From: Arctopsyche grandis
Lineage: Eukaryota; Arthropoda; Insecta; Trichoptera; Hydropsychidae
Direction: 5' to 3'
DNA length: 64,000 bases
Assembly: GCF_051622035.1 (NCBI RefSeq)
Contig: NC_135361.1
Location: 27,521,205 to 27,585,204, forward strand
The position numbers and the translations under genes are program-made. The notes under the pieces were generated by a model. It searched no databases. It worked only from the letters and a program-made list of their open reading frames with translations, and had not been told where the DNA came from. Within the stretch, counting starts at the first letter, position 1; every line of letters starts with the position of its first letter. Positions 1 through 64,000 of the stretch are shown in pieces.

Positions 1-475
1 ATATTCAACCAATCGAATCGTCGTCATAGAAACTTTGGCTTGTTTTGTTCTCGACCAAAATTACGTGCATACATACAAAGTATTTTTCTAAAATATATAT
101 GAGATTTCATGTATGTTTAGTTGTTCAAAACAAATACGAATAGAAGTGTTGGAGAAAATTTCAACCAGCATTGGATGATAAATGTTGATATTATAGCGTG
201 GAGCGTAAAAGGATTTATGAGATCAAAATGATAAAGGTAGAGGTAGAGGTAGAGGTAGTTTAATGTTCTTGACCCGTCGGCCTACCAGCTCCGAATGAAG
301 CACGGACCATAACCGCCTAATATTTACACCCATCACAATCGGCACAGAGAGATCATTTTGATGGGTCGTGAGACCTTATTGGCTGTTGCATACAGTTTGT
401 TCATACTTCGAGGCCTTTTTGATCAGGTGATCAGCGTTAGTAAACCAGTGGTGGACGAGCACCAACCACCTATAT
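1..475. other. No gene recognised; short GGTAGA microsatellite
   Basis: No coding exon is visible. A hexanucleotide run of the AGGTAG type lies at about 234-258. The remainder is unremarkable AT-rich DNA. Confidence 0.6.
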
Positions 476-592
476 AATCCATCCGCTGTAGGAAGACACT
501 TGCGTAAAACGCATATGCTGTCTTTTTCACCCCACCTCGAACAATAGAATTCTATTGGTCGAGATGTGAAAAAGATAGTTATAAAAGGCGTT
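476..592 (+). mobile_element. Partial MITE, same family as 2527-2697
   Basis: The start (ATCC ATCCGCTGTAGGAAGACACTTG, read with a few mismatches) matches the left terminus of the complete element at 2527-2697, including the following GTAAAACG and the CTTTTTCAC block. The right terminus is missing or too degraded to see. It is an old, one-ended copy of a short non-autonomous DNA element. Confidence 0.5.
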
Positions 593-765
593 TAAACAAT
601 TAAAATCTGACAAAACGAAAGGGTGACGAAAAGTCAAACATATAAGGTTACTGGCCGCTAAGTCTAGCAAAAATCAAAAGTCACAGATCTAAATCATAAA
701 CAAAGTTGAATTAACTTTTCGCTCAGCACCGTTCGCCTATATGTAGATATATTAGGTCTACCTCG

Positions 766-1380
766 TTCCACCAACTTGCAAAATATCGAGACTCGTTTTC
801 CCAACTTTTTCGGTGTATTTCGTCGTCTCGAGTTTGTATATATACTTATATGTACATAAAAACACAATACGAAAATGTCTTACATTGTGAAATACTTATT
901 TTACACTAGCTGAACCCGGCATGCGTTGCAATGCCACAACAACGCATGCAATTCCCGTTCCCGTTCCCATTTGTCGGAAAAATGCAGGCAGCGAACACAT
1001 TTGAAATTATTCAATTGTTTGTTTATTTTACCCTAACAACGCAGGTCGCGACGCGAAAACATTTGAAATTATTGCGTTACAACGCCACTCATTCCCATTT
1101 TTCGATTTTTTTTTACGGTAAGCTTCCCGGACATGCATACAACAAATCCTGAAAGTTCCATCGTAATCGGTTCAGTGGTTTAGGAGCCTTATTCGAAACA
1201 CACACAGACATTCAATTTTTAAACGTTTTTTTTTTTTAAATATTTTAAAGGTGTCAATAGCTTAAAAATCTATGAATGATTACAATATGTCTCGTAAATA
1301 AAAGATATTACATATATGTATACAAAAAATATTTTAAGCAGACGAAAAATTGAGAAAACGAGTCTTGCAAGTTGGCAGAA
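766..1380. mobile_element. Inverted-repeat element split by a nested insertion
   Basis: Bases 766-814 and 1343-1380 are inverted copies of each other, sharing ACTCGTTTTC and CCAACTTGCA with a short internal gap in the right arm. Between them lies the dispersed element at 905-1215. The simplest reading is an old terminal-inverted-repeat element into which the second element inserted. No target-site duplication is clear. Confidence 0.45.
905..1215 (+). mobile_element. Dispersed retroposon-like repeat beginning CTAGCTGAACCCGGC
   Basis: It starts with CTAGCTGAACCCGGCATGCG and ends with GGTTCAGTGGTTTAGGAGCC followed by a CA-rich ACACACACAGACATTC tail. A second copy in reverse orientation is at 50979-51134, where the tail is a long GT/CA run. 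The 5' start resembles that of the satellite-bearing element at 22742 (CTAGCTGTATTACCCGGC), so the two may be related. It is probably a non-autonomous retroposon; the class is not proven. Confidence 0.5.
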
Positions 1381-1499
1381 CACAGCGCACCGAGATATGT
1401 TGTACTAGGAATGTGTAGCTATGAACACATATGTACACAGTGGAATAACAACAGTGCGTACGCAGGCAGGGAATGTATATATTCTGTGTTTGTTACCAC

Positions 1500-2065
1500 C
1501 GACCGACCGACCGACCAGTGAGTTGACAAAAAGCAATCGAGTGCGGGGAGGAGGGAGGGAGGCAGCGATGGGGATGTGAAGAGTGGGGTGGGTGTGGGGG
1601 GCGAAAACGGGCGATGTGGCAACAGAGCGGCGCGCCCCCTCGACTGCGCCTTCCCAACCACCCACCAAACCCCCCCCCATAGCACTAATAACCCTCGCGG
1701 CGCCACCCCCTCCCGTCCCCTAGACGCCGAACGGAAAAACAGGTCCCCACTAGAGAGTGGGCGGGGTGGTTAGTGATGGGGGGGGTAGGTGTCGATAGTG
1801 GTGTTGCGCGAGCGCAGCAGCCGCCCAACAGGTGGGCGAGGACCACGTGACCCGGGGGGCGCCGGGTGGTTTGTGGGTGGGTCGGAGGGCGCGCTCTCCC
1901 GCCGTACATCCACTTGCTATGCAAATGAAAAATCAATTCCACGCGGGGCCACAGGGTGGGGGAGTTGGGGTGTCGGTCGGGGTGTAAGGGGTGGGTTTTG
2001 AGGGGGTGGTGGGTTTCCCGGCAAGACGTGCACGCGGGGCTGCTGCTCCAGCACTTGCGACTGCG
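1500..2065. promoter_or_regulatory. CpG-rich block, possible promoter or exon region
   Basis: A sharp GC-rich island stands in AT-rich surroundings, beginning with four CCGA units (1499-1515). On the - strand a very good 3' splice site (CTGTCTGTGTCCCGCAG) occurs around 2055-2071, so an exon running into this block on that strand is possible. Following that acceptor, no frame reads as a convincing protein: the open stretches are Pro/His/Thr-rich low complexity. I see no known domain and do not call a CDS. Confidence 0.35.
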
Positions 2066-2526
2066 GGACACAGACAGACAGCGTTTCCCAAATGTAGGCT
2101 AAACTGAGCGCGATGCTGAAACCCAGAGAGGAATTCGAGTATGAAATCCCAGTTGGCAATTATACTGCGATTCTCAAAGTTTATGACATCAATCGAAGAT
2201 GACTTTTGAAGATCAGGAGCAATATGTACATTTTTCATAACGATGTAATACATATAAATACATATGTACATACATATACTTGGCAGATTTCACCAATTGG
2301 TAACTAATTTGAATGAAGTATCAATACAGGCCCAGATTCAGACTGTTTGTTACAAAAAAATAAGTAAGAATTCGAACATGGACATTCGAAAATACTGCCA
2401 TAACTAAAAATCGGAATCCAGTTGGATCAAGAATGAAATAATTGCAACGGCCAAACTAAGCAATTGCTTTGTATTTTTTACGGAATAAAAGTCACCCTCT
2501 GACTATTTAAAAATATAGTGTTATAG

Positions 2527-2697
2527 TCCATCCAGGATGTAGGATGACACTTGGGTAAAACGATTATGCTATCTCTTTCACAGCCTCTTGAACAAATAGC
2601 ATTTCGTGCAGACAGTAGAAATGCTATTAGTCGAAATGGGATGAAAAGGACAACTTATGCGTTTTACCTAATATTGTCATCCTACATCGGATGGGCA
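2527..2697. mobile_element. MITE with inverted termini, flanked by ATAG
   Basis: Left terminus 2527-2549 and right terminus 2675-2697 are inverted copies (GATGTAGGATGACA core). Inner parts also pair (GTAAAACG with CGTTTTAC). ATAG stands on both sides (2523-2526, 2698-2701) and may be a target duplication. About 170 bp, no coding capacity. A degraded relative is at 476-592. Confidence 0.6.
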
Positions 2698-2705
2698 ATA
2701 GTCTA

Positions 2706-5260
2706 AAGGATGCTCGATTTCACTTCAGATATAATTTATTTTATATAATATTTCTATGCCTAAAATACACTAAACGTACGATACAAATTCTTATCTTAAT
2801 TTCAACGGTTCAATATTCATAATTTAATTCACAAAAACGGCTCATTCAAAAAATAAAAAGATGACAATAAACAATGAGTGCAAGTTATGTTCACTAAAAT
2901 TATAAAAACTGCATCACTACGAAGTTAAATGAATTGAAAAAGATTTGCGTGAAAACAGTTCGCCGATTCTGATACATACATTCAATTGGGGTAGTGAAAT
3001 ATTCACTTCAGATGTTTGGCATTTTTCGAAATGTACCATTCACTAGATTCCTTAAGCTTTAAGGTTGAAATTATTATGTTAGCAAAGCTTAGGTTCCAAT
3101 TATGTAATAATTACTTTTATTTGAATGAAGTTTAGGAAGCGGTGGATCACACGTTTGGTATTGTCTGCAAATTCTCACGAGCACAACATAATTGATAAAA
3201 AGTTCATCGTACTCAGTGATTAGGAGACAGATCTTACTTGGATTTTTAAAAATAAAAATCAGTCTTTGATAACGCATATAATATGTGCGACACAGTTAAC
3301 TTTGCCACGTGCCTACTTTTTTTCCCCTTTTCAACACGATCTAATCCCTATTGAGATGTGAAAACTTTCACAGGTACAATGGGACAGGTATGGTTGCATA
3401 TATTTTTTTTCACAGAACCTTTTTAGCAGGTAGTTAAACACGCGCTCATTTAACTCGAGTATGTACCTACTTGCACTTGGTAATGCGGCTTATGCACCTG
3501 ATACAGGTAGGAAGGTTCCGTAACCGGAAGTTGCAGTTACCTAGGACAAATCCAAAACTCGATACGTAACTTCGCGACTCCCGACTATCCGTGCAAAAAA
3601 TCAAATTTCATATTTTTCTCAAAATTTTTGTGACGTTTTTAAGCGACAGGTAGTCGGATAACAAGCAATGGAAGAAAAAAGTCGAGAAATTTGACAGTAC
3701 GATATGAATATGTATCCGAAGTATTGTACGGGTTTAGGAATGTTCAAAACTAAGTTTCTGTGTGAATTCAAGATCTCTATTCCTCTCACATACATACGGT
3801 TGAATACTAGAGAAAATATGCACATGAAGATTAGATCTGTGTTTTGGATCTATAGAAGCTGCTTCTTCAAGTATTTTAGGATTCAAAAATTAAATTTATT
3901 CTAATATTTGACTCAAGTTCATCAACTAACGGCTGTGTGTCTCCGTGAAAGTCATAGAATTATCTACATACATATATTCTTATTAATTCGTGTTTGATAT
4001 AATAATGCACTATATGTAGACAGTTAGATTGTAGAAATTATAAACACATTCTTTGAAACTTTTGAATAGATTTGTCGCACAACAGTTTAGTGCCCTAGAT
4101 ATTACATTATATGTCCACATCGTCCCTAGACGATGTACTCAATCAAAAACTTTTCCTAGGTATCCCATGTATGTATGTATATACATATGATTCTCGTGTA
4201 AAACATTAATTTTGAACAAAACTAATATTCACCGTTAGGTATAAAATTGATTAATTTAATGTACAATGTTAAGGATTTGGAAAAAAATGCAAAAAATAAC
4301 GTAGAAAACACATTTGAAATTTGCAAGTTTACCAATTTAATTTTCGTAACAGAAATTAAAAGACGGCCTTCCTAAATTTCTTGCAAGCTGCCCAAACGTT
4401 ATGTATTAGCAATTTTTAGTTTGTTTAGTAACATTTCATTTTTGAATGAATATGCAATCTCTTTACAAATAAATCAGTAATGAATAATTTGAGAAACCCT
4501 GACTCATCGCATACAAAGATGTCAATCTATAATGAACACATAGAATACAAATGTATGTACATATAAAGACTATGAATATACTTTTATTCGAACAGTGGCC
4601 CAGTAGGGCCATATTCTACACCTTCAATTATCTCAAACATACGAAAAAAATTTTGGTATGCTTTTTTACAGCATGCGTATTATAAATAAATGTTTTATTT
4701 CTAAAAAATAAGTCCTATAACCCCCCCACAATAAATTAAGATTAAGCCCCACCGTAAGTATTGTATGTGTAATATATCTTATTTTTGCTTAGCTCATCAT
4801 ACTTGTTGAAAATAAAAATAGAACTACATAGGGGAGTAAATTTTTCCTTAGATGACAAAATGTCTAGTCATGAGCCTGCTATAGTATACGTATCTGAGGT
4901 GTAGTTTTGTGATCGAGAGAAAATTCGACCTTTGGATTTTGACTAATTTGTAGTCAGTATCGATCCCCGACCATGTTAAATGGCTTCTAGTTTTCTTTAA
5001 TAATATTTTTTTATGAATTTTTATATAATACATGTGTAACGACGAAGTTTAGTTTTATTACAAAATCGCCTTCTGTCTGTCATAGAATCACATCAAGAAA
5101 TATGAGACTACGACATACAGACTAGACTAGACAGACACTGCGTAGGTACGTTATGTATGATATTTGTGACCTAATTTTTTTTGATCAGTTGTGTTGGAGA
5201 TGAAAGTTGTATTCATTGAGGGTGTGTGTGTGAAGTAGATGGTATGTGGTGTAGGGTAGG
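2706..5260. other. No gene recognised
   Basis: AT-rich DNA with short TATGTA-type runs. Both strands were read for exon-like open frames with splice sites and none was convincing. It may be intron of the gene suggested by the - strand exon at 5269-5738. Confidence 0.5.
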
Positions 5261-5268
5261 AAACTCAC

Positions 5269-5738
5269 CCTTGGTCCATACGGTCCATGCGGTCTGGCTG
5301 CGGGGGCGCATGTTGTCCGAGATGGGGCCCCGGCAGTAGGTGGGCGCCGGGCAGGGGACCAAACGGTACCCCGAATTGCGGGGGCGCACCGCCGTAGCCC
5401 CCGCCGTAGTGGGGCGGCGGTGGGGGCGGAGGCGCCTGCGGTCCGTAGGGGCCCCCGGCTGAGGCTGGCCGTCCGAAGGATGCTGGAGGCGGGTACTGGT
5501 GCTGGTGCTGATGCTGGTGAGGATGGGGCGGAGGGCCAGGCGTGCTGGCGCCGGAGGGCGCGGGGCTGGCGGCATAGGCGGCGGCCGCAGGCTCGGGGGG
5601 CGGAGGCCCAGGACCGCCTGCGCCCCCCGCACCCGCACCGCCGCCCACGCCCTTCCAGCCCCCTGCTCCAACGCCCACGCCCACGCCCACCCCCTCGTCC
5701 AGCGCGGACGCCCCGCGCCGGCTCAGGCCTACGGACAT
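5269..5738 (-). CDS. Probable coding exon, Pro/Gly/His/Gln-rich protein of unknown identity
   Basis: This is one long open frame of 156 codons plus two bases in a GC-rich block. The first ATG (5738) gives MSVGLSRRGAS. Then follow Gly/Ala-rich sequence (residues about 20-60), a His-Gln run (HPHQHQHQHQ, about 78-87), a PPPPPPPHYGGGYGG segment (about 105-120) and a tail ending DRMDRMDQG. The frame ends exactly at a consensus donor (GG|GTGAGT, donor G at 5268), in phase 2. Because AG precedes the ATG, 5738 could also be an internal exon start rather than the translation start. Composition resembles the disordered N-terminal part of transcription or chromatin regulators, but I do not recognise the protein. 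The downstream exon would lie at lower coordinates or outside the window. The two other open frames on this strand read as Arg/Ala-rich shadows. Confidence 0.5.
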
Positions 5739-5739
5739 C

Positions 5740-6570
5740 TGAACACGTTAATGCCACTCTGCTCGAGCCGAGGGCGCGCGCCCCCCGTCACAACTGACGG
5801 GGGGCCCGATCGCCCCATTCAATACATACAAATTCAACACATAAACAAATCATGGTGCGTTTCCACCGACTGCATGATATCAATGCTTCTAGCATAAAAA
5901 TCAACTATTTTTGAACATTTTTTAGTCACAAAATACATTTCAATATTACCACTTTGAATGCTGACCAACGCCGATCGGCGTTTTGCCAAGTCCACGGGCC
6001 TGAAAAACGCCGATAGGCGTTGTATTTTGAGCACGTACAAAGTAAACAAGAATACTATCCGCTAAGCATTTCCAAGTAGCATTGAACATGGGTCAAGAAA
6101 TCCGTATCATTCATTTTTCAACGTTAATAAAGACTGGTTAACACCGAAATTTCTGAATTTATAACCATAGCAGAATTTCCCGATGGAAATCCGTAACCGC
6201 TGAGCATTTTAGATTATGGCTTGGTATATAGATAGTGAGCGTTACATTTTAACAACAATGAAGAAGATGCAACTAGTTTTGGAAAAATACATACATAATA
6301 GACTTCTTTTGTTTGTTTTATAGTGTTGTAAGATATAATAGGGAGTCTAAACACACCTTTACAAAACTCGAAATACTCGGCGGTAGTTATCTAGGGTTTG
6401 TTTGGATTAGCTACAATTTTTATGCCTGCTTTCTATTGGATGTTGGCGAAATTTTCAGCGTGGCGGGCTTTCAACAGAAAAGACGCCAGCACTCGAAGGG
6501 TTAAATGGTAATTTATTTGTATGGAAAGTGCAGTCAGAAAAAACAACGGAGGTATGTATCATTATTAGTA
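5740..6570. other. End of CpG block, then AT-rich DNA with one hairpin
   Basis: The CpG-rich block ends near 5815. At about 5965-6022 CAACGCCGATCGGCGTTTT pairs with AAAACGCCGATAGGCGTTG across a short spacer, giving a strong hairpin. No gene is seen. Confidence 0.5.
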
Positions 6571-6711
6571 GAGGTCGGAATCTGAAGGGGCCGGAAACGC
6601 GCCGCCTATTGTTCCATTGTTGTAAATCCTTTGTAAAAAAGGTTCGGCAAACCTTTAACAATGCATTTACAATCTTTGAACAATAAACAGCCCCTTCAGA
6701 TTCCGGTCTCT
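6571..6711. mobile_element. Short MITE with 21-bp inverted termini
   Basis: GAGGTCGGAATCTGAAGGGG at the left pairs with the right end at 6690-6711 with one or two mismatches. The interior contains, in reverse, the block GTAAATGCATTGTTAAAGGT that is also found, split by an insertion, at 18040-18570. No coding capacity. Confidence 0.65.
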
Positions 6712-6721
6712 AATTATTAGT

Positions 6722-6843
6722 CACCGGACCCAGAAGACTAATAATGATACAGAGCCGCGTATTGTTAAAGGTTTGCCGAACCTTTTTTACAAAGGATTTA
6801 CAGCAATGGAACAACGGATAGCACTGTGACTATCCGGTGTCTA
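6722..6843. mobile_element. Second member of the same MITE group, adjacent
   Basis: The interior (GCCGCGTATTGTTAAAGG, then TTTGCCGAACCTTTTTTACA) matches the element at 6571-6711 in opposite orientation, and CCGGA/TCCGG stands at its borders. The two copies lie 10 bp apart. Confidence 0.5.
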
Positions 6844-6849
6844 ATCATT

Positions 6850-8370
6850 ATAAACCATTAAGGTGGGGTAATTTAATCCACTTTGGAGACGTCTGCTCTA
6901 TATTCAAGCCCCTTTTGCTCAACAGAAAAAATCACTGATTAGTATGCGATTTCAGAATTATAATCATTACCATTAATTTATCTATACCAACCAAAAAAAT
7001 CTATTTAGTTCTGTTTTTTTTAAACCAGGCTATATAAAATAAATTTAAATTAAAAAAAAAACTATTGAAACATTAAGGCAAATGCCAATAATTGTTTAAA
7101 ACTAAAAAATGCAATCATCAGTGGAAGCGCACCATTGTACATAATTCCGAAAGTCGTACACAATCAAATTATACGTAAAAAAAAACAAGCATAATTTATC
7201 ATGTACGACTTTCTACCGGCGAGATCAGATCGAGAAAAGTCAAAATAAAATTCCTCAATTAATACAAAGTCCAGATAATATTACCAGGGCTAATTCAGCT
7301 TACACATTTCCTCGATCCAACCACGCGGTTACATCTGCACAAACCATCCATAAGCCAAAAGAACATCGAGGTGACGAAACATCTTCAACACTAATAAAAA
7401 AATAATAATGAATAATCACAATTGAAGATGACAGAGCTGTTTGGCTTATGAAAGATTCGTATAAACATAAAAAAAAAATTAAACATAAAACATGCAGTAC
7501 ACATTATGTGATAACACGTATAAGTAAGCGAAGGAAACCGAATCGGTAATAAGGTAAGTAGAGTGTGGTGATAAGATATGAAACGAGCGAGCCCAACGCA
7601 CGGTCAAGCTTGCAACCCTTTCGCGCTTTACAACTCGAACGCAAATTTACACGCGGGAAATGTGCATATTTGGCGAATGTAAGCAAATCAACGTGCGATA
7701 GATATTTTATCGAATTTATCACAATCCAAAGAAAACCAATCGTATGTACCTACTACGAATATTATAGAATTCTTCGTTGATTATAAACCAAATAAGAAAT
7801 TAATAAACTAAGGTTTATTACACTTCAACACATTAAACAATATTGCATTGACATATTTTTGCTAAAAGTAGACAAATCCACGTGAAACTTCGGCAGGGCT
7901 GATTAGTCGCCAAAAATGTTACTTCAACTTCGATTTTAAAAACTTGTAATAGATTTTTTTCTTATTTTTTATTCATATATATGTATACGAAACTATTTCC
8001 AGATATTAGAATTGTAGATAGGTTTTTGAGCTATTTTTCCTATTATACTGTACATTAACATTAGAATAATATAATACTATGATTACTAATAAAATTAAAT
8101 TAAAATAGAAAATGATCAGTAGATCAGTAGTTATTAAAATAGATATAAGATGTATTGTGAAAATACATAATTTAGTAATAATAAAAAGCATTTAAATGGT
8201 TTCGTTTTACCCCTAGTAAGGGTGGCACATATCTAGTGAATCAATGCTGTTCAATTGAACTATTTATCTTTAAATATTTTATACATCAAACAAATAAAAT
8301 GTTCACATTTGGCGTTAAAAATTACTCAATTTGACCTAGTTGTGGGAGAAAGACAAGTAGAAATGCGGTG
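6850..8370. other. No gene recognised; holds one half of a dispersed repeat pair
   Basis: AT-rich DNA. The stretch 8040-8195 is a near-identical match to 59005-59150 (shared ATGATCAGTAGATCAGTAG and flanking text), so it is a dispersed repeat of unknown class. Nothing else stands out. Confidence 0.5.
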
Positions 8371-8379
8371 TCTCAGATG

Positions 8380-8835
8380 TTCTCACGAAGACAAGTCCAC
8401 AGACTTTCTGTTCATCGACAATTTGCTCACACACTGCTTGACTCGTTCATGACAAATCGCTCACGACTGCGTTCACCACCTTTGGTTCAGACATTTCGTT
8501 GACAGACGGTTCGCTGGCAAATAATTCGTTCGCGGACCTCGTAATTCATTTTCATTTTTCGAATAATTTTTTCCAGCTTTTTCATAATTAAATTATTATT
8601 ATATCGTGTATAGTTCGTTAAGGCAATTATTTGAAAAAAAAATCACTTTTTAATGCAATTTCAAAAGTAACCATTTTAGAATTTCCGGTTTTATAGTAAT
8701 TGTTATTATCTGTTAACGACCCGTCAATCAACGAAAAATCCGAGAACGAAATGTCGGTGAATCAAACGGAACGTCTGTAAGCGAATTGTCGATGAACGAA
8801 AAGTCTGTGAACGATTTATTGTATAATTGTCTCAG
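8380..8835. repeat. Inverted arrays of a degenerate GTCNGTGAACGAA unit
   Basis: On the + strand at about 8730-8830 a unit of about 16-20 bp (GTCGATGAACGAAAA, GTCTGTGAACGA, and variants) is repeated five or six times. At about 8385-8550 the same unit recurs on the opposite strand. The two arrays form the arms of a large foldback structure around an AT-rich centre. A further short run is at about 10020-10075. It looks like a foldback-type DNA element. Confidence 0.5.
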
Positions 8836-9660
8836 ATCTGCATCCATTGACATTGGTGAATCACTATTCGGCGCGAATAAGAGTCAAATAAATAAATGCG
8901 AAATCAGAGTCGCCCGATTTTTATTGACTCCACGACTCCGACTAACAGCCCTACCATTTGATTACATTATATGTTTAAAATTATTATTAGCTTACAAAAA
9001 ACCATAAAACTGCCCATGAATAAATAAATTTAAAAAAATCTGCAAATAATTTCAACTTTTCCCAATAAGTAAACCTTGCAAAAATAAAACCCCAATCTTC
9101 AATAACCAAAATTAAAATATGATAAAACTGTTATTCCTATTCTACCTCACAGTTAAATTCCCGTTATATTATCGAGTTCAGCCCTAAATTACACGCGCCA
9201 TCGATCATATTCTCCTGAAAATATCTCTAAATTTTGACGAGTACGTCCACGCTTGCGCGAGGCGTGACGTCAAAGCCCACAAAAACCCAACGACATCCCT
9301 TGATTTTCGCTCTTGTCTTGTCAAAACCACGTCACATTATGCAATATCTAGCACGCAACGTTAAATTTCTGACAAACGTATGTAAAGACGACCGTAGGTC
9401 TATATTTAGACCGGACAACACGGATCGGTGACCTTCAAACGGTGTCTGACTGAACCTCTATTTCAGGTATGGGTTTTCGATGGGGTCCGCGTACCACCGT
9501 TTGAGCATCGCCGGCAAAGAAAACCACTACACGCAAACGGAAAAATTCAATTTCTAAAACAAACCGAAATATTCGCAACGGTGTGGTAAATAGTGAGTTT
9601 ACTGAGTAATATGTATTTCGATTGTGAAGGACAGGCTTCTAATGGCGCAAAATCACAAAA

Positions 9661-9950
9661 GTGGTACGCGGCACGTGTTTTTTTATTATTTTTAAAATAG
9701 TTTTAAAAAAACGCTAGCACGTCTTATATATGCTATGGCGATCCAGGCCAAAATTTGGTGTTTTCGGTAATATTTTATCCTTGTATTAACAGTGATCGAT
9801 AACGGTGATTCCCATATTTAAAAGAATGTCGGAGAAACTCATCGAAATAATAAAATGATATGAATTAACAATAACATGAAGACACGTCCATTCACAGCTG
9901 TAGGCTGCCTAGACATGCCGTACCGTATGATTCTGATTTCACATACGTCA
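9661..9950 (+). repeat. Dispersed repeat family G, copy 1
   Basis: Begins GGTACGCGGCACGTGTTTTT, contains GTGTTTTCGGTAATA and AACAGTGATCGATAACGGTG, and ends near GACACGTCCATTCACAGCTG and GCCGTACCGTATGATTC. Copies at 10423-10690 and 11146-11420 share these blocks in the same order. No coding capacity and no clear terminal repeats. Confidence 0.55.
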
Positions 9951-10422
9951 CTAAAATCTCGACATCAGGTACTCAAAAATTCACCCATCGAGAGTCATTC
10001 AAACGAACTACCATACATTCCGAATGAGCGATTTTCGAGTCAACGATTGTCGTGTGCGAGATAGTCATGTGCGAAATTTTCCGTTTACCGTCTTCGCCCT
10101 AAAATCTACACGCAGCCAGTCATTTAGTCGAGTAGTGCTGAACAACAAAACAGGGCAATAAGTGGAATTTAATTGAAAATTTTTCATTAATTAAATTATA
10201 TTTTTTTTATACATTTAATATTTTATCAATATGCAAAAACTAACACGATCTAAATGCTCTTAAATTGCGACGTCATTTTTTAAATTTATATTTTAACAAA
10301 AAAATATATACATTTTAATGAAGATATTAAAACTGTATTCAGGTGTACGTACAACTATTTTTCAGCTTTCTTTAAGATTAATACAGAAGACAAGTGCCAC
10401 TCTTAGGGAGCAGACATACAAA

Positions 10423-10690
10423 GTGATACGTGGCACGTGTTTTTTTTTATAGATAGTTTTACACATGTAAAAAATTTTTGCACGCCTGATCTACGCCAAT
10501 CCAAAACTCACCCCCTGGAGTGTTTTCGGTGATACATTTACGTTGTATTGACAGTAATCGATAAGGATAATTCCCATGTTTGAAGAAATGTATTAGAAAC
10601 TTATTTAAACAATAAAATCGGACAAATAATGACCTAAGACACGCCCATTCACAGCTTAAATCTACCTAGGGATTCCATGCCGTACGATTC
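10423..10690 (+). repeat. Dispersed repeat family G, copy 2
   Basis: Same block order as copy 1: ATACGTGGCACGTGTTTTTT, GTGTTTTCGGTGATA, GACAGTAATCGATAAGGATA, GACACGCCCATTCACAGCT, CCGTACGATTC. Divergence from copy 1 is substantial, so the copies are old. Confidence 0.55.
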
Positions 10691-11145
10691 GTGATATATT
10701 TAAGAAATTTCAAAATTAAATCATTCATATCTTTAACGTCAACTGTGATTATTTAAGTCCAATATTCATGCAGTAATTTAATCGAGTAGAACTTAATAGT
10801 AAAACCGACTTAATAAGAGTAAAGAAACATACTATTCAATATAGCTAGTTAAAAAGTAATTAATGGAATGATAATTTTAAAGAACCAAAATAAAATTTTA
10901 TTAAAAAACTTAAAATAAATTTAAGATAAAATTTCTAGACGTCGATTTCTATAAGTCCTAACATTTTTTTTTAAATTCCTACCGATAACTGCAATGATGT
11001 ATAAACCGCAAAAGATTCAGTCTGGTATACATAGACGAACAGACAAGAATGTTACAAAAAATAATTTTAAAACTGCAAAACAAACAAGAATTAAGTTAAA
11101 AATAGTTTAATCAGGACTAAGGGCAAAAAAAAACACACAGCGACG

Positions 11146-11420
11146 AACGTGGCACGTGGTTTTTTATAGATAGTTTTGAACATGCGAAAAAAATGTGGTA
11201 TGCCTTGCACATATTCACGAAACGTCCAGCACACACGTCCCAAAATCAATCCCCCGGAGTGTTTTCGGTAAAATTGTATCCTTGCCCGACAGTGGTCGAT
11301 AACGGTGTATCCCATATTTAAAGAAATGTAGACGACCCCCACAGCGGAGAGCCAAGCACACGACGTGCCGTTCTTCCCTGCGCGATTTCGCCCTAAATCA
11401 TTCGTGGTAATTAGAAAATT
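11146..11420 (+). repeat. Dispersed repeat family G, copy 3
   Basis: Shares GTGGCACGTGGTTTTTTATA, GGAGTGTTTTCGGTAAA and CAGTGGTCGATAACGGTGTA with copies 1 and 2, then diverges after about 11340. Confidence 0.5.
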
Positions 11421-12361
11421 ACATTTTTGGCAGAACTCATCAACCGACCTACCAGAACGACTAAAAATCTGCAGACGTATTTTAGAGTACTAAAATAAAT
11501 GGGACGAGAATCACAATTATCGCCGATTCCCATCCAAAAAAAAAATGATACGAAACAGTAGCAAGGTGTTCAGAATATGTGCCAATGAAATTCGTTGAAA
11601 CGCGAGTGCTTGTGGGATGCAAGAATGTCATGACAAGTATGACGAGAATAGTAGACATGATACCGAATACCGCTCATATGTCATCAATACACACGCCGGA
11701 TTCTACACACAATGAGAAAAGAGCAAAAGACAGTTTGAGTATCCGTTCAAACATTGGACGGATTTGTGCGACCGTCACGTTTGTTTGGTTTCGAGACAGT
11801 TACATATTTTACAACAGTTTATTTAACTGTTCCTGATTCCCATTTCATTACTCATTCGAACACTTGGAAAGCAGTGTGACTTCGATGGTCTAAAAGGTTC
11901 AATGTCGGTAAGCGAACGAGTTACATACATAGTTAGAATGTTGGGCCCTATCTGACGAAAGTTGGACATTGGTCTTAGTGGAACTGGGCTATGGATTTTT
12001 TACGGACATTTGTGGCTCGTCCATTATTTCGTTAAATTTGTTTCATCGTCTGAGAGTGGCTGGTTGTGGAATATAGTGCATTACGAAGGGGTGTGGCACG
12101 AATAAATCCAACGTTTGACTAACCTAGAAATGACCTATTTCATATCAATATAGAAAAAAGTAGAGGAAATGTCGATGAAAGCATTATAACATATTTGGTG
12201 TAATGAATCAGGGACGGATACTCATTAGGGAAAAATAATTTTGGAGCGTTTAGGCTATTGTTAAATTCGTAGGAAACATTTTTTTGCACTGTTGGAACGT
12301 GTATTTGATATTTGAGATTGCCCTAATGACTAACCGTAGTCTAGTAATCAATAACGCTCTT
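11421..12361. other. No gene recognised
   Basis: AT-rich DNA. An 85-codon open frame at 11579-11836 (+) has no splice context, no recognisable domain and ordinary non-coding composition; I do not call it. Confidence 0.5.
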
Positions 12362-12490
12362 GCAAACTCTAATAGGGAGTCACAAATATCCAAGTCTGAC
12401 CAGCAGTACTACAGAAATACAATCGAGGTCAACGCAGGGCTCGAACCCGAGAACTTCAAGGCGTTAGCAATTAACGCAACCAACTGCTGG
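12362..12490 (-). mobile_element. tRNA-derived SINE fragment (- strand)
   Basis: Read on the - strand it contains a B-box-like GGTTCGAGCCC and, 3' of it, CTGCTGGTCAGACTTGGATA and TTTGTGAC, which match the SINE at 50617-50880. It ends beside CCAGCAGTTGGTTGCG, the A-box side. Truncated relative to the + strand copy. Confidence 0.65.
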
Positions 12491-12494
12491 TTTA

Positions 12495-13820
12495 TTTTAT
12501 AAAAGCGTGAAGTGAACCCGCGAATTCGATCGAACATTAATATTATTAAAAATACTATTCAAACACCTAAACATGGATTAGAAATGAAAATTATACTGTC
12601 TATGATCAATATTTTTCTAGTTTATTGATTCACTTGGTGACCTCACAGAAAACCCTTCGCGAACCCATTGGCAGGGGGGTGAGTACATAGTTTGAGAGCC
12701 TGTGAGTTAATGTTTTCTCTCCGAAGTAATTGAATGATCTTTCGGGTTCTAAAATAAGTTTTTTTCTTCAAAATTTAAGATCTGCAATGAAATTTTAATT
12801 ACATATATTAAAAAAAAATAATTTCGACACATCGATTTGATAGTTAAAATAGATATTCGCATAATTAACGATTTTGATGTAAATTATTCAACGAGAAAAA
12901 AAATAAAAGCCTTTGGACTACAACCAAAAGTCAAAATTCAACCATAGAAGTATGCCAAAGATAAAAAAAAAAACAAGAATTCCTGAACATTTTGTATCTT
13001 CTATGATACAGCTCACTACTAACCAATAACAATAAATCGTCAATCAACTTTAGTATATTGATTTATTGAGAAATTACAAAAAATTATAGTTATGGGGGTG
13101 TTTCGGCAAAAATTAAAAGCCGCTTTTCAATAGATATCCATGACGCGATGTAGAACATATAAAAATGTTAAATAATTAATCATCAATTCGTTGATGAAAT
13201 GAATACTAGCCTGATCAAAATTTGATCAGGCGGTCTTCTGTATAAATTGATGTTTTTTTTTTTTTTTTTGTAAATACAAGCCAGAATCCGTTCAAATTCT
13301 ATATAAATAATTGCATCTCTTCTTTCAGACCAAGCATCCTTACATTTGTCCCTAATATTATAAATTCGATCGATACTTATTCAGAACCCATAAGTTTCAA
13401 CAGACCAAATTGTATACAGATCCAGATAAATTGAAGTATCGTCCTCACACGTTTTAATTATTTTGATAGCAAATAACTTATGCATATAATGGACATATTG
13501 ACTACGACTTTTTTCCCTTGTAAAGTAACGATATAACTTTCAACGAATTTTAGATACAGCTGACCAAGACGATATAGTATAGAATAACATAGTAAATGTG
13601 GACCAAATGACGGACAAAGGCAAAAATGACAATCGACGGGCGAAAACACACTGATTGGTACGGGTCGTCACATCTTTTGACTCATTGCTGTGACCGTTTC
13701 ACAGTGGGGGTTCCCCAAACCGAATTCGGGTGGAGTTGCACGTGCAGAATGGACACGTTTGGGAGTTCGCAAGTGTATGCAAATCTATATGCAACCGAGA
13801 TCAGACATGTTTTTGCTACA
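12495..13820. other. No gene recognised; one perfect palindrome
   Basis: AT-rich DNA. GCCTGATCAAAATTTGATCAGGC at about 13209-13231 is a perfect inverted repeat (the arms meet at AAATTT). A 107-codon open frame at 13626-13949 overlaps the repeat at 13835-13925 and is not supported as a gene. Confidence 0.5.
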
Positions 13821-13834
13821 TTTCTTCAAATATG

Positions 13835-13925
13835 GGATTCACCGTTATCGATCACTGTCACGCGAGGACTTTTGGTACTGTGTACCATGTACATTTCGCC
13901 AGTCCGGAAGAAAAACGTCACAAGT
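13835..13925 (-). repeat. Dispersed repeat family G, fragment in reverse
   Basis: On the - strand it reads GACAGTGATCGATAACGGTG followed by AATCCCATATTTGAAG, matching the 3' half of copies 1 to 3. A second reverse fragment at about 14185-14240 carries the 5' block (GGTACGTGTTTTTT, TTTTAAACATACGC). Confidence 0.5.
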
Positions 13926-14410
13926 AAAAAAAAAAAAAACGATTTTTGAGTCATCTACATACATACACCCAGAAAAAAAACATTCTTTTCACTAGAAAAA
14001 TGAAATTTATCTAGTTCCGAGTTATGGTTGACACAGAGCAATAGTTTCGTTTCTCACTTGCAGGGAAGTGTTCACCACGTTCAAACTTCAATCGTCTCAA
14101 CTGAAAAAAAGACACTGTTTAACTTGACTTTGACGTTTTACTTCCAGATTGACGATATATGGGCTAAGGGTGCTGCGAAATTTGCGTATGTTTAAAAGTA
14201 TCTAAAAAAAAAAAAACACGTACCACTCAGTGTGTTAGAAGCCAGCTACCTACTGAAAGAGTACACTATTCAAAAGGGACACTTTTCGAGCGTCAGGCCC
14301 ATCTATGTATGTTATTTTACACATATGCCAGTGGTGTCACCCCAATTTTGGAACAAATGGTATCAAAATTTTTTATCAAAAAATTCATTTTGAAAATATA
14401 TATATTCTAT

Positions 14411-14475
14411 ACTAGTTTTACAATATATAAACCGCTTAAACATGGCCAATCTAATAGTAAACATTTTATTAAATT
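14411..14475 (+). mobile_element. 5'-end fragment of the satellite-bearing element family
   Basis: ACTAGTTTTAC followed by AATATATAAACCGCTTAAAC and ATG-CCAA-CTAA matches the first 60 bp of the elements at 22742 and 29093 with mismatches. The GC-rich interior is absent. Confidence 0.45.
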
Positions 14476-15039
14476 TATTTGAATATTCATTTGTTTTTTT
14501 TATTAAATTTAACGTCACGGATTCTATGAACCAACAATAGTTACATACATACAAACTGTCTTTCGAAATTACATATAAGATTATAAATTTTTTTCGTCCT
14601 AGGCACTATTACATGAAAGTTCATTAAATTTTCAAGATTTGTATAATTTTTGACAAAAATTATATATACTTTTAGATTTAATAACGGGTTTCCGGAAACC
14701 CATGGAAACCATTGGGGAGACATCACTGTAAAAAAAAAACTATATCTATGACGACTACCTAACCTAAATTAGCATACGTCACTTAATAAAAGTTTCTATA
14801 ACCTACAAATTTCAATTAAAAACCACCAAAAAATCTTTCATAGCATTTTCTTTAAATAATAAATGAATTCGTTTGTTTTTTTTTATCGATTTGAATTTGA
14901 ATTTTCACATTTACGCCAAGTACTGACGAATCGAACACGACCTTCGCGACAACTATTTTGTACAATATTCAATATTTAAAAAATCATTCGCGAAGGTCAG
15001 TCCCATCGCGCAAAACTAAAACAAACAAGAGCGCGACGC

Positions 15040-16060
15040 GAGAGATAGGCCACGGCGAGTCGCGTTTCGACCAAAACGCCGCGGCTACTTTTCCCGCCAG
15101 TGACAGCGGCAGCCGGCGAGTTGGCGACACTGCGCGACGACTGTGGAGTGTACGAGTGTGTGGTGAGGAGTGTCAAGTGTCAAGTGTGTGGATACGAATT
15201 CGTTTACATTTGGTCTTCCTCTGTCCGCCGCGGCCCTGCCTCATGGTGGCGACGGGCCCCGGCGCATACCCGGGGGCTGCGCCCGGCGCCAACCCGCACC
15301 AATCCAACACCAACACTGCAACGGACTACCCTCGAACGATCCCCCGGCTCGGTGGTTCCGGTCGCGTTTGCGTTTGCGTTTGCGTTCGCGTTCGAGTTCG
15401 CAGACGCGCTCGCACACCACAGACGAAGCGAGAGACGCGTGCGAACCGTACGGCCACGCGCCCGACACTGTTTTGTTTGCCGGCGGGGGAGTGCGCACAC
15501 TGCGCTCCGCTACGGCTATACCTATAGCTACACCTACACCCGCACCCACACCCACACCGCGCTCCGCGTGTACGTAGTGACGGGGCGCGCGAGTGTGTGT
15601 GCGCACACGCGGCGAGCGCAGCGCCTCTCGCGGCCGGCAGCGCAACACTCCACTGCCGAAGCTGAAGCCGGTCGTCGGTCGTCGGTCGTCGGTCGCCGGT
15701 CGCCGGTCGCCGGTGGCCGTTTTCCGTTCGACGCTCGGCTCTCCTCGCCTCTCCTCGCCTCTCCTCGCCCTTCCTCGCCTAGCCTCGCGCTCGCCGCTCA
15801 ACGCTAGCATCAGATCAATAGCTAGAGCGGCGCGCGCGCACACACACACATCCCCACCCACACCTACACGTCTGCACATCTGCACATCTGCACGTCTACA
15901 CATCTACACATCTACGTCTGCACGCGCGCCGCGCACACGTTCGAACGTCAATCCACGGAGTTTCACTACCGTATTTACAGTGCACTCTCGCTCGTCCGGC
16001 GCGGCACGGATTAGCGGACGACACTCTTCAACTCTTCCTCACCCATTCGAATGAAACTTC
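15040..16060. promoter_or_regulatory. CpG-rich block with short tandem runs; possible promoter/5' exon
   Basis: A strongly CpG-rich kilobase contains runs of GTTTGC (about 15365-15400), GGTCGTC/GGTCGCC (about 15667-15712), CTCTCCTCGC (about 15741-15785) and CATCTGCA/CATCTACA (about 15868-15920). On the + strand an ATG at 15243 begins MVATGPGAYPGAAPGANPHQ, about 40 codons of plausible Gly/Pro/Ala/Asn-rich sequence before the frame enters the hexamer run. It lacks a consensus donor in frame, so it is not called. On the - strand the long open frames are low-complexity shadows. Confidence 0.4.
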
Positions 16061-16479
16061 AATTTTATTCCGTTCTGCGTCTTATAATAAAAAAAAAATA
16101 CAGCAATACCGAATGTGTCGGAATTGAATGAAAACAGTCGGAATCGACTCGGTTACTTTTATCGACGAATGAATGCATAGAATTATAAGACAAATTTTAG
16201 ATATATTCGTATAAGTTTTGTAAAGGAAAAATCCGGTAAACGTGAATGGATTGGTTTTTATTTTCAGTGTAAAATTACGTCAAATATAATCGATAGAATG
16301 AAACTTTCAGATGTCTCCTCCCCGTCGGAACGAAACGTCAGATCGACCGTGCGTAGTTTCAAACTGTCGCAAAACAAATATGCACAATGTTCATAGGTTA
16401 TAGGGGGGCACAAAATTTTTGTTTACATATGTGTATTTTCAGTATATAATAAAAATGTAAATGAAAGGTGGACGTACGT

Positions 16480-17350
16480 TTTTTGACAATCGTCGAGCGA
16501 GCTAAGACACGGTTTGAATGTCCGAGGGGGCCACGGATAACCGAGAGTCAGCTTCGTATTTACGTTCCGGAAATAAACGCGCGGGAAAAACGCGTTCGGT
16601 TCGAATAGCCCGCGTTTCGGGAACCGGTTCGAGTGACAGTTGCCGGGGCGAAGGTAAACAAACGGCGAGCAAAGCGGGGGGCGCAGGCGGAGGGGCTGCG
16701 CCACCGGACTCCCCGCTTCGAACGCCCCGCAGTGTTGCCAACGCGACGCGTCACCACATCGCCGCTCACCGCTCGCCAGACAGGAGAGCACGTGCGTGTC
16801 TATGGTGAGTGTGGAGCGTGGAGTGCGAAGCGCTTCGGGCAAAATCAATAGGCGTGCGTCCCCGCCGATCGATCCTAACCTCTCTCGCGTGAAACTCACT
16901 GTGAGAGGTGGCGCGGAGGCGGGCGGGTGTGCGGGGTGCACCACCGCCGCATCTGCCTCTTCCTCTTCCTCCCCTCTCTCCTCCTCCTCCTCCTCCTCCT
17001 CTCCCCGTGGCCGCCTTCCGGAGGTCCGAGATGTGCGTGGAGCGCCAACGTGTGAAGATGCGAAGATGCGAGGATGCGAAGGTGTCAGCGATCGTCAGTT
17101 GTCGCCATGAGCGCGTCGCCGGCGGCCAGCAGGCGGCGGCCGGTGTGTCGGCGCGCCCCCCTCTCCCCCTCGCCCCCCCCCCCCCGCTTCCCTCTCCCCC
17201 TCGCACTTGGCCTCCTCTCCCCTCTAGTCCCCTCTCCTCTCCTCTCCTCTCCTCTCACCTCAACCTCTTCGCGCCCCCACTGACGCTGATAACGCACGCG
17301 GACTACACCACCTACCTGTCGACGCGTCTCTTTGATCTCCTCCGACTTTT
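16480..17350. promoter_or_regulatory. Second CpG-rich block; pyrimidine-rich tracts and candidate donors
   Basis: GC-rich and CpG-rich, with CTC/CCT runs at about 16965-17005 and 17160-17260. Consensus donors are present on both strands: GTGAGT at 16805 (+) and at 16899 reading left (-). With the neighbouring block and the - strand exon at 5269-5738, this fits a promoter and 5' untranslated exon cluster of a long gene, possibly divergent. No coding call is made, because every long frame through it is low complexity. Confidence 0.4.
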
Positions 17351-17479
17351 GACGCGCCTCAATCTGAAGGCGACATTTTTTTTTCTTTCATCAAACACGA
17401 TAACCGACGCGTTTGAAAAAAAATCCAAACGATGTACGGGTAACTTGAGCGTACATGCTTGTGCGAAACACGACTAGTC

Positions 17480-18005
17480 CGTTAAATAACGAATTTGAAG
17501 ATATTTCAAGATAAACTTACATGCTGATATTGTGCCCAATACATATAAATTAGCAGTAAAAAACAATTGGAAAAAAAATTTTCAGAATTGTAATCGTAAG
17601 TGAAACATAAAAGAGATTTGTAATAAAAATTATAATGATCAACAATGAAAATATCAATATGTTGAGAAGATTAATAGGTTGATAGCCCTTATGGGCAGAA
17701 AATGTCGTCTACATGGAGATGAACCAAAACTTCACCTCTCAAAATCCTTGAGGAGTGTTTCGAGAAAAAAAAGTAAGCAAATGAGTCTCAAATCCAAAGA
17801 ACATAATACAAAAGTACATATTGGGACTGTATTTATTTATTTATTTAAATTGGCACACATACAAAATAAAATATAACTGAAAAACCAGTACGATGAGAGA
17901 AAAAAATTACAAACATAAATAAAAATATTATATTCCATGTACAGTGAACACCACATGGTAATACAAAGAAAAATTAGTAAATGATGAATGACAATGAATA
18001 AAGCC
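17480..18005. other. No gene recognised
   Basis: AT-rich DNA with short open frames only. Confidence 0.5.
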
Positions 18006-18637
18006 CGGAGCCAGAGGGTGCCGCGTATTGTTCAAATGTTGTAAATGCATTGTTAAGAGGGCTGGACAGCAGCGCCTTGTCCATACAAACGTACTATACT
18101 TCTCCCTAGCTCAATTATGGCACTAGAGAAATTATTTTTTAATATGCTATGGATATCCACCATTAGGGTGCATCTATCGTTTTATTTTTTTGATTAAATA
18201 TTTTTTATAGGAGCTAGGAGCCGCCAAACATCTATAAAATCGCCTCTTTTTTACACCCACGAAAAGAGTCTAGCGTGGTTATTTAACGGTCGATTTTAAA
18301 AAAAAATACGCCGATAGATGCACAGAAAATATCTTTCTCATACCGATTATGAATTTTTTTTAAAAATTGGTCCAGTTTTGGAGGAGAAAATAGTAGAATA
18401 CGAAACCTCGATTTTGTCAATTTAAAACACGTTTTATCTGGTCGAAGCGCAACTGTCGCATTCACTCAATATATATATATTGATATATATTGTCGCATTC
18501 ACTCAATATATACATCGAAGAAAGGAACGGTAACAAAATTAAGGTTTCGGTTGTACAGCCCTCTTAAAGGTTTGCCGAAACTTTTTTACAAATGATTTAC
18601 AACAATGAAACAATGAGCGGCACCTTGGCTATCCTAC
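18006..18637. mobile_element. MITE interrupted by a TTAA-targeting element
   Basis: The borders GGAGCCAGAGGGTGCCGC and GCGGCACCTTGGCTATCC are inverted copies. The interior matches the MITE group at 6571-6843 but is split at TTAA by the insertion 18057-18563. Removing the insertion and one TTAA restores GCATTGTTAAAGGTTTGCC, the exact text (in reverse) at 6644-6662. Confidence 0.75.
18057..18563. mobile_element. TTAA-flanked non-autonomous element (piggyBac-like target), 507 bp
   Basis: TTAA stands on both sides (18053-18056, 18564-18567). Termini are GAGGGCTGGACA and its inverted copy TGTACAGCCCTC. TTAA duplication is the mark of piggyBac-type insertion; the terminal sequence itself is not one I recognise. 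A 20-bp block, TGTCGCATTCACTCAATATA, occurs twice near 18447 and 18490. No coding capacity. Confidence 0.75.
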
Positions 18638-18639
18638 CT

Positions 18640-21038
18640 ATAGCAATGAATGTAAGAATGTTCGTTGAGCAACTGCTTATCATCTGTATTTTTTTTTAGA
18701 TTCTATCAATGGGGATAGAATTCGAACGAAAGAATTTTCGTTTGTTTAATTTTTTCTCGTGAATGACAAATTCGAGGCATCTATTATTGAGCCACTAAAC
18801 AACAAAGTTGAAGAGTTTTTAGACATTGAAGTCGTGGCAGGTGAAGACAGTCAAAATCTTACATGCTGGAACTACAATAATGTTATATAATCCGCCGGAA
18901 AAAGTGTATATATGCATACATCATTTAAAATGGGTGATATTTTAAAGACCGGAAGGATTTTGAAAGCGCCTATCATACAAAGGTTTTTGATGAAGGATTT
19001 TAATGTTTTTATTTTCAGCATCCAAGTTGTTTTGTAAAACAGATGTATGGTTTTGATACAAACAATAAAATATAACACACTATTACACACAAAAAAAAAA
19101 GATTAGCAAAGTCAAATAATGTATATTTATTTGATTAAAATTAGTAGCCGATACGCCAAAAGTTCTCGTCTTTGCTTAGTGATGAGTCAATTTAGCACTT
19201 TTTCTTCCGACGCTTATATTATAAAAATATGGTAGAAAGAAGCCAAAAAAGCTTTTATTTTATGATTGAAAGGTAATATGATATAATTTAGATTTTTTTA
19301 TACATATTTATAATTGTTTATTTTAGATTAAAATTCTCATTACGATTGATGCAGTAAATTTTTATCGATATTAATTCAAATATATTTCCACAAGACGTTG
19401 CTATTGAATATCAAAATTATTGATTTTTGCCTTTTGGAATCGATTTATGACTTAATTATTCCACGGCGTAGAATATAAGTTTCCTAAAATTATTTCATAT
19501 AGTTTTCATACAAAATTGTGATCGCTCAAGTTGATGATCTGTATGGGTCAAAATTAAAAATAAAACTCGCCGATCGAACAAAACCCGTTCCTTGTGCAAT
19601 CCTCGTCAGAATGAAAGCCGAACACATTTTTAGAGTTTCAAAACGTTTGAATGGAAGATTAGGAGATATTTGGTACTGTTTTAGTGATTTTATTGAAAAA
19701 CAAACTAACATCATTTTCACTTTAGATAAGACTTATTTGTGAGTATCGTCTGAAAAACTCCTATTTAATTTTGAATGTGTAGAAACCTGTTAGAAAACAA
19801 AAATTCATATTTTAGAAGGAAGAAGAGGCTTATTTAATTCTAATAGTTGGTTGGTATTATATGTAATGTATTTGTCCATTTGCTACAGCTAAGCCATAGT
19901 AACACTACAGATATACTCCAGGGCGTCACTATAGTTAAACTTATGTACGGTTATAAGTTGTTTCATTTTGGAAGTCTCAAATTTTCTTGGAAATATAATC
20001 TTTCAAAATATAAATTCAAAACGAAAAAAAGAAATAAACGAAAAAAAATCGAGGCGTGATGGGGTTAAGGAGCAGAGCAACCAGCGTGCAAAAGTGATGC
20101 GATGGATCAGCTGTCGAAAACCTTTGCATTCTCACTGTAGTTGCGCAAAAAAAAAATGGCACACGTATCACAATAGGCGGGCGACAAAACGCCTTTCCAA
20201 TAATGTTCATACTTCTCAGTGGAGATAATTTGGACTTAATGTCGCCAAGTTTTCATACTTGAATAACGTTTAAAATTAATATGGGCATTATCCGAATTTT
20301 TTCAATTGTCAAAATTTTCAGGCTATTTTTGTGAAATCTACCGCTGCGGAATTGAATGAAATCGGCATTTCCGCGATGCGGTTCGAAAATTGGCACATAC
20401 GTAAAAGTCAACATTCGCTTGGTCAATGCGCGTATCACAATGAAACGAAAAAATTGAGTTGAAATGTTGACGTTATCTGACATAACGTATCGGGAAGCAT
20501 CAACTCCCCTCCTCCGCCCCCCCCCCCCCCCTCTGCTAGGTGCAGCTTAAAATGAAAGAGAAAAAAACGGCAATGAAGGTGAGTGTGAAAGAGATGGCCG
20601 ACAGCTGTGGAAGTGAAAAAGCGGAATATAAATGCGAGGAAGATCGAAAGAAAAAGGGTGCGAGCGGTGCGACCGGAACAGAGGTATACTTCGCACACGT
20701 GCTAGAAGGAGATAAACGAATGTAAACGTTGTGTGTTGTCAAATGAGCCCGCGCTTTTTAAACTTTGCCTACGACGTTCACTTTTTTCATTACGAAAAAA
20801 AAACAAAAGAATATGCTTATTTTAATTCAAACAAATTATCAACATGCATAACGTACATACGGGAAACTTTTTATAATTCAGGTTGATTTAAACTATCCTT
20901 CAGTGATGTAAATTTTTCTGGAAAGTTCCTCAGTATTTTTTGTGGAAAACTTTAGACATACTCAAAAATCTTCAATTTACTCGATTTCTTTCGTTTGTAG
21001 CAAATAGCTTATACAATCATGAAAAATAATAAAATCCC
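18640..21038. other. No gene recognised
   Basis: AT-rich DNA with a C-run at about 20516-20531. Short open frames at 19518-19742 and 20540-20725 (+) have no splice context or recognisable domain. Confidence 0.5.
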
Positions 21039-21041
21039 TTA

Positions 21042-21241
21042 GGCCTAGTCCATAGTCCCGACAAAGTCGCATAAGTGTCGCTGTACATACTAATGTCTAG
21101 CGTTCAGGCCTTGTTCATAGTCTCGACAATGTCGCTTCGACAAAGTCGCAGAAGTTTCGCTGTTCATACTAATAATTAGCATGTACAACGAAACTTCTGC
21201 GACTTTGTCGCAGCAACATTGTCGGGACTCTGGACTAGGCC
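21042..21241. mobile_element. Harbinger-type MITE, TTA duplication, 200 bp
   Basis: Termini GGCCTAGTCCATAGTCCCG and, inverted, GGCCTAGTCCAGAGTCCCG; TTA on both sides (21039-21041, 21242-21244). A 3-bp TWA duplication and G-rich termini are characteristic of PIF/Harbinger elements. The terminal motif also occurs once inside (about 21107-21130), so the element has a partly duplicated left arm. Confidence 0.75.
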
Positions 21242-21667
21242 TTAATAGATCGTATGTACATTTCAGAAGTAGGAAACCACATATTTTCTGAGGCCGGTCG
21301 TCACAAAATTCGACAATTTTATAAATTCTTATTCATCATATATATAATATCGCTATTCTGTGTATATGAGATAACGCTCGCCGTAATATAATAGTCGTTT
21401 CGATTCGACGTACACACATATGTAAGTCACAGCTAAACTACTGCCAACAAAACGTATATGAATATAATAACAAAAGAAAAAACTTCTATATATACTGTTT
21501 GCTACCAATGTTTCCGCTAGGCAAATATACAGCGCTAAGTCTCTGAGCATTTACTGCCATCTATTGAATGAATTAATTCATTTTTCTATTGGTGATTTAT
21601 ATTGTTTACATGTAGGTGGTTTTTACCATTTTTTTCATATTAAACAATTAAATATAAATATTAAATC

Positions 21668-21735
21668 TAATATATAATTTCGAAAGAGACTTTGTATGTA
21701 CAAATACCGAACGAAACCGGGTAAAACCACTAGTT
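21668..21735 (-). mobile_element. Minimal copy of the satellite-bearing element: both ends, no interior
   Basis: On the - strand it reads CTAGTGGTTTTACCCGGTTT, then a short spacer, then ACAAAGTCTCTTTCGAAATT and ATATATTAG. These are the two ends of the elements at 22742-27378 and 60484-61801, joined with only a few tens of bases between. It fixes the element boundaries independently. Confidence 0.6.
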
Positions 21736-21739
21736 AAAT

Positions 21740-22740
21740 ATATTTAAAAGGTATTCGGAAAAAATTCGACCGACCACGTGCGGATCGAACACAGAACCGA
21801 CACGTTTCTTTTAATTTTTTTTTATTTAACAACTTAATATGCCAACCCAACCCATGCGATGATATTTCATCGGGTACAACATTAGTTCATATATATTTTG
21901 GTGCTATTTTATATATGTATGTATGTACGATAAGCGCCCCGAAAAAGAACGCGAAGAAACATTTGTACACCGAATTGCTTATTATGAAAGATGTGTATTT
22001 GAGTATAAAATTCAGCATTCTCGAATATATATCTATGTATATGATCATCGGAGTTGTTTTTTTTTTTGTTTTTAGTTTTGTATGACATACTTTTTTTGAT
22101 TGGTGTAATGAACAAAAAGTCATCTACTGACAAAAGAGCCTTGAATAAATAATTTTTTTCCTAAACATAAGAATTACATTTGATTTTAGCACAATTTTAT
22201 TTGTACGACATACATTGCCAAAGATAATTGAGAAGCTGTGTAATGTAGTATGGAGCGGGTGACAGTTGCGGTCCAGTTGATAAGGCAGTGCGGAAAAACG
22301 GATATATCCGCGAATTTCGACCATCGATAAGCCTACACGTTGATTGCCTCTACGACCGATAGAGGCGCTGCTAACATAACGTTGAAATTTTCGAATAATT
22401 TTTCTATTATTTCATGAAAAATTATCTCTGGCAGTAATCTTATTCGAATTTATTAGATGTCAAATAAAAGTTTCAGCATAACATAACATTATCATTAACT
22501 GAAATATCAACATCAAAAAGTTTATGATGTACAAATGTACTTACATATATGGGGCAACAGACATGTTAGATAAAAGAATACGAAATCATGTGTGCATAGT
22601 CGCTCCTACAAACTTCGTTTAAATAGATATGTGTATAAAAAATGAATGATGAAATCTTTGAAAAAATCAATGGTGTTCTTTCAAATTGAAAAATAGTATG
22701 AATTCAAAATTTATTTTTAAGTATTAATTTTTATGTAAAT
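21740..22740. other. No gene recognised
   Basis: AT-rich DNA. ATCGATAA near 22323 resembles a DREF-type promoter box in a mildly GC-richer patch (22240-22375), but no transcript can be argued from it. Confidence 0.4.
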
Positions 22741-22960
22741 ACTAGCTGTATTACCCGGCTTCGCTCAGTGTTTATAATATAAACCGCTTAAACATGACTA
22801 AGCTAATTTAATTAAAAAAAAAAAAAAATTAAAAAAAAATTTAAAAATTAAAAAAAAAAATAAAAAAAAAATAAAAAAAAAAAAATAAAAAAAAAATAAA
22901 AAAAAATAAAAAAAAATAAAATTTTTTTTTTAAAAAATCAAAAAAAAAAAATCAAAATTT

Positions 22961-23512
22961 TTTTTTGCCTTCTAGGGCTTCGCCCTCGGCGCCCCCCTGA
23001 GCCTTTGCCTTCTAGGGCTTCGCCCCTCCACGCCCCATGAGCAATTGCCGTTTAGGGCTTCGCCCCCCTTAGTTAATGCCTTTTAGGGCTTCGCCCCTCC
23101 GCACCCCCATGATTAAATGCCGTCTAGGGCTTCGCCCCCCTTAGTTAATGCCTTTTAGGGCTTCGCCCCCCGCGCCCCCAAGATTAATGGCCGTTTAGGG
23201 CTTCGCCCCCCTTAGTTAATGCCTTTTAGGGCTTCGCCCCTCCGCGCCCCCATGATTAAATGCCGTCTAAGGCTTCGCCCCCATGATCAGTTGCCTTTTA
23301 GGGCTTCGCCCCCCGCGCCCCCAAGATTAATTGCCGTTTAGGGCTTCGCCCCCCTTAGTTAATGCCTTTTAGGGCTTCGCCCCTCCGCGCCCCCATGATT
23401 AAATGCCGTCTAAGGCTTCGCCCCCATGATCAGTTGCCTTTTAGGGCTTCGCCCCTCCGCGCCCCCATGATTAATTGCCGTCTAGGGCTTCGCCCCCCTT
23501 AGTTAATGCCTA
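22961..23512 (+). repeat. Hairpin minisatellite, 31/41-bp alternating units (block 1)
   Basis: Units begin TGCCTTTTAGGGCTTCGCCC or TGCCGTCTAGGGCTTCGCCC and alternate in length: about 41 bp with TCCGCGCCCCCATGATTAAA and 31 bp with CCTTAGTTAA. Every unit contains GGGCTTCGCCC, a 4-bp stem closing a TTC loop. No coding potential. Confidence 0.9.
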
Positions 23513-23728
23513 TTAGGGCTTGCGCCCCATGAGGCTGGGCCCCCCGGGCCCCCTTCGGGGCCCCACGGGGCTGCGCCCCTTGTGGCGCCCCCTTTTGAGC
23601 CCCATGGGGCTGCGCCCCATGAGGCTGGGCCCCCCGCGCCCCCTTCGGGGCTTCACGGGGCTGCGCCCCTTGTGGCACCCCCTTTTGAGCCCCATGGGGC
23701 TGCGCCCCATGGGGCTCAAAAGGCTCAA
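23513..23728 (+). repeat. 90-bp GC-rich repeat, short array
   Basis: About 2.3 copies of a 90-bp unit (GGGGCTGCGCCCCATGAGGC and onward). Open frames here on both strands are a consequence of a stop-free unit whose length is a multiple of three; they are not genes. Confidence 0.85.
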
Positions 23729-26727
23729 AATTTTTTTTGCCTTCTAGGGCTTCGCCCTCGGCGCCCCCCTGAGCCTTTGCCTTCTAGGGCTTCGCCCCTC
23801 CACGCCCCATGAGCAATTGCCGTTTAGGGCTTCGCCCCCATGATCAGTTGCCTTTTAGGGCTTCGCCCCTCCGCGCCCCCATGATTAAAAGCCGTCTAGG
23901 GCTTCGCCCCCCGCGCCCCAAAGGTTAATTGCCGTTTAGGGCTTCGCCCCCCTTAGTTAATGCCTTTTAGGGCTTCGCCCCTCCGCACCCCCATGATTAA
24001 ATGCCGTCTAGGGCTTCGCCCCCCTTAGTTAATGCCTTTTAGGGCTTCGCCCCCCGCGCCCCCAAGATTAATTGCCGTTTAGGGCTTCGCCCCCCTTAGT
24101 TAATGCCTTTTAGGGCTTCGCCCCTCCGCGCCCCCATGGTTAAATGCCGTCTAGGGCTTCGCCCCCATGATCAGTTGCCTTTTAGGGCTTCGCCCCCCGC
24201 GCCCCCAAGATTAATTGCCGTTTACGGCTTCGCCCCTCCGCGCCCCCATGATTAAATGCCGTCTAGGGCTTCGCCCCCATGATCAGTTGCCGATAAGGGC
24301 TTCGCCCCTCCACTTCCCCATGGTTAATTGCCGTCTAGGGCTTCGCCCCCCTTAACTAATGCCTTTTGGGGCTTCGCCCCTCCACGTCCCCATGATTAAA
24401 TGCCGTCCAAGGCTTCGCCCCCATGATCAGTTGCCTTTTAGGGCTTCGCCCCCCACGCCCCCAAGATTAATTGCCGTTTAGGGCTTCGCCCCCCTTAGTT
24501 AATGCCTTTTAGGGCTTCGCCCCTCCGCACCCCCATGATTAAATGCCGTCTAGGGCTTCGCCCCCCTTAGTTAATGCCTTTTAGGGCTTCGCCCCCCGCG
24601 ACCCCAAGATTAATTGCCGTTTAGGGCTTCGCCCCCCTTAGTTAATGCCTTTTAGGGCTTCGCCCCTCCGCGCCCCCATGGTTAAATGCCGTCTAGGGCT
24701 TCGCCCCCATGATCAGTTGCCTTTTAGGGCTTCGCCCCCCGCGCCCCCAAGATTAATTGCCGTTTAGGGCTTCGCCCCCCTTAGTTAATGCCTTTTAGGG
24801 CTTCGCCCCCCGCGCCCCCAAGATTAATTGCCGTTTAGGGCTTCGCCCCCCTTAGTTAATGCCTTTTAGGGCTTCGCCCCTCCGCGCCCCCATGATTAAA
24901 TGCCGTCTAAGGCTTCGCTCCCATGATCAGTTGCCTTTTAGGGCTTCGCCCCCCACGCCCCCAAGATTAATTGCCGTTTAGGGCTTCGCCCCCCTTAGTT
25001 AATGCCTTTTAGGGCTTCGCCCCTCCGCACCCCCATGATTAAATGCCGTCTAGGGCTTCGCCCCCCTTAGTTAATGCCTTTTAGGGCTTCGCCCCTCCGC
25101 GCCCCCATGGTTAAATGCCGTCTAGGGCTTCGCCCCCATGATCAGTTGCCTTTTAGGGCTTCGCCCCCCGCGCCCCCAAGATTAATTGCCGTTTAGGGCT
25201 TCGCCCCCCTTAGTTAATGCCTTTTAGGGCTTCGCCCCCCGCGCCCCCAAGATTAATTGCCGTTTAGGGCTTCGCCCCCCTTAGTTAATGCCTTTTAGGG
25301 CTTCGCCCCTCCGCGCCCCCATGATTAAATGCCGTCTAAGGCTTCGCTCCCATGATCAGTTGCCTTTTAGGGCTTCGCCCCCCACGCCCCCAAGATTAAT
25401 TGCCGTTTAGGGCTTCGCCCCCCTTAGTTAATGCCTTTTAGGGCTTCGCCCCTCCGCACCCCCATGATTAAATGCCGTCTAGGGCTTCGCCCCCCTTAGT
25501 TAATGCCTTTTAGGGCTTCGCCCCCCGCGACCCCAAGATTAATTGCCGTTTAGGGCTTCGCCCCCCTTAGTTAATGCCTTTTAGGGCTTCGCCCCTCCGC
25601 GCCCCCATGGTTAAATGCCGTCTAGGGCTTCGCCCCCATGATCAGTTGCCTTTTAGGGCTTCGCCCCCCGCGCCCCCAAGATTAATTGCCGTTTAGGGCT
25701 TCGCCCCCCTTAGTTAATGCCTTTTAGGGCTTCGCCCCTCCGCACCCCCATGATTAAATGCCGTCTAGGGCTTCGCCCCCCTTAGTTAATGCCTTTTAGG
25801 GCTTCGCCCCTCCGCGCCCCCATGGTTAAATGCCGTCTAGGGCTTCGCCCCCATGATCAGTTGCCTTTTAGGGCTTCGCCCCCCGCGCCCCCAAGATTAA
25901 TTGCCGTTTAGGGCTTCGCCCCCCTTAGTTAATGCCTTTTAGGGCTTCGCCCCCCGCGCCCCCAAGATTAATTGCCGTTTAGGGCTTCGCCCCCCTTAGT
26001 TAATGCCTTTTAGGGCTTCGCCCCTCCGCGCCCCCATGATTAAATGCCGTCTAAGGCTTCGCTCCCATGATCAGTTGCCTTTTAGGGCTTCGCCCCCCAC
26101 GCCCCCAAGATTAATTGCCGTTTAGGGCTTCGCCCCCCTTAGTTAATGCCTTTTAGGGCTTCGCCCCTCCGCACCCCCATGATTAAATGCCGTCTAGGGC
26201 TTCGCCCCCCTTAGTTAATGCCTTTTAGGGCTTCGCCCCCCGCGACCCCAAGATTAATTGCCGTTTAGGGCTTCGCCCCCCTTAGTTAATGCCTTTTAGG
26301 GCTTCGCCCCTCCGCGCCCCCATGGTTAAATGCCGTCTAAGGCTTCGCCCCCATGATCAGTTGCCTTTTAGGGCTTCGCCCCCCGCGCCCCCAAGATTAA
26401 TTGCCGTTTAGGGCTTCGCCCCCCTTAGTTAATGCCTTTTAGGGCTTCGCCCCTCCGCGCCCCCATGATTAAATGCCGTCTAAGGCTTCGCCCCCATGAT
26501 CAGTTGCCTTTTAGGGCTTCGCCCCCCGCGCCCCCAAGATTAATTGCCGTTTAGGGCTTCGCCCCCCTTAGTTAATGCCTTTTAGGGCTTCGCCCCTCCG
26601 CGCCCCCATGATTAAATGCCGTCTAAGGCTTCGCCCCCATGATCAGTTGCCTTTTAGGGCTTCGCCCCTCCGCGCCCCCATGATTAATTGCCGTCTAGGG
26701 CTTCGCCCCCCTTAGTTAATGCCTATT
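23729..26727 (+). repeat. Hairpin minisatellite, 3.0-kb array with higher-order repeats
   Basis: Same 31/41-bp units as block 1. Diagnostic variants recur at larger spacing: CGCGACCCC at about 24597, 25527 and 26241, and GGCTTCGCTCCCATG at about 24912, 25340 and 26058. Blocks of several hundred bp (about 714 and 930 bp spacing) have therefore been duplicated. The TTAACTAATGCC variant at about 24351 is the uninterrupted counterpart of the LINE insertion site at 29854-32907. Confidence 0.9.
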
Positions 26728-27197
26728 AGGGCTTGCGCCCCATGAGGCTGGGCCCCCCGGGCCCCCTTCGGGGCCCCACGGGGCTGCGCCCCTTGTGGCG
26801 CCCCCTTTTGAGCCCCATGGGGCTGCGCCCCATGAGGCTGGGCCCCCCGGGCCCCCTTCGGGGCCCCACGGGGCTGCGCCCCTTGTGGCGCCCCCTTTTG
26901 AGCCCCATGGGGCTGCGCCCCTTGTGGCGCCCCCTTTTGAGCCTCATGGGGCTGCGCCCCATGAGGCTGGGCCCCCCGGGCCCCCTTCGGGGCCCCACGG
27001 GGCTGCGCCCCTTGTGGCGCCCCCTTTTGAGCCCCATGGGGCTGCGCCCCATGAGGCTGGGCCCCCCGCGCCCCCTTCGGGGCTTCACGGGGCTGCGCCC
27101 CTTGTGGCACCCCCTTTTGATCCCCATGGGGCTGCGCCCCATGAGGCTGGGGCCCCACGGGGCTGCGCCCCTTGTGGCGCCCCTGGCGGGGCCCCAT
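26728..27197 (+). repeat. 90-bp GC-rich repeat, about five units
   Basis: CATGAGGCTG recurs at 26741 and 26831, giving a 90-bp period, with one shortened unit. The unit can be laid out as 15-bp steps of ATGGGGCTGCGCCCC type. Overlapping open frames of 134-188 codons on both strands are repeat artefacts. Confidence 0.85.
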
Positions 27198-27834
27198 GAA
27201 ACTACTCGCCTTGCGCCCCCGCGGGGGTGAATCCATTGAATCGAAAAAAACAAATCGGCGCCCATGGATCGAAAAAAAAAAAATCGAATCACGTGTTCGA
27301 TGACGTCACCGATCTACGGACGACGACGACGACCAAGGATACATACATACATATATACAAAGTCTCTTTCCAAATTATAGATTAGATTATATTATTCCAT
27401 ATCAAGAAATGTCAATTTTACTATTAATTTTGGATTAATATTAAATTACGTTTACAATAAATACGACGTAATATATAATTATTTTTTTATATTTCTTAAA
27501 ATCAGAACCTAATGCCATTGTGGCGCATTAGGTTCTTCCTGTAATGCCACAATGGTCCAAAACTATTAAACTAATAAATAAATAAATAATACATCGTATT
27601 TAGGAATATAGTATGTACTTATTGAATAAAATTTGATTTTTTTTTTTTTTTTATCACTAATATCAAACCTTCATTTCATACTGATTGCACGCCACTGCAT
27701 GACGATAAAGAATATAAATTTACTAATCATATCAGTGTTCAGTACTGTTTTTGAAACGTGAGTGAGATCATCTTATCAACATTTTAAGGTAAAGGATTAA
27801 ACATCAAAAAATTAAACATCTATGCATAAAAAAC

Positions 27835-28031
27835 GGTTCGATGATGATTGCCCACAAAGCGCTCGCCCAAAGGTCACTAAAATCTCTATCATCTGGCGGT
27901 CGAAAAGTCCATCATTCTAACGATAACTATCATACTAACGAGAACTCGAGTGCCAAATATTCCTTATTCGCCATTGTCATGGCAAAAATTGTCTTCTGGG
28001 CGATCGCAATGTGCGTATTAATCCAATTACC
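27835..28031. mobile_element. MULE-type short element, family GGTTCGG, copy 1
   Basis: Starts GGTTCGATGATGATTGCC, ends CCAATTACC, and contains GTCACTAAAATCTC and GGGCGATCGCAATGTG. Same family as 34383-34579, 35134-35312 and 62228-62413; the 9-bp duplication is clear only for the last of these. Confidence 0.55.
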
Positions 28032-28294
28032 ACAAAATACCACAAATAAATATGTTAGAAATTAGTTTTAGTCCAAAGCTATCATGTTGAAAAATTAGTT
28101 TATTCCGAATTATTTTTCTTAAAATCAGTTAGGAAACGTTACAATTGTTAATTTATGTCCAGTTAGATTTTAAAATTAAAAAATTAGAACATTACTGATA
28201 ACATTGTGCTTCTGTTCATTGATATTTTTTTCGCTTTAAACCAAATAGTTGCGTTGTGAATGCTTATCAAAAACTATAGCATTTCCCCTATAAT

Positions 28295-28349
28295 CAGTGG
28301 CGGCTCGTGCATAGGAACTGCGGCGCTGCAGCACCCCCAGAAAAATTAC
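28295..28349 (+). mobile_element. Truncated hAT-type MITE (left 55 bp only)
   Basis: CAGTGGCGGCTCGTGCATAG and onward is identical to the start of the complete element at 34843-35089. At 28350 the sequence switches to the 90-bp GC repeat, marking the duplication junction. Confidence 0.8.
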
Positions 28350-29092
28350 CCCCGGGCCCCCACGGGGCTGCGCCCCTTGTGGCGCCCCCTTTTGAGCCCC
28401 ATGGGGCTGCGCCCCATGAGGCTGGGCCCCCCGGGCCCCCTTCGGGGCCCCACGGGGCTGCGCCCCTTGTGGCGCCCCCTTTTGAGCCCCATGGGGCTGC
28501 GCCCCATGAGGCTGGGCCCCCCGGGCCCCCTTCGGGGCCCCACGGGGCTGCGCCCCTTGTAGCGCCCCCTTTTGAGCCTCATGGGGCTGCGCCCCATGAG
28601 GCTGGGCCCCCCGGGCCCCCTTCGGGGCCCCACGGGGCTGCGCCCCTTGTGGCGCCCCCTTTTGAGCCCCATGGGGCTGCGCCCCATGAGGCTGGGCCCC
28701 CCGCGCCCCCTTCGGGGCTTCACGGGGCTGCGCCCCTTGTGGCACCCCCTTTTGAGCCCCATGGGGCTGCGCCCCATGAGGCTGGGCCCCACGGGGCTGC
28801 GCCCCTTGTGGCGCCCCCTTTTGATCCCCATGGGGCTGCGCCCCATGAGGCTGGGGCCCCACGGGGCTGCGCCCCTATTGGCGCCCCTGGCGGGGCCCCA
28901 TTAAACTACTCGCCTTGCGCCCCCGCGGGGGTGAATCCATTGAATCGAAAAAAACAAATCGGCGCCCATGGATCGAAAAAAAAAAAAAAATCGAATCACG
29001 TGTTCGATGACGTCACCGATCTACGGACGACGACGACGACCAAGGATACATACATACATATATACAAAATCTCTTTCCAAATTATAGATTAG
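28350..29092 (+). mobile_element. 5'-truncated copy of the satellite-bearing element
   Basis: About six 90-bp units (28350-28890) followed by the fixed tail (28891-29092), without the 5' end. It directly follows the truncated hAT-type MITE and is directly followed by the 5' end of the next full copy at 29093. Open frames of 100-261 codons here are repeat artefacts. Confidence 0.75.
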
Positions 29093-29859
29093 ACTAGCTG
29101 TATTACCCGGCTTCGCTCAGTGTTTATAATATAAACCGCTTAAACATGACTAAGCTAATTTAATTAAAAAAAAAAAAAATTTAAAATAAATTTAAAAATT
29201 TAAAAAAAAAATAAAAAAAAAATCAAAAAAAAAAATAAAAAAAAATCAAAAAAAAATAAAAAAAAAATCAAAAAAAATTTTTAAAAAAATCAAAAAAAAA
29301 AAATCAAAATTTTTTTTTGCCTTCTAGGGCTTCGCCCTCGGCGCCCCCCTGAGCCTTTGCCTTCTAGGGCTTCGCCCCTCCACGCCCCATGAGCAATTGC
29401 CGTTTAGGGCTTCGCCCCCATGATCAGTTGCCTTTTAGGGCTTCGCCCCTCCGCGCCCCCATGATTAAAAGCCGTCTAGGGCTTCGCCCCCCTAAGTTAA
29501 TGCCTTTTAGGGCTTCGCCCCCCGCGCCCCAAAGGTTAATTGCCGTTTAGGGCTTCGCCCCCCTTAGTTAATGCCTTTTAGGGCTTCGCCCCTCCGCACC
29601 CCCATGATTAAATGCCGTCTAGGGCTTCGCCCCCCTTAGTTAATGCCTTTTAGGGCTTCGCCCCCCGCGCCCCTAAGATTAATTGCCGTTTAGGGCTTCG
29701 CCCCCCTTAGTTAATGCCTTTTAGGGCTTCGCCCCTCCGCGCCCCCATGATTAAATGCCGTCTAGGGCTTCGCCCCCATGATCAGTTGCCGATAAGGGCT
29801 TCGCCCCTCCACTTCCCCATGGTTAATTGCCGTCTAGGGCTTCGCCCCCCTTAACTAAT

Positions 29860-32800
29860 TTATTTATTTATTTATTTATATATATTTTAGCTATCAAGCT
29901 AATTTAAAAAAAAAATACATCTTAATTATTATACTTAACTCTAAAATTTATAATTAACTTATATGTACTGTCCCTCACAGAGGTGTCTCTTCGCACCTCG
30001 CAGGAATGCATCCATGTTTTTAGCAGACCTGACGCACTCAGGGAGGGCATTATACATGAGCACACCCCTGTGAAAAACACCCCCAGCCGTCTTATTCTTT
30101 CTTACTCTACTTACAACTAGTTTGTCCTTATTTCTAGTATAAAAACTATGTTTATCTCTATTCCTTATTATATAATCATCAAAATACTTAGGTAATAACT
30201 TATGATCTAACTTATAAACAAAAGACAATGTACTAATATTTAGACTAATTCTAATACTCATCCATCCTAATTCATCTAACATACTTCCAATACTCTTAAA
30301 TCTACTCACATTCAAAATAGCTCTCATAGCTTTATTCTGTATTTTTTGCATTTTTTCTAAATCTTGGCCACTAAACAAATTAAGCACAGTGGCACAATAA
30401 ACCACATGTGGCAAGACAATTGAATTAAACACTAAAATTTTACTTTTTTTACTTAAAATATTTCTTAATCTACATAATACACCAACTTTTCTAGCCATTT
30501 TTTTTATTATATAGTCAGCGTGCATTTTAAAATTTAGTCCTGAATCTATGTATACACCTAAGTATTTTATATTTTCAACTTTTTCAATTAACTTATCATT
30601 AATTCTAATTTCATTCAATATATTTTTATTTTTACCATTCAACCACATCATTTTTGTTTTATTCACATTCAACTTTAATTTATTTTCACACAACCAGTCA
30701 TTCACATAATTTAATTCTATATTTAAAATCTCAGACATTACATCAACATTCTTTCCAATTATATATATCAATGTATCATCTGCAAACAAATGTATTTTAC
30801 ACATCTTAATTACCTTAACAATATCGTTTATATATAATATAAATAATAAGGGTCCCAATTTGGACCCTTGCGGCACTCCATGAGGTGTTACATATTCAGA
30901 GGATAACACCTTATCAATTTTTACTCTTTGCCTTCTATTATTTAAGTATGATTGAAGCCACTTTAATACTATACCATTTATTCCTAACTTATATAATTTT
31001 TGTAATAAAATATTCCTATCTACTGTCTCGAACGCTCGCTTAAAATCTAGAAAAACTGCTCCAACAACCATGCTAGATTCATCCATCGTCTCCATCCAAT
31101 CAGAAACCACCAATTGGATAGCGGTTTCTGTTGAATGTTTCACTCTAAATCCAGACTGTTCCACAACCAAACAATCATTTATACTAATGAACTCTTTCAA
31201 TTGAATCATAACGATTTCCTCCAGCATCTTCTCAACAATCGGTAACATATTGATGGGCCTCATTTCACTGGCTTTATGTGTGCCCGTAACCTTTGGTACC
31301 GGTACAATAGTAGACACCTTCCATGCATCCGGGACGGATCCCACTTCTAACGATTCATTTATTAATTTCAGTAACTGAGGTCCAACCATATCCCAAGTGT
31401 TGATTAAAATATCTAGAGTCAATCCATCCATACTAGAAACTGATTTCATGCCCTTCAATACACCATTTAATCCCTCCATTTCCACTAATTTAAACCTTTC
31501 AAACTTATTTAAACCCAAGTTAATATCATCATTCACACTATTATGCCTTGTTTGTATTGAATTAACTATATCATTCACACTATTGATGTAAAACTCATTC
31601 AATCTTTCAACCATATCCTCTTTATCATTATATACTACTCCCTCGACTTCTAATTCATTCAAAGAAACATTTTTTCCCCCGGAAATCAAAGTTTTAATTA
31701 TTCGCCACATTTTTGTGGGATCTTTTTTTGCACCATCAATATTTCTTTCATGCCAATCCCTCTTCGCATTACGTAAAACATTCACACATTTATTCCTCTT
31801 TCTTTTATACTCTAACCAAGCCTTTTCTAATTGGATTCCATCCATAGCCTTAATAATTTTATATCTTTTATAACTAACATTCTTATCAACCAAGCTTTCC
31901 TTTACTTCCTTGGTAAACCAAGGTTTCAGCTTATGCTTATGCATGATTCTTGTGGTTTTTACGCATTTACTTTTAGAATATGTTATATTACGATACATTA
32001 TCTCCCACATTTCATTCACACTATCACCATCCTTTCCCCATACACACTCCTTTAACAATTCATTCATCAATTGATAATCAATGTTTTCTCTTTCAGTCAC
32101 CTGCATATTTTTAAGTCCTCCGTTACTAAACCGCTGTCCCAAAAACATGTTGACAATAGAATGGTCTCCTATTTTCGGTACATCTTTCACCTCACACCGC
32201 AGATCCATTATATTCGTTATAACCAAATCAATGAGAGAGCTTGATAAATTATTCACTCTCGTTGCTTCCGTCACTTTTTGTTTAAAACCCAATTCATTTA
32301 CCCAATTTCTCAACTTTTTTACATAAAATTCTTCTGTCTGTAACCAATTAAAATTCCAGTCCCCAAACATAATTATATTTTTACTCACATCTATACTTCT
32401 TTCACTCAATTCTTCTAAAAATTTAAGAAATCTTCCACTTCTACCATTCGGAGAGCGGTAAATTACTAGCAAAAACACAGTAACTCCATTCACAAGCAGA
32501 TCCACACCAATTGTCCAAAACTCACCATCAACCTTATTAACTATTACATTACCGTAACTTAAATCATCCCTTAAATACAATAGTACCCCACCCGTATGTC
32601 TAGAATTAGAGTCACATCTCAAAACACAATATCCATCTATATTCAGCTCAAAATCTTCAAAATCACTAGTTACATGCGTTTCACTTAAACCTATAAATAA
32701 TGGTTTTTGACTTACAGTTAAACTCCAAACCTCATCCTTGTGAGCAAAAAAACTTTGTACATTTATACCGATACCTTTTGGTGGTTGCTATATATTATTA

Positions 32801-32901
32801 TACTTAATTCTATTTCTCATTAATTCTATATTTCTTTTATATACACTGCACTTAGTGTCCAACGGTCCGTGATTTGTGTTCAAATTTAATTTTAATTTAT
32901 T
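29860..32901 (-). mobile_element. 5'-truncated CR1/Jockey-like LINE
   Basis: The insertion is on the - strand, with a (TAAA)n-type 3' tail (29860-29890) and the 5' truncation at 32901. It is flanked by ACTAAT on both sides (29854-29859, 32902-32907). The host is the minisatellite; the same minisatellite variant without the insertion is present at about 24340-24400. It carries one long ORF2-type reading frame, listed separately. Confidence 0.9.
29959..32785 (-). pseudogene. LINE ORF2: endonuclease plus reverse transcriptase, no intact start
   Basis: An open frame of about 940 codons runs from just after an in-frame TAG (32786-32788) to the stop at 29959. The N-terminal part is an apurinic-type endonuclease: GLSETH near the start, then FGDWNFNW and GDHSIV. 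The central part is the reverse transcriptase: QSGFR, FLDFKRAFETVD, GVPQGSKLGPLLF and the catalytic FADD. The C-terminal part has the PHVVYCATVLNL and YNALPECVR blocks typical of CR1/Jockey-group elements. No RNase H domain is seen. Coding continues upstream of the TAG in the same frame to the 5' truncation, so the TAG is a disabling mutation in a longer protein. There is no ATG near the start of the open part, so this copy is probably inactive although otherwise undamaged. Confidence 0.85.
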
Positions 32902-33905
32902 ACTAATGCCTTTTGGGGCTTCGCCCCTCCACGTCCCCATGATCAATTGCCGTCTAGGGCTTCGCCCCCCTAAGTTAATGCCTTTTAGGGCTTCGCCCCC
33001 CGCGCCCCCAAGATTAATTGCCGTTTAGGGCTTCGCCCCCCTTATTTAATGCCTTTTAGGGCTTCGCCCCTCCGCGCCCCCATGGTTAAATGCCGTTTAG
33101 GGCTTCGCCCCCATGATCAGTTGCCTTTTAGGGCTTCGCCCCTCCGCGCCCCCATGATTAAAAGCCGTCTAGGGCTTCGCCCCCCTAAGTTAATGCCTTT
33201 TAGGGCTTCGCCCCCCGCGCCCCCAAGATTAATTGCCGTTTAGGGCTTCGCCCCCCTTAGTTAATACCTTTTAGGGCTTCGCCCCTCCGCGCCCCCATGA
33301 TTAATTGCCGTCTAGGGCTTCGCCCCCCTTAGTTAATGCCTATTAGGGCTTGCGCCCCATGAGGCTGGGCCCCCCGGGCCCCCTTCGGGGCCCCACGGGG
33401 CTGCGCCCCTTGTGGCGCCCCCTTTTGAGCCCCATGGGGCTGCGCCCCATGAGGCTGGGCCCCACGGGGCTGCGCCCCTTGTGGCGCCCCCTTTTGAGCC
33501 CCATGGGGCTGCGCCCCATGAGGCTGGGCCCCCCCGGGGCCCCACGGGGCTGCGCCCCTCGTGGCGCCCCCTTTTGAGCCCCATGGGGCTGCGCCCCATG
33601 AGGCTGGGCCCCCCCGGGGCCCCACGGGGCTGCGCCCCTCGTGGCGCCCCCTTTTGAGCCCCATGGGGCTGCGCCCCATGAGGCTGGGCCCCCCGGGCCC
33701 CCTTCGGGGCCCCACGGGGCTGCGCCCCTTGTGGCGCCCCTGGCGGGACCCCATGAAGCTACTCGCCTTGCGCCCCCGCGGGGGTGAATCCATTGAATCG
33801 AAAAAAACAAATCGGCGCCCATGGATCGAAAAAAAAAAAAAAATCGAATCACGTGTTCGATGACGTCACCGATCTACGGACGACGACGATGACCAAGGAT
33901 ACATA

Positions 33906-34897
33906 CAAAGTCTCTTTCCAAATTATAGATTAGATTATATTATTCCATATCAAGAAATGTCAATTTTACTATTAATTTTGGATTAATATTAAATTACGTT
34001 TACAATAAATACGACGTAATATATAATTATTTTTTTATATTTCTTAAAATCAGAACCTAATGCCATTGTGGCGCATTAGGTTCTTCCTGTAATGCCACAA
34101 TGGTCCAAAACTATTAAACTAATAAATAAATAAATAATACATCGTATTTAGGAATATAGTATGTACTTATTGAATAAAATTTGATTTTTTTTTTTTTTTT
34201 ATCACTAATATCAAACCTTCATTTCATACTGATTGCACGCCACTGCATGACGATAAAGAATATAAATTTACTAATCATATCAGTGTTCAGTACTGTTTTT
34301 GAAACGTGAGTGAGATCATCTTATCAACATTTTAAGGTAAAGGATTAAACATCAAAAAATTAAACATCTATGCATAAAAAACGGTTCGATGATGATTGCC
34401 CACAAAGCGCTCGCCCAAAGGTCACTAAAATCTCTATCATCTGGCGGTCGAAAAGTCCATCATTCTAACGATAACTATCATACTAACGAGAACTCGAGTG
34501 CCAAATATTCCTTATTCGCCATTGTCATGGCAAAAATTGTCTTCTGGGCGATCGCAATGTGCGTATTAATCCAATTACCACAAAATACCACAAATAAATA
34601 TGTTAGAAATTAGTTTTAGTCCAAAGCTATCATGTTGAAAAATTAGTTTATTCCGAATTATTTTTCTTAAAATCAGTTAGGAAACGTTACAATTGTTAAT
34701 TTATGTCCAGTTAGATTTTAAAATTAAAAAATTAGAACATTACTGATAACATTGTGCTTCTGTTCATTGATATTTTTTTCGCTTTAAACCAAATAGTTGC
34801 GTTGTGAATGCTTATCAAAAACTATAGCATTTCCCCTATAATCAGTGGCGGCTCGTGCATAGGAACTGCGGCGCTGCAGCACCCCCAGAAAAATTAC
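33906..34897 (+). repeat. Segmental duplication, right copy
   Basis: Counterpart of 27358-28349 at a constant offset of 6548 bp. Here the sequence continues through the complete hAT-type MITE, so this side preserves the ancestral order at the right end. Confidence 0.85.
34383..34579. mobile_element. MULE-type short element, family GGTTCGG, copy 2
   Basis: Apparently identical to 27835-28031, as part of the segmental duplication. Confidence 0.55.
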
Positions 34898-35089
34898 AAA
34901 AAAATTGCATTTACAATACTAATTGTATTTAGATATATTCGACAAACTCATTAATAATGATTATGTCAAACACTAATCATTCTTATTTAAATTATATTCA
35001 CAAGTTTTAAATGTATACAAATGTGCTTTTTTTTGTATTTTTTCTGGGGGTGCTGCAGCGCCGCAGTTCCTATGCACGAGCCGCCACTG
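34843..35089. mobile_element. hAT-type MITE, 247 bp, 8-bp duplication
   Basis: Termini CAGTGGCGGCTCGTGCATAG and its inverted copy, extending about 50 bp (through GCGGCGCTGCAGCACCCCC). CCTATAAT stands on both sides (34835-34842, 35090-35097). An 8-bp duplication with CA...TG ends is the hAT pattern. No coding capacity. Confidence 0.85.
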
Positions 35090-35133
35090 CCTATAATACA
35101 TAATTACAAGGCTTTTTGTTAACTTTAAAATAT

Positions 35134-35312
35134 GGTTCGGTGATTATTCTACAAAAAGCGATCTCGCGCAAGTCACTAAAATCTCGATCATGGAACGTCT
35201 GGCACCCAAAAACTCCATCAATCCCACCCATGTGAAATATTGTAATAACGAGAACTCAACTGCTAGATATTCCGTGATCGAGATTTTAGTGACTTTTAGG
35301 ACCTCGTGACCG
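35134..35312. mobile_element. MULE-type short element, family GGTTCGG, rearranged copy
   Basis: Starts GGTTCGGTGATTATT and carries CAAGTCACTAAAATCTCG, then the same block inverted near 35280 (GAGATTTTAGTGACTT). It is a partial foldback version of the family. Confidence 0.45.
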
Positions 35313-35836
35313 GGTCTCCAGCTTTTCTCCCACCAGCTCGTACACCTGGCTGCGATACGACGACGACTACCATAGAACCAGGAGAACCCTAAGATCCTTA
35401 CGACACGTCGAGGTCAGTCCACGTTTTCCCTTTAGAAGGTGTTCCTGCCATTTCCGCGTGTAAGTGTTCGGCACACTACTAAATCATTTACAATTTATTA
35501 AATTAGAGTAAAATATTCTATATTTCTTCACGATAATATTTCTACAGGGCAACACCATCAGTATATGGTCGACGAAACTTGATCTCAGTTTTGACACTTA
35601 TCGAGAGATGTCATCTCGGCCGGTTATGGCTTGGGTGAATTTTTAATCTATTATTTCAATGAGATGTCCCATTTGAAACAAAAACTTATTTTTATTATTA
35701 TTTTGAATTTTAAAGACGATTGGTATCATAATTTTATGAAAAGCTTTGAAATTCTTTCAGACCATGTAACCAAACATTGATATTGATTCAGCGATAACAT
35801 TTATACACGCCCATTGTTTCATATAATCAAAGAAAA
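35313..35836 (+). promoter_or_regulatory. Upstream region of the MFSD6-type gene; possible 5' untranslated exon
   Basis: A moderately GC-rich stretch at about 35315-35460 ends in CGCGT|GTAAGT (donor G at 35460), which could be a non-coding first exon spliced to the ATG exon. Only the donor supports this. No promoter motif is convincing. Confidence 0.25.
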
Positions 35837-38800
35837 ATGTTGAAAATAAACAAAGAACTATTGCCAATAAAGGCACACTTCTTTTTATTTTTCGCCGGTT
35901 AGTAACGCTTTCATACAAGTTTTACATTAAAACTTGATTATGTATACGGATAAATATAATGACTGAACGATTTCAGCAATGGGTCCACTTTTACCACAAA
36001 TGCCCGTATACGGAAAGCAACTCGGAATATCACCAGATGTTATGGGTCTCGTCACCGCTGTTCTTCCAATATTATGGGCTCTGGCGAAGCCTGCAATCGG
36101 ATTCCTAGTCGACTATTTTCATGTATGTTATTTTATTTTCCTGCTGTATATATGCGTCTATTGGTAATTCTATCAATCAATACTAATCATGTGTATTTAC
36201 AGTCTTATAGAAAGTTCGTTTTCATGTGCTTGGTGTTTTCAATGAGTGCCTCTTACTTTTGCATTTACTTTTTGCCCGAGCCGCAGTACAATAACTATAT
36301 AAAGTCATCGAATATTACAACATTTCGAGACTTTCCGAATGATCGTCTCACCACTTGGATTTACCTAAAGCCGTGTGATACTGATGTAAGTATTTATTTA
36401 GTTTCGGAGAATAGCAATGTTACTTTGATATTAAATTATCTTGCTATTTTAGATTGACACGTCTGGCTGCTCAAACAATTCTGATCTTTACCAAGCGAGC
36501 TGTGGATGGATTTGTAAGTCGCAATCGAATACGTCTTCGACTGGCATCGCCGATAGTAACGTTTGGAATTTTTGGATTGAAAGAGAGGATATGGAGACGG
36601 GAACGTTGACTGCTTTATATTACGAGACTGAGGCGGAATCTTGCGGCTATTTCAACATGAACGATTATAATGATAGTTTGACCGGAGAAGAAGACGGTGT
36701 TAAATGTATTTTTAGGAACAACTGTAGATTTCTGTCGTGTGCCTTCTTTGATGCTAGAATCGAGGATGTTAATTTGACGATGGGACTCGAAGACGATGAA
36801 TACCTTGATAAATCTCATACCAAGAACGATTATAATTTGTACACGACGATAACATTTTGGGGATTCGTTATATTCATGTGCACCGGTACTGTGGGATACA
36901 ATGTTGCTAATTGCATTGGAGACGCTGTCTGTTTAGATGTTTTGGGTGAGTATTTTTGAATAAGCGGCCATAATGGGATGGGTTTTTAGTAATTATTTAA
37001 CCATTTGCACTCTTAAGTTTCGATTTTCTTTGGAAGTGCCTCATATTTTAATGGATTCAATCATTTATAGAATGACTATGATCGTTAATTTTATGGATGC
37101 ATTTTAAATTGATCACAATAATGGAACTTATGTTGCTTCTTATGTAGGTATATTCGAAAGCATTTCAGGTGGCCCTTCCTTTCAATAAAACGCTACATCT
37201 CAATCAGAGCCTTAGGCCGGGCCGCACCGCTCAACTCGCGAACAACTTGGTTGACGCGACGTGTCGTTCTGAAGTTGCAAAATGACCGATCCCATACACA
37301 TTGTATGGGGTCACATTTCATCGGGCCGCACCCTGCAACATGTCGGTCTCTCGGGTAATAAAGCCTGACGATGGTTGATATCTGTTGAAGCCGTTGGGTC
37401 TGGTCGCATGGATTTTATGACCTGAACGACCGACATGCCGGACCCATCAACAAAACTCCATACAAAAAAAACACGTCAACAATCTCGACATGCCTCTATT
37501 TTATGAATGATCAATCTATGAGATAATTTCTCAATTAATTGCTCAATATATATATGAGGTAATTGAACTAAAATTTGATTCAGATATCATTTATTGCACG
37601 TAATAAGTTTGTTGAATCTATCGAGTACAATAAACATATATATAATTTGAAATAACAATGGAATTTGCCGGAGATCGAGGAAGAAGAGACGAAATACAAT
37701 TAGTTAGAGAAAATTACAAAAAAAATGTAGTCTACAAATTACATATGTGAATAATGTAAATAACAGTGTCCTTGTGTATTTAACAATAGACAGCGGTTTT
37801 GGAGGACTTTCGACACGTGCAACATTTGCATAGAGCTGCTGCAATAAATCTTCTGAACAATGATTTCTAAACAGGTCTTGTACTGTATCGTCTTTACTCA
37901 TTGTATCATATTGAAATCTCTAATATATATTATTTTAAATGGACAGGGTGTGTGGCTGTGTCATGTAAAATTAACAATTGAAATAATAGAGATGTTGAAA
38001 ATCCTAATAAATTACAATAGATGCGTTAAATGCGTATTGTACGTATTACGTATTATTTTAGTCTCTATAGTGAAAAAACTAGTACCACGTGCGGTCGTCT
38101 CAGGTCGTCCCCGAGTTGAAAGGAAGGCCGCACTCGCAGACTTTCCAGCAACAAAACTCGTCAACAAAGTTGAGCGGTGCGGCCCGGCCCTTAGGGCGCG
38201 ATCACACAGCGAGGGATGCGGTATGCTGTACGTGGGATATTTTTTTTAGATAGTTTTAAACATACAAAAAAAATATGTCATATACGCGGTATATACATGG
38301 GATCGTCTATTCATTGGAGCGGTCTCTTTGAAATTCTATTGAATTGTTTATACTAACTTGGCGGTGATATATACCAATTCGACCCTTCGGACGGAGCTTG
38401 ACAGTGATCGATAATTTTAATAAAATGATTGTAGGTCCTGAAAATGGCATGAAGTATGGGTTTCAACGTGCTTGGGGCACGGCTGGCTATGGCCTCACTG
38501 CTTTGCTTTCGGGTCTCATCGTAGATTACGTGAGCGGTGATCAGCCGCACAAAGATTTCACTCCAGCCTTCATCCTAATGGCAGCTTTCACCTTGGTAGA
38601 TTTGTACTTCTGTAGGAAGTTAGAGGTGATCTATTCGTATGCATATTTATTATACGTGTGATGAGAACATGTTGTACAGGACGTTGTCGTTTTTATTTTA
38701 GTTACCGAGCATGACCCGTCCTGTTGACGCGGGTGGTACCCTGATGAATCTTTTTAAACAACCACCAATTTTTATTTTTGTGATATTTGCCATAGTCGTA

Positions 38801-41556
38801 GGAATTCTGGACAGCTTTATTATTTATTACATGCTTTGGTATATGTATATCATCATTTATTTTTATTTTCATAGTATGTGTTGTGAAACGATTTTGTATT
38901 TATACATATATGAGTAATACAAAGGTGGAGAAGTGATATAACCAAAAAATGCTCAAGATTTAGTTTTTTTTAATCGTTTAAAATTTAAATCTCACAATAT
39001 TGTAAAATGTGTATTTTATGTAATGATACTTATCCTACAATGATATGCGAGAGGGATGATTAAAAATGAAAGCCTTACTATTACTAGGGTATATTTCATA
39101 GGTTGATACAGTCCAGGTTTACACTTCGTTCGTTCAGGAACATACTAGTTTTTTCATACACGAACCAATCTGACCAGTTATAGTGTATACGAAATGTTGA
39201 ACAAGTTTGTTCATGCATAAACTATTAGGCATAATCGTTTGTCCTATCTTCTATGTATGTATGTATGCTTACCCTGGGTTGCTATATTTTAAAAATGAGC
39301 GCAAACAAATTATAGTGTGGGTATCTATTTCTCCATAAAACACAAGTTGAACGATTGCATCATCGCGTTCCTGTACGAGCATGCAGAGTCGACCTTGCCC
39401 GAAATATTTTCATTCACACAAGGGCAAAGACACCATCAACTTGCTCCAAATAAAACCTCGAGGCCATAAGAACCCCCGAGAGCATGATCTCATCATACAG
39501 CTACGCATCAAACCTAACATAATCTCACCAGCCAAGACCAGGATATAAACTAACGCACCAGCGCCAGACGCCAGATAGCTTCTGAAGTTCAGCCTACCCA
39601 CTCCTCCGAAGTCGACTGCCCACTCCTCCATACAATAATGTTAAACATAAATAAAGATCCTCTTAAAAACTCAAACTAATTTCCACAGGTTGGGAGACAG
39701 TCGAAACCTATATTAGCAATTTAGTAATGTTTTTCCATAGGATTTCCCCTTTAAATACTTATCGGTGAGTATTTGAAGATATGTAGCTTTTGACTGTTGG
39801 CATTTAAATTAAAACCAATAGTTTGTATATGAACAAGCTTGTGTGTTCATGAACAAACTGGAGTGAACACTTGGACTGTTACATATTCACTAATAAGCCG
39901 AGATTTCTTAAATGTAATTTGTGAGAGTTTTTATATACATACATGTGATATTCTGATAATTATTTTATTTCATTTTTAATTAAATGTATTAAAGGTTACG
40001 CCACTATTCCACTGATAGATTCATAATATGTACATTAAAATTATAATTATTTATAATGAATGATTTAAGGTTTATGGAAGATGTGGCGATTCAATCCAAC
40101 AACCTCGGAAATATCAAGTTCTTGGAGGGTTTGACCATTGCAGTCGAGAGCTTCGGTGGAGAAATATTGTTTTTTGCATACTCGGGTATTGACTGAAACT
40201 TTTTATAACAATTAGGGTAAATACTGCAATTATTGGCTCTTTGGATTTCAATGCTAAAAAAATTAGAACGTTCTGAAATTTCTGAGAACAATTTGTGTCC
40301 TCAAAGGTTCACTATTAACCCTTTACCCGCGGCAATAAATATAGCAAACAAGCCCTGTACGCGGCACCTTTTTCGCGAATTTAGCAATCGAATTTTCGAC
40401 CTTAAATATAGATTTTAATATTTACTCAAGTAACCAGATATGTTAATTAACACATAAAGTATTATTTTAAACAATAAAATACATAATATATCTCGTAGTT
40501 TTGGATTAATTGTCAAATAATCATTCTTCATAATTGTATGAAGACGTGACGTCACATAAACGAGGTTTCAGTATGGTTCCACAAAAAACTAATTTTTGAC
40601 TGGTACATATTCATTTTAAGCAAATTGAATAGATAGCATTCAACTCTCAGTAATATATTCAACCAATTTTGAACCTTAAAACAGTTGAAATAGGCGCATA
40701 TAAGGCTCAAAATCCCGTGCAAAGTTCAGAAATTCTATGGAAGACAGCTGCGCTACAGACTTGTCGCCCAAAGCTTCCATAGAAGACGGCCGCGGGCAAA
40801 CGGTTAACTATGTAATAGCAGTCAATTCAAGTGGCCAATAACTGTAACGTTTCTCTTACAAATATTAATATTGTTTTCAGGTAAAATATTAAAGTACCTT
40901 GGTTTTCAACACACTTTAAGTCTTGGCTTGTTCTGTTATGGTCTGCGATTGTTGTCTATATCGTTAATCACTCAACCTTGGCATTTTGTATTGGTTGAAG
41001 TAAGTTTGTTCTACATAATCTACATATGTATATAGAATAATAAAGCAACATTTTAATAATGAACGATTTTTAGATGTTCTTACAAGGACCGACTTATGCT
41101 CTTTGCTATGCTACAATCGTCGGATACGCTGCGAGCGTAGCCCCACCAGGCTTGTCTGCGACTCTTCAAGGCATACTCGCTGGAATGGACGATGGCGTCG
41201 GTAAGTCTCGTGCTGAATTTCGCGTTCAAATATAATCTATGTCTCGTTATTGATTTTGTCTGTTTGAAGGTTTCTGCATCGGTTCACTTATTGGTGGACT
41301 TTTATACAATTCGTTTGGTGGCAAAAAAAGTTTCCTCATAATGAGCTTATTGGCGTTTGCTTTCGCTCTGATTCACGTTATAGTGAGTTTTACCATCGCA
41401 GACTACAATAAGAAAGTGGTGAATGTTGGGGACGGACACGTCGTTGAGGAGGAATTGAAAGAGTTGAGGAAGAAGCCCGACTCGTCACCGATCGATACAA
41501 ATGGTGATGTTAAGTTAAATACGAACGATATGGAGAAAGGCGAGACTGAAGATTAA
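35837..41556 (+). CDS. Major facilitator transporter, MFSD6 type (10 coding exons, 619 aa)
   Basis: Exons: 35837-35897, 35977-36122, 36203-36385, 36453-36945, 38435-38625, 38702-38838, 40070-40185, 40881-40999, 41074-41200, 41270-41556. Every junction is GT-AG with matching phase, and the product is open from ATG to TAA. The N-terminus (INKELLPIKAHFF, then GPLLPQMPVYGKQLGIS and LAKPAIGFLVDY) and the mid-protein YGFQRAWGTAGYG are the conserved blocks of the MFSD6 branch of the MFS_1-like family. Membrane segments are visible at about residues 12-30, 40-65 and 73-92, followed by a large Cys-rich extramembrane loop (about 93-255), then further helices to about 570 and a hydrophilic C-terminal tail. 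It is a multi-pass membrane protein; the substrate is unknown, and MFSD6-type proteins are poorly defined functionally. Six introns are 67-80 nt; the three long ones (4, 6, 7) each contain a mobile element. AATAAA occurs at 41956. The ATG choice rests on the conserved start and an open 61-nt first exon. Confidence 0.93.
37215..38190. mobile_element. Harbinger-type element in intron 4, 976 bp
   Basis: Termini GGCCGGGCCGCACCGCTCAA and, inverted, GGGCCGGGCCGCACCGCTCA; TTA duplicated on both sides (37212-37214, 38191-38193). It contains only short open frames (for example a 65-codon frame on the - strand at 37704-37901), so it is non-autonomous or badly deleted. Just after it, 38215-38430 resembles repeat family G weakly and runs up to the exon 5 acceptor. 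Confidence 0.85.
39400..39715 (+). repeat. LTR-like fragment in intron 6
   Basis: The end, AATAAAGATCCTCTTAAAAA ... CCACAGGTTGGGAGACAGTC GAAACC, matches the end of a second copy at 47330-47640 (AATAAACGATCCTCTTTC ... CATAGGCCGGGAAACGGTC). Both carry an AATAAA about 60 bp before the shared end, as the R-U5 part of an LTR would. The outer boundaries are unclear. The open frame on the - strand here is not a gene. Confidence 0.4.
40319..40803. mobile_element. TTAA-flanked MITE in intron 7 (family CCCTTT..GCGGC), copy 1
   Basis: Termini CCCTTTACCCGCGGC and, inverted, CCGTTTGCCCGCGGC; TTAA on both sides (40315-40318, 40804-40807). piggyBac-type duplication and CCC start. Copies at 57104-57610 and 58502-58971 are in the opposite orientation. 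No coding capacity. Confidence 0.85.
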
Positions 41557-42740
41557 CTCAAAAATGTTTTTACACTGTAAATTATTTAACTTGCCATATT
41601 TTTAATGAGACTTAATGGTTGCCTTTTTATTATGAACGTTCCTGTTTAAACGTTAAATCATTTTTTTATACGCATATATTTTATTCTATTTAATATTTAC
41701 ACTTGATTCACATATCATCGGCATACAACAAAAATTGTTAAACTTTCATGTCTTGTGATATTGAGATGTGGTGTCATTTTTCTTATGTTTATTTTATATC
41801 AAAATATTGTGTTGAAAAGTGACAAAAAATCTCTATCAGGGGATAAGCCTCGCAAAATGGCAAAGTTTCAAAGCGATCGGAAGAGTTTTAGGTGGTTTGT
41901 CCACAACAATCGCAAAGTGAAACTAATATAAACCTTGTAAAATGAATTAATAACAAATAAAGGTGTAATATTATATAAATATAACAATACAATAGTATTT
42001 GATATTATAATATGAAAATGGTTGATAAATTATCTCCGACAACAAATCGTTAAACATATTTTACACACAAATTTGTTCAATAGGTTTTTGTTGTATGCCA
42101 ATGACGTATGTATATTTACATATATTTATTTCTGACAAAAATTGGCAATATTTTTAAGATTGTTAAATTCACATTTATACAGCAATTTATGTATATTTTG
42201 ATCTCAACGAATCCTTTACGTTTTATTTTATTTATATGGACATATGTTAGTATTGTTTATGAGCTGTTAAATCGTGAAGATTATTTCACCCAAGATTGAA
42301 TCGGGAACTGAATGTCTTAATTGCGAATTTACCAAAACATTCTGGGTCACACTCATTGGTATTTTACTTATCGGTTATCTTTTTCCAACTAACATATTTT
42401 ATATTGAGTATAGAGACGTAAGAGAGTATATTGAGACGTTCAGTATAAAGAATTAGTGAATAAATATCTAGAAGTATGTATATATTCATATATATTTCTA
42501 GATATTGATTTGATCCCACCATTAACCTTCATTGATGTTTATGTATTTTCCCGAATATATGATGTGTTTTTGTATCGGCTCGTTGAGCCAAGAAATAAAA
42601 TATTATATCAGAGGTTTTAGCAGTTCATTGACAATACGACAATATTAGGGTGATCAAATTCATATTCATGTACTATTTTCCTTTACAATAGGATAAATAA
42701 AGCTAATAGAGTTACAGATTACATTCCGATAAGACTATGT
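41557..42740. other. Convergent intergenic region; no gene recognised
   Basis: 3' flank of the transporter gene. A 60-codon open frame at 42274-42456 (+) has a hydrophobic stretch but no ATG-context or splice support and no recognised domain. Confidence 0.5.
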
Positions 42741-43243
42741 GGTGCAACTTTAGTATGCGGTCTACCTTAGCATGCGATCTACCTTTGAATCGCAGCCGAC
42801 TATTTTTTATTATTTGTATCGTAGCAACGAAATTTTTATTACAATTTTTGTTTTTTCCTGCCGCCCCATAATTTTGTTGAAGCATTTCTATCAAAATATC
42901 GTCAGCAGATACATATCACTTAACCAAATCTTAACTTAACCTAACCTATCCTGACCCTTAAATAAATAGGTGTTGGCTGCTAAGACACGTTTTTTGTTGT
43001 GAAAATATTGATGAAATAAAAAAAAGACATCTTAGCAGCCAACACCTATTTATTTAAGGGTCAGGATAGGTTAGGTTAAGTTAAGGTTGGCCCTATTCAT
43101 TTAAGATTAGGTTGTTAGGGTCGCTATTATTCAGTCTCAGTGTCACACGCGAGAACTGAGACCACATATTAAAGTAAAAACGTGAAGGTAGATCGCATAC
43201 TAAAGTAGATATATGAAGGTAGACTGCATACTAAAGTAGCACC
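42741..43243. mobile_element. Foldback element with a perfect 54-bp central hairpin
   Basis: Outer termini GGTGCAACTTTAGTATGCGG and the inverted GGTGCTACTTTAGTATGCAG, each followed by a second GCATGCGATCTACC-type motif. In the centre, 42931-42984 and 43031-43084 are perfect inverted copies (CTTAGCAGCCAACACC; TTAACCTAACC) around a 46-nt loop. No coding capacity. The target duplication is unclear. Confidence 0.7.
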
Positions 43244-44365
43244 GACTACAGTAAATAGCTCGAAACTACCGCACGTCTTCTTTCTGTAAAAATTTTCGCA
43301 ATCCATATCAAAATTAATCCGCATATTCTATTTCTGTCATTCCTCCAAATGGATTCCATTATAGAAAAAATGCGTTCAACAAATGCATTTGCTTATGACA
43401 AATTGTACTCGGCACTAACTTTTATTTCTTTACATTTTTTATATAGTAATTATGGTTTCCCACCACGAATGAGAGAATTTGACCATTGACCTGGAGATTT
43501 TGTTTGTAAACCCTGAGCCCGGAAATCGATCGCCAAACCCCGAGTATCCAGGTCAAAATGACTGTGTTGGCAACCCTATTCCCACTTGTCTTTCGCCTGT
43601 ACACCTTTTATTCTCACATTTACTCGTTTTTGTCTGACTGACTGCTAGATAGAATACCATGACAACTGACTCATATACTGGGACGTAGATCTAAAAACCG
43701 GGACATGTCCCGGTCTATCAGGACGTATGGCAGCCTTACAATAGACAGTATTTCGATCATACATGTATAGTCTCAATGGTTGATTATGTACAGTGTGGTT
43801 TTTTATATAGAGCAGTGATATGCGGTTGTTCTTGTGCAATATTGCTGGACAACCATCTCGTTCTCCGACGAAAGGGTCTCTCAGACTGTATTCGTTGGAG
43901 GGGTGGTGGCCCCATGTTGAGGGCTTTAAAGGTCAAATTCTTTGACCTTTAAAGCGGACTTAACAGTCTCAATGGTTGAAATGGCATAACATATTTTTGA
44001 AAGTGGAGTTGTATTGATCATTTAAAAATATAAATCACTCTAATATGTACATAAATCCTAATGATAATAAGTTAATTTATTGTCTTCCAAATAGCCAAAA
44101 AGGCTAAATATTAAATTAAGATATTATATGTATACTCTGTATTCCTTACATAACCCAAATATTATTTTACTCATTACTGACCATGTGTTTGTACATATGC
44201 ATGATATTTTTAGTTTAATTACGGAATTAAAAACACAAGTTTAACAACAATTAATCGTATCCTGCTAATTATAGGTACTTATGTTAATTGTTAAATATAT
44301 TTTAATTTATTAAAAAAATATACATATTTATGACTTATGAGAAAAAATAAACAATTGAAGAAATT
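43244..44365. other. No gene recognised; 3' flank of RPB8
   Basis: AT-rich DNA. The block around 43850-43900 (GGACAACCATCTCGTTCTCC, CAGACTGTATTCGTTG) recurs in diverged form at about 53030-53085, so it is a dispersed repeat. AATAAA on the - strand at about 44308 is a suitable poly(A) signal for RPB8. Confidence 0.5.
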
Positions 44366-45414
<1,049 letters not shown>

Positions 45415-45626
45415 TGTAACGAACGGATTTACGCGCGCTTATCTGATCTCGCGATGGTGATGCAGAGGGCGTTTACGTCGTTCTTCTTCCAAGGTGTAGG
45501 CGGGGTACATGTGTGTTGACCGTATCCCAGCCTAACGAAACACTGTTGTGCTTGTTTTATAAAGTTTTATTGTTTGCCTATGGTTGTACAAAGGTATTAT
45601 ATTTGGGCAAAAGTATGGCGTTCAGT

Positions 45627-45838
45627 GGTCTCTGGATATGGTAGAGTGTCGCTGGCTCGGCATTCGTTTATGTTCAGAAGGTCTCTGGATGCGGCAGTGT
45701 GTTGTTGGCTCGTCGTTCGGCTATGTTCAGAAGGTCTCTGGATGCGGCAGTTTGTTGCTGGCTCGTTGTTCGGCTATGTTCGGAAGGTCTCTGGATACGG
45801 CAGTGTGTTGCTGGCTCGTTCGGCTGGTTGATCTTCCA
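45627..45838 (+). repeat. 53-bp tandem repeat, four units, inside the LTR
   Basis: GGTCTCTGGAT recurs at 45627, 45680, 45733 and 45786, an exact 53-bp spacing, with GGCTCGT...GTTCGGCTATGTTC between. It lies between the TATA box and poly(A) signal of the LTR, so it would be transcribed. The 85- and 130-codon + strand frames here are artefacts of the repeat. Confidence 0.85.
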
Positions 45839-46710
45839 AGTCCGCGTGGTGTAGTGGTGGCAGGTCAGGAGCTGGATGTTGACTGGTCTGCTGCTGTGTG
45901 TCGACGCTTGCTGCTGTGGGTCGACTGGCGTTGTTTGGGTTGTACCTCCTTTTATAGTGTTTCTGGAATCACCTGACCCATGGTGGTGGTTGTTGATGCG
46001 TAAGCGAGGAATGCACTTTTGTCGATGGGGTGGACTTTTCTGGAACGATTGGCGCCGTTCCGCTCGATGTAGTTTAATGGCGGCGGCGTGTTTCGACCGT
46101 TTTGGTTCCGCTCGCCTGGTAGGGGCGTTCCGCTTGAGTTTAATATAATGGCTGCAGGTGTGTTTCGACTGGTTTTGTTCCGCTCGAGTGTGAAGGGTGG
46201 AACATTCTCGAAGGATTTGGCGATTGATTCCAAGAAGTGCACGGGTTGTTTACGTGTGCGAGTTCTGCGCGGAATGTGGTTTGTTGTTGTGGAATATTCT
46301 CGAATGTTTCCATGACGATGACGATGACGAGATTACTACAAAGGGTTGGGTTATATGGAAACGTGGATTGACCTTGGGATACAGTTACATATATATAGTC
46401 GGGGAGGTTCCTGACTGCAAATCGTCTCGTTGATAACAGCTTCCTCGTGGTAGGGAGCTGGCTCTGCGGTCCTCTGGTCGGTCAGTCCTCTTAGGGCGGA
46501 GGTTTCTCCGGAAACAGCGTGAGGAATACAGGGGACGTTGGGCTGGTACTCTTGGGAGGGAGTGATGCTGCACTCGACCTCACAGCGGTTCTTCAGCAAT
46601 GATGGTGGATCTCTGGGCTTCGTCTCCCCCTGGAGACGTGCACAGGAGAGATCTTTCTTCGTCGGTCGATGGCGGGTGAGAGGCTCGCTCTACATGCGCG
46701 CGCGCCTATA

Positions 46711-46879
46711 GGCAGCGTTAACACTAGAGGTATCTACCGCGGTATTTGATAGATCTATCAAATACCGCGTGTTCGGACGCTATTTCTTGTTTTCCAAGGC
46801 CGGATAGATTTATCAAATACCGCGGTATTTGATAGCTCTATCAAATATCGCGGTAGATACCTCTAGTGTTAACGCTGCC
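46711..46879. mobile_element. Foldback MITE inserted in the LTR, 169 bp
   Basis: GGCAGCGTTAACACTAGAGG at the left is perfectly inverted at the right (CCTCTAGTGTTAACGCTGCC); arms continue through CTACCGCGGTATTTGATAG. Each arm is itself palindromic (CAAATACCGCGGTATTTG). ATA stands on both sides (46708-46710, 46880-46882). Confidence 0.8.
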
Positions 46880-46975
46880 ATACGGCTTTTCCCTGTGTGG
46901 CCACTCGAAATAAAGGGCGAGTGTTGCCCTATGGGACGATGGGGAGAACGTCGCGTTACAATTTTGTATGATTTA

Positions 46976-47937
46976 GGGCATCAGCACACTTGCCGGATCG
47001 TCCGGTGCGGCCCGTAAGCTGCCGGTAGCCGTTCCGGATGATCGCGGCCGCATTGAGGGGGGGAACCGCAATCCGCCTCGATCGTAAACGAGCATGGGAC
47101 GATTTTTAAAATTTCGTCCCATGCTCGTCTCTTCGCCGTCCTATCACTGTAGCTTTTGTAGGAATATAGCACGACTTGTGCTATTAAGAATCAAAACCAA
47201 TGATCTCATCATCGATCCTGTACAAACAGGCATAACTCAAGGGCAACGACCCCTTCGACCATTCCAGAAGAAAGAGTTCATCGCTTGATCGTAAAACGAA
47301 CGAAACCCAACAGTGATGTCATCAGGATACCCTAACACGTGTCTGAAAAGTCATTAGCGCGTGTGGCACATGCCCGCATTCTCAAACGAACGACGTCCTG
47401 GCGCTGATAGCTATAAACCACACGTGTACCGAGCACGCGCCTTGAAAATAGGTCAACACGTGTCTCTAGCACACGTGTCCTGGAACAACACCAGAGTAAA
47501 CCTCTAGAGTTCAACCAGCTCACTTCTCCGAAGCCCAACCTCTTCGTACATACAATAACCATTGTAACAATTGATCAAAAATAAACGATCCTCTTTCAAA
47601 CTTAACTGAGTTTCCATAGGCCGGGAAACGGTCGAAACTTTTAACCCGTCCTATACTTTTGTCTTTCAAGTCCCAAAGGCATACTCTACTTTGGACTTCA
47701 AAAATGACCGGTGTCGAAAATCGTGTAGTACTCAAGCTATACACGAATGCGCGCGCTGATGACCGACTGACAACCGCATGCGGAATTGAAACATCCGCAG
47801 AGGCCTGCGGTTCGCACGACGGACTTGCGGGCGGTCCGCATGGTGTGGTGGCTATCGCTCATTTGTATAAAAACGGACGTACTGGCGTACGCAACGGGAG
47901 AACCGCACCGGACGGTCCGGTAAGTGTGCTGAGGCCC
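46976..47937. mobile_element. Harbinger-type element, 962 bp, carrying an LTR-like fragment
   Basis: Termini GGGCATCAGCACACTTGCCG and, inverted, GGGCCTCAGCACACTTACCG; TTA duplicated (46973-46975, 47938-47940). TIR similarity extends through CGTCCGGTGCGG. The interior includes an inverted pair (GAGCATGGGACGA / TCGTCCCATGCTC near 47090-47125) and the LTR-like fragment at 47330-47640. No transposase frame is recognised. Confidence 0.85.
47330..47640 (+). repeat. LTR-like fragment, second copy
   Basis: Rich in ACACGTGT motifs, then CTTCTCCGAAGCCC, AATAAACGATCCTC and a shared end near GGGAAACGGTCGAAAC, as at 39400-39715. It lies wholly inside the Harbinger-type element, either as nested insertion or captured sequence. 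Confidence 0.4.
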
Positions 47938-47940
47938 TTA

Positions 47941-49531
47941 GAAAAGGGGTACATCGTAAAAAAATACATTTATACATTTCTAAGTTCCAAAGTATGATTT
48001 AAAGGCGGTAGTGATAAGTCATGTTTTTGACTGTTCGCTTGCATATTCTTGTTGGTCGATGAATCAATGCGAGAGAAAGAGACAGCTATATTTTCGTAAG
48101 CTATTGTTTTCGTCGCTTTTGGCGCGTGGTTACTGAGCCATGCAGTCGCCTGTTAGCCTTACCTATGTGCGTTTGCGCGTTGATACTTTAATACAAAAAT
48201 AGTCAAAAACATGCTATAGGACTAAAACTTTTTTATGTTGATATATGAAATGATTAATAAGGCATATATTGAACCCATTTGTATTGAGAAAAGCTATATT
48301 TTGATTTAAAAATTCCGCAGTCTTACTCGACCCCGGTTCGGGACATTCGTTCGATCTCAACGCTCCGTCCTTCAAGGGTTAAAAGGCAATAAATTTAAAT
48401 GGCCAGTATTTTAATCAATTTGGGTAAGTTTATACTTGCCATTTAACATTAATACTGAACGATGGATACTGACCGTTTAATATAAACACTGAACTTTAAT
48501 ATTTAAATACTGACAAAAATAAACAATTACCAGTGAAATACAAGCCTTTTTAAATTGTGAAAGGATAGAGGAAATAAGATTATGGAAATTCATTGTTGAA
48601 TATAAATTAATGTCTTCATTAACGAATAAAATACAGATACCGAATAGTACTGTATTTTATTAATTTTTATACATAAAATTCCATGAAATTTATTGTTTAA
48701 AAATAAGGGGGGGGGTGGGACGTTGAATACAATCTGCCCAAGGGCGCTATATACCCTCGAACCTGGCCTGCGTTTTATACATATATGTATATTGTAGAAA
48801 CTAATATAAATTATCAATGTTGATAACACGGTGTACAAGTATACCGATAAATTAATTTTGTATACCGCTCTTTATTTCAGTATGTATTTTTGTTAAAAAT
48901 AATAAAATAAAATAAAAGAAGCATTCGCTTTATCGTATTTATTAAAAAAAAACAAATACATTATATATATAAGCAAAATTAATCACAATTTCTATGATAT
49001 AAAACTAATTTTCTAATAATTTCAAATATTGCATTACATATTAAAAAGTACAACGAGCGAAATGGAATAAAATATGCTGTAGCACCTTTTTCAAAAATAT
49101 TGTATATATATATATATTTATTTGTATTACATACTACATGAGTATTATAAGCGTTAAGATAGTTGCCGTGTAAAAATTTGTACGTGTGTATTGCCTTTTT
49201 ATAGATTACAATAACCTACTCTAAATTTCAACATTGCTATATATTGTAGATAGCATCTGTGAATGAATTAAAAAAAATGTGGGAAATTTTCACCTACTTA
49301 AAAGTTGAAACCTTATGATAACAATACACCAAAATACAACAAAACAATAGATTCATCGATGAAAAATTCCTTTTGAAAGCGTGCTCACGATTCTCTACCT
49401 ATACCTAATTTTGAAAACATTATAAATCGGCTTAATTTTATAAGTACAAATTTTTTAAATTAATTAAATCTTCAACTTCAGTCTTTGTTATATTATTAAT
49501 GTCGATATAAGTATTGATTGCTCTTCAGATA
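47941..49531. other. No gene recognised
   Basis: AT-rich DNA with a G-run at about 48708-48717. This is the 3' flank of the first RING gene; AATAAA-like signals are frequent and none can be singled out. Confidence 0.5.
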
Positions 49532-50883
49532 CTAAGCGATGAATTCTCTGCACAGAGGACAGGTACTAGTGTACTCCTTTAGTGCCTCGTAGCACTTATT
49601 ATGCAGGAAATGACCGCATCGCAATTCTTTCACTTGATTTTTTGAATTGAAACTATTCATACATACGCTGCAATCATCGTCCGCTTTAAATTCGGGCCTG
49701 AAAACAAATAAGATTTCGATTAATCAATATATTATGTTAGAGCGACATTGCATGTATAATATATGAAATAAAGTAAAACGGTTTTTATATATTTAGCACT
49801 TTTGCCAATTATTTCTTATATATATGAGAATTACATACAGTATTTAACGCTTTAAAGCTCTACAAACACAGGGAGTGCCAGAACTCTATGTGAGGCTATT
49901 AACTGCAATATATAAGAACGCCACAGCTTTGGTTAAACTTTTTTCAGATATAGATTTAGTATAGGAAAAGGAGTAAGGCAAGGAGACACCATCTCTCCTA
50001 AACTATTCAAAGGGCGTTTGCAGGAACCTGGAATGGGAAACAGCAGGAGTAAGCATCAACGGTCGCTTCTTGAGTCATCTTCCGTTCGCAGACGATATAG
50101 TTTTAATAGCTCGCGATCCAGCTGACCTACTTAACGGACTGACACAGCTGGACAAGGAAAGTATGATTTAAAATTAGACCAAACTAATGTTCATTAGTTA
50201 TTTCATGCCTGATAGCATTTCATTAGACGATAAAATAGTAGAAGTAGTAAATAATTATTTATATTTAGGTCAAATAATAGACATGTCCGGTAGTAAAGAA
50301 GAAGAAATAAAGAAACGTATTAAATTAGGATGGAGTGCATTTGAACGAATGAATGCTGTTTTAAAATCAAAAAATGTCACGCCGCCTGAAGAAAAAGATC
50401 TTCGATCAATGCGTTTTGCCAGTGATGACGTATGGATGTGAAACTTGGACATTGAACGCCAAGATGCTACACAAAGTCCAATTCATTCAAAGAAGTCTGG
50501 AACGCTGTATGCTCGCCATAACAAGGAAAGAAAGGAAGCAGAATACATGAGTGAGAAGTATGACAAGGGTAGTGGACAAAGTGGATAGAGTAAAGAGATT
50601 GAAATCGACCGAGCTAGCCAGCAGCATAGCTCGGTCGTTAAAGCTTCTGCTTAGCGTCGAGAGGCGCCGGGTTCGATCCCATGAGCTGACCTTGATTGAA
50701 AAGAATTATTTAAGAGTATATCTGTAGTGCTGCTGGTCAGACCTGGATATTTGTGACTCCAGGACGATCGTTTCCTATCAGAGTTTGCCAATTTTCTCTG
50801 ATTTCATTGATGAAACGGTTCCCGGTAAAATTGGCTAAATATCGTACCTACCTACCATGTCACCACTATTTGAGATTGATTAA

Positions 50884-50974
<91 letters not shown>

Positions 50975-52531
50975 GAATGTCTGTGTGTGTGTGTGTGTGT
51001 GTGTGTCTCGAATAGGCTGTTAAACGGGAATGAGTGTCATTGCAACGCAATCATTTCAAATGTGTTCGCTACCTGCGTTGTTCCGAAAAATGGGAACAGG
51101 AACGAGAACGGGAATTGCATGCGTTCAGCTAGTGTACAATAAAATTTATGTACAATTCATAGATGTCTCGTTAATTTGCGAGTTTTTCAGTGTCTCGTAA
51201 TTCAGCGACTTGTTTAATAAAAAAAAAATAAAACTGCAATGTTTGTAATTGGCCAGGAAGGCGCATTGGGGTGACCTGTAAGGCCTTCCTGGTTTATATG
51301 TAAAAAATAAATAAATAAAAAAATAAAATGGCCACGTTGCTAGAAGAATGGACAAAAGGACGATCGGAAAAATGCACTCTAGATAGTTGCACTCTCGAGA
51401 CATACAAACTATCAAATATGCCCAAGGAGAACTAACCAACGCAATAGAATTCCACAAAAAAGCCTCAAGGTGGTATTTATATGTTGTCCGAGAGGGCAAA
51501 CCCTTTTTTGTGGAATTCTATTGCGTTTGCTTTTTGAGCGCTTTTGAAAATTAGGACTTCTCAAAACTGCACCACTATTCAATGCAATTTAGTGCATTTT
51601 TCCAGGAACCAGACAAAAGAAGTGTTGGAATAGTACCCGAGAGAATGCAAAAGGGTAAAAGGAAGAGCGCAGGGAAGATGGGTAGACGAAATTGTGAGCA
51701 AAACAGAGACGAGTGGAAACGTGTTGAAGAGGCCATCATTCAGCTATTGTGGATGTAGATGATGATTTTGATATGAGGATTACATTTATTTACCGTTATT
51801 CATTTCGGTTGGTGAAATTACGAATACACATTTACCTGGATGTGATCTTACCATAGAAGTAGAATGCATAGAATGGTCATCGTTAACAATAGTATCGTCT
51901 AAAAGCGAGCCATCGAAGAGAGAGACGGAAAGTCAGAAGAGAGACAAGAGAGAGAGAGAGACGAAATTTAGCAAACAATGAACAAACTCTGCCGCTCAGA
52001 GTTTTTGTAGCAACATTTTTAGAGGCTGAGAGCGATTCTATGCATTCTACTTCTATGGATCTTACACACATTGGGACAAAATTGAGAAAAACCAATTTTT
52101 AAAATCGGCTATTACAAATTTATTTTTAAACCTATATATAATCTCACAGATCAACCTTTACACTGAATGACTAGAATATTCGATTCATTAAGAAAAAAAA
52201 TTGATAAACAACATTTGAATTGCATGTTAAAAATTCAAGCATTCGGGTCAAAACTTGCTATCAGTAAAATATGATGAAATTGAATAAAATTTACAGACCT
52301 TATCTGCCTAGCACCACTTTTAATTTGTACAAACATGACATTATTACGAGCAATTAAAATATTACCTTCTTTTTTGAGGTGCTTTACGTCGAATTACATT
52401 ACTTCGTGGTTCTTCGTATTGTTGAGCTGTAGGACTATTGAACAGGTTAGTGAAAAAATACAGTGTGACGCCAATCGTCACACCGAGGAGTACAGTGGTG
52501 ATTGCTGCCGGCAAAACCATCTTGTTCAGCC
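49532..52531 (-). CDS. Mini transmembrane RING-H2 protein A (106 aa, two coding exons)
   Basis: Coding exons on the - strand: 52520-52366 (ATG at 52520) and 49697-49532 (TAG); the first exon starts after an acceptor at 52532-52533, implying a 5' untranslated exon further right. The donor AG|GTAATA and acceptor CAG|G join in phase 2. Residues about 4-25 (AAITTVLLGVTIGVTLYFFT) are a membrane helix, followed by a basic, polar linker (about 26-58). The second exon encodes a complete C3H2C3 RING: C61-x2-C64, C79-x-H81-x2-H84-x2-C87, C98-x2-C101, ending five residues later. RING-H2 proteins are usually E3 ubiquitin ligases; the membrane position and tiny size suggest one that recruits E2 at a membrane, substrate unknown. 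I do not recognise a named ortholog. The intron (2.67 kb) holds an RTE relic, a SINE and microsatellites. A paralog-like gene lies 3.5 kb upstream on the same strand. Confidence 0.8.
49857..50616 (+). pseudogene. RTE-type LINE reverse transcriptase relic
   Basis: Broken frames together read as the RT of an RTE/BovB-type element: VPELYVRLLTAIYKN, then GKGVRQGDTISPKLF, then HLPFADDIVLIA, then NYLYLGQIIDMSG and KKRIKLGWSAFERMNAVLKS, then MTYGCETWTLN. Internal stops and frameshifts separate these blocks. It lies in the intron of RING gene A in the opposite orientation. Confidence 0.8.
50617..50880 (+). mobile_element. tRNA-derived SINE (+ strand)
   Basis: An A-box-like TAGCTCGGTCGTTAAAGC (50627-50644) and a B box GGGTTCGATCCC (50669-50680) are followed by a tRNA-unrelated body (CTGCTGGTCAGACCTGGATA, CAGAGTTTGCCAATTTTCTC). 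It directly follows the RTE relic. Related copies: 12362-12490, 56562-56792 and a variant at 54785-54954. Confidence 0.8.
50886..50971. repeat. (AT)n microsatellite, about 43 units
   Basis: Uninterrupted TA/AT run at the end of the SINE, followed after ATGAATGTC by a GT run (50983-51006). Confidence 0.95.
50979..51134 (-). mobile_element. Dispersed retroposon-like repeat, reverse copy of 905-1215
   Basis: On the - strand it starts CTAGCTGAACGCATGCAATT, contains CCCGTTCTCGTTCC and CATTTGAAATGATTGCG, and ends in a CA run (the GT run of 50983-51006). Confidence 0.6.
51438..51527. repeat. Perfect 25-bp inverted repeat
   Basis: 51438-51462 (AACGCAATAGAATTCCAC and on) and 51503-51527 are exact inverted copies around a 40-nt loop. 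It may be the trace of a small foldback element. Confidence 0.8.
51530..52365. other. Intron of RING gene A; nothing further recognised
   Basis: AT-rich with a GA-rich run at about 51915-51965 and an inverted pair of AGAATGCATAGAAT / ATTCTATGCATTCT motifs near 51860-51875 and 52033-52047. Confidence 0.5.
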
Positions 52532-52533
52532 CT

Positions 52534-53964
52534 GAAGCAACAAGTATAAAATTATTTCGTGGCAATACATAATAACTACCCTACTATGACCATATTAATA
52601 TACATGTGTAAAAAAGTATCACTCTAAAATGGTGCTATGAAAAATAGAAGGGGATGTGCGTATAGTGGATTGGAATTATAAATAGTATTCATACTAAATG
52701 AAACGGTCTATAATATATATGTATGTATGTATGTATAAACGTCATTGGTTACCTTTGAAGGAAATTGAATATGGTTTAGTTGAAATTTAATTCTCGGTGC
52801 TACGAACTGTGCTGTGAGAAACTTTAAATGTTTTTTATGAAAGCTATTATATAACCAATCAAAATCTAAATGTACAAAAATATTTTCGTGCGATTTCTTG
52901 AGCGATGCGCAGCATAAACGTCAAACGGCTGGGATGATTCAACCGTAAGACTTCACTTAACGGCCATTGATTACTATGCAAAATTGTCATTTTATATTTT
53001 GCTTTTTTTTCTAAATAGAGCTGTGATGTGTGGACAACAGTCTCTTTCTCCGATAAAATGGTCATTCAGACTGTATTTGTTGAGGTTTTTATATATTGAT
53101 TTCATTGGTCTTTGAAACGGCCTTATAATAATTTAGAAAATAAGTATTTAAAAAAATCACAGCTGTCATCCATTAGGATTAAAATAATGCAATGACGGTA
53201 AATTTATATACCGGTATCAATTAGTAGAGATCAGGAACATCACTTAGTATGGGAAACACTAGTCGTTGGCCATTCGGATCTTAAAAATTGGGGCTCCAGG
53301 TTGTTAAAAAAGCATGACTCCAACATCATCATTTCATTTAATCGGTCTGATTAATGATTCAATTTTTTAAATGTAAAATATATATTTTTTTCCATTTTTG
53401 TTCCTATATGTGTACAACCATTTCAATGCAGCGATGGATCCAGACATTTTTCAAAGGGCACAAATGAACTTATAAACATAACACAAACTTTATATATCCT
53501 TTTCAATATTTTTGATGTTTATAAACTAATTACATACAATGATATTGTAAGGCCGGATCGGTCCTGTGATTTAGGACCGATTCCTTTCCCAGTCGTCACA
53601 TTAAATAGTTGTGCATTATTTTACCCCCATAATATTATACATATTAATATGTACAATAAATATAGAACGTATGGAAATTTGATTATCTAGGTATAGAAGT
53701 TGACACCTTTCAAATAAAGTCCATTTCCATTTCCTAGTTGCTACCTACTATAACGTTTTTTTTTAAGCTTTTTTTTTATAAAATCAGCCTCATTTTTGAG
53801 ATCCTTAAGTTTAAATTTCAATATAAATTTTCTTTTTTCATTTACATATGTAAATATGTAGGGGCTCTTTCGAAAATCCTCATAGGAATAAATTGTAAGC
53901 TGAAAGATAATACACGAGGGAGGGATTTTCCCTGCAGCCCCCCCCCCTGTGTTTCCAGGCACAT

Positions 53965-54032
<68 letters not shown>

Positions 54033-54784
54033 ATGTGTATGTAAATACAGTCGCAATTTCACCGACCAATGCGACGAATGGGCTAATTTTCTAATATCTC
54101 TGGCGCACTAAGAGAGATGTCCATATTAAAGAGTAAGTTCATGTAAATAATTTAAGTTTTTTTCTTAAAATATTTGTATTTTTATTTATGAATACATACA
54201 TGATATTGAGGATTTTTAAAATACCAGCCTTCTTATCAGTTTGGCGCAAATATGAGAAAAATACGAAGATAGAAACACTGTGTCTCAGATATGCATCCAT
54301 TGTTTATTGGTGAGTAACTCTCGCAGCAATTCAATATTTACATTATTAAGTAAACTAATAAAAATAAATCAATGCGATATCGGATTTGGAGTCGTTCCAT
54401 TTTTAATGACTGTCTCTGGCCAAAAAGTCACGACCCCAGAACCCTGAAAATAATACACTAATGCCAATTGAAAATACATATTGCTATTGGTTAGTTATAA
54501 ATAGGAGCGGAGTTGCAGTTGCTCGATTTATAAATTTTATTTTATTTTATCGAACATGAACACTCTCCTTTGAGGATCACAACAAAGCGATGAGTGCACT
54601 TAAACAGATACAATACAATCAATATATGTACATAAGCATTTTATACAATGCGAATTCATAAAAACATCCACAGTGACATCTATAGAGAAATTTTTGCAGC
54701 ATTTTATAATCAAACTGGCGAACCTCAAGACGCTGAATAACTAAAGATTGACAAGAAGGATAGGAAAGGAGATGCCAATTTTTA
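52534..54784. other. Upstream of RING gene A; no coding exon recognised
   Basis: Should contain the promoter and 5' untranslated exon of RING gene A, but neither can be placed. An (AT)n run lies at 53969-54030 after a C-run. The 52860-53065 - strand open frame overlaps the dispersed repeat shared with 43850 and is not called. Confidence 0.5.
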
Positions 54785-54954
54785 CAGTAATCGTTTCAAT
54801 GAAAATCAGAAAAATCGGCAAACTCTGACAAGAAACGATCAGCCTGGAGTCACAAACCAAGGTCTGGCCATCAGCGGGACTCTAGTGGAACTTGAACCCG
54901 TGACCACTCTGCTCAAAAGCATAATATGCTAACCGCTAGTCCACGTCACTGGTT
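54785..54954 (-). mobile_element. tRNA-derived SINE variant (- strand)
   Basis: On the - strand a B-box-like GGTTCAAGTTCC precedes TGGCCAGACCTTGGTTTGTG, CTCCAGGCTGATCG and CAGAGTTTGCCGATTTTTCT, parallel to the body of the SINE at 50617-50880 but clearly diverged. The A-box region is GACTAGCGGTTAGC. Confidence 0.6.
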
Positions 54955-55204
54955 CTGGACAAATAATTACTCCAGAACCCTGAAAATAATACACTCATGC
55001 CAATTGAAAATACAAACATACATATTGCTATTGGTTAGTTATAATTTTATAAATAGGAGCATCATTGAGGTCACAAAAGATGAAATTAAAGTCATCAATT
55101 GAAAATTTACGCGCTTCAGTCAAATTCTCGCGATTGTTAAATGATTAATTTTGGGACCATTGTTATGTGAATTATGTCATTACATAAAAACGGTTACAGT
55201 TTAC

Positions 55205-55446
55205 GGTAAACGGACTACTAGTCATATGTGAACCGGTCACAGGACAACCAGTCGCTCTAGATCGGTCACACGTGATCACCCGTCACACTAAAACTGGTCA
55301 CACCCGAAAATTGGTCACGAAAAACTGGTCACACCCAAAAATTCGACCAATTTTTAATTTTAGGGTGTGACCAGTTTTAGTGTGACCGATCTAGAGCGAC
55401 CGGTTGTCCTGTGACCGGTTCACATTTGACTAGTAATCACCGAACC
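55205..55446. mobile_element. MULE-type foldback element, 9-bp duplication, 242 bp
   Basis: ACAGTTTAC stands on both sides (55196-55204, 55447-55455). The arms (GTGAACCGGTCACAGGACAA and CTCTAGATCGGTCACAC) are inverted over about 100 bp, ending GGTTCGGTGATTACTAGTCA at the right and a diverged GGTAAACGGACTACTAGTCA at the left. A 9-bp duplication with long inverted arms is the Mutator/MULE pattern. Confidence 0.75.
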
Positions 55447-55459
55447 ACAGTTTACATAC

Positions 55460-56020
55460 TTGAATAAGGATTGGCGTCGTTCGTTTTAGTGTGAATATGA
55501 AGAAAAAAAAGTCTGAAAAATTTTTTAAAATGATTTTATTTTCTATAAAAATTAAATCTCAATAGATTATAAAAAATAGTATTCAAAATATTTGTTATTA
55601 AAAATATTTTTTTTTTAGATTAATAATGATTTTATACTGTGCAAATTTAAATCTCTTAAAATCAGTTCTTGAATACAAAAAATATCACATATTTTTTTTT
55701 AAAATTAAATACACTTTTTTTTTAATTCATACATTATTAATTAATTAATTAATTTTTCAATTTCATATATTTTTACATATCACACAAGATTTTTTATAAA
55801 CATAATATTTTTCCATAAAAATATCCATTTAAGCCGATCAAACTATGTATGTGTGTATGTACTTTTTCTTGGACTTGGGAACAGCATTTTATTTCAAAGT
55901 AAAAATCAAAACTTGAAATCATGCAGTATAAAATCAACAAAGGATATCATGAACGTAGTTTCTCGTGAGCCTGTAGTAAATATAGTCATCATTATCCATC
56001 ATACAATAAACATTACATTT
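55460..56020. other. No gene recognised; 3' flank of RING gene B
   Basis: Very AT-rich. A 78-codon + strand frame (55853-56089) runs antisense over the RING exon end and is not called. Confidence 0.5.
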
Positions 56021-58103
56021 TCATCGACAAAGTCGACAAAATCTATAAGTATTTACGCAATTATTGTGGACCCAATGATCGCAATTTAAACGTTGCCTAT
56101 TTACAGTTAAAGTTTTCAGGCAATAAGCACATTGTTCTTCACTTCTGTGTCTGAAAATACATAAGTACATAGATTATTTTTCCGCTTTATCAAAACATAT
56201 ATGTATGTATTTATTTGCTTTTCTAAAACATAAAATTAGCTCAGAGTACTTTTAATCATTAATTAATGGTTGATCTTTACGCAACTAATCATTCAACTTC
56301 AAGAGTATTGCATTTACTGTGATTCTATAGACGATTTTATGTAACTAAATAGAATATTTTTTGGAAAGTGTTCACAATTTCGTTCCAGAGTAAATGGGAA
56401 GAATATTGAAATGGGTTTGAAAGTTCACTAGCTTGATAAATAAATTGACTTATTTAATTTTATATTTTTCTCACATGATGCCATTACGGTTTGCCCCTGA
56501 GCGACACCTAACACCTATATTATTAAGCTTGCACATACATATATAAATCATATTCAAATAGTGGTGACATAGCGGGTAGGATGTTTTGCCAATTTGATGA
56601 GGAACTGTTTCAACAATGAAATTAGATGAATTGGCAAACTCTGATAGTTAAGGATCTACATAGTTACAAATATCCAAGTCTGACCAGCAGCACTACAGAA
56701 ATACTTCCGAATAAATTCTTTTCAATCGAAGTTAGCCCAGGGCTTGAACCTGGGAACCTCTTGGTGGTTAGCATTAACGATGGCTAACATGACTTACATC
56801 AGTGTTCGCCAAGTGAGCTGTCTTCGGGCGTGAACCTTTTTTTTCGATTAATGGAGGACGAATACCAGTCAAGAAACTGGTATTGTTCTCGGATATTTTG
56901 AAAATAAATAACTGCAATGAATACTATGCCCGTAAATTTAGACTATTTTTGTTAACTACTAAATACTTTTTTCTCTAAGCAAGACATTATTTAGCTGCCA
57001 GCAGGGATGTTCATATTATTTAAAAATAATACTCTCAAAGACAACCGAATGGTTCAAATCAGGAAATAATGTTTATTACGGACAGACAGACCGATATCGT
57101 TAACCGTTTGCCCGCGGCCGTCTTCTATGGAAGCTTTAGGCGACAAGTCTGTAGCGCGGCTGTCTTCCATAGAATTTCTGAACTTTGCACGGGATTTTGA
57201 GCCTTATATGCGCCTATTTCAACTGTTTTAAGGTTCAAAATTGGTTGAATATATTACTGAGAGTTGAATGCCATCTATTCAATTTGCTTAAAATGAATAT
57301 ATACCAGTCAAAATTAGTTTTTTATGGAACCATACTGAAACCTCGTCTATGTGACGTCACGTCTGTTGAACAATGGCGACGATACGTCTCAATTGTATGA
57401 AGAATGATTATTTGACAGTTAAGCCAAAACTACGAGATGTATTATGTATTTTATTGTTTAAAATAATACTTTGTGTTAATTAACATACAATCTGGTTACT
57501 TGAGTAAATATTAAAATCTGTATTTAAGGTCGAAAACTCGATTACCAAATTCGCGAAAAAGGTGTCGCATACAGGGCTTGTTCGCTATATTTATTGCCGC
57601 GGGCAAAGGGTTAAATATAAGTGCAAGTCTAAATACAAAAGTGAGTATAAACCTTCCCGACAAAGAGAAAAATGAAACTATGGATTTTATCTAAAATAAT
57701 TAACATGAAAATATTTACATTGTTATTGATTTATTTTATTACAATACATAGTACTTGTTTATTTTTTTTATTCTGATTTATTTAACTAAAATACATAATA
57801 TATTTTATATTGAAAACCACTTCAACTGCATCTATGGAAAAAAAGCGACCAATAAGATAAGACTAGAAAAATATCCAAAATATTGAAAAAGCCAAAATGC
57901 AGCTCGCTTGGTGAACACTGACTTACATCTTTAAAAGGATACATACAAATAATATAATATATATGTATATTTATACGTACCCAGCGCTGCCATACTCGTG
58001 ATAGGCTTGGCTTCTAAATGCAGCATACACTGAATGCACACTAAATGCTAAAATTCCTAAAATAATACCACCTATTGTGACTAAAATGCCGTTCGCCATT
58101 TTT
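56021..58103 (-). CDS. Mini transmembrane RING-H2 protein B (82 aa, two coding exons)
   Basis: Coding exons on the - strand: 58099-57981 (ATG at 58099, just after a TTTTCAG acceptor at 58104-58105) and 56150-56021 (TGA). The donor GG|GTACGT and acceptor CAG|A join in phase 2, the same phase as gene A. Residues 4-24 (GILVTIGGIILGILAFSVHS) are a membrane helix, followed by a short polar linker. The second exon gives C47-x2-C50, C63-x-H65-x2-H68-x2-C71, C78-x2-C81, a full C3H2C3 set, with the stop one residue later. The spacing C71-x6-C78 is shorter than in gene A (x10), and no Pro stands in the last pair (CRLC rather than CPLC), so E2 binding may differ or be lost. The likely role is a membrane E3 ligase or a modified relative; substrate unknown. 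The intron (1.83 kb) holds a SINE and a TTAA-type MITE. Confidence 0.75.
56562..56792 (-). mobile_element. tRNA-derived SINE (- strand), near full length
   Basis: On the - strand: a B-box-like AGGTTCAAGCCCTGG, then CTGTAGTGCTGCTGGTCAGA, CTTGGATATTTGTAAC, and the tail CAGAGTTTGCCAATTC ... GGCAAAACATCCTACCCGC. It lies in the intron of RING gene B. Confidence 0.7.
57104..57610. mobile_element. TTAA-flanked MITE, copy 2 (intron of RING gene B)
   Basis: Termini CCGTTTGCCCGCGGC and, inverted, CCCTTTGCCCGCGGC; TTAA on both sides (57100-57103, 57611-57614). Same family as 40319-40803, in reverse orientation, 507 bp. The 71-codon frame inside it recurs in copy 3 and is a repeat artefact. Confidence 0.85.
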
Positions 58104-58501
58104 CTGAAAACAAAATGAATCAAATTGATAAGAATAATTATATTAGAGTCTAAAAATAAACGCTTCTCACTCTAATTATAATCAGGAACAAACTCGACAA
58201 GTGATCCAATCCACGCGAGTAACTTTACAAGTGTTACTTATGCAATACAATAGGAAACTTTTTATAATGCAATTTTAGAAAAAAATTCAGTCTACGGTTT
58301 AGTTAGATTACTATCAGATAGTATACTAAATTTGGTGGTGCATTAACATTATTATTTTCAAACAACCGTTGTTATTATCACAGTGTGAAGATAATTACAT
58401 TGACGGTATTTCTTTGGAGAAAATAAAGGACACAAAGAATCGTTTATTAACTAAAAAAAATGCTTTATAAGTTTATAACATGTATTATGAAATTTTATTA
58501 A
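58104..58501. other. Upstream of RING gene B
   Basis: Should contain the 5' untranslated exon and promoter of RING gene B; neither can be placed with confidence. Confidence 0.4.
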
Positions 58502-58971
58502 CCGTCTTCTATGGAAGCTTTGAGTGACAAGTCTGTAGCATGGCTGTCTTCCATAGAATTTCTGAACTTTGCACGGGATTTTGAGCCTTATATGCGCCTA
58601 TTTCAACTGTTTTAAAGTTCAAAATTGGTTGAATATATTACTGAGAGTTGAATGCCATCTATTCAATTTGCTTAAAATGAATATATACCAGTCAAAATTA
58701 GTTTTATGTGAAACCATACTGAAACCTCGTCTATGTGACGTCACGTCTTCATACAATTATGAAGAATGATTATTTGGCAATTAATCCAAAATTACGAGAT
58801 GTATTATGTATTTTATAGTTTAAAATGATACTTTATGTGTTAATTAACATATCTGGTTACTTGAGTAAATATTAAAATCTGTATTTAAGGTCGAAAACTC
58901 GATTGCCAAATTCGCGAAAAATGTGCCGCATACAGGGCTTGTTCTCTATATTTATTGCCGCGGGCAAAGGG
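58502..58971. mobile_element. TTAA-flanked MITE, copy 3 (left terminus deleted)
   Basis: Highly similar to copy 2 and flanked by TTAA (58498-58501, 58972-58975), but the left terminus reads CCGTCTTC: the stretch TTTGCCCGCGGCCG after the first bases is gone. The right terminus is intact. Confidence 0.8.
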
Positions 58972-58979
58972 TTAAGAAT

Positions 58980-59150
58980 TGTAAATAGGTCTTTTTCCTA
59001 TTATGCTTAGAATAATATAATACTATGATTACTAACAAAATTAAATTCAAATTGTAAAATAGAAAATGATCAGTAGATCAGTAGCTATTAAAATAGATAT
59101 AACATGTATTGTGAACATAAATAATTTAGTAATAATAAAAAGCATTTAAA
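58980..59150 (+). repeat. Dispersed repeat, partner of 8020-8195
   Basis: Shares ATAATACTATGATTACTAA, AAATGATCAGTAGATCAGTA and TTTAGTAATAATAAAAAGCA with the other copy, in order, with few differences. Class unknown. Confidence 0.7.
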
Positions 59151-60483
59151 AATCAAATAAAATATTAGCACACAAAATTTCGAATTTTAAACAATTATTA
59201 TTATTGACATTTAAAAGACATTAGCTGCTAGAATTAGTATGTTTACATAAAAAAAAATTGATAAAGAAAATCAATCTTTTATTAACAATTAAAGCGATAA
59301 AGTGAAATATTAGAGAAATAAGCTCAAAAAAATAAATTTTCGACTTAAAATTCGCTAGATAAGTATTTTAAAGCATTAAAAAGTCACAATCCATATCAAA
59401 AACAGCAGACTATTGATTTCAATGCTCACTCTTAGCATAGCAATAGTGAATTTTGAGTTAATGACTGTAAAAATTGCTCATATTTCATAAAAATAATTGT
59501 CATATTCGAATTTAGTGGGCCATATTTAGTATTGATTAGTATTTTTTTTGTTGCTCAGTGTAATCGATACAGTTTTGATAAAACTTATGAATTGCATCTT
59601 TAAATATTCCAGTATTCGCAGTAAATAAAGAACAAAAGGTCAATTTTAGAATATAAATAAATCTAAAGGACAGAGCAGTGAAATAAAGAACATATGGTCA
59701 ATGTTACAATTACACATTGAGCAAAAATTATTCAAGGTTAAAATGCCACTTGAGCAAGTTTGTAAAACCTCACAAATGATCACAAGTAAGTGAAAGTATT
59801 CAATTGATATACTTCATAATATATACATATATAAATATAATAAAAGTCGATTGGTGTTACTTTCATGAGGCGAAAAAACTTTTAAGCAGCTGACAAACAA
59901 CACACATCTGAACATGTCAGATATTGAAGTTCGATTGTGAAGTAAGAATGACTTTTCGATCCGATGGGTGTTGAGATAGGTGATTAAATATTTACAATGT
60001 TATCGAAAATATGTCATTGTCGGAAAGGGAAGTCCCCGTGCCAAAATAGTCTGGTCAATGTTTACGTACGCGAATACGTCAACAGTGTGTAATATCTATG
60101 GGTCGGTCTTTAATGAAACGATTCAAGTATCCATTATCCATTTGCAATGACGTTTGTTTGAAGTTTACCTTTCACTCCGCAAGGACACGCCGATAACCAA
60201 GTATTAAAAACTCGCGAGAACTTGTTCCGCAAGAGAGAAATGCTATTGCCAAATTGGCTCGACCATTAACTTTGGAACTAAATATCACGCTTTTTGTACA
60301 TGTCGTGCGGGTTGTGAACTTGTTTATAAAAAGCCTGTAATTAGCGAAATAAACCTTGTAAAATTGAGCGAACTAAGTTTGAACCATTGAATTCGAATAT
60401 GATAATGGTTTTTGTTGGTTCACTCTCGTTTATGAGATATTGAATTTATTTTTTTATAAACATACCTCTTCTATAATCGAATA
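59151..60483. other. No gene recognised
   Basis: AT-rich DNA without splice-supported open frames. Confidence 0.5.
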
Positions 60484-61801
60484 TATAATTTGGAAAGAGA
60501 CTTTTTATGTATGTATCCTTCGTTCGTCGTTCCTCGTCCGTAGATCGGTGATGTCATCGAACACGTGATTCGATTTTTTTTTTTTTCGATCCATAGGCGC
60601 CGATTTGTTTTTTTCGATTCAATGGATTCACCCCCGCGGGGGCGCAAGGCGAGTAGTTTCATGGGGCCCCGCCAGGGGCGCCACAAGGGGCGCAGCTCCG
60701 TGGGGCTCCGAAGGGGCCGCAGCCTTACGGGGCCTCGAAGGGGGCGCAGCCCCATGGGGCCCCAAAGGGGGCGCAACTTTATGGGGCGCAGCCTTATCGG
60801 GCGCAGCCTTATGGGGCAGCAGTCTTATGGGGCGCAGCCTTATGGGGCGCAGCCTTATGGGGCGCAGCCTTAGGGGCGCAGCCTTATGGGGCGCCGCCTT
60901 ATGGAGCTCAGCCGTATGGGGCCCCGAAGGGAGCGCAGGGGGGCGCAGCCTCATGGGGCACAGCCCCATGGGGCTCCAAAGGGGGCGCAGCTTTATGGGG
61001 CGCAGCCTTATCGGGCGCAGCCTTATGGGGCGCAGCCTTATGGGGCGCAGTCTTATGGGGCGCAGCCTTATGGGGCGCTGCCTTATGGGGCGCCGCCTTA
61101 TGGGGCGCAGCTTTATGGGGCGCTGCCTTATGGAGCTCAGCCGCATGAGGCCCCGAAGGGGGCGCAGGGGGGCGCAGCCTTATGGGGCGAAGCCCTAAAC
61201 GGCAACTGATCATGGAGGCGAAGCCCTAGACGGCAATTTATCATGGGAGCGTGGAGAGGCGAAGTCCTAAAAGGCATTAACTAAGGGGGCGTAGCCCTAG
61301 ACGGCAATTAATCATGGGGACTCGGAGGGGCGAAGCCCTAAAAGGCATTTAATCATCGGGGCGCGGAGGAGCGAAGCCCTAAAAGGCAATAACTAAGGGG
61401 GGCGAAGCCCTAGACGGCATTTATTCATGGGGGCGCGGAGGGGCGAAGCCCTTAAATGCAACTGATCATGGGGGCGAAGCCCTAGACGGCATTTAATCAT
61501 GGGGGTGTGGAGAGGCGAAGCCTTAAAAGGCATCAGCTAAGGGGGGCGAAGCCCTAAACGGCAATTGCTCATGGGGGCGTGGAGGGGCGAAGCCCTAAAA
61601 GGCAAAGACCCGGGGGGGCGCCCAGGGCGAAGCCCTAGAAGGCAAAAAAAAAAAATCTTTTTTATTTTTATTTTTTTTGATTTTTATTTTTTTTAATTTA
61701 AAAAATTTTTTTTTTCTTAATTAAATGTTTACTATTAGCTTAGTCATGTTTTAAGCGGTTTATATTATAAATACTGAGCGAAGCCGGGTAATACAGCTAG
61801 T
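60484..61801 (-). mobile_element. Satellite-bearing mobile element, short copy (1.3 kb, - strand)
   Basis: Read on the - strand: the fixed 5' end (CTAGCTGTATTACCCGGC, 61801-61726), an A-rich tract, minisatellite units (61645-61197), a 90-bp-derived GC array with its own 15-bp repeat (61196-60666) and the fixed tail (60665-60484). The same order as copies 1 and 2 with much shorter arrays. Open frames of 100-197 codons here are repeat artefacts. Confidence 0.75.
60780..61140 (+). repeat. 15-bp tandem repeat within the GC array
   Basis: CTTATGGGGCGCAGC recurs many times at 15-bp spacing (60785-60880 and 61000-61140), with unit variants ending CGCTGC, CGCCGC. The 90-bp unit of the other copies is six times this length and contains recognisable 15-bp steps. 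Confidence 0.85.
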
Positions 61802-61937
61802 TTGTATATAAAATTATTATTTTGAATAAAACTGTGGCGGTTCGCTTATACGACATGGTCGAGTTTGGTTGCCTTCCTGCGAGTGGAGACCAACTCGGCT
61901 GGGTTCGGAAATCCGCTACTCACTCTGCCTTCAGCTG

Positions 61938-62210
61938 TCATATAATAAAAACGTGCGTTTTTAGATGCGTTTGTATTGAACCACAAACGAATGCGTGTAT
62001 GTGTATTCCATTCGCAATATGTGGAATATTTCCGTAAGCTGCCCAACCGTCCGAAATTATATGCGAACCTGGCAGTATATGTCGGAGTATTTCATCAGGT
62101 AAAAGTCGAGTTAATTCAGGGAACGGCAATACTACTGGCATCGCAAAGAGTAGCCAATCTCCCCTCTGACCCAGCGGTCTCACCCTGTCGAGAATTCCGA
62201 CTTTTACCAA
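61938..62210 (-). pseudogene. Merlin (ISXO2/IS1595-type) transposase fragment
   Basis: On the - strand the frame reads GILDRV near the start, then RLLPDEILRHILPGSHIISD, GWAAYGNIPH and HIHAFV. This is the central DDE part of ISXO2-like transposases, where PGS.I.SD.W.AY carries the second acidic residue. The N-terminal zinc-binding part, first acidic residue and C-terminal end are missing. The right side is cut off by the MULE-type element at 62228. A decayed remnant. Confidence 0.6.
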
Positions 62211-62227
62211 ATTGCCGTACAGAAAAC

Positions 62228-62413
62228 GGTAATTAGATTATTAGTCACATTGCGATCGCCCAAAAGACAATTTTTGTCATGAAAATCGCGATTATGGAAT
62301 ATTTGGCATTCGAGTTCTCGTTAGTGTGATGGACCTTTCGGCTGCCAGATGTTCCGTTATAGAGATTTTAGTGACTTTTGGGCTAGCGCCTGTTGACCAA
62401 TAATCACCGAACC
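62228..62413. mobile_element. MULE-type short element, family GGTTCGG, 186 bp
   Basis: Flanked by ACAGAAAAC (62219-62227) and ACAGAAAAG (62414-62422), a 9-bp duplication with one change. Starts GGTAATTAGATTATTAGTC, ends AATAATCACCGAACC. The interior matches 27835-28031 in reverse. Confidence 0.7.
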
Positions 62414-62476
62414 ACAGAAAAGTTCCTCTTGTTCCTGTTGTACCCTGCTCGCGCAAATTAAGTGAGTATGTACCGT

Positions 62477-62798
62477 TTACCATGCACCCTTTTTTTTTGA
62501 TCTTTCGATTTTCGATATTTGTGTTTTCTGTAATTTAACATTCTGGCTCGTCACGTAGACCCGGATAATCGAGAGTACACTGTAATTGAAAAACTTCGCC
62601 TCGTATTGTCTTAATTTTGGATATAATATTAAGAACATCCCATGCGATAGTCTGTCTTGTAATATGGGATGTACCCAAAGGTCTAGTTGTCTCTGTCGCT
62701 GTCTTCTATAACGACGATAGAGAAGCCACACACAAGCTATCGCCTAGACGTCCATTCTCCAAGTGTCTAGCTCCAAAAACGCCAAGTGTGTACTAGCC
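62477..62798 (-). pseudogene. Harbinger-type element end with N-terminal protein fragment
   Basis: TTA at 62799-62801 adjoins the inverted start GGCTAGTACACACTTGGCGT. Reading leftwards, an open frame gives YRRYRRQRQRQLDLWVHP and RLSHGMFLILYPKLRQYEAK, then FFNYSVLSI. This resembles the N-terminal region of HARBI1/ALP1-type proteins (WVHP and KFFNY blocks). The catalytic region is absent, as similarity stops near 62560. Only one end of the element is present. Confidence 0.6.
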
Positions 62799-62801
62799 TT
62801 A

Positions 62802-64000
62802 AGACTGAGCAATTCTTTGTTACAAGCAGTCATACAAATAATTTGAAGACAAAAATAAAAAAAGCCATAATCTTCGGTTATAATTTAATATTTTATTTAT
62901 TTCCACAAGCACAAAGTGTGGGAAAAAATTACAATATTGTATGTACATATATTTTTATAATTATCACATAATTGACGTCTACAAAATCAATGCATAACAA
63001 AATACGGCAATATAATGTACATTGCCATTAATCGTTTTTTTCAATGCTAACGCGCACTTCATTTTGTACAAATTTAAAAATAACATCCTTAATTGATTAA
63101 GTATATAATATATATCGAACGGCTAGCATTTTTGTATTGAAAGATTTTTAAAATATTTGAATATTTTTCATTTATAATAATTTATTTAAATTAGATATTT
63201 GGTTAATTTTTTTTTTCATTACTTCATTCACTAAAAATATGACTAAATTTGAAAACATAATAATGATATTAATAAATAATAATAACACAAATAAAACAAG
63301 ACTAAATGTGAATATGGAAATTTTGTCAATTGCATATATGTATGTATTATTGTTACCCTACAATCGATTATTTAATTATGCTACGACTATTACGATACAA
63401 TACACGGTATATATAGTGATAAAACGACTTTGAAACATATCATAAGGCAAATGAGGAACTCTCACGATTCTATTATAATTTATGAGGCCGTCTATGATAA
63501 TACAATATTAAATTTACAGACTGAACGACGTATATACCATAATTTTGAGACAAACAGTATAGTAAATTTGGTATGCAGGAACAACATTTCAGGATACTTT
63601 TGTACTGCAGACATATTTATATTTAACAAAAAAAAAAGACAAAAGATAAGCAGTATTATATATGAATGAAATATTATGTGAAAATTATAATATCAGTCCC
63701 AATTTGAAAATGATAACAGGGAAGTCGAAAAGTTGAGAGCTGAATATGGATATGAGGGAATGTGGAAGATTAAAAGACGCTTACAAAATGTGATCGTTGG
63801 TGTATACACTATCAGGTATATATGATATTCAAATACAAAACTACAAAAGTAAAAATATCTATAGCTATACATTGTGAATGAGAAGCGTCGACTTTAGAAA
63901 TGGTCACCCATTCATGGACGGAGCGAAATTTATATTCGATACATATTAATAACGGTCGCGAAAATGTCAACGGTAGTTCTTCAATTAGAGTTTCGATTGA
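62802..64000. other. No gene recognised
   Basis: Very AT-rich. Two short + strand frames (63239-63433, 63430-63669) have AT-driven composition (Asn, Ile, Lys, Tyr) and no recognised domain. The window ends here. Confidence 0.5.

Follow-up and report, generated by a model that had tools for sequence, protein, structure and literature searches.

Two small predicted genes lie side by side on the minus strand of the window, as we call the whole stretch of 64,000 nucleotides that was analysed (C7:27521205-27585204). The upstream one, gene A, encodes 82 residues and the other, gene B, 106 residues. In agreement with a preliminary description of this DNA, each gene joins an exon coding for a putative membrane helix to an exon coding for a RING through a phase-2 intron, and the coordinates, GT-AG borders, phases, lengths and ligands given there were all as we found them (Table 1). 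The claim that the RING ends at the stop codon holds nearly, as one residue follows ligand 8 in A and five follow it in B.

Table 1. Features of genes A and B, in positions of the window
Feature	Positions	Strand	Basis
Gene A, 4 bases preceding the ATG and abutting a strong splice acceptor, at which a 5'UTR intron probably ends	58100..58103	-	
Gene A, first coding exon: ATG, then a hydrophobic helix (residues 4-28, approximately) and a short linker	57981..58099	-	coordinates, phase 2, hydropathy
Gene A, intron of 1830 bases, GT-AG, phase 2	56151..57980	-	splice-site scoring
Gene A, exon 2: compact RING, C3H2C3 ligands, stop codon	56021..56150	-	ligand pattern, Pfam
Gene A, RING core, ligand 1 to ligand 8	56027..56131	-	pattern scan
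AATAAA, first one past the stop codon of gene A, at a distance of 127 bases	55888..55893	-	consensus match only
Gene B, 11 bases preceding the ATG and abutting a strong splice acceptor, at which a 5'UTR intron probably ends	52521..52531	-	
Gene B, first coding exon: ATG, then a hydrophobic helix (residues 2-23, approximately) and a basic linker	52366..52520	-	hydropathy, charge
Gene B, intron of 2668 bases, GT-AG, phase 2, simple repeats inside	49698..52365	-	
Gene B, exon 2: canonical RING-H2, stop codon	49532..49697	-	ligand pattern, Pfam
Gene B, RING core, ligand 1 to ligand 8	49550..49672	-	pattern scan
AATAAA, first one past the stop codon of gene B, at a distance of 409 bases	49117..49122	-	consensus match only

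Splice sites and probable leader exons

Splice sites were scored on the minus strand of the window with a generic weight matrix. The donors of A and B ranked 68th and 99th of 3282 and their coding acceptors 34th and 17th of 3049, so that each of these four sites lies within the top 0.6 to 3% of the GT or AG sites of that strand. Furthermore, an acceptor scoring better than the coding one of the same gene stands just before each start codon, 4 nt from the ATG of A (exon starting at 58103, ranked 18th of 3049) and 11 nt from that of B (exon starting at 52531, ranked 9th of 3049). On the same strand, an equally good acceptor at most 15 nt upstream was found for 5 of the 1169 ATGs at the level of A and for 2 of the 1169 at the level of B. 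These strong acceptors directly 5' of both ATGs suggest that the two gene models probably miss one untranslated upstream exon each. As 4 and 11 leave different remainders on division by 3, the two genes are unlikely to share an upstream coding exon read in one phase. The identical exon logic already claimed for the two genes thus extends to an acceptor shortly before the ATG. The GC content was 0.42 in exon 1 of A, 0.43 and 0.42 in exons 1 and 2 of B and 0.35 in exon 2 of A, with 0.32 and 0.36 in the introns; the higher GC of three of the four exons speaks for protein-coding genes.

RING domains and membrane segments

The C3H2C3 pattern was present at exactly two places in the six frames of the window, those of A and B. 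It was absent from 100 first-order and 2000 second-order Markov windows, as well as from the reversed and the complemented window. Since the pattern occurs at these two places only and is missing from random windows, the two RINGs are not a product of chance. No further one-frame C3H2C3 pattern was found within 30 kb on each side of the window, where the sole RING found is that of neuralized. Additionally, a search of the genome (475.7 Mb assembly, 189 contigs) gave no additional close copy of either gene among the best candidates scored.

Both proteins had been described as membrane-anchored RING-H2 proteins, with a zf-RING_2 profile comparison proposed as a check. A and B each carry all eight C3H2C3 ligands in an allowed RING-H2 spacing. 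Against Pfam zf-RING_2 (PF13639), with a curated cut-off of 27.3, B passes at 45.2 bits (E 1.1e-11) and A fails at 16.4 bits (E 0.011), and for this reason we term A RING-H2-like. The earlier assignment is therefore sustained for B, and for A it reaches as far as the complete ligand set. Among PDB sequences, B matched 63 at E <=1, headed by AMFR (6.5e-8) and with the E3 ligases RLIM and RNF165 also leading, and A obtained 16 matches at E <=5, the best at E 0.01. A profile built from A and B together finds AMFR at 5.8e-9, which is mostly the contribution of B.

The second half of the RING is shorter in A, where six residues separate ligand 6 from ligand 7, compared with ten in B. The same six-residue spacing occurs in a C3HC4 RING of this genome (L086), so the fold allows it. 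In B, a small aliphatic residue (Val63) lies in the stretch that separates ligands 1 and 2, ligands 7 and 8 are followed by Pro99 and Arg102, respectively, and Leu91 replaces the usual Trp; at the matching positions A keeps the arginine (Arg82) and has Tyr49, Tyr75 and Arg79 at the other three. We take Val63, Pro99 and Arg102 to be usual E2/ubiquitin-contact positions, so that three of the four would be kept in B and one in A. The E3 activity of A is doubtful because of this single retained residue and the shortened gap between ligands 6 and 7.

The hydrophobic segment is long enough for a helix in both proteins (best 19-residue Kyte-Doolittle mean 2.14 in A and 2.07 in B). The linker that follows it has a charge of +5 overall in B, with -2 in its first 15 residues, and of -1 in A. 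According to the positive-inside rule, the linker of B would agree weakly with a cytosolic C-terminus, to which that of A adds no support. The two helices also have G-x3-G, a common helix-pairing motif, at aligned positions.

Origin of the pair

An ancient tandem duplication had been proposed for the two genes. We find duplication plausible from the rarity of the exon layout in this genome and the weak likeness of the helix exons, and the RING exons alone give no proof of it. At 26% protein identity between A and B, the local alignment score of the helix exons was reached by 32 of 5000 full shuffles and by 199 of 5000 segment-preserving shuffles; for the global score the counts were 3 and 106 of 5000, respectively. 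The rarity of the layout comes from a survey of zf-RING_2 matches in the genome, which are found at 57 places at E <=0.1; B ranks third and A is not among them. Fifty of the 57 places were taken in, 27 with all eight ligands in a single frame and 23 partial in one frame. A candidate phase-2 acceptor at most 12 codons before ligand 1 was present in three of the 27, and B alone among the 50 has, in addition, its stop codon no more than 10 codons past ligand 8. As this survey used the best three above-threshold acceptors per place, other genes with the layout may be missed by it, and the tail length in two of its rows (L069 and L070) is meaningless.

It is unlikely, although it deserves some weight, that A and B are not duplicates and that RING exons of separate origin became neighbours by chance. 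In this regard, the RING of A scored 76 against that of B (reached by 2 of 2000 ligand-fixed shuffles, and by 3 of 5000 in a separate ligand-fixed test), 72 against Arkadia (1 of 2000) and 66 against a plant RING (0 of 2000). The RING of B scored higher with AMFR (110) and with two RING frames from elsewhere in the assembly (L003, 107; L004, 106) than with A. A is therefore not tied to B by its RING sequence alone, being barely nearer to B than to Arkadia. At the DNA level, comparison of the two gene bodies gave nothing better than E 0.67, limited to short words. Against a separate origin stand the strand, intron phase, intron place, helix exon and acceptor-ATG arrangement common to both genes, a combination not seen at the other zf-RING_2 places examined (50 of 57), together with the weak similarity of the helix exons. 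The upstream regions of A and B share one 15-base exact match (E 0.017), which we did not count as evidence of homology.

A lower probability is given to A being a decaying paralogue or pseudogene, with B as the gene that works. The Pfam score of A below the cut-off, the absence of three of the four usual contact residues, the GC content of its exon 2 close to intron level and the two repeat copies that flank its exon 1 would all fit such decay. The reading frame, splice sites, eight ligands and pre-ATG acceptor of A are nevertheless intact despite its low identity to B, and this counts against it, since without selection over such a time some of them should be gone.

A single transcription unit, in which a shared untranslated leader joins either first exon and exon 1 of A may skip to exon 2 of B (helix of A with RING of B), seems improbable to us. 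With phase 2 at its end, either first exon suits either second exon, so that this splice would also be in frame, and the common strand and order and the strong acceptors directly before both ATG exons would be expected from it as well. Two genes with their own leaders account for these acceptors equally well, no common leader was located, and the AATAAA close behind the stop codon of A means that this gene can end alone.

It is very improbable that the hydrophobic N-termini are cleaved signal peptides of small secreted RING proteins comparable to the SPRINGs of grape phylloxera. Those are portrayed, in PMC6892190, as short, fast-evolving proteins with an N-terminal hydrophobic stretch and a RING, encoded by adjacent copies in tandem clusters, and Val-Tyr-Ala at residues 25-27 of A would fit the -3/-1 rule; the same paper defines SPRINGs by a signal peptide without a transmembrane segment and describes a large expansion and a median of 252 residues, whereas A and B are far shorter, are two copies with no expansion around them or close copy among the best genomic candidates scored, have hydrophobic stretches of a length unusual in signal peptides, with no charge ahead of them, and, in B, show no good cleavage site by eye.

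Taking these points together, we consider it reasonably probable that A and B are adjacent protein-coding genes and old tandem paralogues, each encoding a minimal single-pass membrane protein.

A derivation of A or B from neuralized, the next gene upstream, was rejected: its RING belongs to another class (zf-C3HC4_3), its last exon starts in phase 0, and the RING of A scored under the shuffle mean against it. Given the different class and phase, we regard the proximity of neuralized as chance. This gene is on the same strand just outside the window (L009 1218-4121, window-equivalent 65218-68121), with its stop codon 7.1 kb upstream of gene A; PF07177 matches it at 2.2e-75 over two stretches, and its RING exon matches zf-C3HC4_3 at 6e-14.

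Possible working and surroundings of the genes

The best reading of these sequences is that B may be a working membrane-anchored E3 ligase and A its diverged, perhaps weak, paralogue. The short N-terminal helix would insert co-translationally as an uncleaved anchor and leave the C-terminal RING facing the cytosol, where that of B would recruit a charged E2 and ubiquitinate membrane proteins nearby or B itself. Because neither protein has another domain, the choice of substrates would fall to the helix. A could be a weak ligase, a regulatory partner of B or a gene in decay. Both genes may be expressed and have E3 activity, A less probably than B. As a long shot, by analogy with MdmX and Mdm2, the two proteins could form a two-gene minimal membrane E3 in which the helices would contact each other via their G-x3-G faces and the RINGs would do so in the cytosol, B providing the E2 site and A, with most of its contact residues lost, the non-catalytic half; this would be about the smallest membrane-bound heterodimeric ligase, held together by the adjacency of its genes.

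A and B are unusually short, yet they are of an already known kind of protein. The best surveyed membrane RING-H2 family is that of the plant ATLs, for which PMC3161093 gives 124-993 residues and a GLD motif between helix and RING in about 82% of the helix-bearing members. ATLs resemble A and B in having one or more N-terminal helices, a RING-H2 towards the C-terminus and little more. They differ in being a plant family and, by the range in PMC3161093, in reaching at least 124 residues against 82 and 106, which makes it fair to call A and B close to the smallest possible membrane RING proteins, as had been done. By eye, Gly-Leu-Asp is absent from both proteins, and being shorter and without this motif they are not ATLs. 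Among animals, RNF24 and RNF122 are small Golgi/ER membrane RINGs with an N-terminal membrane segment and a cytosolic RING; in PMC10357820 RNF24 is a single-pass protein of 148 residues in Table 1 and has two predicted TM domains in the prose, and PMC4021871 presents RNF122 as a small membrane RING like it. A and B are shorter than both, and the RNF24 RING (2ep4) matches B at 7.7e-5, behind AMFR, RLIM, RNF165 and others. AMFR (gp78), the top PDB sequence match of the B RING, is a large multi-pass ERAD ligase with the RING alone in common with B. Compact RINGs of the IAP/MUL1 type (C3HC4_3) share with A the six-residue spacing of ligands 6 and 7 and differ in ligand 5, which is Cys in them and His in the C3H2C3 set of A.

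A literature search found no minimal insect TM-RING pair, which is no proof of absence in print. Scans of viral contigs gave 22 pattern matches with B, one with A and 48 with the A-B alignment, no relative being confirmed among them; they say little on animal relatives, since these collections contain no insect genomes. If both genes are expressed, they would illustrate how little sequence suffices for a membrane-bound RING ligase (a helix, a short linker and a RING, with no separate substrate-binding domain), and they would be handy small models for whether a helix alone picks substrates. Otherwise, A and B are a routine addition to the animal membrane RING genes, easily missed by annotation pipelines.

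Several other features were observed in the window and the assembly. Direct repeat copies, 91-97% alike by block, lie at 57118-57614 in the intron of A and at 58502-58975 upstream of A, on the two sides of its exon 1; their ends look inverted by eye, in a MITE-like manner. Three contigs of 28-36 kb, C96 (L003), C116 (L004) and C127 (L007), contain uninterrupted RING-H2 frames of 263-423 residues, two of them Asn-rich, and may come from an organism that lives together with the host. A family of short RING frames that resemble one another (CPICTEIY...CPICR), with ligand 8 and an Arg as the last residues of each, is dispersed over contigs C11, C180, C5, C1 and C5 (L050, L051, L053, L056 and L080, respectively); these frames could have arisen by duplication or represent read-through into an intron. 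Six of the 13 contigs C1-C13 (29.5-42.7 Mb) start with CCTAA arrays and three with N.

Elsewhere in the window, GC-rich tandem arrays at 22-34 kb and 60.5-61.2 kb leave several frames open, with repeats such as GAAPHEAGPP and MGRSPMG. A minus-strand open frame of 942 residues (29959-32787) resembles a LINE endonuclease/reverse transcriptase by eye. It is flanked by an identical plus-strand frame of 90 residues present twice (27793-28065 and 34341-34613), a repeated segment without a match in Pfam. Lastly, plus-strand exons at 38368-38661 and 41254-41556 match MFS_1_like (1.5e-6) and MFS_1 (4.8e-4, below the cut-off), respectively, and belong to a transporter gene.
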